Source of the DNA: Candidatus Eubacterium faecigallinarum
Lineage (GTDB): Bacteria > Bacillota > Clostridia > Oscillospirales > Acutalibacteraceae
Assembly: GCA_019115455.1 (NCBI GenBank)
Contig: DXDN01000008.1
Location: forward strand, 1 to 64,000
DNA length: 64,000 nt
Direction: 5' to 3'
The first letter of the stretch is position 1. Each line of letters starts with the position of its first letter. The notes beneath the pieces were generated by a model. The model was given only the letters and a program-made list of their open reading frames with translations, was not told the DNA's origin and made no database searches. A program made the translations under genes and the position numbers. Positions 1 through 64,000 of this stretch are shown here, piece by piece.

Positions 1-2
1 TC

Positions 3-31
3 TTTACATTAATAGATGATTATGGTATAAT
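3..31 (+). promoter_or_regulatory. Sigma-A type promoter of the E2-like acyltransferase gene
   Basis: A TTTACA -35 box (3-8) and a perfect TATAAT -10 box (26-31) are separated by 17 bases. Transcription would begin near 38, just ahead of the ribosome site AAGGAGAG (47-54). Confidence 0.7.
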
Positions 32-58
32 TTGTTCATTAAATTTAAGGAGAGAACC

Positions 59-982
59 ATGGCACTTATAAAAGAAGAATATTTTGGTATAGCAAGAAAA
101 ATTGTAGCAAACATGACCTCAGAAAGCTGGGAAACTATCCCCCATGCAGTCATGAATTACGAGGCTGACGTTACTGAACTTTTAAAGGAATACAAAAAAA
201 TCAATGAAGGCTGTACTGATAAATCAAAAAAAATAACTATCAATACAATCATGTTAAAAATTTTATGCGAGGGACTCAAAGCTGCACCGAAGATGAACAC
301 TCACCTCTTCTTCAACAGAAAGCTTGTACGCGGTACGCTCAAATATTTCGACCATATTGACGTATCTATGCCGATGATTTTGCCAAGCGGTGAAATGATG
401 ACAGTTAACATGCATGATATGGGCAACAAATCCCTCAGCGAAATGACAGAAGCAATCAACGATACCGCAAGACGCGCCAGAAATTCAAATATGGACGACG
501 TTATGTTTGAGGTTTCACTTGACAACACATTTAAGGGACTTAAACAAGGTAAAATTCTTCAAACATTCCGCAGACTGTACGGTTCAAAAATGCCGGGCAA
601 ACATAAGGTTCACACCCTCACAGGAAGCGAGAAGAAAGAATATTATAAGATCCCTGTAAAAGACAGACTCACAAAGCATGATATTGAGCAAGGCACAACA
701 ACAATTTCTAATCTTGGCTCAATATACCGTGAACAGAAAGGTGAAGCTACTCTTCTTGAGATAATTCCGCCTCAGACCACTGCTTTTGCTATCAATTCAA
801 CACAGAAAAGACCTACTGTTGTAACTGACAAGGACGGCAATGACACTATTGAAATCAGACAGATAATGCCGATAACTGTAGCTATTGACCACAGAGCACT
901 TGACTACGGTGACGTTGTTCCTTTCTTCAGAAAATTAGATGAAATTTTAGCTGATCCTTCAGTTATCCAGTCCTGGAAATAA
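59..982 (+). CDS. 2-oxoacid dehydrogenase E2-type (CAT-like) acyltransferase without lipoyl domain
   Basis: The 307-residue protein aligns by eye with the catalytic domain of dihydrolipoamide acyltransferases: an N-terminal segment with IPHAVMNYEADVTELL, a TTTISNLGS strand, and the active-site region DHRALDYGD near residue 278, which carries the His and Asp of the family's HxxxD signature. No lipoyl domain (no DKA motif) and no peripheral-subunit-binding domain precede it, so it begins directly with the acyltransferase fold. The ATG at 59 is preferred over an upstream in-frame ATG at 32 because AAGGAGAG lies 4 bases before it and the promoter -10 box overlaps the earlier codon. No E1 or E3 gene is adjacent. 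It may acetylate a small molecule, as chloramphenicol acetyltransferases do; the substrate is unknown. Confidence 0.8.
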   Translation: MALIKEEYFGIARKIVANMTSESWETIPHAVMNYEADVTELLKEYKKINEGCTDKSKKITINTIMLKILCEGLKAAPKMNTHLFFNRKLVRGTLKYFDHIDVSMPMILPSGEMMTVNMHDMGNKSLSEMTEAINDTARRARNSNMDDVMFEVSLDNTFKGLKQGKILQTFRRLYGSKMPGKHKVHTLTGSEKKEYYKIPVKDRLTKHDIEQGTTTISNLGSIYREQKGEATLLEIIPPQTTAFAINSTQKRPTVVTDKDGNDTIEIRQIMPITVAIDHRALDYGDVVPFFRKLDEILADPSVIQSWK

Positions 983-993
983 AATATGACACA

Positions 994-1030
994 AAGACCG
1001 GTTTTCTTATGGAAGCCGGTCTTATTTTTT
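994..1030 (+). terminator. Rho-independent terminator after the acyltransferase gene
   Basis: AAGACCGG (994-1001) pairs with CCGGTCTT (1016-1023), extended by a TTTTC/GAAG pairing, and is followed by a run of T from 1024. Confidence 0.85.
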
Positions 1031-1099
1031 TGTAATAAATTGTTGCATTTTGTGTTAATGTTGATTATAATACTCTATGTCAGTTCGCAAAATCCTGAC

Positions 1100-1140
1100 C
1101 AGTTTCGCAGTGCGAAGCTTCTAAAAACAAAACTAAGGAG
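1100..1140 (+). promoter_or_regulatory. preQ1-I riboswitch upstream of queT
   Basis: AGTTT (1101-1105) pairs with AAGCT (1115-1119) around the loop CGCAGTGCG, which keeps the CGCAGU core typical of preQ1-I loops. The A-rich tail AAAAACAAAACTAAGG (1123-1138) lies in the groove-binding position. Loop AGT can pair with ACT at 1132-1134, giving the expected H-type pseudoknot. The tail runs into the Shine-Dalgarno AAGGAG (1135-1140), so ligand binding would block translation of the downstream gene. That gene is a predicted queuosine-precursor transporter, which independently supports the call. Confidence 0.8.
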
Positions 1141-1151
1141 AAAATTGAATC

Positions 1152-1685
1152 ATGAAAAACAAAAAGGTCTTATTCATCGTACAAACCGCCGTTATTGCAG
1201 CTATGTATGCAGCTTTAACCTATGCACAGAACTTTCTTCTGCCGGGCACAACATCTGCGGCTGTTCAGTTCAGAGTTTCTGAGGCACTGAACGTACTTGC
1301 GCTGTTTACGCCATCGGCAATTCCGGGTCTGACCATCGGCTGCGTTTTGTCAAACATTTACAATATCGGTTCCGGGCTTCCGCTGGATATGATTTTCGGC
1401 TCCCTTGCTACTCTTGGTGCAACACTGTGCATCTACTTTATGAGGAACATTAAAATCAAATCATATCCCCTGCTCGCTATGCTTATGCCGGCTGTATGGA
1501 ACGGTGTTATCGTTGGATGGGAAATTGAAACATTCTTTGTTGAGGGCGACTTTATTTTTGCCGATTTTCTTGTACAGGGCGGACTTGTTGCTCTGGGTGA
1601 GCTGGGAGTTATGATTATACTCGGCACAGCTCTCTATTACATTATTGTTAAAAGAGACCTCAGCAAAAAAATATTCAAAGCATAA
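1152..1685 (+). CDS. queT: QueT family ECF transporter substrate-binding component (queuosine precursor uptake)
   Basis: A 177-residue integral membrane protein with about five hydrophobic segments. It carries the QueT signature region near the N-terminus (FRVSEALNVLALFTPSAIPG) followed by GCVLSNIYN and DMIFGSLATL. QueT proteins are S components that bind preQ1 or related 7-deazapurines and use the shared ECF energising module, which is not in this window. The preQ1-I riboswitch in the leader overlaps the ribosome site, so expression should fall when preQ1 is plentiful. ATG 1152 lies 11 bases after AAGGAG. The gene stands alone between two terminators. Confidence 0.92.
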   Translation: MKNKKVLFIVQTAVIAAMYAALTYAQNFLLPGTTSAAVQFRVSEALNVLALFTPSAIPGLTIGCVLSNIYNIGSGLPLDMIFGSLATLGATLCIYFMRNIKIKSYPLLAMLMPAVWNGVIVGWEIETFFVEGDFIFADFLVQGGLVALGELGVMIILGTALYYIIVKRDLSKKIFKA

Positions 1686-1687
1686 AT

Positions 1688-1725
1688 AAAAAAAGACATT
1701 TGGTGTTACCGAATGTCTTTTTTTA
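1688..1725. terminator. Bidirectional terminator between queT and the EamA transporter
   Basis: An almost perfect hairpin (AAAAAGACATT/AATGTCTTTTT) with A/T tracts on both sides serves the two convergent genes. Confidence 0.85.
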
Positions 1726-2589
1726 TGCAAAAATTGTCATTAGCAATGTACCCGATATCATAAGAATCAAACCGACGAAAGCTTTCTTTGACAGCTTTTC
1801 TTTAAAAACAATATATGAAAAGATAATTGAAACAACTATACTGAGCTTATCAATAGGAACAACGATGCTTACCAAACCGTTTTGAATAGCATAATAATAG
1901 CATAGCCAAGATGCTCCTGTCGCTATGCCGGAAATACATATGTAAAACAACTCTTTTCTTGTAATGGTGTGGAGCTGTCTTTGCTTCCCTTTTAGAAAAA
2001 CGATTAGCCAAGCCATTATAAGTACAACGCAGGTACGAATAGCAGTTGCAAGATTTGATTCAACATTTTCAATGCCTATTTTGGCAAGTATTGACGTGAG
2101 TGCGGCAAATAAGGCTGACAAAACTGCATACATTATCCACCGCCTTTTTACATTGCTGTGTTGCGATTTTGTTTTCTCCACCATTAGGAAGATTCCTGCC
2201 GCAAGCAGCACGGTGCCCAAAAGCTTTATTAAAAGATTATTCGTCTCCTGAAATATTATTATTGCAAACAGAACGGAAATTATGGTACTTGATTTGTCAA
2301 TCGGAACAACTTTATTGACATCGCCCATTGACAACGCTTTGAAATAGCAAAGCCAAGATGCACCCGTTGACAATCCTGACAGAACAAGAAACAAAACTGA
2401 TCTTGCGCTTATGTTGCATATTTCACCAAAAGAACCTGTGATTAACACCATAAGCAATGAAAAGACAAGAACTACCGCCGTGCGTATTGCCGTTGCAACG
2501 TCACTGTCAGTTCTCTTAATAGCGCATTTTGCGAGTATTGCAGTAATTCCGGCAAAAAATGCTGATAACACAGAAGCGGCTATCCACAT
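1723..2589 (-). CDS. EamA/DMT family transporter
   Basis: A drug/metabolite transporter of about 288 residues with ten predicted transmembrane helices arranged as two EamA repeats. Each repeat has the same GxSTGASWLCY-type segment (GLSTGASWLCYFKAL and GIATGASWLCYYYAI) and a VVPIDK motif, so the internal duplication is visible directly. The start is set at the ATG at 2589 (MWIAASVLSA): AGAGGTG lies 6 bases upstream, whereas ATG codons at 2595 and 2619 have no usable ribosome site. Substrate unknown. Confidence 0.88.
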   Translation of the reverse strand: MWIAASVLSAFFAGITAILAKCAIKRTDSDVATAIRTAVVLVFSLLMVLITGSFGEICNISARSVLFLVLSGLSTGASWLCYFKALSMGDVNKVVPIDKSSTIISVLFAIIIFQETNNLLIKLLGTVLLAAGIFLMVEKTKSQHSNVKRRWIMYAVLSALFAALTSILAKIGIENVESNLATAIRTCVVLIMAWLIVFLKGKQRQLHTITRKELFYICISGIATGASWLCYYYAIQNGLVSIVVPIDKLSIVVSIIFSYIVFKEKLSKKAFVGLILMISGTLLMTIFA

Positions 2590-2663
2590 ACCCATCACCT
2601 CTATGTGTAATTCTACCACCCTTTTATAATTACATCAACAGATAATCAGTTAAATGTATTTGA

Positions 2664-2697
2664 GAAAAATTATAACCACCAGCTGAACTGGTGGTTA
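2664..2697 (-). terminator. Terminator of the XRE regulator gene
   Basis: AACCACCAG (2674-2682) pairs perfectly with CTGGTGGTT (2688-2696); on the minus strand ATAATTTTT follows. The stem overlaps the stop codon of the gene. Confidence 0.75.
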
Positions 2698-2991
2698 TGA
2701 TTTATTATTAAGCTGATGAAATTGAATTATCATTTTAGTTACAAGTTCCATTTGTTCTTCTGTCAAATCGTATTTTTTGATTTCTTTTTCATCTGAAAGT
2801 CCCAAGAGATAATCTGATGACACATTGAAATAATTACACAACTTAATAAGGACTTCTACAGACGGATATTTTAAACTCTTTTCATAAGCTGAAATAGAAC
2901 CTTTCACAAGGTCTATTTTATCTGCAAGCTCCTGTTGTGTTAAATTCTTTTCTTTTCTTAATTCTTTAAGCCGTGTTCCAAAATATATCAT
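2695..2991 (-). CDS. XRE family (Cro/CI-type) HTH transcriptional regulator
   Basis: A 98-residue protein with an HTH_3 domain at residues 5-60: LKELRKEKNLTQQELADK, then KGSISAYEKSLKYPS as the recognition region, then the DYLLGLSDE linker typical of small clostridial regulators. The C-terminal 30 residues form a short charged/amphipathic tail, probably for dimerisation. AGGAGAG lies 8 bases before ATG 2991. It is divergent from the membrane-anchored protein at 3136, and two AGTATAC-centred palindromes lie between them. It probably represses itself and that neighbour. The region is distinctly AT-rich compared with the flanking core genes. Confidence 0.88.
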   Translation of the reverse strand: MIYFGTRLKELRKEKNLTQQELADKIDLVKGSISAYEKSLKYPSVEVLIKLCNYFNVSSDYLLGLSDEKEIKKYDLTEEQMELVTKMIIQFHQLNNKS

Positions 2992-3003
2992 AGCAATCTC
3001 TCC

Positions 3004-3054
3004 TATACTTAGTATACGCTTGGAAAGTGCATTTTAAATTGATTAGTATACTAA
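3004..3054. promoter_or_regulatory. Paired palindromic operators between XRE regulator and surface protein
   Basis: TATACTTAGTATA (3004-3016) is a palindrome with a single central base. TTAGTATACTAA (3043-3054) is a perfect 12-base palindrome. Both share the core AGTATAC. The first covers the expected start region of the regulator's transcript and the second abuts the -35 box of the opposite promoter, the usual layout for autorepression and control of a divergent gene. Binding is inferred. Confidence 0.6.
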
Positions 3055-3057
3055 CAG

Positions 3058-3086
3058 TTGACTTTTGACTGAGGCATTGTTATAAT
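3058..3086 (+). promoter_or_regulatory. Sigma-A type promoter of the surface protein gene
   Basis: TTGACT (3058-3063) and TATAAT (3081-3086) with 17-base spacing. The palindrome at 3043-3054 ends 3 bases upstream of the -35 box. Confidence 0.75.
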
Positions 3087-3135
3087 TAATATTGTTGGAT
3101 GTTTAATAAAATGATTAGGATTTAAGGAGAGAGAA

Positions 3136-3951
3136 ATGAAAAAGAAGAATAAAGTTATTATCGGTATATCTGTAATGGTTATTTTTATTATTGTCATAAT
3201 TGTTGGAATAAGTGTAAATAATCATCAAAAAGCAGTGAAAGAATCTGAATCCATAAGCTTAAGTGTTGAAACATCTAAAATGGATTTAATATCAGCTTAT
3301 CAAAAACAATATCAAAATATTATTTCTGCTGAATATAAGACTGAAGAAGAATATGATTCTGCAATAAAATCACTAGTGTCTCTTAAATCAGAAATTGAAA
3401 AATCGGATGTAAAGGATGATGAAATAATTATTACTCTTTTAACAGATATTGATAATTCTATTAATGAATATGATGATAAGATTAACTCTTTAGCAACTAG
3501 TGAAGAACTAATAGAGCAAACTACAATTACATCGGAAAAGTCAACTGAACATAGCAATGATACTACTAAATCAAATAGCTCTAATAATACATCTAAAACA
3601 GGATCAAACAATACTGCAAGTAAAAAACAAACAACGACAAAGAAGCAAACAACAACTAAGAAAGAAACTACAACAAAAAAGAATTATAAACCCAATCCTG
3701 CATATGGTTATGCTACAACGTCAGCACCCAATTATGAAGATTATGCATCAGATGGATGGAATCAAGGTAGGATTATTTATACATGGAATGCATCCACTTA
3801 TATGTGGGATTTTAGATGTCGTTATGTTAACGGAGTTTCAGATGAATATAATTGGAGAGTATACGATACATCAATTTTTCCTATGCCATCTAGAGATGGA
3901 AAATATGATGGAGAAGAAGTTTCTCAAACTATTTGGGTTTGGCTTGGATAA
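3136..3951 (+). CDS. Membrane-anchored extracellular protein with Thr/Lys repeat linker, unknown function
   Basis: A 271-residue protein I do not recognise. Residues 6-28 form one hydrophobic helix after a KKKNK start, giving an N-in anchor. Residues 30-125 are acidic and probably helical. Residues 126-185 are a Ser/Thr/Asn linker ending in three TTTKK units (KKQTTTKKQTTTKKETTTKK). The last 85 residues form a compact aromatic-rich domain (GYATTSAPNYEDYASDGW, WNASTYMWDF, TIWVWLG), so an exposed C-terminal domain on a stalk is likely. AAGGAGAG precedes ATG 3136. It is divergent from the XRE regulator and probably under its control. Base composition is much more AT-rich than the core genome, suggesting transfer. 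Confidence 0.75.
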   Translation: MKKKNKVIIGISVMVIFIIVIIVGISVNNHQKAVKESESISLSVETSKMDLISAYQKQYQNIISAEYKTEEEYDSAIKSLVSLKSEIEKSDVKDDEIIITLLTDIDNSINEYDDKINSLATSEELIEQTTITSEKSTEHSNDTTKSNSSNNTSKTGSNNTASKKQTTTKKQTTTKKETTTKKNYKPNPAYGYATTSAPNYEDYASDGWNQGRIIYTWNASTYMWDFRCRYVNGVSDEYNWRVYDTSIFPMPSRDGKYDGEEVSQTIWVWLG

Positions 3952-3974
3952 ATAAAATGATTTTGTATTCAATC

Positions 3975-4014
3975 AAACAGCAGTTAGAAATAAATCTCTA
4001 ACTGCTGTTTCTTT
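3975..4014 (+). terminator. Terminator after the surface protein gene
   Basis: AAACAGCAGTTAGA (3975-3988) pairs perfectly with TCTAACTGCTGTTT (3997-4010), followed by CTTT. Confidence 0.85.
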
Positions 4015-4197
4015 ATGGCGTAAACATTTTTGCTCTTAGAATTCTGATTATGCCAGATAAAAACAATTTTAATTATGATTAAAACAAGTTATGGAAAATT
4101 AAAACAAAAATAAAATTTGTAGTAGCGATAGCCTAAAGTTAAGAGTTGTATTTAGTATAAACCTATAATCAAAAATCATAAGTAATTTGCTTTTTTG

Positions 4198-4293
4198 TTT
4201 GAGGATATTTTCCCAAACGGATGTACTGAAACCGAGCCTAACGATTTCTTATGGTTTGATGATGAATACATCTTTTCAGCTTTAGATATATAG
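4198..4293 (+). pseudogene. Decayed C-terminal fragment of an unidentified protein
   Basis: The stretch 3952-4479 has no intact gene. An open segment here reads FEDIFPNGCTETEPNDFLWF followed by DDEYIFSALDI and a TAG stop, with no start codon or ribosome site and a stop just upstream at 4183. The acidic, aromatic tail looks like real protein sequence and it ends shortly before terminator-like repeat copy A. I read it as the 3' remnant of a lost gene; the family is not certain. Confidence 0.4.
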
Positions 4294-4310
4294 AACAAAG
4301 CTGAAAATAA

Positions 4311-4385
4311 AAAATCAACCCTGTCTTGTATCTACAAGGCAGAGTAATTTTTTGATGTAAAAAGTAAGTATACATAGTCTTTAAT
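4311..4385 (+). repeat. Terminator-like direct repeat, copy A
   Basis: Begins AAAATCAACCCTGTCTTG, contains an inverted repeat (CTGTCTTGTA/TACAAGGCAG) followed by a T run, then AAAAGTAAGTATACATAGTC. An imperfect copy lies at 5487-5558. The two copies bracket the nuclease-like gene, and copy A also follows the decayed fragment. Confidence 0.65.
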
Positions 4386-4417
4386 TTGTACTTTGTGTTG
4401 CTTTTCATAGCTAATAT

Positions 4418-4446
4418 TAGAAAAATTTGTCGGAATGTGATATAAT
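4418..4446 (+). promoter_or_regulatory. Extended -10 promoter of the nuclease-like gene
   Basis: TGATATAAT (4438-4446) gives a TGn-extended perfect -10 box. The -35 position 17 bases upstream (TAGAAA, 4418-4423) is weak, as is usual for this class. Confidence 0.55.
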
Positions 4447-4479
4447 ATTTTTGACAATTTAAGTATGGAGGAACAGAAT

Positions 4480-5505
4480 ATGTCTGATTTTAATAAAATA
4501 ATAGCATTTCAACAAATGATGCCATATCTTAATAGAGAGCAGCAAGAAAATTTGGCAACAACTCTTGGAATGGATTTGCAAGAAATTGAGAGAAGATTAG
4601 TAGGAAAAAATAAAGAGGATGAATTTGTTTTAATACTCCTTTTTATGGAAGTGTGCAAAAGTATTACTGGTTTTGATGAAGGAGTATCTCAGTTGTTAAA
4701 GACCGCAACTTCTGATTTGCTTGTTGAGTTAAAAAATGGAAACAAGTTTATGTTGGAGATAAAGCATACTGACAAAGAGCGATATTCAATTAGTATGGGA
4801 AATCTCCAAAGAAGAATTGAATATGCGAGTAAATATGAGTTGGGTTTATTTTTTGCAATCTCAATAAAAGGATACTGGATGTTGTTTAGTGCAGAATATC
4901 TAAAACAAAAAAATGGAAAGATAGAATTTTCTGATTTGAAGAAGTCAAAATTGGATGAAATTCTTGGTTGTTTTAGTTATATTTTTCCAAAAGGATTAAG
5001 GATAAAAAGTGTCTATTCTACTGATGAATCCGTAAAATCTATAGGGATACAATTCCCTTCATATGGAAAGCTGGTATCTTATGAATTGTATTATAACGAT
5101 AGAAAAATTTTCAGAGTAAAAGGAAAAAACAGCCCATATAGTACCTATACAATGATTTTAGAAGCATTGCAAGACAGACTATCAGCAGATACACAGGTTA
5201 TTGAGCAATCTGGCAGTTATACAATTATCAATGAATCGTTTTCAAATGACTTTAATGTTATATCAGAATACAAGTTTTTGTTAGCACCAATTGAACATAC
5301 TGTATATGATGAGGATGAAAAATATACGGCTCATACTTATATTGAAAAGGCAAAAGTAGATGCTAATCTTCTCAAAATGCGATTTCAAGTAGTTCATATA
5401 AGAGGAATGATGCAGTATTTAGCAGATAATGGAGTTCAAATGATGTATATCAAAAATAGCCAAATATACAAATTAAATCCTCTAACAAAATCAACCCTGT
5501 CTTGA
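4480..5505 (+). CDS. Orphan PD-(D/E)XK nuclease-like protein
   Basis: A 341-residue protein I cannot assign to a named family. The segment around residues 82-105 (TSDLLVELKNGNKFMLEIKH) has the spacing of a PD-(D/E)XK nuclease core: Asp in the first strand, then E-I-K at the end of the next strand. A helix (NLQRRIEYASKYELG) and a strand (LFFAISIKGYWML) follow, as in Holliday-resolvase and restriction-endonuclease folds. The C-terminal half has no recognisable motif. ATG 4480 is chosen because GGAGG (4467-4471) sits 8 bases upstream; the ATG at 4465 overlaps that site. The last codons (KSTLS) lie inside repeat copy B, so the C-terminus may have been reshaped by recombination. No methylase or partner gene is adjacent. 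AT-rich and island-borne. Confidence 0.6.
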   Translation: MSDFNKIIAFQQMMPYLNREQQENLATTLGMDLQEIERRLVGKNKEDEFVLILLFMEVCKSITGFDEGVSQLLKTATSDLLVELKNGNKFMLEIKHTDKERYSISMGNLQRRIEYASKYELGLFFAISIKGYWMLFSAEYLKQKNGKIEFSDLKKSKLDEILGCFSYIFPKGLRIKSVYSTDESVKSIGIQFPSYGKLVSYELYYNDRKIFRVKGKNSPYSTYTMILEALQDRLSADTQVIEQSGSYTIINESFSNDFNVISEYKFLLAPIEHTVYDEDEKYTAHTYIEKAKVDANLLKMRFQVVHIRGMMQYLADNGVQMMYIKNSQIYKLNPLTKSTLS

Positions 5506-5558
5506 AAACATGACAGGGTGAAATTTTGACTTAAAAGTGAATACACATAGTCTTTTAT
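5487..5558 (+). repeat. Terminator-like direct repeat, copy B
   Basis: Begins with the same AAAATCAACCCTGTCTTG as copy A and then shares AAAAGTGAATACACATAGTC-type sequence with mismatches. CCCTGTC/GACAGGG form a hairpin followed by TGAAATTTTG. The stop codon of the nuclease-like gene lies within it. Confidence 0.65.
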
Positions 5559-5575
5559 TCTCATTTTTGTTTGAT

Positions 5576-5628
5576 TTTTGGTGCATTTTTGGTGCAACTT
5601 TTTTGATTTTGGTGTAATTTTTGGTGCA
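5576..5628 (+). repeat. Four tandemly arranged TTTTGGTGCA boxes beside tRNA-Pro
   Basis: TTTTGGTG(C/T)A occurs at about 5576, 5587, 5607 and 5619. Short arrays of such boxes next to a tRNA 3' end resemble arm-type binding sites of tyrosine recombinases. No integrase gene is in the window, so the role is inferred. Confidence 0.5.
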
Positions 5629-5705
5629 TTTTCAAAATCCTTGAAAGTGATTTAGAAATCCTTAAAAAGTCTGAATATGCCCTATTTAAGCCATTTTTAC
5701 GGATA

Positions 5706-5745
5706 AATAAAAACAGCTCAAATCCTTTCAGATAAGAGCTGCCTA
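5706..5745 (-). terminator. Terminator of tRNA-Pro
   Basis: On the minus strand CAGCTC and GAGCTG pair around an imperfect upper stem and are followed by TTTTTATTT, directly after the tRNA 3' end. Confidence 0.7.
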
Positions 5746-5821
5746 TGGTCGGAGTGACAAGACTTGAACTTGCGGCCCCTAGACCCCCAGTCTAGTGCGC
5801 TACCAACTGCGCTACACCCCG
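5746..5821 (-). tRNA. tRNA-Pro(GGG)
   Basis: Cloverleaf on the minus strand: acceptor CGGGGTG/CACTCCG, D stem GCGC/GCGC, anticodon stem CTAGA/TCTAG around loop CTGGGGG (anticodon GGG), T arm GCAAG-TTCAAGT-CTTGT, with CCA encoded at 5746-5748. Its 3' end faces the AT-rich accessory island, as expected for a tRNA used as an integration target. Confidence 0.92.
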
Positions 5822-5857
5822 ATTTTATATTAATGCATTTGCACATTAGCAGTTAAT

Positions 5858-5940
5858 TGGTGCAGGTAACAGGACTTGAACCTGCACGGTCTCCCACTAG
5901 ATCCTAAATCTAGCGTGTCTGCCAATTCCACCATACCTGC
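5858..5940 (-). tRNA. tRNA-Leu(UAG)
   Basis: Acceptor GCAGGTA/TACCTGC is perfectly paired. The anticodon stem CTAGA/TCTAG encloses TTTAGGA (anticodon TAG). A class II variable arm and T loop TTCAAGT are present, and CCA is encoded at 5858-5860. Confidence 0.92.
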
Positions 5941-6102
5941 ATGTCGACTTTGATATATTACCATTAATTTAAAAATATTTCAATACTTTTTTATCATTTT
6001 TTTATTAAAATCATAATATAAACAAGGTTGTTATGACCTGAGCATCAAATGCAGTTTGACGCGGATAAACAATTATCATACCCCGGCAAACGGCGGCGGC
6101 AT

Positions 6103-6831
6103 TTATGGCTGCCGCTGTTTATTTTTGTCTTGGCAGGTTATTGCCGCTACTGCGCAATACACTGATTTTGCAGAATATATTTTAAGCATTTTTGCACATT
6201 CATTAAGCGTTGAGCCTGTTGTTTTAACATCGTCTATCAGCAAAATATTTTTACCGTCGAGTTCATTTTTATATTTCTTAGCCACGTCGTATGATCCAAA
6301 AGCCGCAGCCTTTCTTTCAGCGGCAGATTTATGATGCTGAATACCGGTATATCTTGTTTTAACAAGAAGCGGTGACACAGGCACATTCATTAGCTTAGAA
6401 ATTCTCTCCGCCAAGAGCGCCGACTGATTAAATCCTCTCTTTTGCTGTTTCAGCTTTCTTAAAGGCACGTACGTAATTAAATCAAACTCTATATCTGAAT
6501 ATTCAAGTAAAACGCAGTCGTACATATCCTTTGCCAGTTTATTACTGAGAAAAGGCATCTCGTCATCTTTAAATCTATGTATCGCCGATACAATAACATC
6601 ACGGTAATAATACGGCGCGACTATCCGCTTATATTCATTCTTATGCTTCTTGCAGGTACAGTCAGCTTCACTGCATCCGCAGAATTTACAAAGTGGGGCG
6701 CTGATAACAGGCGCATCAAGGCAATTATCGCACAGCTTTTTATCAAGTTCAATAACTTCGCCGCACAGTTCACAGCGGTTAGGAAACAGTGCCTTTGAAA
6801 AGGTATTCAGCGCTGAAAGAAAATCGTTCAT
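6103..6831 (-). CDS. comF: ComF family amidophosphoribosyltransferase-like protein
   Basis: A 242-residue ComF homologue. An N-terminal double zinc-ribbon (CELCGEVIELDKKLCDNC, then CKFCGCSEADCTC) precedes a type I phosphoribosyltransferase fold ending in the PRPP loop ILLIDDVKTTGST near residue 200. ComF proteins act in DNA uptake in competent bacteria, but are widespread and their enzymatic role is unsettled. It follows comEA with an ATGA overlap, the last gene of the tepA-ftsK-ygiQ operon. A GC-rich hairpin lies over the end of the gene (about 6088-6121). Confidence 0.88.
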   Translation of the reverse strand: MNDFLSALNTFSKALFPNRCELCGEVIELDKKLCDNCLDAPVISAPLCKFCGCSEADCTCKKHKNEYKRIVAPYYYRDVIVSAIHRFKDDEMPFLSNKLAKDMYDCVLLEYSDIEFDLITYVPLRKLKQQKRGFNQSALLAERISKLMNVPVSPLLVKTRYTGIQHHKSAAERKAAAFGSYDVAKKYKNELDGKNILLIDDVKTTGSTLNECAKMLKIYSAKSVYCAVAAITCQDKNKQRQP

Positions 6832-7289
6832 ACCGTTAGATACGGGGAGATTTTTTCATAAATCTTATCCCCTATTCCTTTAATATTTTTCAACTGTTCA
6901 ACGCTTGTATAGCCTCCGAGATACTCACGGTATTCAATTATTGCGGCTGCTTTTACTTCTCCTATTCCACTGATAGTCATCAGCTCCTGAGCGGTGCAGG
7001 TATTAAGATTCAGCGGATACGAAACGCTAACCTCGTCATCGGCTGTTTCTGCTGACTGAGTATTGCTTTCACTAACTGTGACACTTTCGGAAGAAGTGTT
7101 TTCATAAACATTGTCGGCATTTTGACTTGATGACTGAGCATCATTGTAAACTATTATGCCGGTCGAAGAGGTTTCAGCTTCATTAACAGAAACCCTCGGC
7201 GAAGAAAGGGCATAATACAGCACGATGCCTGACAGCACTATCAGACCGAAACCTATAACTATAATGCTCTGGCATTTGCCTTTACTCAT
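6828..7289 (-). CDS. comEA: ComEA-like membrane-anchored helix-hairpin-helix DNA-binding protein
   Basis: A 153-residue protein with one N-terminal transmembrane helix (about 8-28), a Ser/Thr/Asn-rich linker to about residue 90, and a C-terminal pair of helix-hairpin-helix motifs (LMTISGIGEVKAAAIIEYR, then LKNIKGIGDKIYEKI). This is the ComEA architecture, a double-stranded DNA receptor outside the membrane. Only 3 bases separate it from ygiQ and it overlaps comF by 4. A comEC-like gene lies 21 kb away. It lacks the SLBB domain of some homologues. Confidence 0.9.
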   Translation of the reverse strand: MSKGKCQSIIVIGFGLIVLSGIVLYYALSSPRVSVNEAETSSTGIIVYNDAQSSSQNADNVYENTSSESVTVSESNTQSAETADDEVSVSYPLNLNTCTAQELMTISGIGEVKAAAIIEYREYLGGYTSVEQLKNIKGIGDKIYEKISPYLTV

Positions 7290-7291
7290 TT

Positions 7292-9166
7292 TTAACGCCT
7301 GCCTCTTCTGCTCTTTTTAGACTTATGATTATTTGGATAATTTGCTTGAGCCCTTTTTACAGGGCGGTTATTTCTGCTGTCAGGCTTTATCAGACAAGAA
7401 GCACCGAATCCGATAAGGTCACGGCGACCTGCTTTGATAAGCGCTTCCTCAACAAGCCTTTTGTTCTTTGGATTAAAATATTGTAACAAAGCCCTTTGCA
7501 ACGCCTTGTCATGCTCAGACCTTGCAACATAAACTTCTTCCATTGTATAAGGATCGAGCCCAGTATAAAACATACAGGTGGAGATTGTACCCGGAGTGGG
7601 ATAAAAATCCTGAACCTGCTCGGGACGGATATGATTTTTCTTAAGAAAAAGCGCCAGCTCCACTGCATCGGCTAATGTGGAACCGGGATGCGACGACATA
7701 AGATAAGGAACAAGGTACTGCTCCTTGTGTACCTCCCCGGTATACCTGAAATATCTTCTTGAAAACTCGATATAAGCCTCTATATGAGGTTTTCCCATCT
7801 TGTCAAGGACTGATGCTGAGCAATGCTCAGGTGCCACTTTAAGCTGGCCTGAAACGTGATTTTCAACCATTTCCCTAAAGAAAGCATCGTCCTTGTCCTC
7901 AAGCATATAATCATATCTGATGCCGCTGCGAATAAAGACCTTTTTGACATCGGGTAATGATCTGACAGTTCTGAGAATATCGAGATACTCGCTGTGGTCT
8001 ACCTTAAGATTGGGGCATGGCTTTGGCGCAAGGCATTTCTTACCCTTGCAAAGTCCGTGCTCAAGCTGGTAATCGCAGGACGGCTTTCTGAAATTAGCGG
8101 TAGGTCCGCCTATATCATGGATATACCCCTTAAATCCCGGCATTTGCGTCAGCTTTTCAGCCTCGGCGACAATGCTCTCCTTTGACCTTGAGGTGACGTA
8201 TCTGCCCTGATGAAAGGCAATCGAGCAGAAATTACATCCGCCGAAACATCCGCGGTTATGGGTAATTGAAAACTCAACTTCCCTGATACCGGGAACGCCG
8301 CCTAATTTCTCGTATGACGGATGATATGCCCTTGTATACGGCAGTGAGTATACTTTATCGAGCTCCTCCTGAGTCAACGGAGGCATAGGTGGATTCTGTA
8401 CCACCATGATTTTGCCGTGTTTCTGCTTTATCATTCTGCCGCGTATATGGTCCTGCTCGTCCTGCTGAATTCTGCATGACTTAGCGTATTCCCTTTTATT
8501 TGCGCAAACATTTTCATAAGACGGACATTCTACCCCTGAATACGGTGTTTCAACTGTGGGGCACGCGTAGCATGTTCCTAGAATATCCCTCATATCGGCA
8601 ATACTTTCGCCGGCTGCGAGTCTGTTTGCTATTTGGACAGTCTGTTTTTCACCCATGCCGTAGGATATCAAATCGGCTTTTGAATCAATCAGAATACTTG
8701 GTCTGATTTTATCGTCCCAGTAATCGTAATGAGCAAAACGTCTTAAAGAAGCCTCCAGTCCGCCGATAATGACCGGGCAATCAGGATAAATGCTTTTTAC
8801 CATATTAGAATAAACAATTACCGCTCTGTCAGGTCTTTTGCCTGCAACGCCGCCGGCAGTATATGCGTCATCATGACGCAAACGTTTGGCGGCAGTGTAA
8901 TGCGCCACCATTGAGTCAATGTTACCGCTGGTGATGAAAAAACCAAGGCGCGGCCGTCCGAACTGAACAAAGTCAGCCGTACTCCTCCAGTCGGGCTGGC
9001 TGAGTACGGCTACTTTAAAGCCTTCATTTTCAAGAACTCTTGTTATTATTGCGGCGCCGAAAGAGGGGTGGTCAACGTAACTGTCGCCTGTTATATAGAC
9101 AAAGTCAACGCTGTCCCAGCCTCTTTCATCCATATCATGTTTATTTATCGGGAGAAATTCGTTCAT
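7292..9166 (-). CDS. YgiQ family radical SAM protein
   Basis: A 624-residue member of the UPF0313/YgiQ family. The N-terminal part (about 1-290) carries VYITGDSYVDHPSFG typical of the family. The radical SAM cluster motif is at Cys307, Cys311 and Cys314 (CFGGCNFC). A second conserved cysteine group follows (CKGKKCLAPKPCPN), and the C-terminus is basic (KSKKSRRGRR). The family's reaction is not established. It overlaps ftsK by 4 bases and is probably co-transcribed with it. Confidence 0.92.
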   Translation of the reverse strand: MNEFLPINKHDMDERGWDSVDFVYITGDSYVDHPSFGAAIITRVLENEGFKVAVLSQPDWRSTADFVQFGRPRLGFFITSGNIDSMVAHYTAAKRLRHDDAYTAGGVAGKRPDRAVIVYSNMVKSIYPDCPVIIGGLEASLRRFAHYDYWDDKIRPSILIDSKADLISYGMGEKQTVQIANRLAAGESIADMRDILGTCYACPTVETPYSGVECPSYENVCANKREYAKSCRIQQDEQDHIRGRMIKQKHGKIMVVQNPPMPPLTQEELDKVYSLPYTRAYHPSYEKLGGVPGIREVEFSITHNRGCFGGCNFCSIAFHQGRYVTSRSKESIVAEAEKLTQMPGFKGYIHDIGGPTANFRKPSCDYQLEHGLCKGKKCLAPKPCPNLKVDHSEYLDILRTVRSLPDVKKVFIRSGIRYDYMLEDKDDAFFREMVENHVSGQLKVAPEHCSASVLDKMGKPHIEAYIEFSRRYFRYTGEVHKEQYLVPYLMSSHPGSTLADAVELALFLKKNHIRPEQVQDFYPTPGTISTCMFYTGLDPYTMEEVYVARSEHDKALQRALLQYFNPKNKRLVEEALIKAGRRDLIGFGASCLIKPDSRNNRPVKRAQANYPNNHKSKKSRRGRR

Positions 9167-11706
9167 TCTTCTTCCTCGTCATATTTTTCAACTATTTTAA
9201 AAGTCGGAGATTCGCTTTCAGCGCTTTCAGCGGTATCGGCTTCATCAAAGGTTATCTGGTGAGTGTTTTCGGCAGTAAACGGAGTATTTGAGGAATTAGC
9301 CTGCATCTCAATCCACTGCTGGCGGTTAATTAGAATCTCCCTGGGTTTAGAGCCGTTTGCAGGGCCAATAATCCCCTTCTCCTGGAGCTGGTCCATAATT
9401 TTTGCGCCTCTGGCGTAACCTACGGACAACTTGCGCTGAAGGAACGATGTGGACGCCGTACCTGTTTCCAGCACAACGTCAACAGCTTTTTCAAACAAAG
9501 CGTCAAGCTGTTCGCCGTCTCCGTCGTCCTCAAAGGGTGAAGATTTTTTATCCTGAACGGCTTTCGCCTCAATTTCCTTGGCTATCTCATCGTCGTACTG
9601 GCTCTCGCCCTGATTCTTCACGAAATCACAGAGCTCCTCGACCTCTTCATCAGATATAAAACAGCCCTGTACACGTATCGGCTTAGAAGCTCCGATTGGC
9701 GAATAAAGCATATCGCCGTGACCGAGAAGTTTTTCTGCTCCGGCGGAGTCAAGAATCGTACGTGAATCAATTTGAGAAGATACCGTAAGCGCAATACGTG
9801 AGGAAATATTCGCCTTGATAAGTCCTGTAATTACGTCAACTGACGGACGCTGTGTAGCAATAACAAGGTGCATACCAACGGCACGAGCCATCTGGGCAAG
9901 ACGGCATACAGAGTCCTCTACCTCTTTGGGTGCCGCCATCATAAGGTCTGCAAACTCGTCTATGAAGATACAGATTTTAGGCATGGGTTCCATGTCCTCA
10001 TGCTTTTTAACATACTTGTTATATCCCTCGATATCTCGCACGCCGACCTGTGAAAGCCTCTGATAACGCTGAAGCATTTCGGAAACTGCCCAGCCAAGTG
10101 CGCCTGCGGCTTTTCTAGGGTCAGTTACAACCGGTACAAGCAGATGAGGTATACCTGCGTATTTTGAGAACTCAACCTGCTTTGGGTCTATCATCAGAAA
10201 TTTAACCTCATCGGGCTTTGCTCTGTAGAGAATTGAGGTAATAATAGAATTCATACAAACGGATTTACCGGAGCCGGTAGTACCCGCAACCAGCAGATGA
10301 GGCATTTTTGCAAGGTCGCAGTAAACGCATTTTCCGGCAATATCCTTGCCGAGTCCTGCTGAAAGCTTTGATTTCTGCTCGTAAAACTCCGGAGTATCAA
10401 TAAGCTCACGCATTGTAACCATATTTTTAATTACATTTGGCACTTCTATTCCGACGGCGGCTTTCCCTGGAATCGGGGCTTCAATACGGACATGGGTTGC
10501 CGCAAGATTCAGCGCAATATCGTCGGAAAGATTAGTAATTTTTGAAATACGAATACCGGCAGCCGGCTTAAGCTCATATCTGGTTACGGTAGGTCCGCAG
10601 GAAATATCAGTTATAGTGGCGTCAACATTAAAAGAATGAAGTGTTTCAATCAGCATTTGAGCGTTCTTTTTCAGCTCGCCGCTGATATCCTTAGTGGACT
10701 TTTTAACACCTTTATTAAGGAGCTCTACGCTGGGCAGCTTATAATCATTTACCGCAGACTCCATTGACTCCTTGGACACCTCAAATTTATCTGCGTGTTT
10801 TTCCGAATTCTGTGTGCTGTCAGAAGCGTCCTTGACAATTTCATCAATTGTTTTTGGCTTTTGGGAAGATTTCTTTTTTTCGTCCTCACGCATACGCCTG
10901 TTACGTTCAGTCGCCTCGTTAATCTCATCAATTATATCCTTAGGAACAGAGGTTTCCTCGCCGGGGTCAAAGACTTCTTTCTTTACCTTTTTCCTGCCCT
11001 TGCCGCTCTCTTCCTCCTGAGGCGGAGCATCGTCAAGGGGCACGTCAATGGTGTTTTTATTCATTTTTCTGCGCTCAATTTTTTCGGAAATAACGGGCGC
11101 CACTTTCTTATAAGTTTCCTTGGCAGGCTTTGCCGCGCCTGAAAAGAACTGCAAAACAGTGATACCTGTGAGCAGCATGAAATCAACAAGAAACAGCACA
11201 ACGGTAATAACGATAGCCGGCGCCTTACCCATTGAAAGAAGGAGCCATCCGATTACGGCGCCGATAAATCCGCCGTTAAAGGAAGACGGAGCCACTTCAT
11301 AGCTTTCCTTAATCACTGTGGCAAAATCCTCGCCTGTACTGTGCTCTAGAATATGTACAAAAGACGCGATAAGCAAAACCATAATCACAGTTTCAACAGA
11401 CTTTACCGCAAGTCTTGACGGAGTAGACTTATTAAAGGAGTAAAACAGCATTACTACAATTGAAATGAGCGGAAAAACGCATGCCGCAAACATTCCGAAA
11501 ATACCTACATAGACATTATGAAGCACGCTCCACACTCCGTCGCCGGTAATAACGGCAAGGCAGAAGAATATAACGGAAAAGGCAAAGACCGCAATCCCGG
11601 CGATTCTCACTGCGTCGTCCTGTCTCTGGTTAGTGACATTAGCTGACCTGGCGGCAGACGAAGCTTTATTCTGTTTTTTGCTGCGTTGATTTTTTTTGTT
11701 AGCCAT
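9163..11706 (-). CDS. ftsK: FtsK/SpoIIIE family DNA translocase
   Basis: An 847-residue DNA pump that moves chromosomal DNA through the closing septum. Four or five hydrophobic segments lie in residues 30-190. A charged linker spans 200-320. The RecA-type motor has Walker A GTTGSGKS at 475-482 and Walker B ICIFIDEFADLMM. A C-terminal winged-helix gamma domain (TASTSFLQRKLSVGYARGAKIMDQL) reads orienting sequences. It follows the uppP-like gene by 8 bases and overlaps ygiQ. In a spore former it may serve the SpoIIIE role, forespore chromosome translocation, and the tepA-linked position matches spoIIIE in Bacillus. Confidence 0.95.
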   Translation of the reverse strand: MANKKNQRSKKQNKASSAARSANVTNQRQDDAVRIAGIAVFAFSVIFFCLAVITGDGVWSVLHNVYVGIFGMFAACVFPLISIVVMLFYSFNKSTPSRLAVKSVETVIMVLLIASFVHILEHSTGEDFATVIKESYEVAPSSFNGGFIGAVIGWLLLSMGKAPAIVITVVLFLVDFMLLTGITVLQFFSGAAKPAKETYKKVAPVISEKIERRKMNKNTIDVPLDDAPPQEEESGKGRKKVKKEVFDPGEETSVPKDIIDEINEATERNRRMREDEKKKSSQKPKTIDEIVKDASDSTQNSEKHADKFEVSKESMESAVNDYKLPSVELLNKGVKKSTKDISGELKKNAQMLIETLHSFNVDATITDISCGPTVTRYELKPAAGIRISKITNLSDDIALNLAATHVRIEAPIPGKAAVGIEVPNVIKNMVTMRELIDTPEFYEQKSKLSAGLGKDIAGKCVYCDLAKMPHLLVAGTTGSGKSVCMNSIITSILYRAKPDEVKFLMIDPKQVEFSKYAGIPHLLVPVVTDPRKAAGALGWAVSEMLQRYQRLSQVGVRDIEGYNKYVKKHEDMEPMPKICIFIDEFADLMMAAPKEVEDSVCRLAQMARAVGMHLVIATQRPSVDVITGLIKANISSRIALTVSSQIDSRTILDSAGAEKLLGHGDMLYSPIGASKPIRVQGCFISDEEVEELCDFVKNQGESQYDDEIAKEIEAKAVQDKKSSPFEDDGDGEQLDALFEKAVDVVLETGTASTSFLQRKLSVGYARGAKIMDQLQEKGIIGPANGSKPREILINRQQWIEMQANSSNTPFTAENTHQITFDEADTAESAESESPTFKIVEKYDEEEE

Positions 11707-11714
11707 ACTCTACC

Positions 11715-12572
11715 TCATTTTAAAATTAACTGAAAAACGCCTGTCACAAGGCACACGGCGCCCAGTGCAATATCATACCACGCAAAGAAATTAAGCGCTC
11801 TGATTTTGATTATATACAGCATAATCTTTATTGCAAAGAACGTTACCGCCGCGGCAACGACAATTGCTATTAACGCACCTACAACATTGACAGTTGTTAC
11901 CGCAACGCAAATTTCAATTATACCTCTGACAAGCAGAACCATAACTGACATAACCATGGAATATCTTAAAGCGTACTTATCGCTCATTCCAAGAAGAATT
12001 GCCACACAGAACACACCTGCCACAAGGGAACAGCCCCCTGTTGGAACTGCTATAAATGCCACCAAGCCTAAAATTAAGGCTTTAGCGAAATTCGGCAGCG
12101 GCTTACTGCGCTTGTCAAACATGCTTTGGGTTACCATAAGCAGTACGCCGGTAAGAGCAATAAATATACCCTCTCCCAGCAGGGATTCATTATGCGACGT
12201 GCTGTTAAAAAAGCCGTAGACGTTGCCGTACTTGCCTGCCGGAATCAAATAAAATATCATCAGAGCAAATGACAGAATAGTCATCAGCATAAAGCTTCTC
12301 TGGGACGTGGGATGCTTTAAATCAAGCCTTTTGTGAAAAAGCTCGTTCCACGCGCCGAAAAAGCTCTTTGCAAGATAAAAAAACAGCTTATAAAACACTG
12401 CTATGATTCCGATTGCGATGCCTATATGTATAACGCCCGTTAGCTGAGAACAGGCGCCTGTATATCTTTGTGAAAACGTATGAAATATTGCACTGTGACC
12501 GCTTTCAGACACCGGAAGAATCCAAGTGAGAGCCTGTCCGATAGCCTGAAAAATTGCAGTTATAATCCACAT
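11715..12572 (-). CDS. UppP/BacA family membrane protein lacking expected catalytic residues
   Basis: A 285-residue polytopic membrane protein related to undecaprenyl-diphosphate phosphatase. The N-terminal signature [17 protein letters not shown] aligns with the family's EGLTEFLPVSSTGH, keeping PVS and GH. The two acidic positions of the (E/Q)xxxE motif read Gln and Trp, and the second signature (PGxSRSG in the family) reads PTGGCSLVAG without the arginine. It is probably not a standard phosphatase. ATG 12572 is chosen because GGAGG lies 9 bases upstream, although the frame is open to 12653. It lies between tepA and ftsK and is likely in the same operon. Confidence 0.75.
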   Translation of the reverse strand: MWIITAIFQAIGQALTWILPVSESGHSAIFHTFSQRYTGACSQLTGVIHIGIAIGIIAVFYKLFFYLAKSFFGAWNELFHKRLDLKHPTSQRSFMLMTILSFALMIFYLIPAGKYGNVYGFFNSTSHNESLLGEGIFIALTGVLLMVTQSMFDKRSKPLPNFAKALILGLVAFIAVPTGGCSLVAGVFCVAILLGMSDKYALRYSMVMSVMVLLVRGIIEICVAVTTVNVVGALIAIVVAAAVTFFAIKIMLYIIKIRALNFFAWYDIALGAVCLVTGVFQLILK

Positions 12573-12714
12573 TATCCTTACCTCCGAAAAGAGAAGCGTT
12601 ATCAAGAAAATAACCGGGGCGAATATAATCATACGGATTGCTTGAACGAACATAATCCTCCTGCAAAATAGGAGTATAAAATATGTCGTTCTCGCTGATT
12701 ATTGAATAAATCAC
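12505..12714 (-). CDS. Possible YlzJ-like small protein
   Basis: A 69-codon frame starting with GTG that overlaps the tepA stop by 4 bases (GTGA), a common coupling arrangement. It begins [15 protein letters not shown]. In Bacillus the small gene ylzJ lies between tepA and spoIIIE, so position and size fit, and the first 40 residues look loosely like that family. The last third overlaps the start of the uppP-like gene by 68 bases, and its composition there is less convincing. It may be real but degenerate. Confidence 0.4.
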
Positions 12715-13448
12715 GCGTTTTCCTCCTCGATAGACAAATTCAGAAAATCAAGCGCGTCGCTGAGTCCTCCCATTTCGTCAATAAGACCGCAACCGACTGC
12801 ACCTTCGCCGTCGAGTACGGTGCCTACGTCCATAATCAGCTCGCCTGTTTTCATCATCAGCTCACGAAAAGCACTATCCGATATTTTTGAATTATTCGCA
12901 ACGAAATTAACGATCCTGTCCTGCATTTTTTCAAAATAAGAAAGTGTCTGCGGAACGCCCAGCACAAGCCCGTTCATACGCACGGGATGTACGGTCATGG
13001 TAGCGCTGGGAACAATAAAACTCTTGCGGCAGCTAACTGCCAGCGGAACACCGATAGAGTGACCGCCGCCCAGAACAAGCGACGCCGTAGGAGTTTTCAT
13101 CGTAGAGAGCAACTCGGCTATTGCCAAACCTGCCTCAACGTCACCGCCCACCGTATTAAGAATGATAAGCAGACCTTCAATCTCCTTGCTTTCCTCGATT
13201 GCCACAAGCTGAGGAATCACGTGCTCATACTTTGTGGTCTTGTTCTGGCTGGGCAAAATATAGTGCCCTTCAATCTGACCTATGATTGTAAGGCAGTGAA
13301 TAAAGTGCCCGTCCTTTGACACCGTTATGGAGCCTGTTTCAAAATCAGATGTACTGCTTACCTGAGGATCGTCATTTTTTTTTTCTTCGCCCTGATCCTG
13401 ACTGTTATTTTTGCTGTTATTTTTAATATTACTGTTGCTTACTGACAT
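12711..13448 (-). CDS. tepA: ClpP-like serine protease, TepA family
   Basis: A 245-residue ClpP/crotonase-fold protease. A low-complexity Asn/Ser/Asp head (1-35) is followed by the fold; the nucleophile serine lies in [11 protein letters not shown] and the catalytic histidine in [21 protein letters not shown] supplies the oxyanion-hole region. In B. subtilis the homologous gene (tepA/ymfB) sits just upstream of spoIIIE and has been linked to protein translocation and spore germination. Here it heads the operon containing ftsK. It is not the housekeeping ClpP. Confidence 0.88.
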
Positions 13449-13594
13449 AAAATCACCTCATAGTTATTTATGCCCTGCAAGCAACAATATAATGTATTAT
13501 TTTATCACAAACCGCCGCTAAATTCAACAATACTTTATATTAAACTTAATATTAAAAAAATATAATTTATTTTATTAAAATTCTGTAACTCTCA

Positions 13595-13623
13595 TTGACA
13601 CGGAGTGCTAACTGTAATAAAAT
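13595..13623 (+). promoter_or_regulatory. Sigma-A type promoter of the acn-icd-rex operon
   Basis: TTGACA (13595-13600) and TAAAAT (13618-13623) are 17 bases apart. Transcription would begin about 13630, inside the Rex-like palindrome. Confidence 0.7.
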
Positions 13624-13627
13624 ATCT

Positions 13628-13646
13628 TTGTTAAATTTATAAACAA
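13628..13646. promoter_or_regulatory. Possible Rex operator
   Basis: TTGTTAAATTTATAAACAA has TTGTT/AACAA arms and resembles the clostridial Rex consensus TTGTTAA-N4-TTAACAA, but is one base too long and imperfect. It overlaps the expected transcription start of an operon that contains rex. Confidence 0.4.
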
Positions 13647-13665
13647 TCAGGAGGATTTTTTAACA

Positions 13666-15603
13666 ATGGGACTTACATTAGCGCAAAAACTTATAAAATC
13701 CCACCTTGTTGAAGGAGAGATGAAAGTAGGCACTGAGATAGGTCTGAAAATCGACCAGACCCTTACCCAGGACGCAACCGGCACCATGGCTTATCTTGAA
13801 TTTGAAGCAATGGGAGTTGACAGGGTTAAGACGGAGAAATCAGTAGCCTATATTGACCACAACACGCTTCAGACAGGCTTTGAAAATGCCGACGACCACC
13901 GCTATATCCAGACCGTTACAAAGAAGCACGGCATTTATTTCAGCCGTCCCGGCAACGGAATTTGTCACCAGGTTCACCTTGAGAGATTCGGCATTCCGGG
14001 CAAGACTCTTATCGGTTCTGACAGCCACACCCCCACAGGCGGCGGTATCTGTATGCTGGCAATGGGCTCAGGCGGTATGGATGTTGCAGTAGCCATGGGC
14101 GGCGGCACTTACTATATCCCGATGCCAAAAATGACAAGAATCAATCTCACAGGTTATCTCAAACCATGGGTATCAGCAAAAGATGTTATACTTGAAGTAC
14201 TCAGAATCATGAGCGTTAAAGGCGGCGTAGGAAAAATTATCGAATACGGCGGCGAAGGCGTTAAGACTCTTTCCGTACCTGAAAGAGCTACAATCACCAA
14301 CATGGGTGCAGAGCTTGGCGCCACCACGTCGATTTTCCCGTCTGACGAGATTACCCTCGCATTCCTTAAGGCTCAGGGCAGAGAGAACGACTGGACCGAG
14401 ATTCTTCCGGATGAGGACGCAGTTTATGACGAGGTTATTGATATTGACCTGTGCTCGCTTACTCCTATGGCGGCTTGCCCTCATATGCCCGATAATGTAA
14501 AAACAACTGATGAAATCGGCAGAATAAAGGTTGACCAGGTAGCTATCGGCTCATGCACAAACTCATCATATGTTGACATGATGAAAGTTGCCGCCATACT
14601 CAAGGGCAAGACAATTGCTCCTTCAGTATCACTCTGCATTGCTCCGGGTTCAAAGCAGGTACTCAATATGCTTGCTCTTAACGGAGCTCTCTCAGACATG
14701 ATAAGCGCCGGCGCAAGAATACTTGAATCAGCCTGCGGTCCGTGTATCGGCATGGGTCAGTCACCAAACTCAGCAGGTATTTCACTCAGAACATTTAACA
14801 GGAACTTTGAAGGACGTTCAGGAACTAAGGACGCAGGAATTTATCTTGTATCCCCCGAGGTTGCAGCAGCATCTGCGCTTACAGGTTATCTGACTGATCC
14901 CCGTGAGCTCGGCGAAGCTCCTGAGGTAGAAATGCCTGAGAAATTCATTGTAAACGATAATATGATTGAACCTCCGGCATCTGAGGAAGAGGCTAAGGAC
15001 ATTGAGGTTCTAAGAGGACCGAACATCAAGCCTTTCCCGAAAACATCTCCGCTTCCTGAGGAAATCACCGCTAAGGCAATACTTAAAGTCGGCGACAACA
15101 TCACCACCGACCACATTATGCCAGCCGGAGCTAAAATACTCCCCTACCGCTCAAACATTCCGCATCTCTCACAGTACTGCTTTGCAGTTTGCGATGAAAG
15201 CTTCCCTGAGAGAATTAAAGCTGAGGGCAAGGGCATCATCATCGGCGGTTCAAATTACGGTCAGGGTTCATCAAGAGAACACGCAGCGCTTGTTCCGCTT
15301 TATCTTGGCGTTAAGGCTGTTATCTGCAAATCTTTCGCCAGAATTCACGTTGCAAACCTTGTAAACGCCGGTATACTTCCGTTTACTTTCGCTAACGAGG
15401 CTGACTATGACAGAATCGACCAGATGGATGAGCTGTCACTTCCGAACATCAAGGACTGCATTGAAAACAAAAAGCAGATAGTTCTTAAGAACCTTACCAA
15501 GAACGAGGAATATGAGCTTGACTCATCACATCTTTCCGACAGACAGAGAGCTATGCTCGTTTGCGGCGGACTTCTTGACTACACAAGAGAAATCAATAAA
15601 TAA
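13666..15603 (+). CDS. acn: Aconitate hydratase
   Basis: A 645-residue aconitase interconverting citrate and isocitrate. The [4Fe-4S] ligands are visible in AIGSCTNSS (near residue 290) and SACGPCIGMGQ (near 355). SDSHTPTGGG provides active-site residues, and the C-terminal swivel domain has GSNYGQGSSREHAAL. It is shorter than AcnA (about 890) and close to the LeuC-like bacterial/mitochondrial-type group. AGGAGG lies 12 bases before ATG 13666. It is followed by icd at 20 bases and rex, but no citrate synthase gene is here. Confidence 0.95.
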   Translation: MGLTLAQKLIKSHLVEGEMKVGTEIGLKIDQTLTQDATGTMAYLEFEAMGVDRVKTEKSVAYIDHNTLQTGFENADDHRYIQTVTKKHGIYFSRPGNGICHQVHLERFGIPGKTLIGSDSHTPTGGGICMLAMGSGGMDVAVAMGGGTYYIPMPKMTRINLTGYLKPWVSAKDVILEVLRIMSVKGGVGKIIEYGGEGVKTLSVPERATITNMGAELGATTSIFPSDEITLAFLKAQGRENDWTEILPDEDAVYDEVIDIDLCSLTPMAACPHMPDNVKTTDEIGRIKVDQVAIGSCTNSSYVDMMKVAAILKGKTIAPSVSLCIAPGSKQVLNMLALNGALSDMISAGARILESACGPCIGMGQSPNSAGISLRTFNRNFEGRSGTKDAGIYLVSPEVAAASALTGYLTDPRELGEAPEVEMPEKFIVNDNMIEPPASEEEAKDIEVLRGPNIKPFPKTSPLPEEITAKAILKVGDNITTDHIMPAGAKILPYRSNIPHLSQYCFAVCDESFPERIKAEGKGIIIGGSNYGQGSSREHAALVPLYLGVKAVICKSFARIHVANLVNAGILPFTFANEADYDRIDQMDELSLPNIKDCIENKKQIVLKNLTKNEEYELDSSHLSDRQRAMLVCGGLLDYTREINK

Positions 15604-15623
15604 CAACAAGGAGAAACAAAATC

Positions 15624-16799
15624 ATGGCAGATGAAAAACAGATTCTTGACGAAGCGGTAGAAAAATTCCGCTCGCTCATGGAGGCACAGCTTGCCCGTGC
15701 AAAAAAAATAAAAGAGGACAAGGAATTTACCGATTATCAGGCGCTTGACACTATTGTTATCGGCATTTGTGGCGGCGACGGTATCGGTCCCGTTATCACA
15801 AAGGAAAGTGAAAGAGTACTTGCATTTCTTCTTAAAGACGAAGTTGAAAAAGGCAAAGTAACTTTCAAGGAGATTGACGGACTTACAATCGAGAACCGTG
15901 CTGCCTGCAACAAGGCTATTCCCGACGACGTACTTGAAGAGCTCAAATCATGCCACGTTATTCTTAAGGGCCCAACAACTACTCCAAGAGCCGGCGACCC
16001 ATGGCCGAATGTTGAGTCAGCAAACGTTGCAATGAGAAAAGAGCTTGACCTCTTTGCCAACATGCGTCCTGTAAAAGTACCTGAGGAAGGTATCGACTGG
16101 ACATTCTTCAGAGAGAACACTGAGGGCGGTTACGCAGTAGGCTCCCACGGTGTAAATATTACTGATGATCTTGCCGTTGACTTCACTGTAGCTACTCAGG
16201 AAGGCTGTGAAAGAATCGCCAGACTTGCTTACGAGTATGCACGCAAGAACAAAAAAGGCAAGGTATCAATCATTACCAAGGCTAATATCATAAAGACAAC
16301 TGACGGAAAGTTCCTTAAAACAGCTCAGAAAATCGGCGAGGAATATCCTGAAATTGAAACTGACGACTGGTATGTTGATATTACCACGGCAAAGCTTATT
16401 GATCCAATGAGAAGAAAAGATTTTAAAGTATTTGTTCTTCCGAATCTTTACGGTGATATCATTACGGATGAGGCTGCTGAATTCCAGGGCGGCGTAGGTA
16501 CTGCCGGTTCCGCCAACATCGGCAAAAAATATGCCATGTTTGAGGCTATTCACGGCTCTGCTCCCCGTATGATTAAAGAAGGCAGAGGTCAGTATGCTGA
16601 TCCGTGCTCAATGCTCAGAGCTTCCGTAATGCTTCTTTCACATATCGGATACCAGAAAGAGGCTGACGCTCTTGAAGCTGCTCTTGACAAATGCATGTTT
16701 GAGGAGAAAAAGCTCACCATCACCGGCAGAGAAACAGGATGCACATGCAGTGAATTCGGTGATTACGTAATGGAAACCATCACCGAAATGACAAAATAA
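15624..16799 (+). CDS. icd: Isocitrate dehydrogenase (NAD(P)-dependent)
   Basis: A 391-residue member of the isocitrate/isopropylmalate dehydrogenase family. The substrate-binding signature SANVAMR (S-x-N-x3-R) marks isocitrate rather than isopropylmalate specificity. ENTEGGYAVGSHG and NLYGDIITDEAAEFQGG are the catalytic and metal-binding regions. With acn it makes 2-oxoglutarate for glutamate synthesis. AAGGAG lies 10 bases upstream of ATG 15624. Cofactor preference cannot be settled by eye. Confidence 0.93.
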   Translation: MADEKQILDEAVEKFRSLMEAQLARAKKIKEDKEFTDYQALDTIVIGICGGDGIGPVITKESERVLAFLLKDEVEKGKVTFKEIDGLTIENRAACNKAIPDDVLEELKSCHVILKGPTTTPRAGDPWPNVESANVAMRKELDLFANMRPVKVPEEGIDWTFFRENTEGGYAVGSHGVNITDDLAVDFTVATQEGCERIARLAYEYARKNKKGKVSIITKANIIKTTDGKFLKTAQKIGEEYPEIETDDWYVDITTAKLIDPMRRKDFKVFVLPNLYGDIITDEAAEFQGGVGTAGSANIGKKYAMFEAIHGSAPRMIKEGRGQYADPCSMLRASVMLLSHIGYQKEADALEAALDKCMFEEKKLTITGRETGCTCSEFGDYVMETITEMTK

Positions 16800-16819
16800 A
16801 TTCAGCGAGGTAAAGCAAA

Positions 16820-17467
16820 ATGTCTGTAAAGGATGATATCTCCATATCCGTTATCAAGCGCCTCCCCCGTTATTACCGCTTTTTGCAGTCCCTTAAGGAA
16901 AACGGCATAGTACGCATAAGCTCTAAGGAGCTTGCCGCCAGAATGGGACTCACTGCTTCCCAGATACGCCACGATTTCAATTGTTTCGGCGGCTTCGGAC
17001 AGCAGGGTTACGGCTACAACGTGCCTGAGCTTCACAGCAAAATCGGCGAGATACTCTGCGTAAATAAAGAGATAAAGACAATTCTTATCGGAGCGGGAAA
17101 TCTCGGTAAAGCTGTTACCAACAAGATATTCAACAAAAAAAGCGGTTTTAAGCTTATTGGTATTTTTGACAAGAATGAGGCGCTTTGCGGAAATATGATA
17201 AAGGGAATACCTGTAAGGCACATAAATTACATTGAGAATTTCTGCATTGACAATGAGCCAGTATGCGCCGTTACCTGCATTCCGTCAAATGATATGAGTG
17301 AAATTACCGACCTGCTTGTAAAGGTGGGTATTAAGAGCTTTTGGAATTTTTCAAACTACGACATCGCCATGGCTCATCCGCAGGTGCTCGTTGAAAATGT
17401 GCATCTTACAGACAGCCTGCTGACGCTGGGCTACCTAATTAACACATCTGACGAAACGGAGGAATAG
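16820..17467 (+). CDS. rex: Redox-sensing transcriptional repressor Rex
   Basis: A 215-residue Rex protein. The N-terminal winged helix (SVIKRLPRYYRFL through LTASQIRHDFNCFGGFGQQGYGY) is followed by a Rossmann domain with the NADH-binding motif GAGNLGKA near residue 94. Rex senses the NADH/NAD+ ratio and represses fermentation and respiration genes. It is the third gene of the acn-icd operon, 20 bases after icd. The promoter of that operon holds a Rex-like palindrome, suggesting feedback control. Confidence 0.95.
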   Translation: MSVKDDISISVIKRLPRYYRFLQSLKENGIVRISSKELAARMGLTASQIRHDFNCFGGFGQQGYGYNVPELHSKIGEILCVNKEIKTILIGAGNLGKAVTNKIFNKKSGFKLIGIFDKNEALCGNMIKGIPVRHINYIENFCIDNEPVCAVTCIPSNDMSEITDLLVKVGIKSFWNFSNYDIAMAHPQVLVENVHLTDSLLTLGYLINTSDETEE

Positions 17468-17470
17468 CCC

Positions 17471-18157
17471 TTGCAGCTTATAAGTACCAAGGATATTGTT
17501 GACATCGTCAAATACAGTGATGATTCTGTTATTATGGTAGAAAAGATTCCGCTTTCTAACCCTGCTCAATATAAGGTGCAGTACTCAGTAGTGGATTTTA
17601 AAACAAAGAGCATTGACGTGTCTACCAAAAGCGCCTACCTGCTTAAAAAATTCGGACCGAATTTTAAGCGGATAAGCGAAATAATCCCGAACTTTGTGCA
17701 GTGCGAGGCTGCCGTTCTTTATGACAGACGTGTGCTTGTAATATATCCCAACGGCGAGGCAGGTATCTTTGACCGTGAGGGCGAGCTGGACTGGAACGGT
17801 ACATTCGACTATCACGGCAGTCCTGTGAAATGTCTTTCCCTTGAGGGAAAATATTTCTGGAACATCTGCCCTGCGGAAAACTGCGTGATACGTTATTCTT
17901 GCCAGAACATGAAGGTGGACCTGAGAATCGGCGGCAAAGAATCCTCAACTTTTATCAATCCGTCATACATATGTTACGAAAACGGCGACCTTTACGTGTG
18001 CTGCGACAACAATAAAGTCAGAAAAATTGACGGCAGCAACTACACCGTTTCTGATTATCTTAACTTTACCAACACGATAAAAAGGTATTACAAATTCGGC
18101 GACTATGCTATTGCCGTAATGCCGCAAGGCACATATGTTATGGAAAATAACGAATAA
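17471..18157 (+). CDS. Conserved-looking hypothetical protein with beta-propeller-like repeats
   Basis: A 228-residue soluble protein that I do not recognise. It is rich in short beta-strand units such as RRVLVIYPNGEAGIFDREGEL, KYFWNICPAENCVIRYS and GDLYVCCDNNKVRKID, the kind of sequence seen in propeller blades, but no repeat is clear enough to count. TTG 17471 is the likely start: GGAGG (17459-17463) is 7 bases upstream and only 3 bases separate it from the rex stop. It is the last gene before a strong terminator, so it is probably in the rex operon. Confidence 0.75.
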   Translation: MQLISTKDIVDIVKYSDDSVIMVEKIPLSNPAQYKVQYSVVDFKTKSIDVSTKSAYLLKKFGPNFKRISEIIPNFVQCEAAVLYDRRVLVIYPNGEAGIFDREGELDWNGTFDYHGSPVKCLSLEGKYFWNICPAENCVIRYSCQNMKVDLRIGGKESSTFINPSYICYENGDLYVCCDNNKVRKIDGSNYTVSDYLNFTNTIKRYYKFGDYAIAVMPQGTYVMENNE

Positions 18158-18177
18158 AATAATCGTTGCTAAAGTAT

Positions 18178-18212
18178 AAGGCGGCGGGCACAAAAGTGTC
18201 CGCCGCCTTTCT
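18178..18212. terminator. Strong terminator between the rex operon and ldh
   Basis: AAGGCGGCGG...CCGCCGCCTT stem with a short loop and flanking T and A tracts, shared by two convergent genes. Confidence 0.85.
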
Positions 18213-18225
18213 GCATTATATTCTA

Positions 18226-19170
18226 CTAAATTCCGATTTCCTCTTTCATTTCCTTCAAGATATCGCAGGACTCCCTGAATTTCTGCTGTTCCTCGTCATT
18301 AAGTTTGATTTCAACAATTTCTCTCACGCCGTTGTGATTTACCACTGACGGAACGCCGGCATATATCCCCTGCTCGCCGTATTCGCCCTTAAGATATGAT
18401 GACACTGTGAATATAGAATTCTCGTCAAACAGTATTGCTCTTGTCAGTCGCGCAAGCACCATACCGATTCCGTAATAGGTGGCGCGCTTTGCTTTGATTA
18501 TCTCATAGGCTGACTCCCTGACGTCAACGGCAATATTATGCATATCTTCCATAAGATGCGGATACCTGTTTTCAAGGTCGGAAAGCGGATTTACAGAGAT
18601 TGAAGCGTTGCTCCAGGGAACAAATTCGGAATCGCCGTGCTCCCCTATTACGTATGCGTGAACATTTCTGGGATTCACCTTAAAATAATCGCTCATCATA
18701 TGGCGAAGTCGGGCTGAATCAAGAGTAGTGCCTGAGCCCAGAACTCTGTTTGCAGGAAATCCCGACAAGGTATATACCACCTGAGTCATAATATCCACAG
18801 GATTTGATGCAACCAGAAAAACGCCGTTGAATCCGCTTTTTACAACAGGTTCTACAATCGACTTGAACACCTTGTAATTTTTCATAAGAAGGTCACGCCG
18901 TGTTTCACCGTTCTCCTGGGGCGCTCCTGCACATATGACTACAAGATCTGCGTCTGCACAATCGCTGTATTCGCCTGATTTAATCTTCATTGAGCTTGGG
19001 GCAAACGGAAGCCCGTGGGACAGGTCCATCGCCTCGCCCTTTGCCCGCTCTTTATTGATATCCACAAGTACAAGCTCGTCGCAGATATTTTGATTCAAAA
19101 GCGCATAGGCATAGCTCATACCCACCATACCGACGCCGATTATAACAACCTTTTTATTATCATTAAACAT
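18226..19170 (-). CDS. ldh: L-lactate dehydrogenase
   Basis: A 314-residue lactate dehydrogenase. The nucleotide-binding loop is GVGMVGMSYAYALL and the catalytic His-containing motif is IGEHGDSEFVPWS. NPVDIMTQVVYTLSG and the substrate-binding Arg region (SGTTLDSARLRHMM) are family typical, favouring lactate over malate dehydrogenase. ATG 19170 is preferred to the upstream ATG at 19197, giving an N-terminus matching the family. The only ribosome site, GGGTGA, forms the 3' arm of a perfect hairpin (19177-19207), which may limit translation. It reduces pyruvate to lactate to recycle NADH. Confidence 0.93.
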   Translation of the reverse strand: MFNDNKKVVIIGVGMVGMSYAYALLNQNICDELVLVDINKERAKGEAMDLSHGLPFAPSSMKIKSGEYSDCADADLVVICAGAPQENGETRRDLLMKNYKVFKSIVEPVVKSGFNGVFLVASNPVDIMTQVVYTLSGFPANRVLGSGTTLDSARLRHMMSDYFKVNPRNVHAYVIGEHGDSEFVPWSNASISVNPLSDLENRYPHLMEDMHNIAVDVRESAYEIIKAKRATYYGIGMVLARLTRAILFDENSIFTVSSYLKGEYGEQGIYAGVPSVVNHNGVREIVEIKLNDEEQQKFRESCDILKEMKEEIGI

Positions 19171-19176
19171 AAAATC

Positions 19177-19207
19177 ACCCGAAAGTATTATTGCCATACT
19201 TTCGGGT
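19177..19207 (-). promoter_or_regulatory. Hairpin immediately upstream of ldh
   Basis: A perfect 11-base inverted repeat (ACCCGAAAGTA/TACTTTCGGGT) separated by nine bases lies between the lipoprotein stop and the ldh start. The second arm contains the GGGTGA ribosome site. It could be a weak terminator (GATTTTA follows) or a translational control hairpin. Confidence 0.6.
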
Positions 19208-19220
19208 AAAATTCCAAATA

Positions 19221-20150
19221 TTAATCATTTAGCTGAATATCAACATAACACACGTCACCTGTGACAGCGTTTATGCTGATATACACTGTATAAGCCTTAT
19301 AATCAAGGGTAAATTCCCAGGCATAATCAGGATATGTCTCAAGAGTTATCCCGGGTTTGCCGACAATATAATACGGATGCACATAAAAAATACTGCTGAC
19401 GACGCCGTTAAACGTTGGTAAATTTTCCGTTATCTGCCACGACATATTCCAGTATTGGTTGTCTGAAAGAGCACTCTTTGCAATTTCAAGGGCTTTGGTT
19501 TCATTTATCGGCGCTTTGTCAGAGTAATCAGCATATGTTGCCTCTTTCATATATTCTATAGGCGTGAGCTCGCCTGTGAGAGTATCAAGCCTCGCATAGC
19601 TGCCGTTATAAGCCAAACTATCAGACAATATAAGGGAATTTTTCTCAGCCTTTATAAGCACGTCATAATATGAACTTACATAAGAAAGACTGCTGTCGTA
19701 AATATCACCAGTTTCGTCATAGCTGATTTCTATTCTGTATAATGAAGTAACAGTATTTTCTTCAGTGCTGACAGTGTGAAAATATAAGGCATTATCCACA
19801 TAACCGTCAATAGATATCTCAACGGGAGAATTATACAAGACCTTTTCGCTGTCGCCTATTTTGTAAAAAATCGTGTTTATAAACCCGTCGTTAAGCTCAG
19901 CGCAGTAAAACTGAACACCGTTTTCGCTTAAAGGCTGGCAGGATTTATCAAAAGAATAATAATCGCCGCTGCACTCAAAGGGTTCAAACTCTGACGGCAT
20001 TGATTTTCCTGAGCCGGTGGTGGTTGATTCCTGCACTGCTGTGGAAGATATCTCTGTCTCAGTAGTTTGAGGCTCTTCCTGCTGTGCGGAACATCCTGCC
20101 ACAATCAGACAAACGCTGATTATAAGCAAAAATATTACAGACTTTTTCAT
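19221..20150 (-). CDS. Lipoprotein, unknown function
   Basis: A 309-residue secreted lipoprotein. The signal peptide is KKSVIFLLIISVCLIVAGC with lipobox cysteine near residue 20, then a Thr/Ser/Glu-rich linker. Two beta-rich segments follow; the last 90 residues (ETKALEIAKSALSDNQYW ... TVYISINAVTGDVCYVDIQ) resemble a PepSY-like fold, ending with a strand that mentions secondary structure only. ATG 20150 (MKKSV) is the more natural start than 20156. It lies in the alaS-hinT-PRTase cluster, 18 bases after the PRTase gene. No close family recognised. Confidence 0.8.
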   Translation of the reverse strand: MKKSVIFLLIISVCLIVAGCSAQQEEPQTTETEISSTAVQESTTTGSGKSMPSEFEPFECSGDYYSFDKSCQPLSENGVQFYCAELNDGFINTIFYKIGDSEKVLYNSPVEISIDGYVDNALYFHTVSTEENTVTSLYRIEISYDETGDIYDSSLSYVSSYYDVLIKAEKNSLILSDSLAYNGSYARLDTLTGELTPIEYMKEATYADYSDKAPINETKALEIAKSALSDNQYWNMSWQITENLPTFNGVVSSIFYVHPYYIVGKPGITLETYPDYAWEFTLDYKAYTVYISINAVTGDVCYVDIQLND

Positions 20151-20168
20151 AAACATTGATATTAAATA

Positions 20169-20711
20169 TTATTTAAAAAACAAAGGCAGTTTTTCAAGGT
20201 AAATTATATCATCTCTGTCAGCAGCGTCACCCTCAGCAAGCGGAGCACAGGATGCAACGATATTGCCGCCGAAGGCTTTTACTAGGCCCTGAACTGCGCT
20301 CAGGCTCTCGCCTGTGGATATTACGTCATCTACTATCAGCACTCTCTTGTCCTTAAGGTCGTCGCCGTCCTCGTGACCGAGATAGAGCGTCTGCACTTTC
20401 TGAGTAGTAATACTTCTTACGGTATATTCTACAGGGTTATCCATATATACTTTGACACCCTTACGGGCAACTATGTATTTTTTGCCGCTGATTCTGCTCA
20501 TTTCATAGGCGAGAGGAATTGATTTAGCCTCAGGCGTAATTATATAGTCAAAATCGGGGCATTTTTCAAGTAGTGCCTTGGCACAAGCCTCGGTCAGTTC
20601 AACATCGCCAAACAGAATAAAAGCGGCGATATCAAGGCTGTCGGAAACGGAAAACATTTTAAGCTTTCTTTCAAGTCCGGCAATTTTTAATGTATAGAAT
20701 TCATCACTCAT
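20169..20711 (-). CDS. Phosphoribosyltransferase family protein (adenine PRTase-like)
   Basis: A 180-residue type I PRTase. The PRPP-binding loop VLIVDDVISTGESL is near residue 130, and DYIITPEAKSIPLAYEMSRISGKKYIVARK is the PPi-loop and substrate region seen in adenine and xanthine PRTases. It overlaps hinT by 4 bases. It probably salvages a purine base, but the exact base cannot be read from the sequence. It is not clearly Apt because its N-terminus is shorter and the hood region differs. Confidence 0.82.
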   Translation of the reverse strand: MSDEFYTLKIAGLERKLKMFSVSDSLDIAAFILFGDVELTEACAKALLEKCPDFDYIITPEAKSIPLAYEMSRISGKKYIVARKGVKVYMDNPVEYTVRSITTQKVQTLYLGHEDGDDLKDKRVLIVDDVISTGESLSAVQGLVKAFGGNIVASCAPLAEGDAADRDDIIYLEKLPLFFK

Positions 20712-21040
20712 ATAATTTTTTCTCCAAGTTTTGTTCCGCCTACGATATGAAAATGCAGGTGCATAACAGACTGTCCGGCATCTTCTCCGCAGTTATTTAT
20801 AACTCTGTATGAATCAATTCCCTGAGATTTTGCAATCTCGGGAATTTTTTCAAAAATATGAGAAACGTATTTGCTGTTTTCCTCAGTAATACCGTTTACA
20901 TTCTCGATATGAAGCTTAGGAACTACCACAATATGCACCGGTGCAACGGGATTGATATCCTTAAAAGCAAGTATCATATCGTCTTCATAAACCTTTGTTG
21001 AGGGAATATTGCCCGCAACAATTTCACAAAACAAGCACAT
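20708..21040 (-). CDS. hinT: HIT family nucleotide hydrolase (HinT-like)
   Basis: A 110-residue HIT protein beginning MCLFCEIVAGNIPSTKVYE, with the zinc-like CLFC and the histidine triad HLHFHIV near residue 98. It hydrolyses purine nucleoside phosphoramidates. ATG 21040 has AGAGG 7 bases upstream, better than the GTG at 21046. It lies 12 bases after alaS; HinT beside aminoacyl-tRNA synthetase genes fits its reported action on aminoacyl-adenylates. Confidence 0.92.
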   Translation of the reverse strand: MCLFCEIVAGNIPSTKVYEDDMILAFKDINPVAPVHIVVVPKLHIENVNGITEENSKYVSHIFEKIPEIAKSQGIDSYRVINNCGEDAGQSVMHLHFHIVGGTKLGEKII

Positions 21041-21052
21041 AGTCACACCTCT

Positions 21053-23683
21053 TTATTTAATCATAGACCTTACTGTAGCTTCAACTGCTCCAATGGCGCT
21101 GTCAAGCTTTGAAATATCCTTGGCACCTGCCATAGCGGAATCAGGACGTCCGCCGCCGCCACCGCCGGCAAGTTTGGCAATTTCACGTACGAGATCCCCT
21201 GCCTTAACGCCCTTTGCGATAGCGTTTTTACCGCAGACAGAAACAATATTTGCCTTTTCGCCGTTGATACCGGCAACAACTGCAACAACATTATCGCCCT
21301 TGTTCTTGAGGTCATCGCCCATTGAGCGAAGAGCGTCAGGAGTGGTTGAGTCAATCTTTGCAACATAAAGCTCAAGTCCGTCAATTTCAATATAATCATT
21401 GAACATCTGAGCGCTCTTAAGCTTGGTAAGCTCTGCATTAAGTTTATGGATTTCCTTATCCTTTTCCTTGAGCTCGTTTACAACGGCATTTACTCTTGCA
21501 TCAAGATCACTGTCGCTGGTTTTTAAAACAGAAGCGATAAATTTAACAGTAGCCTCGTTCTGATTAAGATAAGCCATAAGATTAATACCGGTAAATGCAG
21601 TAATTCTGCGCACGCCAGCCGCAACTGAAGATTCTGACACAATCTTGAACAGACCGAGTTCTCCGCTGTTTGAAACATGAGTACCGCCGCAAAGCTCAGT
21701 TGAAAAATCTCCGGCTTTAACAACACGGACAACATCGCCGTACTTTTCGCCGAAGAGCATCATAGCTCCGAGCTTTTTAGCCTCTTCTATCGGCATTTCA
21801 TTTACCGTAACAGGCTGAGCCTGCATTATAAACATATTAACAAGCATTTCAACCTTAGCGATCTCTTCCGGAGTCATAGGATTGAAGTGAGTAAAGTCAA
21901 AACGAACCTCTGTTTCGTTTACCAGCTGACCTGCCTGCTCAACGTGACTGCCGAGAACCTGTCGCAGCGCTGCCTGAAGCAGATGGGCGGCTGTATGATT
22001 TCTCATAATAGATCTGTGTCTAAATTCATTAATACTTGCGTTTACGCTGTCGCCGACGCTGACAATTCCTTTTGAAACGCTGCCGCTATGCAGATAAATT
22101 CCGTCCGCATTCTTTGATGTGTCGCCGACAAGGAATACGCTTGAGTCGCCGGATTTAATAACGCCGCTGTCACCGACCTGACCGCCTGACTCAGCGTAAA
22201 ACGGAGTTTTATCAAGAACAAGCGTTCCGTTTTCGCCGGTACCGAGCATATCCACAAGCTCGCCTGAGGCATTGATTATTGCCGTAATCTTTGCGTCACA
22301 CTCAAAGTCAGTATAGCCTACGAATTCTGTTTTGGCTGTGTCAATCTTAACTGAATGACCTTTCCATGCGTCTGCCCCGGCATCCTTGCGGGCAGCTCTT
22401 GCAGTAGATTTCTGATTCTCAAGCAGGGCGTTAAACTTATCCTCGTCTACGGTAATTCCCTTTTCCTCAAGAATATCCTTAGTCAAATCAAGCGGGAAGC
22501 CATAGGTGTCGTTAAGTTTGAATGCATCCTCGCCTGAAAAAACATTGCCTTCCATTTTGGTGATATATTCATCAAGAAGAGCAAGTCCTGCGTCAATAGT
22601 TTTGCCGAATGACTCCTCCTCAGCCTGAATAACCTTAGTAATAAGTTCTTCTTTATCAGCAAGCTCAGGATATGCCTTTTCGTTCTCAGAAATAACAGTC
22701 TTGCAGACTTTATAAAGGAACGGCTCATTAATACCCAGCAGTCTGCCGTGACGGCAGGCACGGCGGATAAGACGTCTCAAAACATAGCCCCTGCCGTTAT
22801 TTGACGGGATAACTCCGTCGCCTATCATAAATGTAGCAGAACGCACATGGTCGGTAATTACACGAAGAGAAATATCTTTCTGCTGATCATCGTGATACTT
22901 AACACCTGCAATCTCGCTAATCTTCTTCATAATATTCTGGATGGTATCGACCTCAAAAATATTGTCAACATTCTGCATAATGCAAGCAAGTCTTTCAAGT
23001 CCCATACCTGTATCAATATTAGGATGATCAAGGGGAGTATAGTTATTATTGCCGTCGTTGTCGAACTGGGTGAACACGTTGTTCCAGAATTCGGTGAATC
23101 TGTCGCACTCACAGCCCGGACCGCAATCAGGTCTGCCGCAGCCGTATTTCTCGCCGCGGTCAAAATAAATTTCAGAGCAGGGACCGCACGGACCTGAACC
23201 ATGCTCCCAGAAATTGTCCTCCTTGCCCAGTCTTACGATATGGTCGGGGGCAACTCCGTTTTGCTTTGTCCAAATTTCATATGCTTCGTCATCATTCTCA
23301 TATATGGTAACATAGAGCTTGTCCACAGGCATTTCAAGAACTTTGGTGCAAAACTCCCATGCCCATGCAGTAGCCTCTTTTTTGAAATAATCGCCGAAAG
23401 AGAAATTACCCAGCATCTCAAAGAAAGTGCCGTGGCGGTCAGTCTTGCCAACGCACTCGATATCAGGCGTGCGTATACATTTCTGGCAGGTAGTCACACG
23501 CTTTCTCGGAGGGGTAACCTCACCTGTGAAATATTTTTTCATCGGAGCCATGCCTGAATTTATCAGCAAAAGGCTCTTGTCGCCGTTAGGAACAAGCGAA
23601 AAGCTGGGAAGCCTCAGGTGTCCCTTGCTTTCAAAAAATGATAAATATTTTTCACGTAAATCGTTTAATGATGTCCATTCCAT
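21053..23683 (-). CDS. alaS: Alanyl-tRNA synthetase
   Basis: An 876-residue full-length enzyme. The class II catalytic core begins LREKYLSFFESKGHLRLPS with motif GSGPCGPCSEIYFDRG. The editing domain has the zinc ligands HTAAHLLQAALR and CGGTHV. The C-terminal domain has a coiled coil (LNAELTKLK) and the glycine-rich GGGGGGRPDSAMAG tail typical of AlaS. GAGGT precedes ATG 23683. I see no T-box in the 100 bases upstream. Confidence 0.97.
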   Translation of the reverse strand: MEWTSLNDLREKYLSFFESKGHLRLPSFSLVPNGDKSLLLINSGMAPMKKYFTGEVTPPRKRVTTCQKCIRTPDIECVGKTDRHGTFFEMLGNFSFGDYFKKEATAWAWEFCTKVLEMPVDKLYVTIYENDDEAYEIWTKQNGVAPDHIVRLGKEDNFWEHGSGPCGPCSEIYFDRGEKYGCGRPDCGPGCECDRFTEFWNNVFTQFDNDGNNNYTPLDHPNIDTGMGLERLACIMQNVDNIFEVDTIQNIMKKISEIAGVKYHDDQQKDISLRVITDHVRSATFMIGDGVIPSNNGRGYVLRRLIRRACRHGRLLGINEPFLYKVCKTVISENEKAYPELADKEELITKVIQAEEESFGKTIDAGLALLDEYITKMEGNVFSGEDAFKLNDTYGFPLDLTKDILEEKGITVDEDKFNALLENQKSTARAARKDAGADAWKGHSVKIDTAKTEFVGYTDFECDAKITAIINASGELVDMLGTGENGTLVLDKTPFYAESGGQVGDSGVIKSGDSSVFLVGDTSKNADGIYLHSGSVSKGIVSVGDSVNASINEFRHRSIMRNHTAAHLLQAALRQVLGSHVEQAGQLVNETEVRFDFTHFNPMTPEEIAKVEMLVNMFIMQAQPVTVNEMPIEEAKKLGAMMLFGEKYGDVVRVVKAGDFSTELCGGTHVSNSGELGLFKIVSESSVAAGVRRITAFTGINLMAYLNQNEATVKFIASVLKTSDSDLDARVNAVVNELKEKDKEIHKLNAELTKLKSAQMFNDYIEIDGLELYVAKIDSTTPDALRSMGDDLKNKGDNVVAVVAGINGEKANIVSVCGKNAIAKGVKAGDLVREIAKLAGGGGGGRPDSAMAGAKDISKLDSAIGAVEATVRSMIK

Positions 23684-23739
23684 AATCTATACCTCAAACC
23701 GTCGCTAAAAAAGCGGCAGAGTAATCTTGCTTTAATAAA

Positions 23740-23783
23740 AATTTCAAGGGCAACAATACTTTAAAATACTGTCACCCTTGTTT
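23740..23783 (-). terminator. Terminator after the YdbC-like gene
   Basis: CAAGGG pairs with CCCTTG around an imperfect upper stem (GTATT...AGTATTGT) and AAATTTTTATT follows on the minus strand. Confidence 0.7.
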
Positions 23784-23784
23784 T

Positions 23785-24000
23785 TCAGAGTTTCTCAACA
23801 ATTTTGGTAAGTTCCTTAACTTCCTCTGTTGTAAAGGTAAGTCCCTTGCTCATCTTTGAGTGGTCAGGCGACCAGTCTCTGACGTCGATCTTCGGCTCTC
23901 TTCCGTTCCAGGAAATCATATTTACTTCTCTGGTCCATCCTCTTGCAGTTTCAGAGATAACGCCGAGATGCTCAGTAATCTCATATTTGATTTCGGGCAT
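23785..24000 (-). CDS. YdbC family PC4-like single-stranded DNA-binding protein
   Basis: A 71-residue protein with the YdbC/PC4 core: EVNMISWNGREPKIDVRDWSPDH, then SKMSKGLTFTTEEVKEL. Lactococcal YdbC is a homologue of the eukaryotic coactivator PC4 that binds single-stranded nucleic acids without sequence preference. AAGGAGGAG lies 6 bases before ATG 24000. It follows ackA on the same strand by 51 bases and ends in its own terminator. Confidence 0.88.
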   Translation of the reverse strand: MPEIKYEITEHLGVISETARGWTREVNMISWNGREPKIDVRDWSPDHSKMSKGLTFTTEEVKELTKIVEKL

Positions 24001-24051
24001 TTCTACTCCTCCTTTTTAGTTTATTTGAAATAACAATTACTTATTTGTTAA

Positions 24052-25278
24052 TTACTGCTTTTTCAAATTTTTTACAATTTCAGCAGTATCACGGGCAATT
24101 TCAAGCTCCTCGTTTGTGGCGAGTATAAATACTCTGACTTTATCTGTCGGTGAGGTAAGTTCTGCTTCAGCACCCTTCTGGGTCTTCTGGTTAACTGCCT
24201 CGTTAATATATACTCCCATATAACCGAAATAAGAGCAAACCTTGGAGCGAAGCCATACGCCGTTCTCACCGATGCCGCCTGTAAATACTATAGCGTCAAC
24301 GCCGTTCATAGCGGCGATATATGAGCCGATATATTTAGCGATTTCATATGCCTGCATCTCATGGGCAAGTATTGCTCTTTCATTACCCTGAGCCTGTGCA
24401 GCAACGATATCACGGTCGTCTGAAGAAACGCCTGAAATAGCGCTTACGCCGGACTCTTTATTGAGGATTCTGTCCATTTCATCAGGTGTAAGGTCAAGCT
24501 TTTTCATAATGAAAGTAACAACAGACGGGTCAACGCCGCCGGAACGTGTACCCATCATAAAGCCGTCAAGCGGTGTAAAGCCCATTGAAGTATCAACAAC
24601 CTTGCCCCTGTTGATAGCGGCTATGGAAGAGCCGTTGCCGAGGTGGCAGGTAATCAACTTAAGTTTTTTAATATCCTTGCCTATTCTTTCGGCAACACGC
24701 TGGGAAACAAATTTGTGGGAGGTGCCGTGGAAACCGTAACGGCGGACACCGTATTTCTCATAATATTCATAAGGCACTGCATACATATATGCCTTTGGCG
24801 GCATAGTGCTGTGGAATGCAGTATCGAAAACTGCTACCTGCGGCACATCGGGACCTACTACTTCGCGACAGGCAAGGTAACCCTGAAGGTTTGCCGGATT
24901 GTGCAGAGGAGCAAGAGGTGCAAGTTCCTCGATATCCTTCTCAACCTTTTTATCAATAAGTACACTGGTGGTATATCTGTCGCCGCCCTGTACTACTCTG
25001 TGACCGATGGCGTCTATCTCGCTGAAAGAGTCGATAACTTTGTACTCGCTCTCGGTAAGAATGTACTTAACCTCGTTAAACGCATCAATGTGAGTAGGAA
25101 GTTCCTTATCAAAAGTATACTTCTGACCGTCTTTTTTAATGATTACATTTTCTTCGCCGCCGTTGATTTTCATTCCGATTCTTTCAATGGCGCCGTTACA
25201 AAGCACAGATTCATCAGTCATATCGATAAGCTGATATTTGAGAGATGAGCTTCCGCAGTTGATAACAAGTATTTTCAA
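24052..25278 (-). CDS. ackA: Acetate kinase
   Basis: A 408-residue enzyme making ATP from acetyl phosphate. The ASKHA-fold motifs are clear: NCGSSSLKYQLID at the start, FHGTSHKFVSQR, HLGNGSSI, TRSGGVDPS, and VFTGGIGENG. It starts with TTG 25278, with GGAGG 7 bases upstream; an ATG is absent at that position. No pta gene is adjacent. It indicates acetate production as a fermentation route. Confidence 0.96.
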   Translation of the reverse strand: MKILVINCGSSSLKYQLIDMTDESVLCNGAIERIGMKINGGEENVIIKKDGQKYTFDKELPTHIDAFNEVKYILTESEYKVIDSFSEIDAIGHRVVQGGDRYTTSVLIDKKVEKDIEELAPLAPLHNPANLQGYLACREVVGPDVPQVAVFDTAFHSTMPPKAYMYAVPYEYYEKYGVRRYGFHGTSHKFVSQRVAERIGKDIKKLKLITCHLGNGSSIAAINRGKVVDTSMGFTPLDGFMMGTRSGGVDPSVVTFIMKKLDLTPDEMDRILNKESGVSAISGVSSDDRDIVAAQAQGNERAILAHEMQAYEIAKYIGSYIAAMNGVDAIVFTGGIGENGVWLRSKVCSYFGYMGVYINEAVNQKTQKGAEAELTSPTDKVRVFILATNEELEIARDTAEIVKNLKKQ

Positions 25279-25374
25279 AATATTGCCTCCGACTATTGAA
25301 ATAGTTATTTTTATTTAGTAATATAATAATAATATATAATATATAATTATGTCAAGGATTTTTGAGGAAAAATT

Positions 25375-26436
25375 ATGATAACCGGAATAATTTGCGAATT
25401 TAATCCCTTTCACAGCGGTCACAAGTATCTTATTGACACTGTAAAGCAGAGCGCTGACGGCGTTGTATGCGTAATGAGCGGAAACTTTGTACAGCGCGGA
25501 GAATTTGCTGTATATGACAAATTTACAAGAACAAAAACTGCAATTGAAAACGGTGCGGATCTTGTTTTAGAACTTCCCTGTGTGTACTCTCTTATGTCCG
25601 CCGGAGGATTTGCGAAATATGCCGTACAGATACTTGAGGCATCTAATATCGTTGACAGGATAGCATTCGGCGCGGAATGTGACGATATAGAAAAGCTGAC
25701 TGATACCGCAAAAAAAATAAAGAAATCCGACGATATAATTAAGGAAAAGCTCGCCGAGGGTTTATCATACCCTGCCGCCAGAAAAATCGCAGTCCAAAGT
25801 GATATTCTTGACACCCCAAATAATATACTTGCCCTGGAATATATAAGCAACACAAAGCTCTCCTGCCAGGCAGTTAAAAGAATAGGACTCGGGCATGACA
25901 CCGACGATGAGAAATTCAGCGCCTCAGCCATAAGAAAAACGCTGAGCCCTGAAAAAATCTGCACAATGAAAAACTGCGAAGTTGCTGTTCTTGCTAAGCT
26001 TAGAACAATGAGCGCAGATGATTTTCTTATGATAGACGACGTAAGCGAAGGACTTGAAAACAGAATCGTTGACGCAGTAAGGTCCTCTCTTTCGCTGGAG
26101 GAAATCTATGACAAAATAAAGACCAAGCGTTATACTCATTCAAGGATACGCAGAATAATTCTAAGAGCTTATCTGGGAATAACGAAGGATCATTCAAAGG
26201 ACGTGCCGTATATAAGAATTCTGGGCTTCAACAGTAAGGGGCAGGAGCTTGCCGCCGAAATGAAGAAAAAAGCCCTGCTGCCGATAATAACAAAGTATTC
26301 CGATATTAAGGAGTTGTCAGAGGACGCAAAAGCGCTTTTTGAACTGGAATGCAGGTGCACCGATTTATATAATTTAGGATACAAGACGCCCCTTCCCTGC
26401 GGCACCGAGCAGCGTTCCAAAATAGTAATAATATGA
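25375..26436 (+). CDS. tmcAL: tRNA(Met) cytidine acetate ligase TmcAL
   Basis: A 353-residue member of the YlbM/TmcAL family, which activates acetate with ATP to form N4-acetylcytidine at the wobble base of elongator tRNA-Met. The nucleotidyltransferase signature IICEFNPFHSGH is at residues 5-16, with MSGNFVQRG downstream and SASAIRKTL as the second family motif. It is slightly shorter than the usual 390-400 residues. It is divergent from ackA across 96 bases; a shared acetate theme is noted but may be chance. Confidence 0.93.
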   Translation: MITGIICEFNPFHSGHKYLIDTVKQSADGVVCVMSGNFVQRGEFAVYDKFTRTKTAIENGADLVLELPCVYSLMSAGGFAKYAVQILEASNIVDRIAFGAECDDIEKLTDTAKKIKKSDDIIKEKLAEGLSYPAARKIAVQSDILDTPNNILALEYISNTKLSCQAVKRIGLGHDTDDEKFSASAIRKTLSPEKICTMKNCEVAVLAKLRTMSADDFLMIDDVSEGLENRIVDAVRSSLSLEEIYDKIKTKRYTHSRIRRIILRAYLGITKDHSKDVPYIRILGFNSKGQELAAEMKKKALLPIITKYSDIKELSEDAKALFELECRCTDLYNLGYKTPLPCGTEQRSKIVII

Positions 26437-26444
26437 TAAAAATT

Positions 26445-26476
26445 AAAGCCTTTGACATTAAGTCAATGGCTTTTTG
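26445..26476 (+). terminator. Terminator after tmcAL
   Basis: AAAGCC/GGCTTT with TTGAC/GTCAA inside and a terminal T run. Confidence 0.8.
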
Positions 26477-26516
26477 TGTTATAGATATATTATAATAAAT
26501 AAGTATAATATAGTGC

Positions 26517-27095
26517 TCAGAGCTTTTCACATATGCTAAGAAACTCATCCTTAGTCATTGTGGAATTGAGATAAGTCAAAAGCGATTTTGTTGAAAGAAA
26601 TTCAGGAAGGTCAAGCTCTTTGAGCAATTTCTTTTTCTTCTCAGCGGCATTGGGTCTGCCTGAGATACCGGCATCATACAAATCATAAGTAGTAATCGGA
26701 ATCTTGCCGCTTACCGGCTCGGACATAACTCCCACACTGTCAAACAGCTTTTTCAGCAGTTCGTCGCTCATGCCCTCTACTCCCAGCTTTCCCTCCTTGG
26801 AAGGCTGGGTCTTTCTCTTTTCAGTGCCGTATATGTCGGGAATATAAATATGCTTAACTCTGCCGTCGGGCACACCGCCTGCAATAAAATTTCTTATCTG
26901 AAAGCCGCTGTGGTCGGAATCTGTAAGGATTATGATTCCCCTTTCTTTTGCAAGCCTGCGGATAAATTTCAGTTTTTCCTTATCCTTATATATACTAAAG
27001 CCGTTTGTTTCAATAATGAGAGTGTCGAGAAAATTTGACAGCTTAAGCTTATCATATTTACCCTCAACTATTACCGCTTCACTGATTTTCAGCAT
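26517..27095 (-). CDS. rnmV: Ribonuclease M5-like TOPRIM protein
   Basis: A 192-residue protein with an N-terminal TOPRIM domain (AVIVEGKYDKLKLSNFLD, with the acidic ILTDSDHSG) and the C-terminal module ending in KDEFLSICEKL. RNase M5 matures 5S rRNA in Firmicutes; this protein lacks an obvious adjacent ksgA, the usual partner. It overlaps holA by 17 bases with GAGG 6 bases before its ATG. The length matches RnmV (about 185). Confidence 0.85.
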   Translation of the reverse strand: MLKISEAVIVEGKYDKLKLSNFLDTLIIETNGFSIYKDKEKLKFIRRLAKERGIIILTDSDHSGFQIRNFIAGGVPDGRVKHIYIPDIYGTEKRKTQPSKEGKLGVEGMSDELLKKLFDSVGVMSEPVSGKIPITTYDLYDAGISGRPNAAEKKKKLLKELDLPEFLSTKSLLTYLNSTMTKDEFLSICEKL

Positions 27096-28134
27096 AGTTT
27101 GCCTCTTTCGCTATTAAAATTAATTTTACTATCAGCTCTTCCAGCAGGATACGTTTATCGGCGGCTGTACTTTTCAGCCTGATGTCCGTATCCGCTATTT
27201 CGTCAAGAGATTTTCTAAGCTGCTTTTCGCTCAAAGCGGCACAGTCCCTGGACGCATTTCTCAGGGCAAATTCCCTGCCCTTGTAATTATAATGCTTTGA
27301 CACGTCGTCATAGGAATAACCTGCTGCTTTGGCGCATTTCACACGGTACATATCAACGTACACGCCGCTGATTACGGCAAGAATAAGTATCGGGTCCTCT
27401 TTCATGGCAAAAAGAGTATCAAGTACGCTGTAGGCTTTGTCAGTATTTCCTGCCACTACTGACTTTGATATATCGTATACCCTTGCCTGGAGGCTCTTGG
27501 TTGCCATATCGTCAATTATCTGACGTGTAATCTCTAAGCCTGTGGCGAAGCCTGCCAGCTTGTCAAGCTCATTAAGAAGAGTCGTCATATCGTTTCCTGA
27601 TACGCTGACAAGATACTTGGCATTATTCAGGTCAATAGAACTGCCTCTTTTTTTAGCTCCGCTCACCAGGAGTTTTGCCACATCCGTTTCACTTCTTTTT
27701 TCAAGATTGACTACTGCTCCGGCTTTATCAAAGGCGCTTATCAGCTTTTTAAACGACGCACTTTTAACGTCGGGTGACAATGAATCATAAAGCAAAATGA
27801 AAACCGTGCTTTCAGGAACGTCTGTCAAAAACTCCTCCATCAACTTTATATCCGACTTTGTCTTTTCAACAGGATAATCACGGACTATAACAAGATTATA
27901 CTCGCTCATCATAGGAAGCATTTGGGCGTCCTTGAGTATATCATCCATTTCGGTATCCTTGCCGTCAAACAGATGAAGATTAAAAGATTCAAAGGCAGGG
28001 TCAATAATTTTCTTTTTAAGCTGGGAAATATAGTGCTCTTTAAGATAACCCTCCTCGCCGTATATCAGGTAAGCATTAGAAAAGCTTGCGCTCTTTATCT
28101 GCTGCCTAAGGTCTGTTTCGGTAAACTTTGCCAT
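27079..28134 (-). CDS. holA: DNA polymerase III delta subunit
   Basis: A 351-residue clamp-loader subunit. NAYLIYGEEGYLKEHYI is the start of domain I, and GNDMTTLLNELDKLAGFA with LAVISGVYVDMYRVKCAKAAGYSYDDV are typical of HolA domains II and III. It lies 1 base from comEC, as in many Firmicutes where comEC-holA-rpsT is conserved. No rpsT follows here; rnmV does. Confidence 0.92.
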   Translation of the reverse strand: MAKFTETDLRQQIKSASFSNAYLIYGEEGYLKEHYISQLKKKIIDPAFESFNLHLFDGKDTEMDDILKDAQMLPMMSEYNLVIVRDYPVEKTKSDIKLMEEFLTDVPESTVFILLYDSLSPDVKSASFKKLISAFDKAGAVVNLEKRSETDVAKLLVSGAKKRGSSIDLNNAKYLVSVSGNDMTTLLNELDKLAGFATGLEITRQIIDDMATKSLQARVYDISKSVVAGNTDKAYSVLDTLFAMKEDPILILAVISGVYVDMYRVKCAKAAGYSYDDVSKHYNYKGREFALRNASRDCAALSEKQLRKSLDEIADTDIRLKSTAADKRILLEELIVKLILIAKEANYAENQ

Positions 28135-28135
28135 A

Positions 28136-30082
28136 CTAATCCTTTCTTATCTGCATCTGTGAGACAGAATCAATTACAAAGGTAACATTCTCGTCCTCAG
28201 AGAATTTATCGTAAATATTTCTGAAAACTTTATACCCGTTTATTGTAACATAATCCTCAGTGATTTTAAAGACGTTATTATGCACTGTAACAATTATATC
28301 CACACCGCTGTAGTAAGCGCTTATATGCTCGCACAAATAAGGTATATTTCCGCCGTCGGAAACGAACTGAGCATCTGAAAAAGAATCCTCAATATCTTTT
28401 TTACATCTCAGTGATTCAAGGGCCACTGTATTGATGTCATCGGCTGAACTTGTAATGTTTTCCAAAGCGTAGCAGTCACTGCTGTCCTCAAATCCCACTA
28501 TAAGAACAGCGTCTTTGTCGTATACAACGACTCCTCCGCCTGAGGTCACAGTTATATAAGCGTTCTTGCTGTAATCATAAAACGAAAATGCGCCCGAAAT
28601 TAAAAACGCCGCAACGGTAAACACACTGATGATGCCAATACTGATTTTTTTATTAACAAAAAGAGATACCGCCGCAAGCAATATAATTCCAAAAATTGCG
28701 ACGCCGAATACACTGTCGGATATGTTGACATAGAGAAAGCCGAATTTATCAGCAAAGAAATCGGAAATCTCAATCAGAGCACCTATCAAAAATGATGAGA
28801 CGAATTTAAACACGGTGCAAATGAGCGGCACACGTGAAAACAGACAAAAAATAATTAAAGAAATAAGAGATGTTTCCATAATAGGCACGCAAATTATATT
28901 GGCAAAAAGCGACACAAGGCTTATTTTACCAAAGAACAGCCAAATCACCGGAAGCGTTGTCAGCATAACGGACACGCCTGCGAAAAGAGCGTCATAAATA
29001 TAACGCAGAAGAGTCGTTTTAGGTCTCAGCTTTTTATCATACTGAGGTTTTACAACGGACAAACCAAGCACCGCCGTAACAGTAAGCGCCGCGCTGGGAT
29101 CAGCCACGGAAAACGGGTTAAGACAAATCAGAAACACAGAAAAGCCCAGAGAATTAAGTGTGTCTGCCTTCGTGTTTATTAGCTTAGCAACCAGCACTAC
29201 GGCAATCATAACAGCGGATCTTATTACTGATTTTGAATAGCCTGAGATGCCTGAATAAACAAAAACGGCAATCAGCGTAATAACAACGCACGGCACCCTG
29301 CCCACTTTCAACATCCTAAGAACGTAATAAAAGCAAAAGCATATCACCGTCATATTCATTCCGGAAACTGCTATCAGATGAGAAAGACCGCAAACGAGAA
29401 AATCGTCGTTTATTTCGTCGCTGAGAATACGTTTGTCGCCGGTAAGAACCGACAAAGCAAGTCCTGCTTCCTTGGCGTTGAGCTGAGATTCCAGCAAATC
29501 CTTTATTTCAAGGCGCAATTGCAAAACATGATAATTAAGCGGTTTTGAAAATTCCCCTGTTGCCTCATAGTCTAAAAGAGAAGCCCTGACGTAAATATTA
29601 TTGCTGTAATCGCTGTAGGACTCAAATGCGTTGTCTGCATAGCTGTAAAAAGCCAGAAGACCGTTTACGCTTTCATAATAATCGGCGTCTAACTGAACAT
29701 CGCTTCGCAGTTTGAGCTTGATATTCTGTGGTGCGCCTGCAATATCAATACTTTTTGTTTTTACGGTATACAGATAACCGTTGTCGTCCTGAGTTTCAAT
29801 ATCCGTTATTTCAAAAACTGCCTGAGCCGTCTTGCCATCCAGCTCCTTTTGCGGCAGGACGGACGACTGAACGCAGAAAATAAATACAAGGCAGGAAAAG
29901 AGCGCCGCACCCAAGGCAATCGGCACAACCTTTTCCCGCCTTATGTTTTTTATCAGCAGTGAAACGGCAAAAAGCACCGCAACAACTGCGAGAATATATT
30001 TGGCGGCTGAATAATCCGCCGTATTCAGCACTATGAGAGTAATTGCCATAGAAAAGCCTATAAAAGCAAATACTCTCTTCAT
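28136..30082 (-). CDS. comEC: ComEC/Rec2-like DNA uptake channel with degenerate C-terminal domain
   Basis: A 648-residue protein. Residues 1-60 are hydrophobic, followed by an extracellular OB-like domain. The competence core spans about 220-490 with HLIAVSGMNMTVICFCFYY and at least eight further helices. Usually a metallo-beta-lactamase domain with HxHxDH follows. Here the last 150 residues start with a matching strand (AYITVTSGGGVVVYDKDAVLI) but contain no HxHxDH, so nuclease activity is probably lost. It lies 33 bases after lacZ on the same strand. Confidence 0.85.
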   Translation of the reverse strand: MKRVFAFIGFSMAITLIVLNTADYSAAKYILAVVAVLFAVSLLIKNIRREKVVPIALGAALFSCLVFIFCVQSSVLPQKELDGKTAQAVFEITDIETQDDNGYLYTVKTKSIDIAGAPQNIKLKLRSDVQLDADYYESVNGLLAFYSYADNAFESYSDYSNNIYVRASLLDYEATGEFSKPLNYHVLQLRLEIKDLLESQLNAKEAGLALSVLTGDKRILSDEINDDFLVCGLSHLIAVSGMNMTVICFCFYYVLRMLKVGRVPCVVITLIAVFVYSGISGYSKSVIRSAVMIAVVLVAKLINTKADTLNSLGFSVFLICLNPFSVADPSAALTVTAVLGLSVVKPQYDKKLRPKTTLLRYIYDALFAGVSVMLTTLPVIWLFFGKISLVSLFANIICVPIMETSLISLIIFCLFSRVPLICTVFKFVSSFLIGALIEISDFFADKFGFLYVNISDSVFGVAIFGIILLAAVSLFVNKKISIGIISVFTVAAFLISGAFSFYDYSKNAYITVTSGGGVVVYDKDAVLIVGFEDSSDCYALENITSSADDINTVALESLRCKKDIEDSFSDAQFVSDGGNIPYLCEHISAYYSGVDIIVTVHNNVFKITEDYVTINGYKVFRNIYDKFSEDENVTFVIDSVSQMQIRKD

Positions 30083-30115
30083 AGTGCAAACACATCAGAG
30101 AAAGCCTGATAAAAA

Positions 30116-33100
30116 TTACTTTGCTTTCTCAACAGGCTCCATAATAAACGAATAAGCCTGTTTTACTCCTTTTTTCATAATGTATGGCTCGCGCACGCAT
30201 CCCTGTGCCGGCATATCGCCGCCCACGCCGCAGAGCATATGGTCAATATTAAGTGTGGTTATATCCTCATACGGAATATCGTTGATATGAGTAGCCTTTT
30301 CAAGCCCGTCAGTAGTATAGTGATAAGCCGAGAAATTCAGCGGGTCATTATAATACGCTGTAAATTTAAGTCCTCTGCCCTTTTTGTCAGTAATGGTCAT
30401 ATACCTCATATCGGTTCTGTTAGAGGATTCCTGAGGGCGCATATAGCGATAATCAAGGTCAGTAACCGTTGAGGAATAAACGTCTATCTTAGCTCCCGTC
30501 TTTCTGTCGCAGTAAGTTGCAACAGGACCTCTGCCGTACCAGGTGACATATTCCATATCCTTTGGCAAGGTCATCTGATAGCCGAATTTAAGCATATTAG
30601 ATGTCGGAATGGCTGAGTGATAAACGTAAATCATACCGTTCGGATACACTTTGTATGTAGCAACGGAATTTTTAAGTCCCGGTGTACTCAAAGCGATATG
30701 AATATCTACCGTATTGTCCTCCCCCTTGCGGGCAACTGTTTTAACAGCGCTTGTGTGCTTAGTAGCTCTCTGCCACTTGTAAAGCGGGTGGAATTTTGCC
30801 CACTGAGGAGTGAAGTTAAGGAAGTCGATATCGTTATCCGTAAGCGCTCTGAAATAGTTTGGCATCATTGGCTTAAGGAGCATTTCCCTGCCGTCAACAA
30901 CATAGCTGATAATCTTTCCGTCGTCGACAACGACCTTAATCTTATCATTTTCAACAGTTACTTTTTTGCCCTTAGCAGTAAATGAAAGGTCGCCTGTGAT
31001 ATGCGGCTTTTTAGGCTTTGGCATCTCATTTACAATAAACTGATCCCAAGCAATTTCATAATTTGATTTAAGACCGGGCGTCTTCTTCTTTGTGAAGAAA
31101 GATATAGTGAGCACTGCTTCCTTATCGGCAGGAATACTGTCCGCAGAATAAGGAATATTGATAAACGTTTCAGACAAAGGCTCACAGTCAATCTTATCAA
31201 GCTCGCCGTGCTCAATTACCTCGCCCTCGGCTTTAAGCGCCCACTTGCATTTATAAGCGGAAATATTGGTGAAAAGGAATTTGTTTTTAACTCTGAATTT
31301 ACCTGCCGGAAGGTCGAAAGCCTCGGTTTTAATCTCCTGATAAACCTTCTTTACCTCGCTTATCTGAGGGTGTGGAATTCTGTCCGCGCCGATTATTCCG
31401 TTAGCACAGAGATATACGTTTGAGCCTGTCATAGCGGTAGTATTCGGAATATCTATCAGTTTCTTAGGCTCCATTTTTTCAAAGTCGGTGCCGTAAAGAT
31501 AATTATCGTTGCCGTTCTCGTCCTTAACATGAAGCGCCTGGTCAACAAAATCCCATATGAAACCGCCGCACATATTGTCGTACTTTTCAAAGTCGTCCAT
31601 ATACTCCTGGAAATTACCCAGTGAATTTTCCATAGAATGGGCATATTCGCAGAGAATTATCGGCTTGCCCTCATACATTTCAGGAGTAATAGGTTTGCTG
31701 TCGGCGGCAAGCTGGTTAGCGATATTGTCGTAAAGGGAAATTTTTATCTCCTGCTTATTGCCGAGTTTTTCCATAACGTCTGCAAGAGGATACATTCTTG
31801 AAATAACATCGCTCTTCGTCTGGTCAAAATCGCCCTCGTAGTGGAACTGTCTTGTGTCGTCAAGCTCAAGCGCCGCTTCTTTCATACGCATAAAGTTGTC
31901 GCCGTCGCCTGCTTCATTTCCCAGGGACCACATGAAAACGCAGGGATTATTTCTGTCACGAAGCACCATACGCTGCATACGGTCAACCACAGCCTCTGTC
32001 CACATTGGATTTGAGCCTGGCACTCCCTTACGCCTTACGCCATGGGTCTCAACCTCGCACTCGTCCATTACGTAGAAGCCGTATTTATTGCACATCTCAT
32101 AAAAATACGGGTCATCGGGATAATGTGAAGTACGGATGGAATTGATATTATTCTGTTTCATTATATCGAGGTCCTGGGTGTATCTCTCTTTCGGAACAGC
32201 CCAGCCGTGATCAGGGTCAAAATCGTGGCGGTTTACGCCTCTTATCATCATGGGCATACCGTTGAAATAAATTTTTTCGCCCTTGATTTCAACTTTTTTA
32301 AAGCCGACCTTGTATGTTTTTACCACTGCAAGAGCACCGTCTGTATACACGCTCATTACAAGAGTATAAAGATTAGGAGCCTCGGCAGACCACTTTTTCG
32401 GTGATTTAACAACGGTTTCAAAATGCAGCTTTTCACTGCCGCCTGAAAGGTCGATTTCCTTTTCGCCCACCGGAATTTCTCTGCCGGTATCGGATATCAG
32501 CTTCGCCTCCACACGGCAGGGACATTTTTCGCCGTCATAATTTTTAAGAAATACGTCAAGACTTACCTGAGAATCCTTGAAATCAACGTCAAAATCTGTT
32601 TTGAAATAAAAATCCCTGAGGCATACCTTTGATTCGGCATAAAGATAAACTTCACGGTAAATACCGCACAGCCACCACATATCCTGGTCCTCAAGGTATG
32701 TACCGTCACTGTAGCGATAGACCTTGGCGCAAACAAGATTTTCGCCTTTTTTCATAAACTTGGTGACGTTAAATTCGTGAGGCGTCATAGAGCCCTGAGA
32801 ATATCCCACAAACTCGCCGTTGACGTACACCTCAAGAGCTGCCTTAGCGGCACCGAAGTGAAGGAAAATCTCCCTGCCGTCAAAATTCTCGTCAAGCTCA
32901 AAGGTCTTGCGGTAAAAGCCGATTTCCTGCATGCTGTGGTCAATTGAAGGAATCTTTGATTTACTTCTGCTGATTGCCTTCGGGAAAGTTGAGGCATAAT
33001 AGTAAGGAATGGAATAACCCTCCGTTTGCCACACGGACGGCACCTTTATCTCGTCCCATGAGGAAGCGTCAAAATCAGTTGTTTCAAAACCGTCAGGCTG

Positions 33101-33274
33101 ATTTTTAAGCCCTCTCTGCCAGAAAAACTGCCACATTCCGTTAAGAGACTGCTTGTACTTGCTTTCCTCCCCGGAAAGAGCCGACTCCTCATCGTCAAAA
33201 GGCAGCATCAACGCATGTCCGTCTTCTTTGTTTACCTTGATAATCGACGGATCTTCCCATCTAAATTTAGCCAT
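30116..33274 (-). CDS. lacZ: Glycoside hydrolase family 2 beta-galactosidase
   Basis: A 1052-residue LacZ-type enzyme, the length of E. coli LacZ (1024) with five domains. The jelly-roll and Ig domains come first. The TIM barrel has the acid/base glutamate in MWSLGNEAGDG and the nucleophile in ILCEYAHSMENS. The C-terminal Bgal_small_N domain includes WYGRGPVATYCDRKTGA. There is no signal peptide, so it acts on imported lactose or galactosides. ATG 33274 has GAGGGG 9 bases upstream and its own promoter. Confidence 0.95.
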   Translation of the reverse strand: MAKFRWEDPSIIKVNKEDGHALMLPFDDEESALSGEESKYKQSLNGMWQFFWQRGLKNQPDGFETTDFDASSWDEIKVPSVWQTEGYSIPYYYASTFPKAISRSKSKIPSIDHSMQEIGFYRKTFELDENFDGREIFLHFGAAKAALEVYVNGEFVGYSQGSMTPHEFNVTKFMKKGENLVCAKVYRYSDGTYLEDQDMWWLCGIYREVYLYAESKVCLRDFYFKTDFDVDFKDSQVSLDVFLKNYDGEKCPCRVEAKLISDTGREIPVGEKEIDLSGGSEKLHFETVVKSPKKWSAEAPNLYTLVMSVYTDGALAVVKTYKVGFKKVEIKGEKIYFNGMPMMIRGVNRHDFDPDHGWAVPKERYTQDLDIMKQNNINSIRTSHYPDDPYFYEMCNKYGFYVMDECEVETHGVRRKGVPGSNPMWTEAVVDRMQRMVLRDRNNPCVFMWSLGNEAGDGDNFMRMKEAALELDDTRQFHYEGDFDQTKSDVISRMYPLADVMEKLGNKQEIKISLYDNIANQLAADSKPITPEMYEGKPIILCEYAHSMENSLGNFQEYMDDFEKYDNMCGGFIWDFVDQALHVKDENGNDNYLYGTDFEKMEPKKLIDIPNTTAMTGSNVYLCANGIIGADRIPHPQISEVKKVYQEIKTEAFDLPAGKFRVKNKFLFTNISAYKCKWALKAEGEVIEHGELDKIDCEPLSETFINIPYSADSIPADKEAVLTISFFTKKKTPGLKSNYEIAWDQFIVNEMPKPKKPHITGDLSFTAKGKKVTVENDKIKVVVDDGKIISYVVDGREMLLKPMMPNYFRALTDNDIDFLNFTPQWAKFHPLYKWQRATKHTSAVKTVARKGEDNTVDIHIALSTPGLKNSVATYKVYPNGMIYVYHSAIPTSNMLKFGYQMTLPKDMEYVTWYGRGPVATYCDRKTGAKIDVYSSTVTDLDYRYMRPQESSNRTDMRYMTITDKKGRGLKFTAYYNDPLNFSAYHYTTDGLEKATHINDIPYEDITTLNIDHMLCGVGGDMPAQGCVREPYIMKKGVKQAYSFIMEPVEKAK

Positions 33275-33306
33275 AAAAAATACCCCTCATTTGTTTTATT
33301 ATATTG

Positions 33307-33336
33307 ATTATATACTATATAAGGAACAAAAGTCAA
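33307..33336 (-). promoter_or_regulatory. Promoter of lacZ
   Basis: On the minus strand TTGACT (33336-33331) and TATAAT (33312-33307) are separated by 18 bases. Confidence 0.65.
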
Positions 33337-33338
33337 TA

Positions 33339-33367
33339 TAGACAAGCACGGGGATATTTGATATAAT
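33339..33367 (+). promoter_or_regulatory. Promoter of the femX-alr pair
   Basis: TAGACA (33339-33344), 17 bases, TATAAT (33362-33367), with a TG extension upstream of the -10 box. It lies back to back with the lacZ promoter. Confidence 0.65.
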
Positions 33368-33417
33368 ACAGTATTGGAAAAAGTTTCATAATACTAAAAA
33401 TATTTACGGAGCGAAAA

Positions 33418-34458
33418 ATGATAGTCAGAGTTAATAAAGATAATTTGGAAGAATATGAAAATTTCATCAAAAATCATCCCAAAGGCTTATTTCAGCATTC
33501 CTCAAAATGGGCTAAGGTGAAATCCGCCTGGAAATTTGAAGCCATTATGCTAAAGGACGACAACGGTAACATCAAGGGCTCAGCGTCTGTTTTGATACGT
33601 TCAATACCTGTTATCAAATACTCGCTGATGTACTGCTGCAGGGGCTTCGTCTGCGACGAGAACGATTTTGACACCTTTGACAAGCTATTTGACGGTATGC
33701 TTGAGCTTGGAAAAGAATACAAGGCGTACTGCATTAAAATAGACCCGGAAATCGTGATAGAAAACAAAGCGTTCAAGGAACACGTGCTAAGTAAAGGTTT
33801 TATTGAGCTTAATCCGGGATGCATGGATTTTGAAAACGTACAGCCAAGATTTGTTTACTGCTTTGACTACAACGATATGAACGAGGACGAGCTTATGCTC
33901 ACCTTTAAGTCAGATTACAGAAACAGAATTCGCAAAGCTCCTAAAAAAGGCGTGGAAGTAAAAATCTGCGGCAAGGAAGCTCTGGATGATTTTGTTAGAA
34001 TAATGAGCGAAACAGGCGAGCGTGATGGCTTTTCAACCAGACCAAAGGAATATTTTGAAAAAATCCTTGACTGTATGACTGACGATGCCAGGCTTTATAT
34101 GGCTTATTACAACAACGAGGCTATTGCCGGAACGATTGCCATAAAATGGGGCAAAAACGTTATGAAATATCAATACGGCGCTTCATCAAACGCCCACAGG
34201 AACGTATACCCCAACTATGCTTTGCAGTGGGAGATGATGAAATGGGGCATGGAATGCGGCTGTAAGGTCTACGATTTCGGCGGCATTTCCGGCGACTGCC
34301 AGAACCCGGATAATCCGCACTACGGTCTGTGGCGTTTTAAGCACGGCTTCGGTGGATATATGAAAGAATTTGTCGGTGAATTCGACTATGTAATCAACAA
34401 GCCGATTTACAAGCTCTACAACATAGCAACAGAAATACTTCAAAAGGTAAGATCATGA
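33418..34458 (+). CDS. FemAB/FemX family peptidoglycan peptidyltransferase
   Basis: A 346-residue FemAB-type protein made of two GNAT-like domains. It uses aminoacyl-tRNA to add amino acids to the stem peptide of lipid II. KGLFQHSSKWAKVK and YRNRIRKAPKKGVEV are family segments in the first domain. The second contains YQYGASSNAHRN and a C-terminal GGISG...NPHYGLWRFKHGFGG motif, diagnostic for FemABX. The coiled-coil arm is short. It overlaps alr by 4 bases, so an alanine bridge or a stem-alanine supply role is plausible. Confidence 0.9.
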   Translation: MIVRVNKDNLEEYENFIKNHPKGLFQHSSKWAKVKSAWKFEAIMLKDDNGNIKGSASVLIRSIPVIKYSLMYCCRGFVCDENDFDTFDKLFDGMLELGKEYKAYCIKIDPEIVIENKAFKEHVLSKGFIELNPGCMDFENVQPRFVYCFDYNDMNEDELMLTFKSDYRNRIRKAPKKGVEVKICGKEALDDFVRIMSETGERDGFSTRPKEYFEKILDCMTDDARLYMAYYNNEAIAGTIAIKWGKNVMKYQYGASSNAHRNVYPNYALQWEMMKWGMECGCKVYDFGGISGDCQNPDNPHYGLWRFKHGFGGYMKEFVGEFDYVINKPIYKLYNIATEILQKVRS

Positions 34459-35528
34459 GCAGATACGTTATTGACAAGAAAAAACTTGAAGAAAACATAA
34501 AAATAGTAAAAGAGAAAGCCGGAGTTCCCGTTATCGGTGTTGTTAAAGGAAACGGATACGGCTTTGGCATCAGGGAGCTTACCGAAATTCTCCGTGACAA
34601 CGGCATAAGCACTTTTGCTGTAACTGAAATTGAGGATATCCCGATACTCAGGGAAATACTTGATGACGAGGATATACTAGTTATGCGCTCCACCTGTATT
34701 GAGCATGAGGCGCTTGTAATTGCAGAAAACGGCTGCACAGCCACCATAGGGTCCCTTAATGCGGCAAAGGTTATGGACAGCGTGTCTGAAAAGCTTGGTG
34801 TAAAAACCAAATGCCATCTTAAGATTGACACGGGTCTTGGAAGATACGGATTTATGCCAAGTCAGATTGAAGAAGCGCTGAAATGCTATGATTTTAAAAA
34901 TCTTAATTTCACAGGCGCGTACACGCATTTTTCTTCCGCTTTTACAAATCCACAGCTTACAAAAACACAGCTTACGATATTTAAAGACGCTGTTGAGCAG
35001 CTTAAAAAAACAGGCAAAGACGTAGGAATACTTCACGCGGCAAACTCCCCTGCTCTGCTAAATGTTGACGGTGTTTCCCTTGACAGCGTAAGAATCGGCT
35101 CAGCATTTACCGGACGCGTTATAACCACCGGCAAAAATCCGCTGAACAGACTTGGAAGTCTCGAGGCTCAGGTTATTGATACAAAGATTGTGCCGAAGGG
35201 CTATTCCATTGGCTACAACGGACTATACACCACTGACAGAGAAACCAAAATCGCCATTGTGCCCATAGGACACTATGACGGATTCGGTCTGACGAAAGAA
35301 AAGGAAAGAGCTGATTTTCATTCCGTGCTGTCGCAAACTAAAAAGTTTGTAAAACAAAAGAGAATGTATGTAAAAATCAACTCAAGGATGTACAGTGTAA
35401 TAGGTGAAATCGGATTATCGCACACGGCTGTTGACATAACAGACAGCGACGTAAAGGTCGGCGACACTGCCAGCGTTGACATATCGCCGCTTATGGTAAA
35501 TCCAAGAATACCGAGAATTTACAAATAA
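34455..35528 (+). CDS. alr: Alanine racemase
   Basis: A 357-residue fold type III PLP enzyme. The PLP lysine is in VVKGNGYG at residues 29-36. LKIDTGLGRYGF and the catalytic tyrosine region SIGYNGLYTTD match alanine racemases, and PIGHYDGFG is family typical. The ATG overlaps the femX stop (ATGA). It gives D-alanine for the peptidoglycan, which fits a femX operon. A specialised racemase (for example serine) cannot be excluded by eye. Confidence 0.88.
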   Translation: MSRYVIDKKKLEENIKIVKEKAGVPVIGVVKGNGYGFGIRELTEILRDNGISTFAVTEIEDIPILREILDDEDILVMRSTCIEHEALVIAENGCTATIGSLNAAKVMDSVSEKLGVKTKCHLKIDTGLGRYGFMPSQIEEALKCYDFKNLNFTGAYTHFSSAFTNPQLTKTQLTIFKDAVEQLKKTGKDVGILHAANSPALLNVDGVSLDSVRIGSAFTGRVITTGKNPLNRLGSLEAQVIDTKIVPKGYSIGYNGLYTTDRETKIAIVPIGHYDGFGLTKEKERADFHSVLSQTKKFVKQKRMYVKINSRMYSVIGEIGLSHTAVDITDSDVKVGDTASVDISPLMVNPRIPRIYK

Positions 35529-35564
35529 AAAAACACACAGGACATAATGTTCTGTGTGTTTTTT
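35527..35564. terminator. Terminator between alr and the ZIP gene
   Basis: AAAAACACACAG/CTGTGTGTTTTT with an inner ACATAATGT segment; A and T tracts on each side. Confidence 0.8.
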
Positions 35565-35586
35565 ATGTACGTTATTAAGCTTTGAA

Positions 35587-36372
35587 TTATCCCAGCGCAA
35601 CGTCAAGTATCATCATAACCACGAAACCTGCCGCAAAAGCAATGGTTCCGATATTTGAATGCTTGCCGGCGGACATTTCGGGTATCATTTCCTCAACTAC
35701 AACGTATACCATTGCACCGGCGGCAAAACTGAGAAGATACGGCATTAACGGTACGAAAAGACTTGCCGCAAACATAGTAAGCAGTGCGCCGACAGGCTCG
35801 GCAACGCCGGAAAGCACGCCGTAAAAGAAAGACTTTGGCTTGCTGACACCCTCTGCTTTAAGGGGCAGGGATATAATTGCTCCCTCGGGGAAATTCTGAA
35901 TAGCGATACCAAGGGAAAGCGCCAGCGCACTCGCTGATGTTATATCAGTATCACCGTAAAGAAATCCCGCATAGACAAATCCTGTAACCATACCTTCGGG
36001 AATATTGTGCAGCGTTACTGTCAAAACAAGCATCAGCGTGCGTGATAGAGTGCGTTTAGGTCCCTCCGACTCAGACGAACTGAGATGCAAATGAGGTATT
36101 ATTTTATCAAGCAAGAGCAGGAACAAAATGCCTATGATAAATCCAACGGCAGCCGGCACAAAGGAAAGTTTACCCATTGATTTTGACTGCTCCAGGGAGG
36201 GCAGCAAAAGGCTCCAGATTGACGCCGCAGCCATTACACCTCCGGCGAAACCAGTAAGCATTCTGCGGACGCTGTCGTTAAGATTTTTACGCATAAAAAA
36301 TACGCAGGCGGAACCAAGCACTGTTCCGAGAAAAGGAATTAATATTCCCCTCAACGCTTCCGTCATCGCCAT
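35587..36372 (-). CDS. ZIP family divalent metal transporter
   Basis: A 261-residue membrane protein with about eight helices. The binuclear metal site is visible as LHNIPEGMVTG in one helix and IQNFPEGAIIS in the next, matching HNxPEG and NxPEG of ZIP transporters. A His-Leu-His-Leu-rich loop (IPHLHLSSSESE) lies between helices 3 and 4. It is closest in layout to ZupT/GufA-type proteins that move zinc, iron or manganese. GGTGA precedes ATG 36372. Confidence 0.9.
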   Translation of the reverse strand: MAMTEALRGILIPFLGTVLGSACVFFMRKNLNDSVRRMLTGFAGGVMAAASIWSLLLPSLEQSKSMGKLSFVPAAVGFIIGILFLLLLDKIIPHLHLSSSESEGPKRTLSRTLMLVLTVTLHNIPEGMVTGFVYAGFLYGDTDITSASALALSLGIAIQNFPEGAIISLPLKAEGVSKPKSFFYGVLSGVAEPVGALLTMFAASLFVPLMPYLLSFAAGAMVYVVVEEMIPEMSAGKHSNIGTIAFAAGFVVMMILDVALG

Positions 36373-36427
36373 ATATAATTCACCAACTTCCTGAATTTTA
36401 TAAATTAAGCACCGTTTTATCAGCCTG

Positions 36428-37387
36428 TCAGTAATTGAGCCTGCGTTTAAGCTTCTTTACAGACAAGCAGGCGGCGTCTTTCAGCAATTTAACATATCTG
36501 TCCATATTGTACTGGGAATGCTCTGTTTCCTTGCTCCAAAGATGAATAGTCCAGCTATCCTCTCCGAAATATGTCACAACGAGCACACCTACGACAGCCA
36601 TTTTAATTTTTGAAAGAACGTCATAATCATTAACCGCACCAAGAAAATACCTGAAAATGAAATACGACGCTATGTTCTCATTAAAAATCTCATTGCTAAC
36701 AGATTTGATGTGAGCATTATTCACTTTTTCTGTCCATTGAGTATTAATAAGTTCAGGGTTGCGAAAAACATCAAAGAAATCCGTTTCATCGCTCCCCTCC
36801 TCGTAATCATCAAGCTCCTTTTGAAGCTGAACTCCATAATCCAGCAATTCAGTCAGGCGTTCATTAACAGGCTTTGTTCTGTCCTGAACCAGCGAAAACG
36901 CTTTTTTTCTGGCGTTTACGAGAAAGTAATATGTTTCTGCGTCAATCTCATTTAACTGCGGCGGCAGATCGTTGACCTCGCTTACAAAGGACATAGATTG
37001 TTTGAGGTAAAACATAATATCGGCGGCGACAGGACATGAAAAAGAAAGTCCCATCTCCCTTGTGCCGCCGAAATCATTAATGAATCTCGGGAACATCCTG
37101 CATGTATACGGTGTATGCTCGCCGCCAATTGCAATGTGCATATCGCAAAGATTTTCATTATTAAGAAACGGACAGCGTTTTTTATCGGCAAGTCTGAAAA
37201 TCGTATTGCCGAATTCGTCCCTGTCAAGAACACTGTCGATTTTATTTTTGATATCTCCGGTTAGGTTTTTGTAATATTCAAGCGACTCTCTGTCGGCGTC
37301 GACTTCCCAACCCTGACAGCAGGAGTCCGGGCAGTCACCGGCGATACATTTGAAGTCCTTATAAAAGGACGGAGTTTTTAAAATCAT
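36428..37387 (-). CDS. FliB-like / flagellin lysine-N-methylase family protein
   Basis: A 319-residue Cys-rich protein. Early cysteines CIAGDCPDSCCQGW (residues 14-27) and CPFLNNENLCDMH with YTCRMFPR match the FliB/YkgJ iron-sulfur or zinc-binding region. FliB in Salmonella methylates flagellin lysines. No flagellar gene is in this window, and the family is frequent in unflagellated gut Firmicutes, so the substrate is open. The methyl-transfer reaction is an annotation-level inference. Confidence 0.7.
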   Translation of the reverse strand: MILKTPSFYKDFKCIAGDCPDSCCQGWEVDADRESLEYYKNLTGDIKNKIDSVLDRDEFGNTIFRLADKKRCPFLNNENLCDMHIAIGGEHTPYTCRMFPRFINDFGGTREMGLSFSCPVAADIMFYLKQSMSFVSEVNDLPPQLNEIDAETYYFLVNARKKAFSLVQDRTKPVNERLTELLDYGVQLQKELDDYEEGSDETDFFDVFRNPELINTQWTEKVNNAHIKSVSNEIFNENIASYFIFRYFLGAVNDYDVLSKIKMAVVGVLVVTYFGEDSWTIHLWSKETEHSQYNMDRYVKLLKDAACLSVKKLKRRLNY

Positions 37388-37396
37388 TATGCCACC

Positions 37397-38329
37397 TTAA
37401 TCATTTTCAAAGAGCGGAGTGGAAAAATACCTTTCAGCCGTATCGGGCAAAACTGTTACAACTGTTTTTCCCTTGCCGAGCTTTTTGGCGAGTTTCTTAG
37501 CGGCGGCAACATTTGTTCCGCTGCTGATACCGCACATAATGCCCTCAAGTCTGGCAAGGTCTTTTGATGTGTTGATAGCCTCGTCATCTGTAATGATACA
37601 TATATCCTCATATATCTTCTGGTTAAGGATATCAGGAATAACACCGTCGCCTATTCCCATTTGATTATGAGTACCTACTGTGCCGCCGGCAAGGATTGCC
37701 GCATTTTTCGGCTCAACTGCCCAGATAGTGATATCCGGATTCTGAGCCTTAAGCACTTCGCCGATGCCAGTAATTGTTCCGCCGGTTCCTATTCCGGAGC
37801 AAAAGCCGTGAATAGGTCCTGCCACCTGCTCGAGTATCTCAAGTCCGGTATGATGGCGGTGTACCATAGGATTTGCCGGATTTTCAAACTGCTGGGGAAT
37901 ATACACATTGGGATTCTCCTCACGCATTCTGAGGGCGGTATTAAGGCACTCTTCAATACAGTCGCCGATATTGCCGGCGTCGTGGATAAGAATAACCTTT
38001 GCACCGTAATGCTCCACAAGCATTTTACGCTCACGGCTTACGGAATCGGGCATAATTATTATTGTCTTGTATCCCCTGACAGCTCCCACCAAGGCAAGAC
38101 CTATGCCCTGATTGCCGCTTGTGGGTTCAACAATTATGGTGTCTTTGTTTATAAGTCCTTTAGCTTCGGCGTCACAAATCATATTATAAGCCGTTCTTGT
38201 TTTTATAGAGCCGCCGACATTAAGTCCCTCAAATTTTACGAGTATCTCAGCGGAATCTTCGTCGGTCATTTTATTAAGTCTTATCATAGGCGTATGGCCT
38301 ATAGCTTCAAGAACATTGTTATATACCAT
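37397..38329 (-). CDS. cysK: Cysteine synthase (O-acetylserine sulfhydrylase)
   Basis: A 310-residue fold type II PLP enzyme. The PLP lysine is in GGSIKTRTA near residue 43. EPTSGNQGIGLA replaces the usual TSGNTG by Gln. The phosphate-binding loop GIGTGGTITGIG and C-terminal GISSGTNVAAA are CysK-like. AGAGG lies 9 bases before ATG 38329. It makes cysteine from O-acetylserine and sulfide; no cysE is next to it. Confidence 0.9.
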   Translation of the reverse strand: MVYNNVLEAIGHTPMIRLNKMTDEDSAEILVKFEGLNVGGSIKTRTAYNMICDAEAKGLINKDTIIVEPTSGNQGIGLALVGAVRGYKTIIIMPDSVSRERKMLVEHYGAKVILIHDAGNIGDCIEECLNTALRMREENPNVYIPQQFENPANPMVHRHHTGLEILEQVAGPIHGFCSGIGTGGTITGIGEVLKAQNPDITIWAVEPKNAAILAGGTVGTHNQMGIGDGVIPDILNQKIYEDICIITDDEAINTSKDLARLEGIMCGISSGTNVAAAKKLAKKLGKGKTVVTVLPDTAERYFSTPLFEND

Positions 38330-38461
38330 AAAATAAATCCTCTCTTAATACATCTAATATATTTTACACACTTAGTAAAAAAAAGGCAATATAAAAATTG
38401 TTTAATTGCATAAAAATCTCTTATATGATAATATGAAATTAAATCAGGAAGGAGTGAGCAT

Positions 38462-39289
38462 ATGCTGAAAAAATACAAAACGGATATTATTATATTCTAT
38501 GTAGCTGCTTTGGCGGCGCTCTTAGCGGCCTTGTTCTGTGACCTTGAGCTTGACAAACTTTTAAACAATCCTGAAGATATTTTTTCAATATGGTTTCAAA
38601 ACACCGGCGAGATTCCGTCAAGGCTGATTTGTCCGATTGCAGGCACTGTTCTTTTTTATACATACAAGACGAAACTGGAACAGGCGGCGGGCTTAATTAT
38701 TTGTCTGGGCGGTTCGGCTTATTTTGGTTACTATATCGGCAAATACTTTTTTATTGAGGAAAACAGAATGCTTTTCAGCATTATCTACGGCTTGGGATTC
38801 GGAATAGTCTGCCTTATTTTAGGGCAGTTGATAAACGTACCGGATAAATACCGTGAGCTTATCCGAAAAGCGGCTATCTTGGGTATCATTGTAATGTTTT
38901 TGCAGCTTGCCGTCGTTGAGGGATTAAAATACCTTTGGGGAAGAGTAAGATTCAGAGACCTGATTGCCGCAGGAAGCTACGACGCTTTCACACCCTGGTA
39001 CAAAATCAATGGCATAAACGGCAACAAATCATTCCCCAGCGGTCACACAGCCGGCGCTGGAATGAGCTACCTTATAATGCTTCTTCCGTACATTTCAGAC
39101 AAATGGAAAAACCGTACGCAAATCTGTTTTTGGACAGCATTTATTTACACATCTGTTGTGGCGTTCACAAGACTGGTTATGGGAGCCCATTACCTCAGCG
39201 ATGTTACCGCAGGCGGTATAATCAGCTTTACGATAGTGATTACTTCAATTAAAATATTTGAAAAATACTGTGCTGACAAAAAGATATAA
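38462..39289 (+). CDS. PAP2 family membrane phosphatase
   Basis: A 275-residue membrane protein of about seven helices. The acid phosphatase motifs are K-x6-R (GLKYLWGRVRFRD), PSGHTAG with the catalytic histidine, and SDVTAGG following RLVMGAHYLSD. It likely dephosphorylates undecaprenyl diphosphate or a lipid phosphate at the outer face, which would be relevant because the UppP-like protein at 11.7 kb lacks its expected catalytic residues. AAGGAGG precedes ATG 38462. Confidence 0.9.
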   Translation: MLKKYKTDIIIFYVAALAALLAALFCDLELDKLLNNPEDIFSIWFQNTGEIPSRLICPIAGTVLFYTYKTKLEQAAGLIICLGGSAYFGYYIGKYFFIEENRMLFSIIYGLGFGIVCLILGQLINVPDKYRELIRKAAILGIIVMFLQLAVVEGLKYLWGRVRFRDLIAAGSYDAFTPWYKINGINGNKSFPSGHTAGAGMSYLIMLLPYISDKWKNRTQICFWTAFIYTSVVAFTRLVMGAHYLSDVTAGGIISFTIVITSIKIFEKYCADKKI

Positions 39290-39306
39290 AGAACTTTAAC
39301 ACACAT

Positions 39307-39342
39307 AAAATGAGACCCCGATTACGGAGTCTCATTTTTTAT
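39307..39342. terminator. Terminator between the PAP2 gene and putP
   Basis: AAAATGAGACCCCG pairs with CGGAGTCTCATTTT with one mismatch; T tract follows. Confidence 0.85.
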
Positions 39343-39352
39343 ATCAAATATA

Positions 39353-40903
39353 TCAAACTTTATTTTTAACGTCTTCAAACTCCTGCTGGATTTCCTTTGA
39401 CGGAGGAGGTGTAAGAAGTGATACAACTACAATGAATATGCAGGAAACGATAAATGCCGGAAGAAGCTCGTAAATATCCCATACGCCGCCTAACGGACGG
39501 ATAAGCAGTTTCCAGATAAACACCATACATCCGCCGCTTACCATGCCGGCAATAGCGCCTGCACGGTTTATTCTCTTCCAGAACAGGCACATCAGCATAA
39601 GCGGTCCGAAGGTTGCGCCGAATCCTGCCCATGCAAAGCTTACTATTGTGAATATTACGCTGTCCTCATCAAGTGCTATTACTATAGCAACGAGTGTTAT
39701 TACCAGCAGTGTAATACGTGAGATATTGAGAACCTGCTTGTCGCTTGCCTTGCGGTGTAAAAGTCCCTGATAAATATTTTTGGAGAAAGCGGAAGCCGCA
39801 ATCAAGAGATAAGAGTCAGACGAACTGATGGTGGCGGCAAGAATACCGGCCATAACCAATCCAGCAACAAGCGGAGGAAGAAGATTTGTTGAAAGGAGAA
39901 TAAATACATTCTCAGCTTCAGAAGCAGTGGTAAGAGCCGTAGGATAAAGCGAACGTCCGATTACACCTATAAACACAGCAACTGCGAGAGATATAAGAAC
40001 CCAAACTGTTGCGATACGGCGTGAGCTGGTAAGCTCCTTTTCAGAACGTATAGCCATAAATCTCAGAAGAACCTGAGGTACGCCGAAATAACCGAGTCCC
40101 CAAGCAAGTGTGGAAATAATGTTAAGGAAGCCGTAGCTGCCTGCTTCTCCAAACTGAGGAACGCCGTTTACTGCCTGCTGAACTCCGTCAACAGTTTCAG
40201 GAGTTGCAATACCGAAAAATTCAAGGAATCCGGGAATAGACTGCGCGTTTTCAACAACCGCATCTATGCCGCCTGCAGAAACCGTACCGGTAACCACAAT
40301 AACCACAAGGGCGCAGATCATTACAATCGCCTGCATAAAGTCAGACGCGCTTTCCGCAAGAAAGCCGCCGATTATTGTGTACACAAGTACGAACACCGCA
40401 CCAACTATCATCATGGGAACATAATCAAGACCGAACAGTGTTGAAAACAGCTTGCCGCATGTAACAAGGCAACTTGCAGCATACACGGTGAAAAATATAA
40501 GAATAAACAGTGCGGCAATAGTCATTACCACCTTGCTCTTCTCATGGAATCTGTTGGAAAAGAATTCTGGCAGTGTAATGGCATTTGCCTTTTCACTGTA
40601 GCGGCGCAGTCTTTTTGATGTGATAAGCCAGTTAATATATGTACCGGCGGCAAGACCGATAGCGGTCCAGGTGGCGTCGGCAATTCCGCACCAATACGCA
40701 ACGCCCGGAAGGCCCATAAGCAGCCAGCCCGACATATCCGACGCCTCGGCGCTCATAGCGGTAACCCAGGGACCGAGAGTACGTCCTCCGAGAAAATAGT
40801 TATCGGAATTCTTGTTCGCCTTTTTAGCAAAAGCGACACCGATTGCGATAACGGCTACCATATAAATGATCATCGTTGTCATTATCTGAACAGTATCTTT
40901 CAT
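39353..40903 (-). CDS. putP: Sodium/proline symporter (SSS family)
   Basis: A 516-residue transporter with about 12-13 helices. The solute:sodium symporter signatures are FLGGRTLGPWVTAMSAEASDMSGWLLMG early and GILAATISSSDSYLLIAASA with the PutP-like SAFSKNIYQ. These match PutP closely. ATG 40903 has GGAGGAG 6 bases upstream; the frame runs on to 40936 without a ribosome site. It imports proline with sodium ions. Confidence 0.92.
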   Translation of the reverse strand: MKDTVQIMTTMIIYMVAVIAIGVAFAKKANKNSDNYFLGGRTLGPWVTAMSAEASDMSGWLLMGLPGVAYWCGIADATWTAIGLAAGTYINWLITSKRLRRYSEKANAITLPEFFSNRFHEKSKVVMTIAALFILIFFTVYAASCLVTCGKLFSTLFGLDYVPMMIVGAVFVLVYTIIGGFLAESASDFMQAIVMICALVVIVVTGTVSAGGIDAVVENAQSIPGFLEFFGIATPETVDGVQQAVNGVPQFGEAGSYGFLNIISTLAWGLGYFGVPQVLLRFMAIRSEKELTSSRRIATVWVLISLAVAVFIGVIGRSLYPTALTTASEAENVFILLSTNLLPPLVAGLVMAGILAATISSSDSYLLIAASAFSKNIYQGLLHRKASDKQVLNISRITLLVITLVAIVIALDEDSVIFTIVSFAWAGFGATFGPLMLMCLFWKRINRAGAIAGMVSGGCMVFIWKLLIRPLGGVWDIYELLPAFIVSCIFIVVVSLLTPPPSKEIQQEFEDVKNKV

Positions 40904-40973
40904 AAGCTCCTCCGATTCATAAAAATATATTACCATTATAATTTACTTTATTTAACAAGTCAAGGTAAAGAAA

Positions 40974-40998
40974 GACTCAGAGTATTATACCCTGAGTC
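40974..40998 (-). terminator. Probable terminator downstream of the small protein gene
   Basis: GACTCAGGGT and a TCTGAGTC arm form a 7-8 base stem; on the minus strand TTTCTTTA follows. No gene lies in the rest of 40904-41143, which is AT-rich. Confidence 0.5.
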
Positions 40999-41143
40999 CA
41001 ATCAGAAACATTAAATATTTGAGCAATATTATAACCGTTTAAATTATCCAATTTATAATCGCATAATTGCAACCAGCATGTTAAAAGTAAGTAATTAAAA
41101 CATAATTACTCGTTCCATATGTAGATTAGCAAATAGAATAATA

Positions 41144-41365
41144 CTACTCATGTTTTAATTCGATAGTATTTTGTGTTATTGTGCATTTAAAGAAACACTT
41201 ACCATAGTAATCGAAATCAGTAATATATTCTTCACTCTTAAGCTTATTACCTATTGCTTTTCTTTGCTCTCTCAGTTCGTTAGGAAATTCAATAGTAACT
41301 TCTCGGCTTAAGGTTCTTTTATACTCATCCATTATCAACTTAAGTATTTTATCAAAACTGTTCAT
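41144..41365 (-). CDS. Small protein of unknown function
   Basis: A 73-residue protein not recognised. It is charged and mixed alpha/beta in appearance (KILKLIMDEYKRTLSREVTIEF, then KCFFKCTITQNTIELKHE), with no signal peptide or membrane segment. A ribosome site GGAGTG lies 8 bases before ATG 41365, which is the main support. It starts an AT-rich patch with the neighbouring lipoprotein, unlike the flanking core genes. Confidence 0.55.
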   Translation of the reverse strand: MNSFDKILKLIMDEYKRTLSREVTIEFPNELREQRKAIGNKLKSEEYITDFDYYGKCFFKCTITQNTIELKHE

Positions 41366-41441
41366 ATTATTTCACTCCATATTTAAATTCAATCATCTTT
41401 TTCCACATATTTCTCTATATTATATTACGATAAACTATCTT

Positions 41442-41930
41442 TCAATAACTTAATTTCGAAATATCTATGGATCGAAATTGATCTTGAAACTTAGTTTGAC
41501 ACCACCCTATTAATACATTAGCACTATCATCTTCTTGAATACCAACACTTGAATAATAGTAATAATGGGTTTCTCGTGCCATTCCTCCAAATCCATTTTC
41601 AGCAGAAAAATCAACAGCAAATACATATTGTGAGTAACTCCAACTATCTTCTAAAAATGCATCAAAATCACTAGATTCACCAAATTCTCTAATGCTATCA
41701 TTAATCTCATAACACAAAATATCATTAACGATTAAACTATTTGGATTTTTAAGCGTATCTTTAATAGCGCCAATCAATATTTCCGCTGCAATTTCATAAT
41801 CCGAAAAAGTCTCTTCAGTTGTTTGAGAATAAGTGCTTTCCGTACTTTCATTACTTGATACAAACGAACAAGCAGAAAACAATGCTGTCAGCATTACAAT
41901 AACACAAAATATTGCCAATAATTTTTTCAT
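41442..41930 (-). CDS. Small lipoprotein of unknown function
   Basis: A 162-residue lipoprotein: signal peptide KKLLAIFCVIVMLTALFSAC with lipobox LFSAC and lipidated Cys near residue 21, a Ser/Thr/Glu linker, then a domain of about 110 residues beginning YEIAAEILIGAIKDTLKNPN. The segment with NPNSLIVNDILCYE resembles folds of small secreted domains but no family is certain. GGAG lies 7 bases before ATG 41930. Together with the small gene downstream it lies in the AT-rich accessory patch. Confidence 0.75.
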   Translation of the reverse strand: MKKLLAIFCVIVMLTALFSACSFVSSNESTESTYSQTTEETFSDYEIAAEILIGAIKDTLKNPNSLIVNDILCYEINDSIREFGESSDFDAFLEDSWSYSQYVFAVDFSAENGFGGMARETHYYYYSSVGIQEDDSANVLIGWCQTKFQDQFRSIDISKLSY

Positions 41931-42089
41931 ATTTCTCCTTCATATTTCTTTTAAAATAATTTTCTTCCAAAACTTCTGCAAACTTTAAGAAATTTAGTAC
42001 AATAAATCTAAATACTATTTGCTTACATCACTTAACATGACAGTTTATAGTGATACTAATTTTATTTAACTCCCCCTCTAAATAAAAAA

Positions 42090-42111
42090 ATGCGCAGCCG
42101 AAGCCGCGCAT
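42090..42111 (-). terminator. UUCG-loop terminator-like hairpin
   Basis: Minus strand ATGCGCGGC-TTCG-GCTGCGCAT with a nearly perfect stem and a T7 tail. No annotated gene ends here, so it may terminate a transcript from the inverted-repeat element or a non-coding RNA. Confidence 0.65.
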
Positions 42112-42135
42112 AAAAAACGCATAGCTCCAACTGTC

Positions 42136-42249
42136 GCCAAACAAAACCGACATGACATTATAAAAGCATGCGGAAACAGAGTATGCATTTTTATCAAAAA
42201 CATAAAAATACACACTTTTACAATGTCAAAATATTCGGTTTTGTTTGGC
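42136..42249. repeat. Long imperfect inverted repeat (MITE-like or structured RNA)
   Basis: GCCAAACAAAACCGA (42136-42150) is the exact reverse complement of TCGGTTTTGTTTGGC (42235-42249). Pairing continues inward with TGACATTATAAAAG against CTTTTACAATGTCA with one mismatch, and the centre holds a second hairpin (GCATTTTTAT/ATAAAAAT). The 114-base unit carries no credible gene. It may be a miniature inverted-repeat element or a structured transcript ending at the UUCG hairpin. Confidence 0.7.
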
Positions 42250-42306
42250 AATTTACAGTATATCATCAATAGTTTGTTTCGTCAACAAGAAAATATTTAA
42301 TATAAC

Positions 42307-42339
42307 AAAACGACGTTCCAGAATAAGAACCGCCGTTTT
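42307..42339 (-). terminator. Orphan terminator-like hairpin
   Basis: AAAACGACGTTCC and GAACCGCCGTTTT pair with two mismatches and flank GAATAA. On the minus strand GTTTTGTTA follows. Confidence 0.5.
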
Positions 42340-42360
42340 ACTCTTTTCGGATAATAAAAA

Positions 42361-42395
42361 AACAGCCTAACTCCAAATGGAATTAAGCTGTTTTT
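42361..42395 (-). terminator. Terminator behind the truncated tRNA-Leu copy
   Basis: AACAGC/GCTGTT with TAA/TTA and TCC/GGA pairs around AAAT; same AAAT-centred design as the terminator of the intact tRNA at 42556-42594. Confidence 0.6.
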
Positions 42396-42412
42396 GGTGC
42401 GAGACGGGACTT
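42395..42412 (-). pseudogene. Truncated 3' end of tRNA-Leu
   Basis: The minus strand reads AAGTCCCGTCTCGCACCA, matching the last 20 bases of the intact tRNA-Leu(GAG) with a 2-base deletion (TC lost). The remaining tRNA body is absent. It lies 199 bases from the same point in the intact tRNA. Confidence 0.65.
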
Positions 42413-42437
42413 TCGTCAAAACAAATTCCGTAATCGA

Positions 42438-42459
42438 AAATACTTGCGCGCAAGTATTT
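42438..42459. repeat. Perfect 22-base palindrome
   Basis: AAATACTTGCG and its exact reverse complement CGCAAGTATTT abut with no spacer, between the tRNA-Leu copies. Confidence 0.7.
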
Positions 42460-42485
42460 AAAGATCACTGCATTGGTTTTTCCTC

Positions 42486-42514
42486 TCCCCAAAAAGTCTT
42501 TCGACTTTTTTGGG
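42486..42514. repeat. Hairpin within the tRNA-Leu duplication
   Basis: CCCAAAAAGTC pairs with GACTTTTTTGGG around TTTC. It has no T tail on either side and no adjoining gene. Confidence 0.5.
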
Positions 42515-42555
42515 CCCCCGATAAAGACGGATTCAAGCGAACATGTCATTCACAT

Positions 42556-42594
42556 AAAAAACGGTATGTATCCAAATGGATACATACCGTTTTT
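42556..42594 (-). terminator. Terminator of tRNA-Leu(GAG)
   Basis: AAAACGGTATGTATCC pairs perfectly with GGATACATACCGTTTT, starting at the encoded CCA; T tract at the end on the minus strand. Confidence 0.85.
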
Positions 42595-42678
42595 GGTGCG
42601 AGAGACGGGACTTGAACCCGTACGAGTCGCCCCACACGCCCCTCAAACGTGCGCGTCTGCCGATTCCGCCACTCTCGC
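42594..42678 (-). tRNA. tRNA-Leu(GAG)
   Basis: Acceptor GCGAGAG/CTCTCGC (discriminator A, encoded CCA at 42594-42596). Anticodon stem CACGT/GCGTG around TTGAGGG (anticodon GAG), a long class II variable arm, T loop TTCAAGT. It follows gph by about 60 bases on the same strand. Confidence 0.92.
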
Positions 42679-42738
42679 GTCAACGTAAAGAATTATAACA
42701 AAGCAAACGCCATTTGTCAACACTTTTTTAAAATTAGT

Positions 42739-43386
42739 TTAAAAAAGTTTTGGAATATAGTCGGGACTGTCAATTATAACCGACGGAGACGCTGAAAACA
42801 AACACTCAAAACTACGAAATCCCCAGGAACAACCGACACTTTCTATACCAGCATTTTTGGCGGTGTAGATATCCACGTCACTGTCACCGAAGAAAATAGC
42901 GTCGTCAGCCGATACACCAAGGCTTTCAAGAGCTGTTCGGGGCATATAGGGATCGGGCTTTTTCGGTTTATCCTCAGTAGCTCCTACAACAACGTCAAAA
43001 TAATCCTTGCCGAAAAGCGTTTCAACCATTTTAACAGCGGATTCATGCGGCTTATTGGTAACTACGCCAAGCTTAACACCCATTTCTTTTATTTTGTCAA
43101 GGGCGTCTTTGATTCCGTCGTACACAAAAGCGTTATCAAGAAGTATCTCGTTGTACTTTTTACGGAACAAATCAAGAGCTTTATTAAGCTCCTGCTCGCT
43201 GAGCTTATGCTCAAAGGCTCTGTCAAGAAGCTTTTTGGCTCCGTTTCCCACAAAGGAAATATAATCCTCTTTTGTCCATTTAGGGCTGATTGAGTATGAC
43301 TCAAGCACGTAATCCGTTGCTCTGCCGAGGTCATCGACAGAATTTACCAGTGTGCCGTCCAGATCAAACAATGCTGCTTTAATCAT
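42739..43386 (-). CDS. gph: HAD family phosphatase (phosphoglycolate phosphatase-like)
   Basis: A 215-residue HAD hydrolase of subfamily IA. Motif I FDLDGTLVNS is near residue 5, motif II GVVTNKP near 110, motif III with KPDPYMPRTALE and motif IV FFGDSDVDIYTAKNAGI. The cap domain between motifs I and II is helical, as in Gph and pyrophosphatase PpaX. ATG 43386 overlaps the end of potD. It probably removes phosphoglycolate or a similar metabolite; its link to polyamine uptake is unclear. Confidence 0.85.
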   Translation of the reverse strand: MIKAALFDLDGTLVNSVDDLGRATDYVLESYSISPKWTKEDYISFVGNGAKKLLDRAFEHKLSEQELNKALDLFRKKYNEILLDNAFVYDGIKDALDKIKEMGVKLGVVTNKPHESAVKMVETLFGKDYFDVVVGATEDKPKKPDPYMPRTALESLGVSADDAIFFGDSDVDIYTAKNAGIESVGCSWGFRSFECLFSASPSVIIDSPDYIPKLF

Positions 43387-44635
43387 ATAAATCACTCAGA
43401 TCCTGTTCTTTTTTCTTTTTTGAATTTGAAATAAGTTTTGCAATTATAACTACTACAGCTGCTGCGCCGATTACTGCGCATTCAATATAAATTTTCCTGT
43501 TTTGCTCCTGGCTGTCAGCCGACAGCTTACCGCTTTTCACCTGAGTCCAGAGATTATTCTCAAGCTCAATGATATTTTGCGGCAGGTTTTTAAAAGACTG
43601 CGATTTAACATCATCCGTGTTGTAGATTACTTCGCTGCCGTAAAGAGAACTGTCCTCATTATTTTCAACAGTTATATTAGGTGAGCGGTAGTAGATATAC
43701 TCAGAATTTTCATATGCCACCTGAGGCTCGTGCATAAAATTGATGAACGCTTCCCCGCCCTTTTTATTCTGAGCACATGTGGGTATGCAAAAAGCGTCGT
43801 AAAAGAAATTCACGCCTTCCTTTGGGAAGCAGTATCCGAGATCAGGATTATTTTCAGCCATAAGCAGATAGTCGCCGGCATAATAAACTGCAAAAGCATA
43901 TTCTCCGCTTTCCATAAGATTGAACACCTCGTCCATTACATAAACAGGATTCGTGTTATCCTTTTGCTGGGCAAGAAGCTGGGCGCAATCCACCCAATCC
44001 TGCTCCGAAGTGGTATTAAAATCCTGTCCAAGCATCGCCTGGGCGATGGCAAAGGCGTCTCTTGAATTGTTAAACATCAGCACCTTGTCCTTATACTGTT
44101 CGTCCCAAAGAACGCTCCAGCTGTCAGGCTCTTCGTCAACAAGCGTTTTGTTGTAAATCAGAATTGTTGTGCCGATATTGTAGCAGACGGTGTAAAGCTG
44201 GTCAGGGTCATAATAAAGATGCTGATACTCCTCTGCTATATATTTCATATTCGGGATATTATCATAATCAAGCGGCAGAAGCATATCCTCATCAATAAGC
44301 CTGTCGATCATATAATCGCTGGGTACTATTACATCATATGATACGCCGCCGCCGGCAAGTTTTGAGTACATATTTTCATTAGACTCAAAATTAGTATAGT
44401 TGACCTTGGCACCGGTAAGTCTTTCAAACTCGCTTACAACGTCCATTGTGCCTTCGCTTCCGTCAGAAATATACTCGCCCCAGTTATAGACATTCACCGT
44501 AGTTCCCTGCAAACCCAGGGAACTGTAATACTCTATCTGTTCATCGGTAAAATATTCGTCCTGGGCATATGAAGTAAGCGGAAAAGCGCAGATACACAAT
44601 ATAGCGCTCAGAGCAACCGAGATAAGTTTTTTCAT
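43379..44635 (-). CDS. potD: Spermidine/putrescine-binding protein PotD with C-terminal membrane anchor
   Basis: A 418-residue substrate-binding protein. A Sec signal peptide (KKLISVALSAILCICAFPLTSYAQ) ends with an AxA-like cleavage site; no lipobox is present. The binding domain has NVYNWGEYISDG and DVIVPSDYMIDRL as in polyamine binders, then AFCIPTCAQNKKGGEAFINF. Unusually, residues 385-405 form a helix (CAVIGAAAVVVIIAKLI) followed by a Lys-rich tail, so the protein is tethered by its C-terminus. It overlaps potC by 4 bases. Confidence 0.9.
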   Translation of the reverse strand: MKKLISVALSAILCICAFPLTSYAQDEYFTDEQIEYYSSLGLQGTTVNVYNWGEYISDGSEGTMDVVSEFERLTGAKVNYTNFESNENMYSKLAGGGVSYDVIVPSDYMIDRLIDEDMLLPLDYDNIPNMKYIAEEYQHLYYDPDQLYTVCYNIGTTILIYNKTLVDEEPDSWSVLWDEQYKDKVLMFNNSRDAFAIAQAMLGQDFNTTSEQDWVDCAQLLAQQKDNTNPVYVMDEVFNLMESGEYAFAVYYAGDYLLMAENNPDLGYCFPKEGVNFFYDAFCIPTCAQNKKGGEAFINFMHEPQVAYENSEYIYYRSPNITVENNEDSSLYGSEVIYNTDDVKSQSFKNLPQNIIELENNLWTQVKSGKLSADSQEQNRKIYIECAVIGAAAVVVIIAKLISNSKKKKEQDLSDLYD

Positions 44636-45453
44636 TTTGCCTCACGCTTACCCTTTCTCGCTGCTTTGTTCTGAGCAATATTCATCAAAATAAGAAGCAC
44701 CAGAATAACCACGAACATAAGAGTTGAAAGCGCAAACATATCTGGCTTAACTCTTTTTTTGGTCATGGAGAAAATATAAATAGGAAGAGTCTGAAAACTC
44801 GGTCCGTTTGTAAAATAGCTAATAATGAAATCATCAAGAGAAAGCGTAAAGCTCATTACAAAACCGGTTATAATGCCCGTTACTATCTCCGGCATAACCA
44901 CCTTGAAAAATGCCTTTGCAGGCTTGCATCCAAGGTCAAGAGCCGCTTCGTACACATGCATATCAAACTGCTTTAATTTTGGCATTACGTTAAGAATAAC
45001 ATACGGCAGTGCAAATGTAACATGGGCTATAAGAAGAGTCCAAAATCCCAGCACGTCACTTTTATTAACAAGTGTACCGGCGAATACAAAAAGAAGCATC
45101 ATGGCAATACCGGTAACGATTTCAGGATTCATCATCGGTATGTTAGTCGCCGTCATCATAGCTCTTTTATAAAGTCGGTTTTTTGAGTTAAAAAGCCCTA
45201 TGGAGGCAAGCAGTCCGATAACGGACGCCGCCACGGCTGTGGCAAGCGCAAGAATAACTGTATTCTTAAGCGAATTCATTGCGGCAGCGTCGCTGAACAT
45301 TTCCCTGTACCAGTGAAGGGAAAGTCCGCTGAATGTATACGTACTCGCCGTTGAATTAAAAGAAAACAACATCATAACAGCGATGGGCGCATACAAAAAT
45401 ATAAAGATAAGGGCAATATAGATGCCTGAAACTACGGAAGTTTTTTTCTTCAT
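44632..45453 (-). CDS. potC: Spermidine/putrescine ABC transporter permease PotC
   Basis: A 273-residue inner-membrane permease with six helices and the EAA loop (EAALDLGCKPAKAFFKVVMPEI). SLDDFIISYFTNGPSFQTLPIYIFS is typical of PotC. It overlaps potB by 4 bases. It pairs with PotB in the PotABCD importer of polyamines. Confidence 0.93.
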   Translation of the reverse strand: MKKKTSVVSGIYIALIFIFLYAPIAVMMLFSFNSTASTYTFSGLSLHWYREMFSDAAAMNSLKNTVILALATAVAASVIGLLASIGLFNSKNRLYKRAMMTATNIPMMNPEIVTGIAMMLLFVFAGTLVNKSDVLGFWTLLIAHVTFALPYVILNVMPKLKQFDMHVYEAALDLGCKPAKAFFKVVMPEIVTGIITGFVMSFTLSLDDFIISYFTNGPSFQTLPIYIFSMTKKRVKPDMFALSTLMFVVILVLLILMNIAQNKAARKGKREAK

Positions 45454-46268
45454 ATTACAACACCTCCGTCATTATTATCATCAGCGCCGAAATAGTTCAT
45501 AACGCCAAGACAAATTAGAATCAGTATCATCAAAACAAAGGAAAGCGCCGCACCGAGATTATAGTTGTTGGCGCTCTGAAACTGGGTTTCAATAACGTCG
45601 CCGATAAGAACAATCTGACCGCCGCCCAATTTCTGAGTAATATAGAAAGTGGAAACACAGGGCACGAACACCATAGTGATTCCGCTGAGAACTCCCGGCT
45701 TTGAAAGCGGCAGAACAACCCTGCGCATTACCTGAAATTTATTTGAGCCAAGATCTTCCGCTGCCTCAATAAGTGAATTATCCATTTTGGACATTACGGA
45801 ATATATGGGCAGTATCATATACGGCAGGAAGTTATAAACCATGCCGAGTATTACTGCGCCGCCGGTATTGATAAGGCCCAGAGGCTCAAAACCGAGCTTT
45901 GTCAATATTGTATTGATGATGCCCGTATCACCGAGTATCGTCATCCAGCTATAGGTTCTTATAAGGAAATTCATCCACATGGGAAGCATAACAAGAAGAA
46001 CCATCATACGCTGTCTGCTGACGCTGAATTTTGAAAAAATATACGCAAAGGGATACCCCAGCACAAGGCAGATAACAGTTGCCGCCAAGCCGTAAAGCAC
46101 TGACAAAAGTATCGTCGGGATATAGGACGGTATCTGGGACACGCTGCTAAGGGAAAAGGCGCCTGTTCTGTCAGTGAACGCATAGTAAGCGACCATTATG
46201 AGCGGAACTATTATGAAAAGCAGCGCCCAGACAAGATACGGCTTGTCCAAAAGCTTATTTCTATTCAT
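45450..46268 (-). CDS. potB: Spermidine/putrescine ABC transporter permease PotB
   Basis: A 272-residue permease with six helices and the EAA loop (EAAEDLGSNKFQVMRRVVLP). The annotated ATG 46268 (MNRNKLLDKPYL) overlaps the potA stop by 8 bases; the longer frame to 46361 is entirely inside potA and is a shadow. GAGG precedes it at a workable distance. Confidence 0.9.
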   Translation of the reverse strand: MNRNKLLDKPYLVWALLFIIVPLIMVAYYAFTDRTGAFSLSSVSQIPSYIPTILLSVLYGLAATVICLVLGYPFAYIFSKFSVSRQRMMVLLVMLPMWMNFLIRTYSWMTILGDTGIINTILTKLGFEPLGLINTGGAVILGMVYNFLPYMILPIYSVMSKMDNSLIEAAEDLGSNKFQVMRRVVLPLSKPGVLSGITMVFVPCVSTFYITQKLGGGQIVLIGDVIETQFQSANNYNLGAALSFVLMILILICLGVMNYFGADDNNDGGVVI

Positions 46269-47397
46269 CCTCGCCGTCCTCCCAGTTATAAGAAGCGTCG
46301 GAGATGTGGTCCATTTCGTCGGAGAATGATGAGTAGTCGCCGAACTCGCCGCTGTACTCACTTCTGTTCATTATGTGAATTGCGTCGGGCTCGATATACA
46401 TTCCTATTTCTTCGCCGACCTTATGATTCTCCTCAGTGGTCTGAATCATCCAGATAAATCCGCCGACGTCAACAAGAATTTCAAAATGAACGCCTTTGAA
46501 TGTAACGCTGGTAATCTTGCCGGTAAGAGAAGCTTTTGCTCCCGGCTCAACAATTTTTATATCCTCCGGGCGAACAACCGCCTCTACAAAGGTATTTTCA
46601 CCAAAGCCCGAATCAAGGCACTCAAAGGTTACGCCGCCGAAGGACACAACATAGTCCCTGAGCATAACGGCGTCTACTATATTTGATTCGCCGATGAAGT
46701 CCGCTACAAACGCATTGACAGGCTCGTTATAAATATCCTCCGGCGTACCTATCTGCTGAATCTTACCCTTATCCATAACCACAACTGTATCAGACATCGA
46801 CAGTGCCTCTTCCTGGTCGTGGGTAACGTAGATAAAGGTGATTCCAAGCCTTTTCTGGATAGCTTTAAGCTCTTTTTGCATATCCTTTCTGAGTTTCAGG
46901 TCAAGAGCTCCCAAAGGCTCGTCAAGCAAAAGAACGTGGGGATTATTAGCAAGAGCACGGGCAATAGCCACACGCTGCTGCTGACCGCCGGAAAGCGAGT
47001 CGATACTGCGCTTTTCAAATCCCTTAAGATTTACAAGCTCCAGCATTTGAGCCACCGTTTTTCTGATTTCCTCGGTGGACTTTTTCTGTAACTGCGGACC
47101 AAAGGCGATATTTTCATAAACATTTAAATGAGAAAAAAGAGCATAACGCTGAAAAATGGTGTTCACCTTTCTTTTGTGAGGTGGAACGCCGTTTATCTTC
47201 TTTCCTTCAAAAATTATGTCACCTTCGTCAGGGTCGATAAATCCTGCAATACAACGCAGAGTGGTTGTTTTTCCGCAGCCTGAAGGACCGAGCAGTGTTA
47301 TAAACTCTTTTTTGTTTATATAAAGATTTAGTTTGTCAAGAACGACATTATCGCCGTATTTTACAGTAATGTTTCTGAGATCTATTAACTTTTCCAA
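46261..47397 (-). CDS. potA: Spermidine/putrescine ABC transporter ATPase PotA
   Basis: A 378-residue ATPase. Walker A GPSGCGKTTT near residue 40, ABC signature LSGGQQQR, Walker B LLLDEPLGAL and a C-terminal TOBE-like regulatory domain with VVRPEDIKI. The start is taken at TTG 47397 (MEKLIDLRN): GAGG is 9 bases upstream and this N-terminus aligns best with PotA proteins. ATG codons at 47406 and 47412 are alternatives. First gene of potABCD; the operon continues to gph. Confidence 0.93.
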   Translation of the reverse strand: MEKLIDLRNITVKYGDNVVLDKLNLYINKKEFITLLGPSGCGKTTTLRCIAGFIDPDEGDIIFEGKKINGVPPHKRKVNTIFQRYALFSHLNVYENIAFGPQLQKKSTEEIRKTVAQMLELVNLKGFEKRSIDSLSGGQQQRVAIARALANNPHVLLLDEPLGALDLKLRKDMQKELKAIQKRLGITFIYVTHDQEEALSMSDTVVVMDKGKIQQIGTPEDIYNEPVNAFVADFIGESNIVDAVMLRDYVVSFGGVTFECLDSGFGENTFVEAVVRPEDIKIVEPGAKASLTGKITSVTFKGVHFEILVDVGGFIWMIQTTEENHKVGEEIGMYIEPDAIHIMNRSEYSGEFGDYSSFSDEMDHISDASYNWEDGEDE

Positions 47398-47498
47398 TAT
47401 ACACATCCTCATTCCAGCCGTAATGCCGGCTTACACGATTTAACAAACAGCATAACTGTATGTCATAGTTCTAAATATATATAATAAAAGGTGAAAAG

Positions 47499-48062
47499 TC
47501 AATATATTTTTTTAATAATTTCCTCACCTTTTTCGGCTTTTTCAATGGTGTCCTTTACCTGTTCAAAATCGCACACCATTGATTTGGGTTTCATATAGCA
47601 ATTATCCATACCAAACGGAACAAAATAGTAATTTTTATAGTTAAGAAGAGTGCCGATATTTTTAGCTGCGGCTCCCAGAGCGTCGTTGGTTGAAATACCT
47701 ATAACAACAGGTCTTGAGTTTCTCAAATGACTTTTTGCCGCCATGGTAACAGAAGTGTCTGTGATACCGTTTGCAAGCTTTGCAAGCGTGTTGCCGGTGC
47801 ACGGAACAATTGCAAGCACGTCGAACATTTTTTTGGGACCTATCGGCTCCGCCTGTTCTATAGTATGGATTATGCTGTTGCCTGTTATCTCAATAAGTTT
47901 ATTCTGAAAATCAACGGCGTCACCGAATCTGGTATCCGTTGAATATGCGTTTTCACTCATTATCGGCGTAACGTTATGGCCGGATTTAACAAGATCTTCC
48001 AAAGTTTTGACGGATTTTTCAAAAGTGCAGAAAGAACCCGTCAGACAATAACCTATATTCAA
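47499..48062 (-). CDS. spoVFB: Dipicolinate synthase subunit B
   Basis: A 187-residue flavoprotein-like subunit of dipicolinate synthase, which makes the spore-core dipicolinic acid from dihydrodipicolinate in the mother cell. IGYCLTGSFCTFEK and AIVPCTGNTLAKLANGITD are family typical. The start is TTG 48062, with AAGGAGG upstream, overlapping the spoVFA stop by 4 bases. Strong evidence that this organism sporulates. Confidence 0.93.
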   Translation of the reverse strand: MNIGYCLTGSFCTFEKSVKTLEDLVKSGHNVTPIMSENAYSTDTRFGDAVDFQNKLIEITGNSIIHTIEQAEPIGPKKMFDVLAIVPCTGNTLAKLANGITDTSVTMAAKSHLRNSRPVVIGISTNDALGAAAKNIGTLLNYKNYYFVPFGMDNCYMKPKSMVCDFEQVKDTIEKAEKGEEIIKKIY

Positions 48063-48784
48063 GAAAAATCCTCCTTAATAATTTGATGTATAGTTTTGCC
48101 TATAAGGTATCCTGCCGACTTTTCGCTGTAGCGTGACGGAAGTTTTCTTCCGTCAATGAGTTTTACGCCCTTTGATTTTGCATAGAGCGTATCAACTCCG
48201 CCCGGAAATGAAGCCAGGTCAATAAGCGTAGCGTTGCTGTCAAGCGCATCAAGCTCCGCCTTTGTAAAAACTATATGGGGAACGGTATTAAACACAATAT
48301 CATAATTGTTTTTTATCGAAAGTTCGTCAAAAGTTATGTGTCTTGCTCCGTTATAAACGCTCAGCGCTGTGCTCTCCTTACTGCGAGAGCATATCGTAAC
48401 ATCAGCACCCAGCGCCGCCAGCGCTCTGTGGAGAGCCTGACCTATCCTGCCGTAGCCTGTGATAAGGACCTTGGAATTATAGATTGACATATTTGAATTT
48501 TCCTTATAAAGCGCAATTGCTCCCTCGCTGGTAAGAAATGCGTTTTCAAGTAAAAAAGATTTTATCTTGTTATAATCAAATCCCCTGTGGTTTCCCATGC
48601 CGTAGAACACAGCTTTACCCTCCAGACCGTCGAACATATAATCCTTTGCAGGTATCGGAAGAATAACAAAATCTGCCTGCGATAAATCGTCGGCATAAGT
48701 ATATCCCTTATCCTTGAGATACTCGGCAGCGTAGCTGAGTCTTTCGTCAGTAAGATAAGGAATATTAAATGTATTTAATTTCAT
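48059..48784 (-). CDS. spoVFA: Dipicolinate synthase subunit A
   Basis: A 241-residue subunit with a Rossmann domain (KVLITGYGRIGQALHRALAALGADVTICSR) and C-terminal LIDLASFPGGVDT, as in SpoVFA. The B. subtilis protein is about 297 residues; here the N-terminal domain is shorter. ATG 48784 has GAGGTG 8 bases upstream; the GTG at 48793 is less likely. A sequence resembling a sigma-K promoter lies upstream. Confidence 0.9.
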   Translation of the reverse strand: MKLNTFNIPYLTDERLSYAAEYLKDKGYTYADDLSQADFVILPIPAKDYMFDGLEGKAVFYGMGNHRGFDYNKIKSFLLENAFLTSEGAIALYKENSNMSIYNSKVLITGYGRIGQALHRALAALGADVTICSRSKESTALSVYNGARHITFDELSIKNNYDIVFNTVPHIVFTKAELDALDSNATLIDLASFPGGVDTLYAKSKGVKLIDGRKLPSRYSEKSAGYLIGKTIHQIIKEDFS

Positions 48785-48843
48785 TGATAGCACCTCAGTT
48801 TCAGCAGAAAAATAACTTCTACGTATTTTGTAAACTGTCCCTA

Positions 48844-48870
48844 CATACTATGAATGAAAAAAATATTAGT
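48844..48870 (-). promoter_or_regulatory. Candidate sigma-K promoter of spoVFAB
   Basis: On the minus strand AC (48870-48869), 16 bases, CATAGTATG (48852-48844). This is close to the sigma-K pattern AC-N16/17-CATANNNTA. spoVF in B. subtilis is transcribed by sigma-K. Confidence 0.4.
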
Positions 48871-48946
48871 TAATGTTAAGTTGCTGTTTATTTTCAGCCG
48901 AAAAAGTAGTATAATATATAAAATAAGTTTTACGGAGGCTTCTCTG

Positions 48947-50329
48947 ATGAATATAGATGATATTTTAAAAAAAGTAAAAAGAGTACATTTTATCGGAATC
49001 GGCGGTTCAGGCATGTGCCCGCTGGCGGAAATTCTTATTTCCCTGGGTTACGACGTTTCAGGCTCTGACAACAACGACACCGAGACCTTCAGAAAAATTG
49101 AAAAAGAAGGCGCAAAGGTATATCTCGGACAGGTTCGTGAAAATCTTACGGATGACATTGAGCTTGTTATATATACAAACGCTATTTTAAAAGGCAACGA
49201 GGAACTTGAATATGCCAAGGAGCATTTCCCCTGCTTTGAAAGGGCGGAGCTTTTGGGCGCTATGAGCAGAATTTTCTCAAACTGCATAGGTGTATGCGGC
49301 ACCCACGGAAAGACTACAACCACCTCCATGATTACTCAGATACTTATGGAGGCGGGACTTGATCCCAGTGCCGTAATAGGCGGCAAACTGCCGCTCATTG
49401 ACGCTTACGGAAGATATGGTCACAGCCAGAATTTTGTGTGTGAAAGCTGCGAATTCAACAACACATTTTTAAAGATGAATCCCGATATTGCAGTTATTCT
49501 CAATATTGACGAGGATCATCTTGACTTTTTCAAAAACCTTGATAATATTAAAAAATCTTTCAGAGAGTTTGCTGAAAAGACAACGAAAACAATCATTTTT
49601 AACGGTGACGACGAAAATACTGTTGACGCCATAAGCGGTATTGAGGGTAAAAAGTTAATAAGCATCGGTAAAAGCGACAAGAACGAGTGGACAGCGAAAA
49701 ACATCAATGTTCCGGGCGGTTTCAGGTCTTATTATGACGCCTATCACAACGGAGAATTTGTTGCGTCAGTAACGCTTTCCGTACCCGGAGAGCACAACAT
49801 TCTTAACTCTCTGTGTGCCTTTGTGGCGGCATACGAAAGCGGAGCTGACGTTGAAAGCATTTGCAAAGGGCTTTACGATTTCGGCGGAGCGTCACGCCGT
49901 TTTGAACTTTTGGGCGAATATAACGGAATAACATTTGCCGACGACTATGCCCACCATCCCACCGAGCTCAGGGTAACTCTTGAAGCCGCTATGAAAATGG
50001 GATACAATCACGTTTGGGCAGTTCACCAGCCCTTCACCTTTTCAAGAACGGCTACACTTCTCGACGATTTTGCCGAAGTATTGCAAATTCCCGACAAATG
50101 CGTTGTTTCTGCAATTATGGGCAGCAGGGAGATAAACACAATCGGCATAAAGGCAAAGGATTTGGCGGACAAGATTCCCGGCTGTGTTCAGCTTGACACA
50201 TTTGAAGAAATCAGCGATTACGTGCTTGCAAACGCTCAGCCTGGCGACCTTGTAATAACGCTTGGCTGCGGCGACATATATAAAGCCGCCAGAATGATGA
50301 TTGCTAAACTCAAGCAAAAACAGTCATAA
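48947..50329 (+). CDS. murC: UDP-N-acetylmuramate--L-alanine ligase
   Basis: A 460-residue cytoplasmic enzyme adding L-alanine to UDP-MurNAc. HFIGIGGSGMCPLAEI is the Rossmann loop, GTHGKTTTTSMI the ATP loop, and FCESCEFNNTFL with DDYAHHPTE near residue 330 are MurC signatures. The length is normal. ATG 48947 is preceded by ACGGAGG; the open frame starts far upstream at 48854 but has no ribosome site. TATAAT at 48910-48915 gives a likely -10 box. Confidence 0.95.
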   Translation: MNIDDILKKVKRVHFIGIGGSGMCPLAEILISLGYDVSGSDNNDTETFRKIEKEGAKVYLGQVRENLTDDIELVIYTNAILKGNEELEYAKEHFPCFERAELLGAMSRIFSNCIGVCGTHGKTTTTSMITQILMEAGLDPSAVIGGKLPLIDAYGRYGHSQNFVCESCEFNNTFLKMNPDIAVILNIDEDHLDFFKNLDNIKKSFREFAEKTTKTIIFNGDDENTVDAISGIEGKKLISIGKSDKNEWTAKNINVPGGFRSYYDAYHNGEFVASVTLSVPGEHNILNSLCAFVAAYESGADVESICKGLYDFGGASRRFELLGEYNGITFADDYAHHPTELRVTLEAAMKMGYNHVWAVHQPFTFSRTATLLDDFAEVLQIPDKCVVSAIMGSREINTIGIKAKDLADKIPGCVQLDTFEEISDYVLANAQPGDLVITLGCGDIYKAARMMIAKLKQKQS

Positions 50330-50347
50330 TTTAATTTATATAAATCA

Positions 50348-50380
50348 AAAGTCACGGAAAAATCCGTGACTTTTATTTTT
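50348..50380. terminator. Terminator between murC and the membrane protein gene
   Basis: AAAAGTCACGGA/TCCGTGACTTTT perfect stem, AAAA loop, T tract. Confidence 0.85.
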
Positions 50381-50398
50381 AGCAATATTATATTGTAT

Positions 50399-50929
50399 TT
50401 ACTTAAAATACTTTTTTATTCGGCTTTCAAGCTTTTCGATATAAATTGCGGTGAGTTTTGAAAGTATTATATCATATAATACAAACAATACGTTCATCAG
50501 CGCCACAAATAATAATATGAGCCATCTGCCCTCTCCCTCTTCAAGAAAAGGAATACCAAACACATAAACAAGTATTAACTGAACAAGAAAGACAAGCACG
50601 TTGAAAAGCAAAAGCTTTACTACCCACTGAACCGCTTTCATTTTGATTCGGTTAACGGAGCTTTGGATAATCGGATAAAACCCGAAAAACATTATGTACA
50701 TCAGCACACACTCACGGTCAGCCACCAGAAGAAACGACAGCACCGAGGTGCTGACATAGGTAGTCCATGCCGCCGAAGCGCCGAAGGAACTTTTAAGCAT
50801 TATCATAAACATTCCTGCCAGCATAGGCATTGCATAGGCCAAAAAGAACGACGCTCCGCCGAAAAAAAGCAGAACAACACAAAGCGCCGTTGATATGCCG
50901 CACACTGCAAGACGTGTTGCATTTTTCAT
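50399..50929 (-). CDS. Polytopic membrane protein, unknown function
   Basis: A 176-residue protein with five or six hydrophobic helices. It begins KNATRLAVCGISTALCVVLLFFGG, a pattern common to ECF-transporter S components and other small membrane proteins, and ends in a basic tail KLESRIKKYFK. I cannot name a substrate or family. It has a monocistronic look with a terminator from murC overlapping its end. Confidence 0.78.
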   Translation of the reverse strand: MKNATRLAVCGISTALCVVLLFFGGASFFLAYAMPMLAGMFMIMLKSSFGASAAWTTYVSTSVLSFLLVADRECVLMYIMFFGFYPIIQSSVNRIKMKAVQWVVKLLLFNVLVFLVQLILVYVFGIPFLEEGEGRWLILLFVALMNVLFVLYDIILSKLTAIYIEKLESRIKKYFK

Positions 50930-51032
50930 TTTTTCACCTGCATTTCTTTATAGTAAAGCATATCATCAATCTTAATTTATGTAAATAGTATGAATAATGA
51001 GTTAATTATTTGTTCATTTTTATATATTTCCC

Positions 51033-51060
51033 TTTACTTTTTATGAAAAAAATATATAAT
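51033..51060 (+). promoter_or_regulatory. Promoter of the 51.1 kb lipoprotein
   Basis: TTTACT (51033-51038), 16 bases, TATAAT (51055-51060). Confidence 0.55.
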
Positions 51061-51100
51061 TTATATATACGTTTATATCTCAAGAAAGAGGTGTACATAC

Positions 51101-52084
51101 TTGAAAAAAATTTTAGTATTAATGTTAGCTCTTGCAGTTATCGTATCAGGTGTTTTCGCTGCTTGTTCCAACAAAAACGGCGAAGAGGATTATTCTGAGT
51201 CAGGGCTGGAGGACAGCAACAACGAGTTCGGATTTGAATCCCAGGAAGTAACTGACGAAAACGGCGAAACTGTTACCGACGAAAACGGAAACCCCGTAAC
51301 TACTCAGGTTGCAGTCGTATACGAAACTGATAAAAACGGCAACACCTATGCAATTCCCCTTGACGCTGACGGTAACCCTCAGGAAGACAAAAAATTCCTT
51401 GTTAGCAGCGGCTCTTCAGGCAACAGCAACAATAATAAAGATGATTCAGACGAAGACGAATCAGGAAACAATACCACCACTACAGCTCCTAAAGCCACCG
51501 GAACCACCAAGAAAGATGTTCCTTATACAGAATCTCCTGGCACAACAGAATTTGAGGGAGATGATACAGTTCCGAAAACTTCGGATACAGGCAAGCAGGT
51601 AAACTTCTCTGTTAACGACCAGAATATTATTAAATCAATGCTTGAGGTTCCGTACCTCTACCTTGCAAATTACGAAAACTCTGACGGCGTACCCATGGAA
51701 ATTGCTGTTCACACTGCTGTTTGGATGGCTGAGCGTGACGGAAGTTCAAGAAATGTTTATCCGGCAAGCCCGGTGGTTCTTAATCTTTTCAAATACTACG
51801 GACAAACCGTTATTAATTTCAAAGACAATTGTAACACATCAGCTAATAAAGCCGATGCTCCTATCGAATATAAAAAGAGCAACGACACTTTTGTAATTTC
51901 AAATTACACTCCGAAGGTTCAGTCAGTTACCATTAAAAAGATTGAGGATCTTGGTAATAACAATTACTACAAGGTTACCGCAAGCGTAACAGGCTGTAAC
52001 AAAAAACAGGTAATTGCAATTATCCAGAAAAACCGTCTTGATTCATCACTCGGATTTTCCATCAAGGCACTTAAATGGTCATAA
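51101..52084 (+). CDS. Lipoprotein, unknown function
   Basis: A 327-residue secreted lipoprotein. Signal peptide KKILVLMLALAVIVSGVFAAC with the lipobox cysteine near residue 22. Two imperfect ENGE/NGNPV units (DENGETVTDENGNPVTTQ) and an Asn/Ser/Thr/Asp-rich linker span to about 170. The final 150 residues are a folded domain (QNIIKSMLEVPYLYLANYEN ... KKQVIAIIQKNRLDSS). It starts with TTG 51101; AAGAGGTG is 9 bases upstream. No family recognised. Confidence 0.8.
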   Translation: MKKILVLMLALAVIVSGVFAACSNKNGEEDYSESGLEDSNNEFGFESQEVTDENGETVTDENGNPVTTQVAVVYETDKNGNTYAIPLDADGNPQEDKKFLVSSGSSGNSNNNKDDSDEDESGNNTTTTAPKATGTTKKDVPYTESPGTTEFEGDDTVPKTSDTGKQVNFSVNDQNIIKSMLEVPYLYLANYENSDGVPMEIAVHTAVWMAERDGSSRNVYPASPVVLNLFKYYGQTVINFKDNCNTSANKADAPIEYKKSNDTFVISNYTPKVQSVTIKKIEDLGNNNYYKVTASVTGCNKKQVIAIIQKNRLDSSLGFSIKALKWS

Positions 52085-52100
52085 ATTTATAAGAATACAA

Positions 52101-52132
52101 AAAATAGGAGCGGATATCCGCTCCTATTTTTT
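52101..52132. terminator. Terminator between the lipoprotein and the phosphoesterase
   Basis: AAAATAGGAGCGG/CCGCTCCTATTTT perfect stem around ATAT, with T tracts on both strands; it borders the phosphoesterase stop. Confidence 0.85.
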
Positions 52133-52133
52133 G

Positions 52134-53393
52134 TTATTTTTTCTTTCTTTTTCTTATGGTTTTAACTGTAAATGCTACTGCGGCACTTATAAGACTCACA
52201 GCAGCAGCTCCACCCGCAAGCACCGGCAGAAATACAGTTTTATACTCATAGTAGCCGTGATTTGCTTTATAAATGTTTTTGACCTTATAATCCAGCAGAT
52301 CCTCAAACAAAAGTATCTGTGAATCAAAATCTGTAAGGTCTGATTCATCAAGAGTGATGGTACGCACACCGTGATGGTTCCCGTAACTATAAAATCCGAC
52401 TCCTGGTGCGGCAACTAATTTGATGCCTTTATATTCACCGGCAAAATCGTTGACGTGGTCGTGACCGAAAAATGCGCCTATTATGTCCCCCTGCTCTACC
52501 CAGCTGTCAAACTGACCGTGGTTGACATCAGGAGGGCACGGTCCCTCGTTAAGAGAACCCTGATAAATATAATCAGGATTTATGACATAATACTTGTCGC
52601 TTCTTATACCGTTTCCACGAACGGAACCGGCGGTTGATTTAGGCACTTCGGTAAACATTTCGTAAACCTCAGGCACGGCTATATGCTGAAAAAGCAGTGA
52701 CGGCATTGGCTTGCCGCCGTTTTTTTCTTTAAGAATATCGGAGGTTTGGCGATACCATTTTGTCTGGTCCTCGTGGACATAGCCGTAACCGCCCCCCTCT
52801 TCCTCGGGAGTATAAGGATTAGAGTCAAGAAACCACAGGTTGAATATATCTTTCTCGCCGCTGCTGTCTTTTACAAGCAGGTTATAATTACCGACGCCTG
52901 TCATTTCCTCTCCTTCAACGGCAAGGCAGGTCTTATACTTTTGGAAACAGGATAAAATAAACTCCTTAGCCTCCTCCTCGCTCATTGCGTTTTTTTCGTC
53001 GCAAAGTCCCTCGTGGTCATGATTGCCGAAAACCAGGGCAAAGGGTATTCCCCTGCTGTCTATCGTCTGAGCCACGGCGTCGACAGCTTTTTCAGTGGCG
53101 GCTTTATCAACATTTTTCCACCAGCCGGCAATATTGTCACCCGTCAGAGCAATAAAATCAGGCTGAGTTGCGTCAATCGCCGCATTGATTAAATCAGTGG
53201 TTTCCTTTTGAGGTGTGTCGGTATCCTGAATATCGGACAGCACAAGTATTTTAAATTTGCCGTTTTTAAACTGAAGCGGAGCACCGGAATAAGACGAATA
53301 ATCATCGACTTTTGCTATGTACTGACCTGTCGGAGTCAGAGCCATTGAAGCCGCAACAAAAAGTGACAGAAATTTAGCTGCTTTTTTTAGCAT
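52134..53393 (-). CDS. Secreted calcineurin-like metallophosphoesterase with C-terminal membrane anchor
   Basis: A 419-residue metallophosphoesterase. An N-terminal signal helix (LKKAAKFLSLFVAASMALTP) is followed by the fold: KILVLSDIQDTD, ALTGDNIAGWW, and VFGNHDHEG carry metal ligands, with GAFFGHDHVNDF and a later histidine. A C-terminal helix (VLAGGAAAVSLISAAVAFTV) and KTIRKRKKK tail anchor it to the membrane. ATG 53393 has GGGAGG 7 bases upstream. It likely acts on extracellular nucleotides or phosphate esters. It lies 20 bases after the alpha/beta hydrolase. Confidence 0.85.
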   Translation of the reverse strand: MLKKAAKFLSLFVAASMALTPTGQYIAKVDDYSSYSGAPLQFKNGKFKILVLSDIQDTDTPQKETTDLINAAIDATQPDFIALTGDNIAGWWKNVDKAATEKAVDAVAQTIDSRGIPFALVFGNHDHEGLCDEKNAMSEEEAKEFILSCFQKYKTCLAVEGEEMTGVGNYNLLVKDSSGEKDIFNLWFLDSNPYTPEEEGGGYGYVHEDQTKWYRQTSDILKEKNGGKPMPSLLFQHIAVPEVYEMFTEVPKSTAGSVRGNGIRSDKYYVINPDYIYQGSLNEGPCPPDVNHGQFDSWVEQGDIIGAFFGHDHVNDFAGEYKGIKLVAAPGVGFYSYGNHHGVRTITLDESDLTDFDSQILLFEDLLDYKVKNIYKANHGYYEYKTVFLPVLAGGAAAVSLISAAVAFTVKTIRKRKKK

Positions 53394-53413
53394 ATTTATA
53401 CCTCCCAAAAACA

Positions 53414-54406
53414 TCAAAAATCAACGGATGAATTAAAAGCTGTTTTTCTGTATTTCATCATAAAGTCATTTATTTTATTGATATAAAGTTCTGGCGCTGT
53501 ATAACAGCTTCTTGCATGAACGGCTCCGCTTACGGAAAGAATGTCCTTTGGCGCCGAACAGCTGTCATATAAAATCTTCTGCATATAGTACGGCACAAAA
53601 TCATCATCTTCGCCGTGAATAAACAGCGTAGGCACTGAAGATTTCTTTACGCAGTCAAGAGGCGAAGCATCCTTAAAGGAATAATGGGCAAATAGCCTGC
53701 AATATAAATCGCATATATAAAGTAGCGGAAAAGCAGGCAGATGAAAGGAAGTTTTAAGCTGATAAGAAAATTCATCCCATGCGCTGGTATAAGAACAGTC
53801 AGCTATAATGCCCCTGACATTCGTATCTTTTACTTTATTGCTCATCATCAGTACCGTGGCGGCGCCCATAGAAACACCCAGAAGAAAAACATCATAGTTT
53901 TTAAACTTATTTTGGGTATATTCAAGCCACCTCATGCCGTCCTCAGACTCATGCGTACCGTAGCCCATATACTTTCCGTCGCTGATGCCACAGCCACGAT
54001 GCTCAGGCAAAACAAGCGTATAACCAAGTTTATAAAGATGTGGTATCATAAAGCAAAATTCACCCATGGCGCTGCTTCTGGCGCCGTGACAGGCGATAAC
54101 AACGCAGCCGTTGGGATTATCGGGTCGCAGGATATGTCCTTTAATACGCTCTGAATTATCCGCTTTTAGCGTTACATGCTCGAAAGGCAGGGATTTTAAT
54201 TTTTCTTCAGCAACTGCTGCATCCGCATCATAGGAATCAGGCATTTCGTTACCCGCCATAAAACTCTCAACAGTACGAACAACAAAAGCCGGAAGTGAAA
54301 CCGGCTTTGTACAAATAAGATAACTGAATATAAAGCCACATATCAATAATGTAATCAATATCAAAACCGCTATAACAACTATAACGGTTATCAATGCCGT
54401 TTTCAA
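53414..54406 (-). CDS. Membrane-bound alpha/beta hydrolase
   Basis: A 330-residue protein. One N-terminal membrane helix (ITVIVVIAVLILITLLICGF) precedes an alpha/beta hydrolase with VVIACHGARSS, nucleophile GVSMGAAT, DCSYTS and a later HGEDDDFVP, giving a Ser-Asp-His triad (His in GAVHARS). It resembles the BAAT/AB-hydrolase group of lipid or peptide hydrolases. The start is TTG 54406 with AGGAGGAG upstream. Substrate unknown. Confidence 0.85.
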   Translation of the reverse strand: MKTALITVIVVIAVLILITLLICGFIFSYLICTKPVSLPAFVVRTVESFMAGNEMPDSYDADAAVAEEKLKSLPFEHVTLKADNSERIKGHILRPDNPNGCVVIACHGARSSAMGEFCFMIPHLYKLGYTLVLPEHRGCGISDGKYMGYGTHESEDGMRWLEYTQNKFKNYDVFLLGVSMGAATVLMMSNKVKDTNVRGIIADCSYTSAWDEFSYQLKTSFHLPAFPLLYICDLYCRLFAHYSFKDASPLDCVKKSSVPTLFIHGEDDDFVPYYMQKILYDSCSAPKDILSVSGAVHARSCYTAPELYINKINDFMMKYRKTAFNSSVDF

Positions 54407-54498
54407 ATAACTCCTCCTGTCTTGTTAAAGAGACCGCAGATTTGTCACGGTAGTTACATGTTTATGCGAACGATTCAGCGTTTGTATTCAATAAAAAA

Positions 54499-54951
54499 TT
54501 AATAAAGCTTTTCTCCGTTTTCGATAGCCATTATCTGATTAACACGAGTAAGGTGTCTGCCGCCTTCAAACTCAGTATTCAAAAAGACCTCCACCAGCTC
54601 GCAGGCAAGTCCTGCACCGACTACACGGTCCCCCAGGCAGAGCACATTAGCGTCGTTATGAGCACGCGTATACTTTGCGCTGAAATAATCTGAGCAGCAG
54701 CAAGCACGTATACCCCTGACTTTATTTGCCGCCATGGATATTCCTACTCCTGTTCCGCAGCAGAGAATCGCTCTGTCACACTCGCCTGAAACCACTTTGT
54801 CGCACGCTTTCTGAGCAGAAATCGCATAATCAAATCTCTCTGGCGAATAGCAGCCAACGTCGGTATATTCGATATTTTTTTCATCAAGATACTTCTTAAT
54901 CTCCTCTTTAAGAGGGAAACCTGCATGGTCACTACCCAAAGCAATCATATT
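54499..54951 (-). CDS. rpiB: Ribose-5-phosphate isomerase B
   Basis: A 150-residue RpiB/LacA-family isomerase. IALGSDHAGFPLKEEIKKYL at the start, the catalytic cysteine in CGTGVGISMAANKVRGIRACCC, and HNDANVLCLGDR. ATG 54951 gives the canonical N-terminus; ATG 54966, overlapping the tsaB stop, is an alternative. It interconverts ribose 5-phosphate and ribulose 5-phosphate. Confidence 0.93.
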   Translation of the reverse strand, partial: NMIALGSDHAGFPLKEEIKKYLDEKNIEYTDVGCYSPERFDYAISAQKACDKVVSGECDRAILCCGTGVGISMAANKVRGIRACCCSDYFSAKYTRAHNDANVLCLGDRVVGAGLACELVEVFLNTEFEGGRHLTRVNQIMAIENGEKLY

Positions 54952-54962
54952 CTTTCTCACTT

Positions 54963-55634
54963 TCATTTATTCTTTTTTAGCTTAAGCTCACGCTCAGCCT
55001 GACTCATCCTAAGATAAACAGGCATAAGTGCGGCAGCTGAAATTCTCTCTTTATTAAGCGCCGCCTTTGCCACTCCGATACCGTTTTGATATCTAACATC
55101 CTCGTCAGCAAGAGTTACGTTATCAATTCCGATATTGTTATAGCAAAGCTCTGCGCCGTCGCCGGCAATTATAACGTTACTGTACTGTTTAAGCTCCTGC
55201 CTGAGCACATCTATGGAAACAGATCTGTCATCGCACAGTCTTGTTATCACACCGTCTTGTGCACGGAAAAGTGCGTTATAAAACTGCATTCGCCTTGCGT
55301 CCATTACTGCGCATATAACAGCATTTTTATCCGTAAAATTATAGGCAATCGCCTCCAGCGTGGATACGCTGATACAGGGAATTTCATTTTCAAACGCAAG
55401 ACCTTTTACCGTAGCCACTCCGATTCTGACGCCTGTAAAAGAACCGGGACCTGCCGTAACCGCAATGGCATCAAGCTCGCTGAAACTTCTGCCCTGCATT
55501 ACCCTTTTTATCATGGGCAAAAGCGTCTCGCTGTGGGTAAGTCCTGCGTTGATAAATTCATTTTTTATCACAATGTCACCGTCCGTCAAAGCGGCGGAAG
55601 CCGTAACTGCGGACGAATCAACAGACAAAATCAT
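54963..55634 (-). CDS. tsaB: tRNA threonylcarbamoyladenosine biosynthesis protein TsaB
   Basis: A 223-residue ASKHA-fold protein. ILSVDSSAVTASAALTDGD and AVTAGPGSFTGVRIGVATVKGLA are TsaB signatures. It supports TsaD in making t6A37 in ANN-decoding tRNAs. It overlaps tsaE by 4 bases (ATGA). Confidence 0.93.
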   Translation of the reverse strand: MILSVDSSAVTASAALTDGDIVIKNEFINAGLTHSETLLPMIKRVMQGRSFSELDAIAVTAGPGSFTGVRIGVATVKGLAFENEIPCISVSTLEAIAYNFTDKNAVICAVMDARRMQFYNALFRAQDGVITRLCDDRSVSIDVLRQELKQYSNVIIAGDGAELCYNNIGIDNVTLADEDVRYQNGIGVAKAALNKERISAAALMPVYLRMSQAERELKLKKNK

Positions 55635-56065
55635 TCTTCAACCTCTGATTTAAGATAAATTTTAAATAACCTTGAGTTTTCGTCTTTCTTTGATATTTCA
55701 ACAATTAGTGAATCCTCCGGGAGAGCACCGTAAACATTCTCGCTCCACTCCACAGCCATATACGCTCCGGTGTCGAGAAAATCAAAAAATCCCGTTGAGT
55801 AAAGGTCGTCCCATCCGTCAACACGGTACATATCAAAGTGGTAAAGAGTGTTTTCACTGCCGATATAAGTGTTACAGATAGCAAAGGTGGGTGATGACAC
55901 GTCAGCGTCAATGCCAAGTCCTTTTGCCAAACCTGTAGTAAACGCCGTTTTACCCATACCAAGGCCGCCTATGAAGGCAACTACGCTGCCCTTTTTCAGC
56001 TTTTTAGCTACGCTTTCGCCCAGTGCGACTGTTTCTTCATAGCTGTTTGTTACATACTCTTTCAT
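55631..56065 (-). CDS. tsaE: tRNA threonylcarbamoyladenosine biosynthesis ATPase TsaE
   Basis: A 144-residue ATPase with Walker A GGLGMGKTAFTTGLAKGLG near residue 40 and VDGWDDLYSTGFFDFL downstream. It drives the TsaBDE complex. ATG 56065 overlaps the fhs stop (ATGA); the longer frame to 56167 is inside fhs. Confidence 0.92.
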   Translation of the reverse strand: MKEYVTNSYEETVALGESVAKKLKKGSVVAFIGGLGMGKTAFTTGLAKGLGIDADVSSPTFAICNTYIGSENTLYHFDMYRVDGWDDLYSTGFFDFLDTGAYMAVEWSENVYGALPEDSLIVEISKKDENSRLFKIYLKSEVEE

Positions 56066-57732
56066 CAGAAAAGTCCTACGGTATTGCCGTTTTCGTCTAT
56101 GTCGATGCTGTATGCCGCCGGATTCTTTGAAAGCCCCGGCATGGTCATTATGGAGCCGGTCTGGCACACAACAAATCCTGCTCCGTTAGAAAGAGTGGCT
56201 GAGGAAACGGTGATTCTGAAATGCTCAGGTCTTCCCAGGGCTTTCGGATCATCAGAAAGGCTGTACTGAGTCTTAGCCATACACACAGGCATGTTGTCAG
56301 CTCCAAGGGCAATAAACTCATCAAGGCTCTTTTTCGCCTCTTTTGTATAGTCAACTCCGTCGGCGCCGTATATTTCCCTGGCAATAGTCTCTATCTTCTG
56401 ATAAAGGGGCATATCAGTGTCGTAAAGATAGTGGAAATTGTTTTCCTTCTCACAGGCATCGGCAACTTTCTGAGCAAGCTCCTTTGAACCCTCGCCGCCT
56501 TCAGCAAAACATTTTGTAACGGCGAAATCAGCTCCCCTGCTCTCACAAAAGCTTTTTACAAATTCGATTTCTCTGTCAGTATCGGCATAAAAATGATTTA
56601 TTGCCACAACCACCGGCACGCCGAACTTCTTAAGATTATCAATATGCGCTGCGAGGTTTGCGCTGCCCTTTTCCAGCGCCTGCATATTCTCCTGAGTGAG
56701 CATGCTCTTATCAACGCCGCCGTTATATTTCATTGAGCGGACTGTGGAAACAAGAACTATGCATGACGGCTTGATGCCGGCAAAGCGGCACTTTATATCA
56801 AGGAATTTCTCAGCGCCGAGGTCAGAGCCGAAACCTGCCTCAGTAATACAGTAATCGCCGAGTTTAAGAGCCGCCTTAGTGGCTCTTATGGAATTACAGC
56901 CGTGAGCGATATTGGCAAAGGGACCGCCGTGCATAATAACCGGGGTGTTTTCCAGAGTCTGAACGAGATTGGGCTTTATAGCGTCCTTAAGCAAAACAGT
57001 CATAGCGCCGTCTGCCTTGATATCACGGCAATAAACAGGTTTGCCGTCATAGGTATAGGCAACAAGAATATCTCCAAGCCTCTTTTTAAGGTCGAACAGA
57101 TCCTCAGCAAGGCAGAGTATTGCCATTACCTCTGAAGCAACTGTAATAATAAAATGGTCCTCACGAGGTATTCCGTTAAGCTTGCCGCCCAGTGAGCAAA
57201 CAATATTTCTCAGGGCACGGTCGTTCATATCAAGACAGCGCTTTATCATTACACGGCGCTGATCGATACCCAGTACATTACCCTGCTGGATATGATTGTC
57301 AAGAATAGCGCACATAAGGTTGTTTGCGCTGGTGATTGCGTGCATATCCCCTGTGAAATGAAGATTGATATCCTCCATTGGTACAACCTGGGAATATCCG
57401 CCTCCTGCTGCGCCGCCTTTTATGCCGAATACGGGACCGAGGGACGGCTCACGAAGGGCAATAACAGCGTTCTTGCCGATCTTTGCCATACCCTGACCGA
57501 GTCCGATAGATACTGTGGTTTTACCCTCACCGGCTGGGGTGGGATTTACTGCGGTAACAAGCACAAGCTTGCCGTTCTTCTTGTCAGACAATTTGTTAAG
57601 AGCATTGTCGGAAATTTTAGCTTTATAGTGACCGTAAGGCTCGATATCGTTTTCATCAATGCCGAGTTTTTCAGCAATTTCTGTAATTTTTTTCATCTTA
57701 GCCTGCTGGGCTATTTCAATATCAGTAAGCAT
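56065..57732 (-). CDS. fhs: Formate--tetrahydrofolate ligase
   Basis: A 555-residue enzyme making 10-formyl-THF from formate, THF and [21 protein letters not shown] near residue 68 is the nucleotide loop; [20 protein letters not shown] is a family signature. ATG 57732 has GGGAG 7 bases upstream. Length matches the family (about 556). It can serve one-carbon supply or the Wood-Ljungdahl methyl branch; the latter is not shown by this window. Confidence 0.96.
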
Positions 57733-57759
57733 AAAAGCGCTCCCTTCTTTAGTCAATCT

Positions 57760-57788
57760 ATTATATCATAAGAAAAAATGTATTCCAA
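57760..57788 (-). promoter_or_regulatory. Promoter of the fhs-tsaE-tsaB-rpiB operon
   Basis: On the minus strand TTGGAA (57788-57783), 17 bases, TATAAT (57765-57760). Confidence 0.65.
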
Positions 57789-57900
57789 GTATTAAATTTA
57801 ACAAAGTTGACATAATTTTGCTCTTGACTTGAAAAAGCAACTATATTTTAATATAATATATGTAACTTACAACGCAAAGGAGGGCAGTGCCGCAGACATA

Positions 57901-59055
57901 ATGAAAATCAAACAAAACAAAATAGGCTTTTTCGGCGGACTTGATTTTGTAACACTGATTACTGCCCTGATTTCATCAGCATACGGGCTTGCGCTGGTAT
58001 ACAGCGCTACATACTCAAGCCTCACTGACGGACAAGTGATATCAGGCGGCGTCAGGTCAATGCTCGTTTCCGTATTTGGCGGAATCGTACTTGCGCTTGT
58101 TCTGTGCAATATCGACTATGAAATCATTTCAAAGCTATGGCCGATCATTGCAGGCGGCTGTATACTCCTAATGCTCGTTACGCTGGTATTCGGTCAGGCT
58201 GCCAATCCTGACAGACCAGACGCAAGATCATGGCTTGATTTCGGAGTATTCACATTCCAGTCGTCCGAGCTTCTTAAGGTGGGATTCATCATCTCTTTCT
58301 CATATCATCTTGATATGGTTAAGGACAAGATTAACAGGCTCAAGACAATTGTTCCCCTTGTTATTCACGGAATGATACCCATTGCGCTGGTAATCGCCAC
58401 CGGCGACGCCGGTTCCGCTCTTGTTTTCCTTTTGATGTTTATCGGGATGCTTTTTTTCGCTAAGGTAAACATCGGCTACTTTGTTGCCGGCATATGCACG
58501 CTGATTGTCGGATTTGCCGCAGCGTGGAAGCTCAACATTATCAACGGTCTTCAGAGGGAGAGAATAACGGCTCTTTTTTATCCGGAGCTTTATGAGGACA
58601 CGTTATATCAGCAAACCAACGGTAAAATCGCTATAGGCAGCGGCGGATGGTTCGGCGAGGGATTCTTAAACGGAAGCATGACCCAAAGCGGCGCCGTTCC
58701 TGTTAACGACAACGACATGATTCTGTCAGTTGCCGGCGAGGAATTCGGATACATCGGCACAATTGCTGTTATTATCCTGCTGCTCATACTTACCATGAGG
58801 GTCTTTTTTACCGGACTTAAAGCAAGGGATAACGTAGGTTACCTAATGTGCAGCGGAATAACGGTAATGCTTTTTGCTCAAATATTTATTAATATCGGCA
58901 TGGAGCTTTCCCTGCTTCCCACAATCGGCATAACTCTTCCGCTTTTCTCAGCCGGCGGGTCATCGTCAATATGCATATATCTTGCTCTTGGTATTGAAAT
59001 GAGCGTATACCGATATTCAAAATCCCAAAGCAAGGCGCTGTTTTATACATCTTAA
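57901..59055 (+). CDS. RodA/FtsW/SpoVE family peptidoglycan polymerase
   Basis: A 384-residue SEDS protein with ten helices. It begins KIKQNKIGFFGGLDFVTLITALISS and ends in the conserved LLPTIGITLPLFSAGGSS near residue 355. SEDS proteins polymerise lipid II into glycan strands, with RodA acting in elongation and FtsW in division. ATG 57901 is used; AGGAGG lies 17 bases upstream, longer than usual. The nearby gene set does not decide RodA against SpoVE. Confidence 0.85.
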   Translation: MKIKQNKIGFFGGLDFVTLITALISSAYGLALVYSATYSSLTDGQVISGGVRSMLVSVFGGIVLALVLCNIDYEIISKLWPIIAGGCILLMLVTLVFGQAANPDRPDARSWLDFGVFTFQSSELLKVGFIISFSYHLDMVKDKINRLKTIVPLVIHGMIPIALVIATGDAGSALVFLLMFIGMLFFAKVNIGYFVAGICTLIVGFAAAWKLNIINGLQRERITALFYPELYEDTLYQQTNGKIAIGSGGWFGEGFLNGSMTQSGAVPVNDNDMILSVAGEEFGYIGTIAVIILLLILTMRVFFTGLKARDNVGYLMCSGITVMLFAQIFINIGMELSLLPTIGITLPLFSAGGSSSICIYLALGIEMSVYRYSKSQSKALFYTS

Positions 59056-59063
59056 TAAAACGC

Positions 59064-59096
59064 AAAACAGGACTGTGTTTAACAGTCCTGTTTTTT
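59064..59096. terminator. Terminator between the SEDS gene and porB
   Basis: AAAACAGGACTGT/ACAGTCCTGTTTT stem with T tract, shared by convergent genes. Confidence 0.85.
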
Positions 59097-59125
59097 ACGT
59101 ATATAGAGTATTACACTTAATTAAA

Positions 59126-60067
59126 TCAAGCTCCGCGGAAGTCGCTGCATCTTTCAAGAAGCTCATACCAGCGGCGGTCAACCTCTTTTTGGAAAGCTTC
59201 AATCATCCATTCGTTGCCCGGCTTGAACATATGCTTAAATCTGCCCTGTTTAACAAGCCATTCCTCAATAGGCACATAATTTCTCGGCTCATAGTTGAGT
59301 ATCCACTTGCCGTCCACTACTTCAAACAGAGGCCAGTAACGGGTTTCAACCGCCAGCTTGCATATCTCCATTATATCATAAGTAGGATATCTCCATCCTC
59401 TGGGGCACGGCGCCATTATGTTAAGAAATGCTGCGCCCTTTGTATAGATTGCTTTTTCTGACTTTCTGTAAAGGTCACGGAAATTCTGCACAAATGTTGT
59501 CTGAGCAACATACGGCACCTGATGCTCGGCAATAATTGCCGCCAGATCTTTTCTGTACTGCGGCTTGCCGGTTGACTGTCTGCCCACAGGAGTAGTGGTT
59601 GTATCGGCAAACATGGGAGTTGCTGAAGAACGCTGGATACCTGTATTCATATAAGCTCCGTTATCGTAGCAAACATATACCATATCGTGTCCGCGCTCCA
59701 TAGCGCCGCTGAGGGACTGAAAGCCGATATCGTAAGTACCGCCATCGCCGCCGAAGGTGATAAATTTGAACGTATCGTCGAGCTTGCCTTTTCTTTTGAG
59801 AACGTTATACGCTCCCTCAACGCCTGACATTGTTGCACCGGCATTTTCAAAAGCGTTATGGATATAGCTGTCCTTATACGCTGTATAAGGATACATAAAT
59901 GTAGAAACCTCAAGGCATCCCGTTGCATTGCCGATTACTGCTTTATCACCTGGTTTAAGCGCCTTAAGCACATTTCTTACTGCAATGGTTCCGCCGCAGC
60001 CTGCGCACATTCTGTGGCCGCCTGCAAGACGATCTTCTCTGCTTGCGTACTCTTTAAAATTATACAT
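59126..60067 (-). CDS. porB: 2-oxoacid:ferredoxin oxidoreductase beta subunit
   Basis: A 313-residue TPP-binding subunit. CAGCGG near residue 21 and a later ATGCLEV give cluster ligands; TFGGDGGTYDIGFQSLSGAMERG holds the GDG-type TPP motif and VCYDNGAYMNTGIQRS its partner. It makes the active core with PorA and transfers electrons to ferredoxin. It aligns by eye with Thermotoga PorB. Fourth gene of porCDAB, 11 bases after porA. Pyruvate or branched-chain 2-oxoacids are possible substrates. Confidence 0.92.
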   Translation of the reverse strand: MYNFKEYASREDRLAGGHRMCAGCGGTIAVRNVLKALKPGDKAVIGNATGCLEVSTFMYPYTAYKDSYIHNAFENAGATMSGVEGAYNVLKRKGKLDDTFKFITFGGDGGTYDIGFQSLSGAMERGHDMVYVCYDNGAYMNTGIQRSSATPMFADTTTTPVGRQSTGKPQYRKDLAAIIAEHQVPYVAQTTFVQNFRDLYRKSEKAIYTKGAAFLNIMAPCPRGWRYPTYDIMEICKLAVETRYWPLFEVVDGKWILNYEPRNYVPIEEWLVKQGRFKHMFKPGNEWMIEAFQKEVDRRWYELLERCSDFRGA

Positions 60068-60078
60068 AATCGTCCTCC

Positions 60079-61260
60079 TTACTCTCTGACGCCCATATAG
60101 CGGTACGGATTTTCCACCTTACCGTCCTGCGCAATTTTCTCAAGTTCTTTATAAACGCCAACCATATCTGACACCTTAACATCACGTCCGCCGAGTCCGT
60201 AAACATAGTTTACAGTAAGGACATCTGATTTCGCTCTGTAAAGTGCAGTTGTGACTTCTGAGCCGATTGGTCCGCAGTTATCGTTATATGATTCGGTTCT
60301 GTCCATAAGCGCAACGGCTTTTACACCGCTGAGCGCCTTAACAATCTCATCAGCCGGGAACGGGCGGAAAAGTCTTATTTTAATAAGACCTGCTTTGATG
60401 CCCTGTTCTCTGAGAGAATCAACAGCGTCCTTAGTAGTGCCGGCTGCGGAACCTATGATAACAACGGCATATTCAGCGTCGTCCATTCTGTATTCTTCAA
60501 AGAGTCCGTATTTTCTGCCGGTAAGCTTCGCATACTCCTCAGCCACATCAAGAGTTACCTGCTTGGCATTCTTTAAAGCCTCTGCCTGGGCTCTCTTTGC
60601 TTCAAAATAATAATTTGTAACGCTGTAGGGACCTACTGCCATGGGGCAATCGGGATTAAGAAGTGAATTTTCCGGGCAATACTCGCCTACAAAATTCTTT
60701 ACCTCATCGTCCTCGTTAAGAACTATATTCTCCACAGCATGTGAAGTTATAAAACCGTCCTGACAAACCATTACCGGAAGCATAACATCCTTGTGCTCGG
60801 CAATACGATAAGCCATACAAAGGTTGTCATAGACCTCCTGATTGTTCTCGGCATAAATCTGAATCCAGCCCGAATCCCTTGCTCCCATAGAATCGCTGTG
60901 GTCGCAGTTGATATTGATAGGACCGGAGAGCGCTCTGTTTACTAAAGTCAAAACGCAGGGAAGTCTGTTTGACGCAGCAAGGTAAAGTTCCTCCCACATC
61001 AGCGCCATACCTGCCGAAGAGGTGGCAGTTACGCTTCTTGCGCCTGCTGATTCAGCGCCGATTACTGCTGACATTGCCGAATGCTCCGACTCAACAGGAA
61101 TAAACTCGCTGTCAACCTGACCGTTTGCCACCAGCTTGGAAAAATACTGGGGAATCTCTGTGGACGGAGTGATAGGAAATGCCGCCATAACGTCCGGATT
61201 AATCTGTCTTAAAGCCTCGGCAACAGCCTCGTTGCCGCTTAATCTGTCTTTTCTTGCCAT
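60079..61260 (-). CDS. porA: 2-oxoacid:ferredoxin oxidoreductase alpha subunit
   Basis: A 393-residue subunit with the pyrimidine-binding domain (NEAVAEALRQINPDVMAAFPITPSTEI, VESEHSAMSAVIGAESAGARS and TSSAGMALMWEELY). It pairs with PorB for TPP catalysis. The C-terminal transketolase-like domain ends YRYMGVRE. It is 4 bases after porD. Confidence 0.93.
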   Translation of the reverse strand: MARKDRLSGNEAVAEALRQINPDVMAAFPITPSTEIPQYFSKLVANGQVDSEFIPVESEHSAMSAVIGAESAGARSVTATSSAGMALMWEELYLAASNRLPCVLTLVNRALSGPININCDHSDSMGARDSGWIQIYAENNQEVYDNLCMAYRIAEHKDVMLPVMVCQDGFITSHAVENIVLNEDDEVKNFVGEYCPENSLLNPDCPMAVGPYSVTNYYFEAKRAQAEALKNAKQVTLDVAEEYAKLTGRKYGLFEEYRMDDAEYAVVIIGSAAGTTKDAVDSLREQGIKAGLIKIRLFRPFPADEIVKALSGVKAVALMDRTESYNDNCGPIGSEVTTALYRAKSDVLTVNYVYGLGGRDVKVSDMVGVYKELEKIAQDGKVENPYRYMGVRE

Positions 61261-61264
61261 AAGA

Positions 61265-61567
61265 TTACTTTACCCCCTCCATAGTTATTGCGCCTACGTG
61301 GCACGCTTTTACGCAAATGCCGCAGCCTTTGCAGTGATTGTAGTCAAATTCTCCTCTTTTGCCGTCAACTACGGGAATACAACTGTCCGGGCAAACAGGA
61401 ACGCACATAAGACAATGGATGCACTTTTCCTCGTCAATCTGCGGCTTGATTGATGACCACTCGCCGGTGTTAAAGGATTCTGAGGTCTTTTCGCCGTAAA
61501 TCTGCATTCCGAGTGTAAGGTCCTGCCACGAACAATCAAGATGAAGTTTATTAATATCTGATTTCAT
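61265..61567 (-). CDS. porD: 2-oxoacid:ferredoxin oxidoreductase delta subunit (2x[4Fe-4S])
   Basis: A 100-residue ferredoxin-like subunit with two cluster motifs, CIHCLMCVPVCP and CKGCGICVKAC. It passes electrons out to ferredoxin. ATG 61567 has GGAGG 7 bases upstream and is preferred over the TTG at 61573 that overlaps porC. Confidence 0.92.
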   Translation of the reverse strand: MKSDINKLHLDCSWQDLTLGMQIYGEKTSESFNTGEWSSIKPQIDEEKCIHCLMCVPVCPDSCIPVVDGKRGEFDYNHCKGCGICVKACHVGAITMEGVK

Positions 61568-61569
61568 TT

Positions 61570-62151
61570 TCAAGCCTCCTGCTGCACTTCTTCATAAGCC
61601 ATTTTAAGGGCGTTCATATTACCCTCAATTACCTCCGGCTTGGAAGAAAATTTATGATTAAAAGAATTTTGCATCTCGTTAAAGAAAGTTTCCTTATCCA
61701 TAACGCCCGACACCTTGACTATTGCCGCCAACATGGGCGTATTGGGGAAATATTTTCCAAGGCATGCCTTAGATATCCTTCTGGCGTCAATTGTATAAAC
61801 CTTTCCCTTATAACCAGGGATTTTGCTCCTTATAAATTCAGGAGATTTATGAGTATTTACAACTATTGCCCCCGTGTCCTTAAGACCTTCGGTAACATTG
61901 ACAACGTCCAGCAGTCCGCTGTCAACCACAACAACATAATCCGGCTCGTAAATATTTGAATGAACCCTAATCTCTTTTTTGCTTATTCGGTTATAAGCGG
62001 TAATAGGCGCACCCATACGTTCCGGACCGTATTCAGGAAATCCCTGAACATAGCAGCCCGTCTTAAACGCAGCATCAGCAAGAAGCAGAGCGGCTGTCTT
62101 AGCGCCCTGTCCTCCGCGTCCGTGCCAGCGAATTTCTGTTAAATCTGACAT
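61570..62151 (-). CDS. porC: 2-oxoacid:ferredoxin oxidoreductase gamma subunit
   Basis: A 193-residue subunit. RWHGRGGQGAKTAALLLADAAFKTG is the gamma-subunit start and GFPEYGPERMGAPI is conserved. It stabilises CoA binding. GAGGG lies 7 bases before ATG 62151. It is the first gene of porCDAB and lies directly after the T-box leader. Confidence 0.93.
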   Translation of the reverse strand: MSDLTEIRWHGRGGQGAKTAALLLADAAFKTGCYVQGFPEYGPERMGAPITAYNRISKKEIRVHSNIYEPDYVVVVDSGLLDVVNVTEGLKDTGAIVVNTHKSPEFIRSKIPGYKGKVYTIDARRISKACLGKYFPNTPMLAAIVKVSGVMDKETFFNEMQNSFNHKFSSKPEVIEGNMNALKMAYEEVQQEA

Positions 62152-62182
62152 CTTAATCCCTCTTTCTCATAATTTATATAAC

Positions 62183-62425
62183 AAAAAAGTCTCCTTGCCA
62201 AAAGGCAAAGAGACGATATTATAACCGCGGTACCACTCTTATTCGTAAAACGCACTTTATGTACTGACATACACTATCCCGATACCGGAGGAGACCGTCT
62301 GCGCTTACTTTAGTTCGGCGCAGCCACTCAGAGAGGATATTTTGTTTAAAGCAATACCGGCTCGCATCAACCGCCGGCTCTCTGAAAAAGCTGAATAAAC
62401 AAAACCTGTTCTCATCAACGTGTTA
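62183..62425 (-). promoter_or_regulatory. T-box leader (tRNA-sensing riboswitch) of porCDAB, probable isoleucine specifier
   Basis: The minus strand carries the conserved T-box AGAGTGGTACCGCGG (62239-62225). A terminator hairpin GTCTC/GAGAC with TTGCC/GGCAA and a T6 tail (62214-62183) follows. Stem I is visible: GATGAGAA near its base, AGAGAGCCGG with TGCGAGCCGG in the distal part, TTTTGTTTA pairing exactly with TAAACAAAA, and TCTGAG after the specifier region. Aligning with the GAA-XXX-N3-YYY-GAG layout places the specifier at ATC (62338-62336), an isoleucine codon. T-boxes sense uncharged tRNA and allow readthrough. Leader confidence is high; the specifier is less certain. This fills the 62152-62486 gap. 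Confidence 0.85.
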
Positions 62426-62486
62426 ATATTATGTAGGTTATTATATTACTTTTGGTTAAAAAAGTCAATTATTTTGTTTAAATACC

Positions 62487-63248
62487 TTAGAAAACATCAT
62501 TGCTTATAAGCAGTCTTAAAATTATCACAGCGGCGCTTGCAGTAATTGCTGCCGCTTTAATTATTTTATTTCTGCGTTTAATTTTTCCCGAGGACTCTAT
62601 CTGAGCCTGTTCATTGATTATTTCCGCCAACTCGTCATATTTGCCGCTGCCGCCGTTTGATTCGCCGTCAATGTCGTAAAGATTATAAAGAAAAGTAAGT
62701 GTTTTAAGCGTATAATTCTTTGATTTAAGATAATCGCAAAGCGCTCTGAGAAACCGCCTGTCATCCTTATATTTTTTAAAATCCTCGCTGTCTTTAATCT
62801 CATTTACCGCATACGAGATCTTCAAAATATTCTTCTGTGAAAAAGCCATATCAATCATTTTCAAAAGGCGGTCGATTCCTACGATATATTCGCTGTTCTG
62901 CTTTTTGACTTCTGCGTCAATCTTATCAAAAATTTCGTCGGGCGACGATTCAAAATCAGGTGCGGTCTTAGCTGAACTTTGATTTGCCGAATCGACAGGA
63001 ATTTCAAAGTCACTTTCGGTGGGAATATTGCTTTTAGGTTTTGTTGGCGCCTTGCTTTGCGGTGGAACGGAGGAGGTATTACCTCTCTTTCTTGCCAAAG
63101 AAACCGCTTCTTTATACGAAGAGTGAAGCTGACGAAATTTTTCCGGCTGTTCCTCGGGATGATACTCCTTTGACTTTAGAGCATAGGCGCTTTTAATTGC
63201 CCTAATATCATCCGTAGGCTCAATCCCCAAAAGATTCCAGTCAATCAT
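62487..63248 (-). CDS. Membrane-tethered J-domain protein with HPE motif
   Basis: A 253-residue protein. Residues 1-60 are a J-domain (WNLLGIEPTDDIRAIKSAYALKSKEYHP, then FRQLHSSYKEAV), but the invariant HPD tripeptide reads HPE. A Ser/Pro/Lys linker (65-110), a helical middle, and one C-terminal helix (AAAITASAAVIILRLLI) follow, giving a tail anchor. ATG 63248 has GAGGAGGAAG upstream; it overlaps the HSP70 stop by 8 bases. It is probably a dedicated partner of that chaperone. HPE may weaken ATPase stimulation. Confidence 0.8.
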   Translation of the reverse strand: MIDWNLLGIEPTDDIRAIKSAYALKSKEYHPEEQPEKFRQLHSSYKEAVSLARKRGNTSSVPPQSKAPTKPKSNIPTESDFEIPVDSANQSSAKTAPDFESSPDEIFDKIDAEVKKQNSEYIVGIDRLLKMIDMAFSQKNILKISYAVNEIKDSEDFKKYKDDRRFLRALCDYLKSKNYTLKTLTFLYNLYDIDGESNGGSGKYDELAEIINEQAQIESSGKIKRRNKIIKAAAITASAAVIILRLLISNDVF

Positions 63249-64000
63249 AATCTTCCTCCTCAATTCCGTAAAACGGGTCGTTATCCGTATAATCTATAAT
63301 ATCAAGAAACTTTGAAAAATTCACAGAGGCTTCTCTGATTTTTCTTAAATTCTGTGACTCCACAACTGAATTAAAATATTGCAGTCTGCTTCGTATCAGC
63401 GCTCTTGTATCCGCTTTTGACTCCTCAAAAAGCCGTTGAGCTCTGGCGTTCAGATATTTTACCTCATCGTTATTTCTGGGGTGAATTTTCAGTTTTTCCA
63501 GCTCTGCAAGCTTTTTTCTGATTTCTTCATCTGACAGAGTATTATTGCTGATAATCGTTTTGCTCTTGGTTTTGTTCGTACCTATACGAGTAACGTCCAC
63601 CTGCAAGATGCCGTTTATATCATATGTAAGCCTGACAGTTACTCCCTCCCTGCCTGCCGGTGCAGGCGGAACGCTTACGCTGATTTCGCCGAGTTTAAGA
63701 TTGCTGTCAAAATAATATTTTTCACCCTGTGCGATACTTATGGTAATCTTTTTCTGTTTATCTACAGAGGTGCAAAAATCGTGCTCGACGCTTGCCGGAA
63801 GAGTTGTGTTGCGTTCAATAAGCGGGAAAAACAACGGTCTGTACGGATCTTCATCGTTATAATTATCAATTCCGAGAGTGAACGGACAAATATCCGTTAA
63901 AACCACGTCCTTGATATCGGCGTTTCTGCTTTTTACTCCCGTTACCACTCCTACGCCCAAAGCGACGGCTGTATCGGGTGAAACAGAGCATTTTATCTCA
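63241..64000 (-). CDS. HSP70/DnaK-family chaperone, C-terminal part (gene runs off the window)
   Basis: About 253 codons are visible. The first residues (SPDTAVALGVGVV) match the end of the ATPase domain (PDEAVAxGAA). A substrate-binding domain follows: DVVLTDICPFTLGI, then IERNTTLPAS, KLGEISVSVPPAPAGREGVTVRL and GILQVDVT. The C-terminal lid is short and ends in DPFYGIEEEDYD. It differs from housekeeping DnaK in loop lengths and tail. The gene continues past 64000, so no start is given. It pairs with the J-domain protein. Confidence 0.85.
   Translation of the reverse strand, partial: EIKCSVSPDTAVALGVGVVTGVKSRNADIKDVVLTDICPFTLGIDNYNDEDPYRPLFFPLIERNTTLPASVEHDFCTSVDKQKKITISIAQGEKYYFDSNLKLGEISVSVPPAPAGREGVTVRLTYDINGILQVDVTRIGTNKTKSKTIISNNTLSDEEIRKKLAELEKLKIHPRNNDEVKYLNARAQRLFEESKADTRALIRSRLQYFNSVVESQNLRKIREASVNFSKFLDIIDYTDNDPFYGIEEEDYD

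Follow-up and report, generated by a model that had tools for sequence, protein, structure and literature searches.

An isoleucine-type T-box leader on a 2-oxoacid:ferredoxin oxidoreductase operon and a possible reductive route from 2-methylbutyryl-CoA to isoleucine

Anaerobes commonly carry operons annotated as pyruvate:ferredoxin oxidoreductase, yet the annotation tells neither the substrate of the enzyme nor the direction in which it runs. In the stretch of DNA analysed here (64 kb, hereafter the window) such an operon, porCDAB, stands behind a regulator that names the end product. Our study asks which reaction this enzyme serves. A switch responding to isoleucine shortage on a Por enzyme suggests that the enzyme helps isoleucine synthesis, and we lean, with modest confidence, towards the reading in which a T-box attenuator senses tRNA-Ile and porCDAB provides a reductive route from 2-methylbutyryl-CoA to isoleucine.

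The leader and its specifier

The covariance model check set beforehand accepts the leader on the minus strand: RF00230 matches 62427-62206 over model positions 1-219, with 120.1 bits against a gathering threshold of 93 (E 4.9e-26). The initial annotation had described a T-box, stem I and terminator at 62183-62425 ahead of porCDAB, and the model match, the terminator arms and the operon are all found, with those coordinates correct to within a few bases (Table 1). The only other matches at gathering level in the window are three tRNAs, namely tRNA-Pro and two tRNA-Leu. The leader shares with RF00230 T-boxes a score over gathering, stem I, a specifier, the UGGN bulge, the antiterminator and the terminator, but differs from described T-boxes in its target, a 2-oxoacid:ferredoxin oxidoreductase, and in its degenerate specifier-loop letters, where the AGUA/GAA of the Rfam consensus is not kept and the window has AGGU and AAA. 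Given that the RF00230 score is reached, we regard these letters as a common pattern and not as a condition of membership.

Table 1. Features of the leader and operon in the window.
Feature	Positions	Strand	Evidence
Promoter-like pair: -35 TTGACT 62468-62463, 17-base spacer, -10 TATAAT 62445-62440	62440..62468	-	putative, chosen by eye
T-box leader (RF00230), stem I to antiterminator	62206..62427	-	120.1 bits and consensus fold
Specifier AUC (isoleucine)	62336..62338	-	48/48 readable leaders
T-box bulge TGGTACCGCGG = UGGUACCGCGG	62225..62235	-	model match and fold
Intrinsic terminator, exclusive with the antiterminator, then six U (arms 62214-62204 and 62199-62189; six T at 62188-62183)	62183..62214	-	
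porC, gamma subunit, 193 aa	61570..62151	-	TIGR02175 224 bits, over cut-off; PF01558
porD, delta subunit, 4Fe-4S ferredoxin type, 102 aa (ORF list)	61265..61573	-	TIGR02179 88.5 bits, over cut-off
porA, alpha subunit, 393 aa	60079..61260	-	best NF040682 490.4 bits, cut-off 550; PF01855, PF17147
porB, beta subunit, thiamine diphosphate binding, 313 aa	59126..60067	-	best NF008819 337.9 bits, cut-off 405; PF02775

The promoter-like pair, like the terminator, lies outside the RF00230 model. Directly upstream of it is a weakly DnaJ-like gene (62487-63263, minus strand; 22.7 bits, below the Pfam cut-off), and an Hsp70-like gene (63241-63999, minus strand) also lies on that side.

The leader alignment comprises 49 sequences: the window, L009 and 47 loci from named genomes, of which one (L059) is truncated, so that 48 are readable. 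A consensus fold of these 48 leaders has 60 pairs with 95.1% of cells standard; 41 of the 60 pairs are changed on both sides, a count that is flattered because pairs and counts come from one alignment without a shuffled control. The terminator has 11 pairs, with 99.4% of cells standard. In the folds the UGGN bulge sits in an antiterminator that is mutually exclusive with the terminator. The letters UGGUACC are invariant in all 49 leaders, hence the bulge would pair with a tRNA having discriminator A; its UGGU would pair with a tRNA ending in ACCA.

The specifier was read by the rule given with TBDB, under which it is the triplet that stops one base short of the end of the specifier bulge (PMC7778990). 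The AUC proposed by the initial annotation is invariant in the readable leaders while its flanks vary: the preceding base is T in 47 and A in one, and the following base is C in 39 and A in nine. Two shifted readings were rejected against this invariant triplet, UAU for tyrosine, whose first base would be U in 47 leaders and A in one, and UCC for serine, which would be UCC in 39 and UCA in nine. According to the TBDB description, AUC makes up 99% of isoleucine specifiers (PMC7778990).

The same rule applied to the six other T-boxes of the window's own genome (G000) gives GUA before valS, CUC before leuA, AAC before aspS, UUC before pheS, ACC before thrS and UGG before trpB, the genes being recognised from protein starts. 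Four of the six were read before the gene was seen; GUA and CUC were settled afterwards and so not blind, the provisional readings having been a doubtful GUA and, for the leuA leader, a doubtful AGC or GCU. All six precede genes for synthesis or tRNA charging. None of the seven T-boxes found in this genome precedes ileS, so that por carries the only isoleucine T-box found there. Among eight relatives, which gave 53 T-box matches, 30 loci were examined and 24 had a motif readable by script; their T-boxes precede valS, pheS, aspS, leuA, an asnS-like gene, a second leuA-like gene and por, and AUC is read only before por (G108 and G114), with L157, L164 and L171 of the 24 unread. We consider the leader itself real and its specificity firm.

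Two further T-boxes of this survey deserve mention. An AAC (Asn) T-box precedes aspS at L003 (G000:C16:100224-100442) and also at L152 and L158, a pairing for which AspRS would need to charge tRNA-Asn as well. At L160 (G080:C8:9488-9717) a T-box with, by eye, perhaps a CUC specifier precedes a second LeuA/homocitrate-synthase-like gene.

Distribution and history of the pairing

The PorA scan of named genomes, taken as the best 80 of 489 confirmed loci, divides by identity into a clade of 49 (L038-L086, 83-95%) and 31 more distant loci (L087-L117, 67-75%), 24 of which are titled Lachnospiraceae or one of its genera. The 49 clade loci are probably members of the window's genus, since 14 of them group with the window, L009, L137 and L138 in one clade of the PorA tree (100/99), and 24 of 28 further loci from genus members match one of the 49 without any difference across 500 bases. 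Within this best-80 set, 47 of the 49 clade loci have the T-box motif ahead of the operon. One exception, L083, starts too near porA to show the motif. The other, L064 (about 3650-4150), is the only clade locus with enough upstream sequence yet without the motif, and all that seems to survive of the leader before porC is the 3' end of the terminator.

The 28 further genus loci all carry the motif, with AUC readable in 27 and one truncated, and a T-box above gathering stands before por in L009, L137 (G108, 110.7 bits) and L138 (G114, 112.5 bits); L140 (G100) and L141 (G097) give no T-box match, their contigs ending before the leader. The motif is found in none of the 31 distant loci, four of which (L097, L103, L104 and L107) are too short upstream, and the full RF00230 model finds no T-box in 13 of the 31. 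Across the class, a PorA relative at E 1e-100 or better occurs in 71 of 391 genomes including the window's own, the other 70 lying outside the window's order, and none of the 29 class loci compared shows the motif in the 1.5 kb before porA, bar two matches inside porD. At the level of the family a close PorC (at least 82%) is present in two of 80 genomes, each a member of the window's genus, with the next best at 41% and 39%; in the genus 55 of 80 genomes have a full-length PorC and one more a fragment. In a tree of the clostridial homologues compared, the genus clade falls within the distant named-genome loci, L087 being its sister. The simplest history would be that por was acquired from the side of these distant loci and that the T-box was recruited in an ancestor of the genus.

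The enzyme and its relatives

As the initial annotation described, porC, porD, porA and porB follow one another on the minus strand, and porC starts at 62151, behind AGAGGGATTAAG and some 30 bases after the run of U. The nearest NCBIfam profiles of PorA and PorB are pyruvate synthase equivalogs, both scoring under their cut-offs. The NCBIfam 2-ketoisovalerate models are not reached either (NF006232, 333.7 against 646 bits; NF008818, 288.4 against 405); we take these two to be models of archaeal type. Residues that we assume from PFOR structures to be catalytic are kept, PorA T31, E59 and R109 in 53 of 53 rows and PorB N141 in 48 of 48. The enzyme thus has the four subunits, the TPP-binding and ferredoxin domains and the catalytic residues of a VOR (EC 1.2.7.7), a set of features that does not discriminate because it is common to pyruvate enzymes too.

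By sequence, the nearest solved structure is the heteromeric pyruvate:ferredoxin oxidoreductase 9bt4, presumably from Methanosarcina, with which porCDAB shares subunits, domains and catalytic residues; it differs in that the window proteins fall under the pyruvate synthase equivalog cut-offs and in PorA 118-119, which is N-C in 53 of 53 clade rows and W-N in 9bt4. Placed by PFOR structures, these two residues may, on our assumption, touch the substrate pocket. The N-C pair is also common to relatives without a T-box: in the 31 distant named-genome loci position 118 is N in 31 and position 119 is C in 30, and in the class set (n=29) the first is H in 22 and N in seven and the second N in 24 and C in five. 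PorB 57 is F in the clade and in nearly all of the 31 distant homologues, with mixed residues in the class set. Together, PorA 118-119 N-C and PorB 57 F are a possible candidate mark of specificity.

A rival reading is that of an ordinary PFOR or pyruvate synthase, whose T-box was either caught by chance or ties carbon supply to amino-acid demand. The nearest profiles (Table 1) and the nearest structure speak for it, as does the VOR of Clostridium sporogenes, which uses pyruvate as well (PMC13290082). The scores of PorA and PorB nevertheless lie below the cut-offs of 550 and 405, and a T-box captured by chance would hardly have been kept, its specifier unchanged, at 47 of 49 loci. Moreover, a full single-chain PFOR (1748 bits, G000:C16:80565-84047) is encoded elsewhere in the window's genome, which makes porCDAB a second enzyme and agrees with the earlier proposal of a role apart from the main pyruvate enzyme. 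A search with PorC as query had given no PFOR match in this genome; the notion of por as the sole pyruvate enzyme was dropped when the family model found one. Single-chain PFOR is present in 35 of 41 genus genomes, this one included, and in 21 of the 23 of those with full-length PorA. We therefore regard an ordinary pyruvate enzyme as improbable.

Enzymes that have been assayed in clostridia show what four-gene 2-oxoacid:ferredoxin oxidoreductases of this kind can do. The C. sporogenes VOR (CLOSPO_00146-00149) turns over pyruvate strongly together with three branched-chain 2-oxoacids, CLOBAR_01193-01196 of I. bartlettii favours branched-chain substrates, and two VOR-like enzymes of B. hydrogenotrophica prefer aromatic ones (PMC13290082); a genetic role of the C. 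sporogenes porA locus is given in a review (PMC11271093). Likened by description, these four-gene VORs of clostridia are likely kin of porCDAB. Their branched-chain activity is catabolic, and the passages of PMC13290082 describing them mention no T-box. A catabolic branched-chain 2-oxoacid oxidoreductase, induced in isoleucine starvation for some other reason such as nitrogen shortage, would be in keeping with the service of these enzymes in amino-acid oxidation in C. sporogenes and gut acetogens (PMC13290082) and with the lack of a T-box before the distant homologues. Breaking down branched-chain 2-oxoacids under isoleucine shortage would, however, deepen the shortage, and in this genome all six remaining T-boxes stand before genes for synthesis or tRNA charging, which leaves a catabolic role very improbable. 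A switch that opens on isoleucine starvation argues for synthesis and not breakdown; set against the oxidative direction of the assayed enzymes, it points to the reverse direction for porCDAB.

The operon contains no acyl-CoA-forming gene, and the neighbourhoods of the 80 named-genome loci show no constant partner apart from single cases. At L087 (7182-8702) and L106 (2084-3622) the operon adjoins a CoA transferase (PF01144) or an AMP-binding enzyme (PF00501); these neighbours, in two of the 31 distant loci, are possible acyl-CoA sources.

Isoleucine genes and the proposed route

The window's genome carries ilvA, ilvB, ilvC, ilvD and ilvE, so the por enzyme would form a parallel route. Replacement of ilvA or ilvC by por in this genome was rejected, both genes being present (ilvA C27:74055-75149, ilvC C27:75738-76679) within 2.7 kb. 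Of the genus genomes, 28 are at least 90% complete; 18 of these have por, 16 of them together with ilvC, and six of the ten without por have ilvC. With relatedness not corrected for, this association has a Fisher p of 0.15. In the 18 high-quality por-positive genomes ilvD is over cut-off in 17, the remaining one (G100) having it in two pieces, and ilvA is present in 15. Four of the high-quality genomes (G082, G095, G109 and G115), which may be one related group, lack ilvC and ilvD and also por, with ilvB and ilvE over cut-off.

This pattern bears on a second synthetic reading, in which the enzyme is a 2-oxobutyrate synthase that carboxylates propionyl-CoA to 2-oxobutyrate for conversion to isoleucine by IlvBCDE. 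The 2-oxobutyrate step is specific to isoleucine and so matches a switch reading only tRNA-Ile, por accompanies the later ilv genes, and no match over cut-off to the citramalate synthase model TIGR00977, which covers one type of that enzyme, was found in 41 genomes. The absence of por from all four genomes without ilvC and ilvD, which would gain most from salvage, likewise fits propionyl-CoA carboxylation and tells against simple salvage. On the other side, ilvA in the window's genome and in most por-positive genomes means that 2-oxobutyrate is already sourced, and G108 and G114 combine por and its T-box with a lack of ilvC and of a full ilvA match, although an assembly gap is possible. The argument from these two genomes is weakened by their keeping ilvB and ilvD along with ilvE, and because ilvA and ilvC are close together in the window's genome one gap might explain both losses; in other genomes the two genes lie further apart or on separate contigs. 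The distribution of ilv and por does not separate 2-methylbutyryl-CoA from propionyl-CoA as substrate, and we rate propionyl-CoA carboxylation as unlikely, though a more serious contender than the pyruvate or catabolic roles. That porCDAB serves isoleucine formation by one of the two synthetic readings we hold to be quite probable; 2-methylbutyryl-CoA as substrate makes up the better part of this, unproven as it is.

Our analysis suggests the following model for the 2-methylbutyryl-CoA route. When isoleucine is short, uncharged tRNA-Ile would pair at two places, through its anticodon with AUC (62338-62336) and through its NCCA end with UGGU at 62235, allowing the antiterminator to form and RNA polymerase to read through into porCDAB; with tRNA-Ile charged, the terminator at 62214-62183 would form instead. 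The four-subunit 2-oxoacid:ferredoxin oxidoreductase would most likely run reductively, converting 2-methylbutyryl-CoA to 3-methyl-2-oxopentanoate and perhaps carboxylating other branched acyl-CoAs too, and IlvE would aminate the product to isoleucine alongside the de novo pathway. In this model the leader, the specifier, the operon and the second PFOR are features of the sequence, and from them we infer switching in the cell, the substrate and the direction of the reaction. The reassignment of this 'Por' operon to branched-chain synthesis, as the initial annotation had it, thus stands as far as the isoleucine T-box, the AUC and the control of porCDAB are concerned, and is tempered by the presence of ilvA-E and by profiles nearest to pyruvate synthase.

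The proposed reaction equals one known from the rumen: Robinson and Allison are said to have described in 1969 how anaerobes of the rumen carboxylate 2-methylbutyrate reductively to make isoleucine. In Methanobrevibacter ruminantium this carboxylation is held probable (PMC2812497), and 2-methylbutyrate is described as a source of isoleucine in rumen methanogens (PMC10658910). On the reverse conversion, of branched acids into branched-chain amino acids, one account states that it 'was not proven yet' but is possible via a ferredoxin oxidoreductase (PMC7709123). The T-box targets described are mainly tRNA ligases and genes of amino-acid synthesis and transport (PMC2494555, PMC3766115); the words 'oxidoreductase' and 'ferredoxin' do not occur in the main texts of these two papers or of PMC7778990, and a literature search covering part of the matches gave no report of a T-box on a 2-oxoacid:ferredoxin oxidoreductase.

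It is an evenly balanced prospect that bacteria of one gut and rumen genus took up a ferredoxin-dependent branched-chain 2-oxoacid enzyme and put it under an isoleucine T-box as a dedicated route to isoleucine from branched-chain acids of the environment. If the proposed route is true, a redox enzyme would be added to the kinds of T-box target that we found described, and a conversion that studies of the rumen have described with neither an enzyme nor a regulator, that of branched-chain volatile acids into isoleucine by gut and rumen bacteria, would gain a concrete example of each, together with a way to pick out such operons elsewhere.
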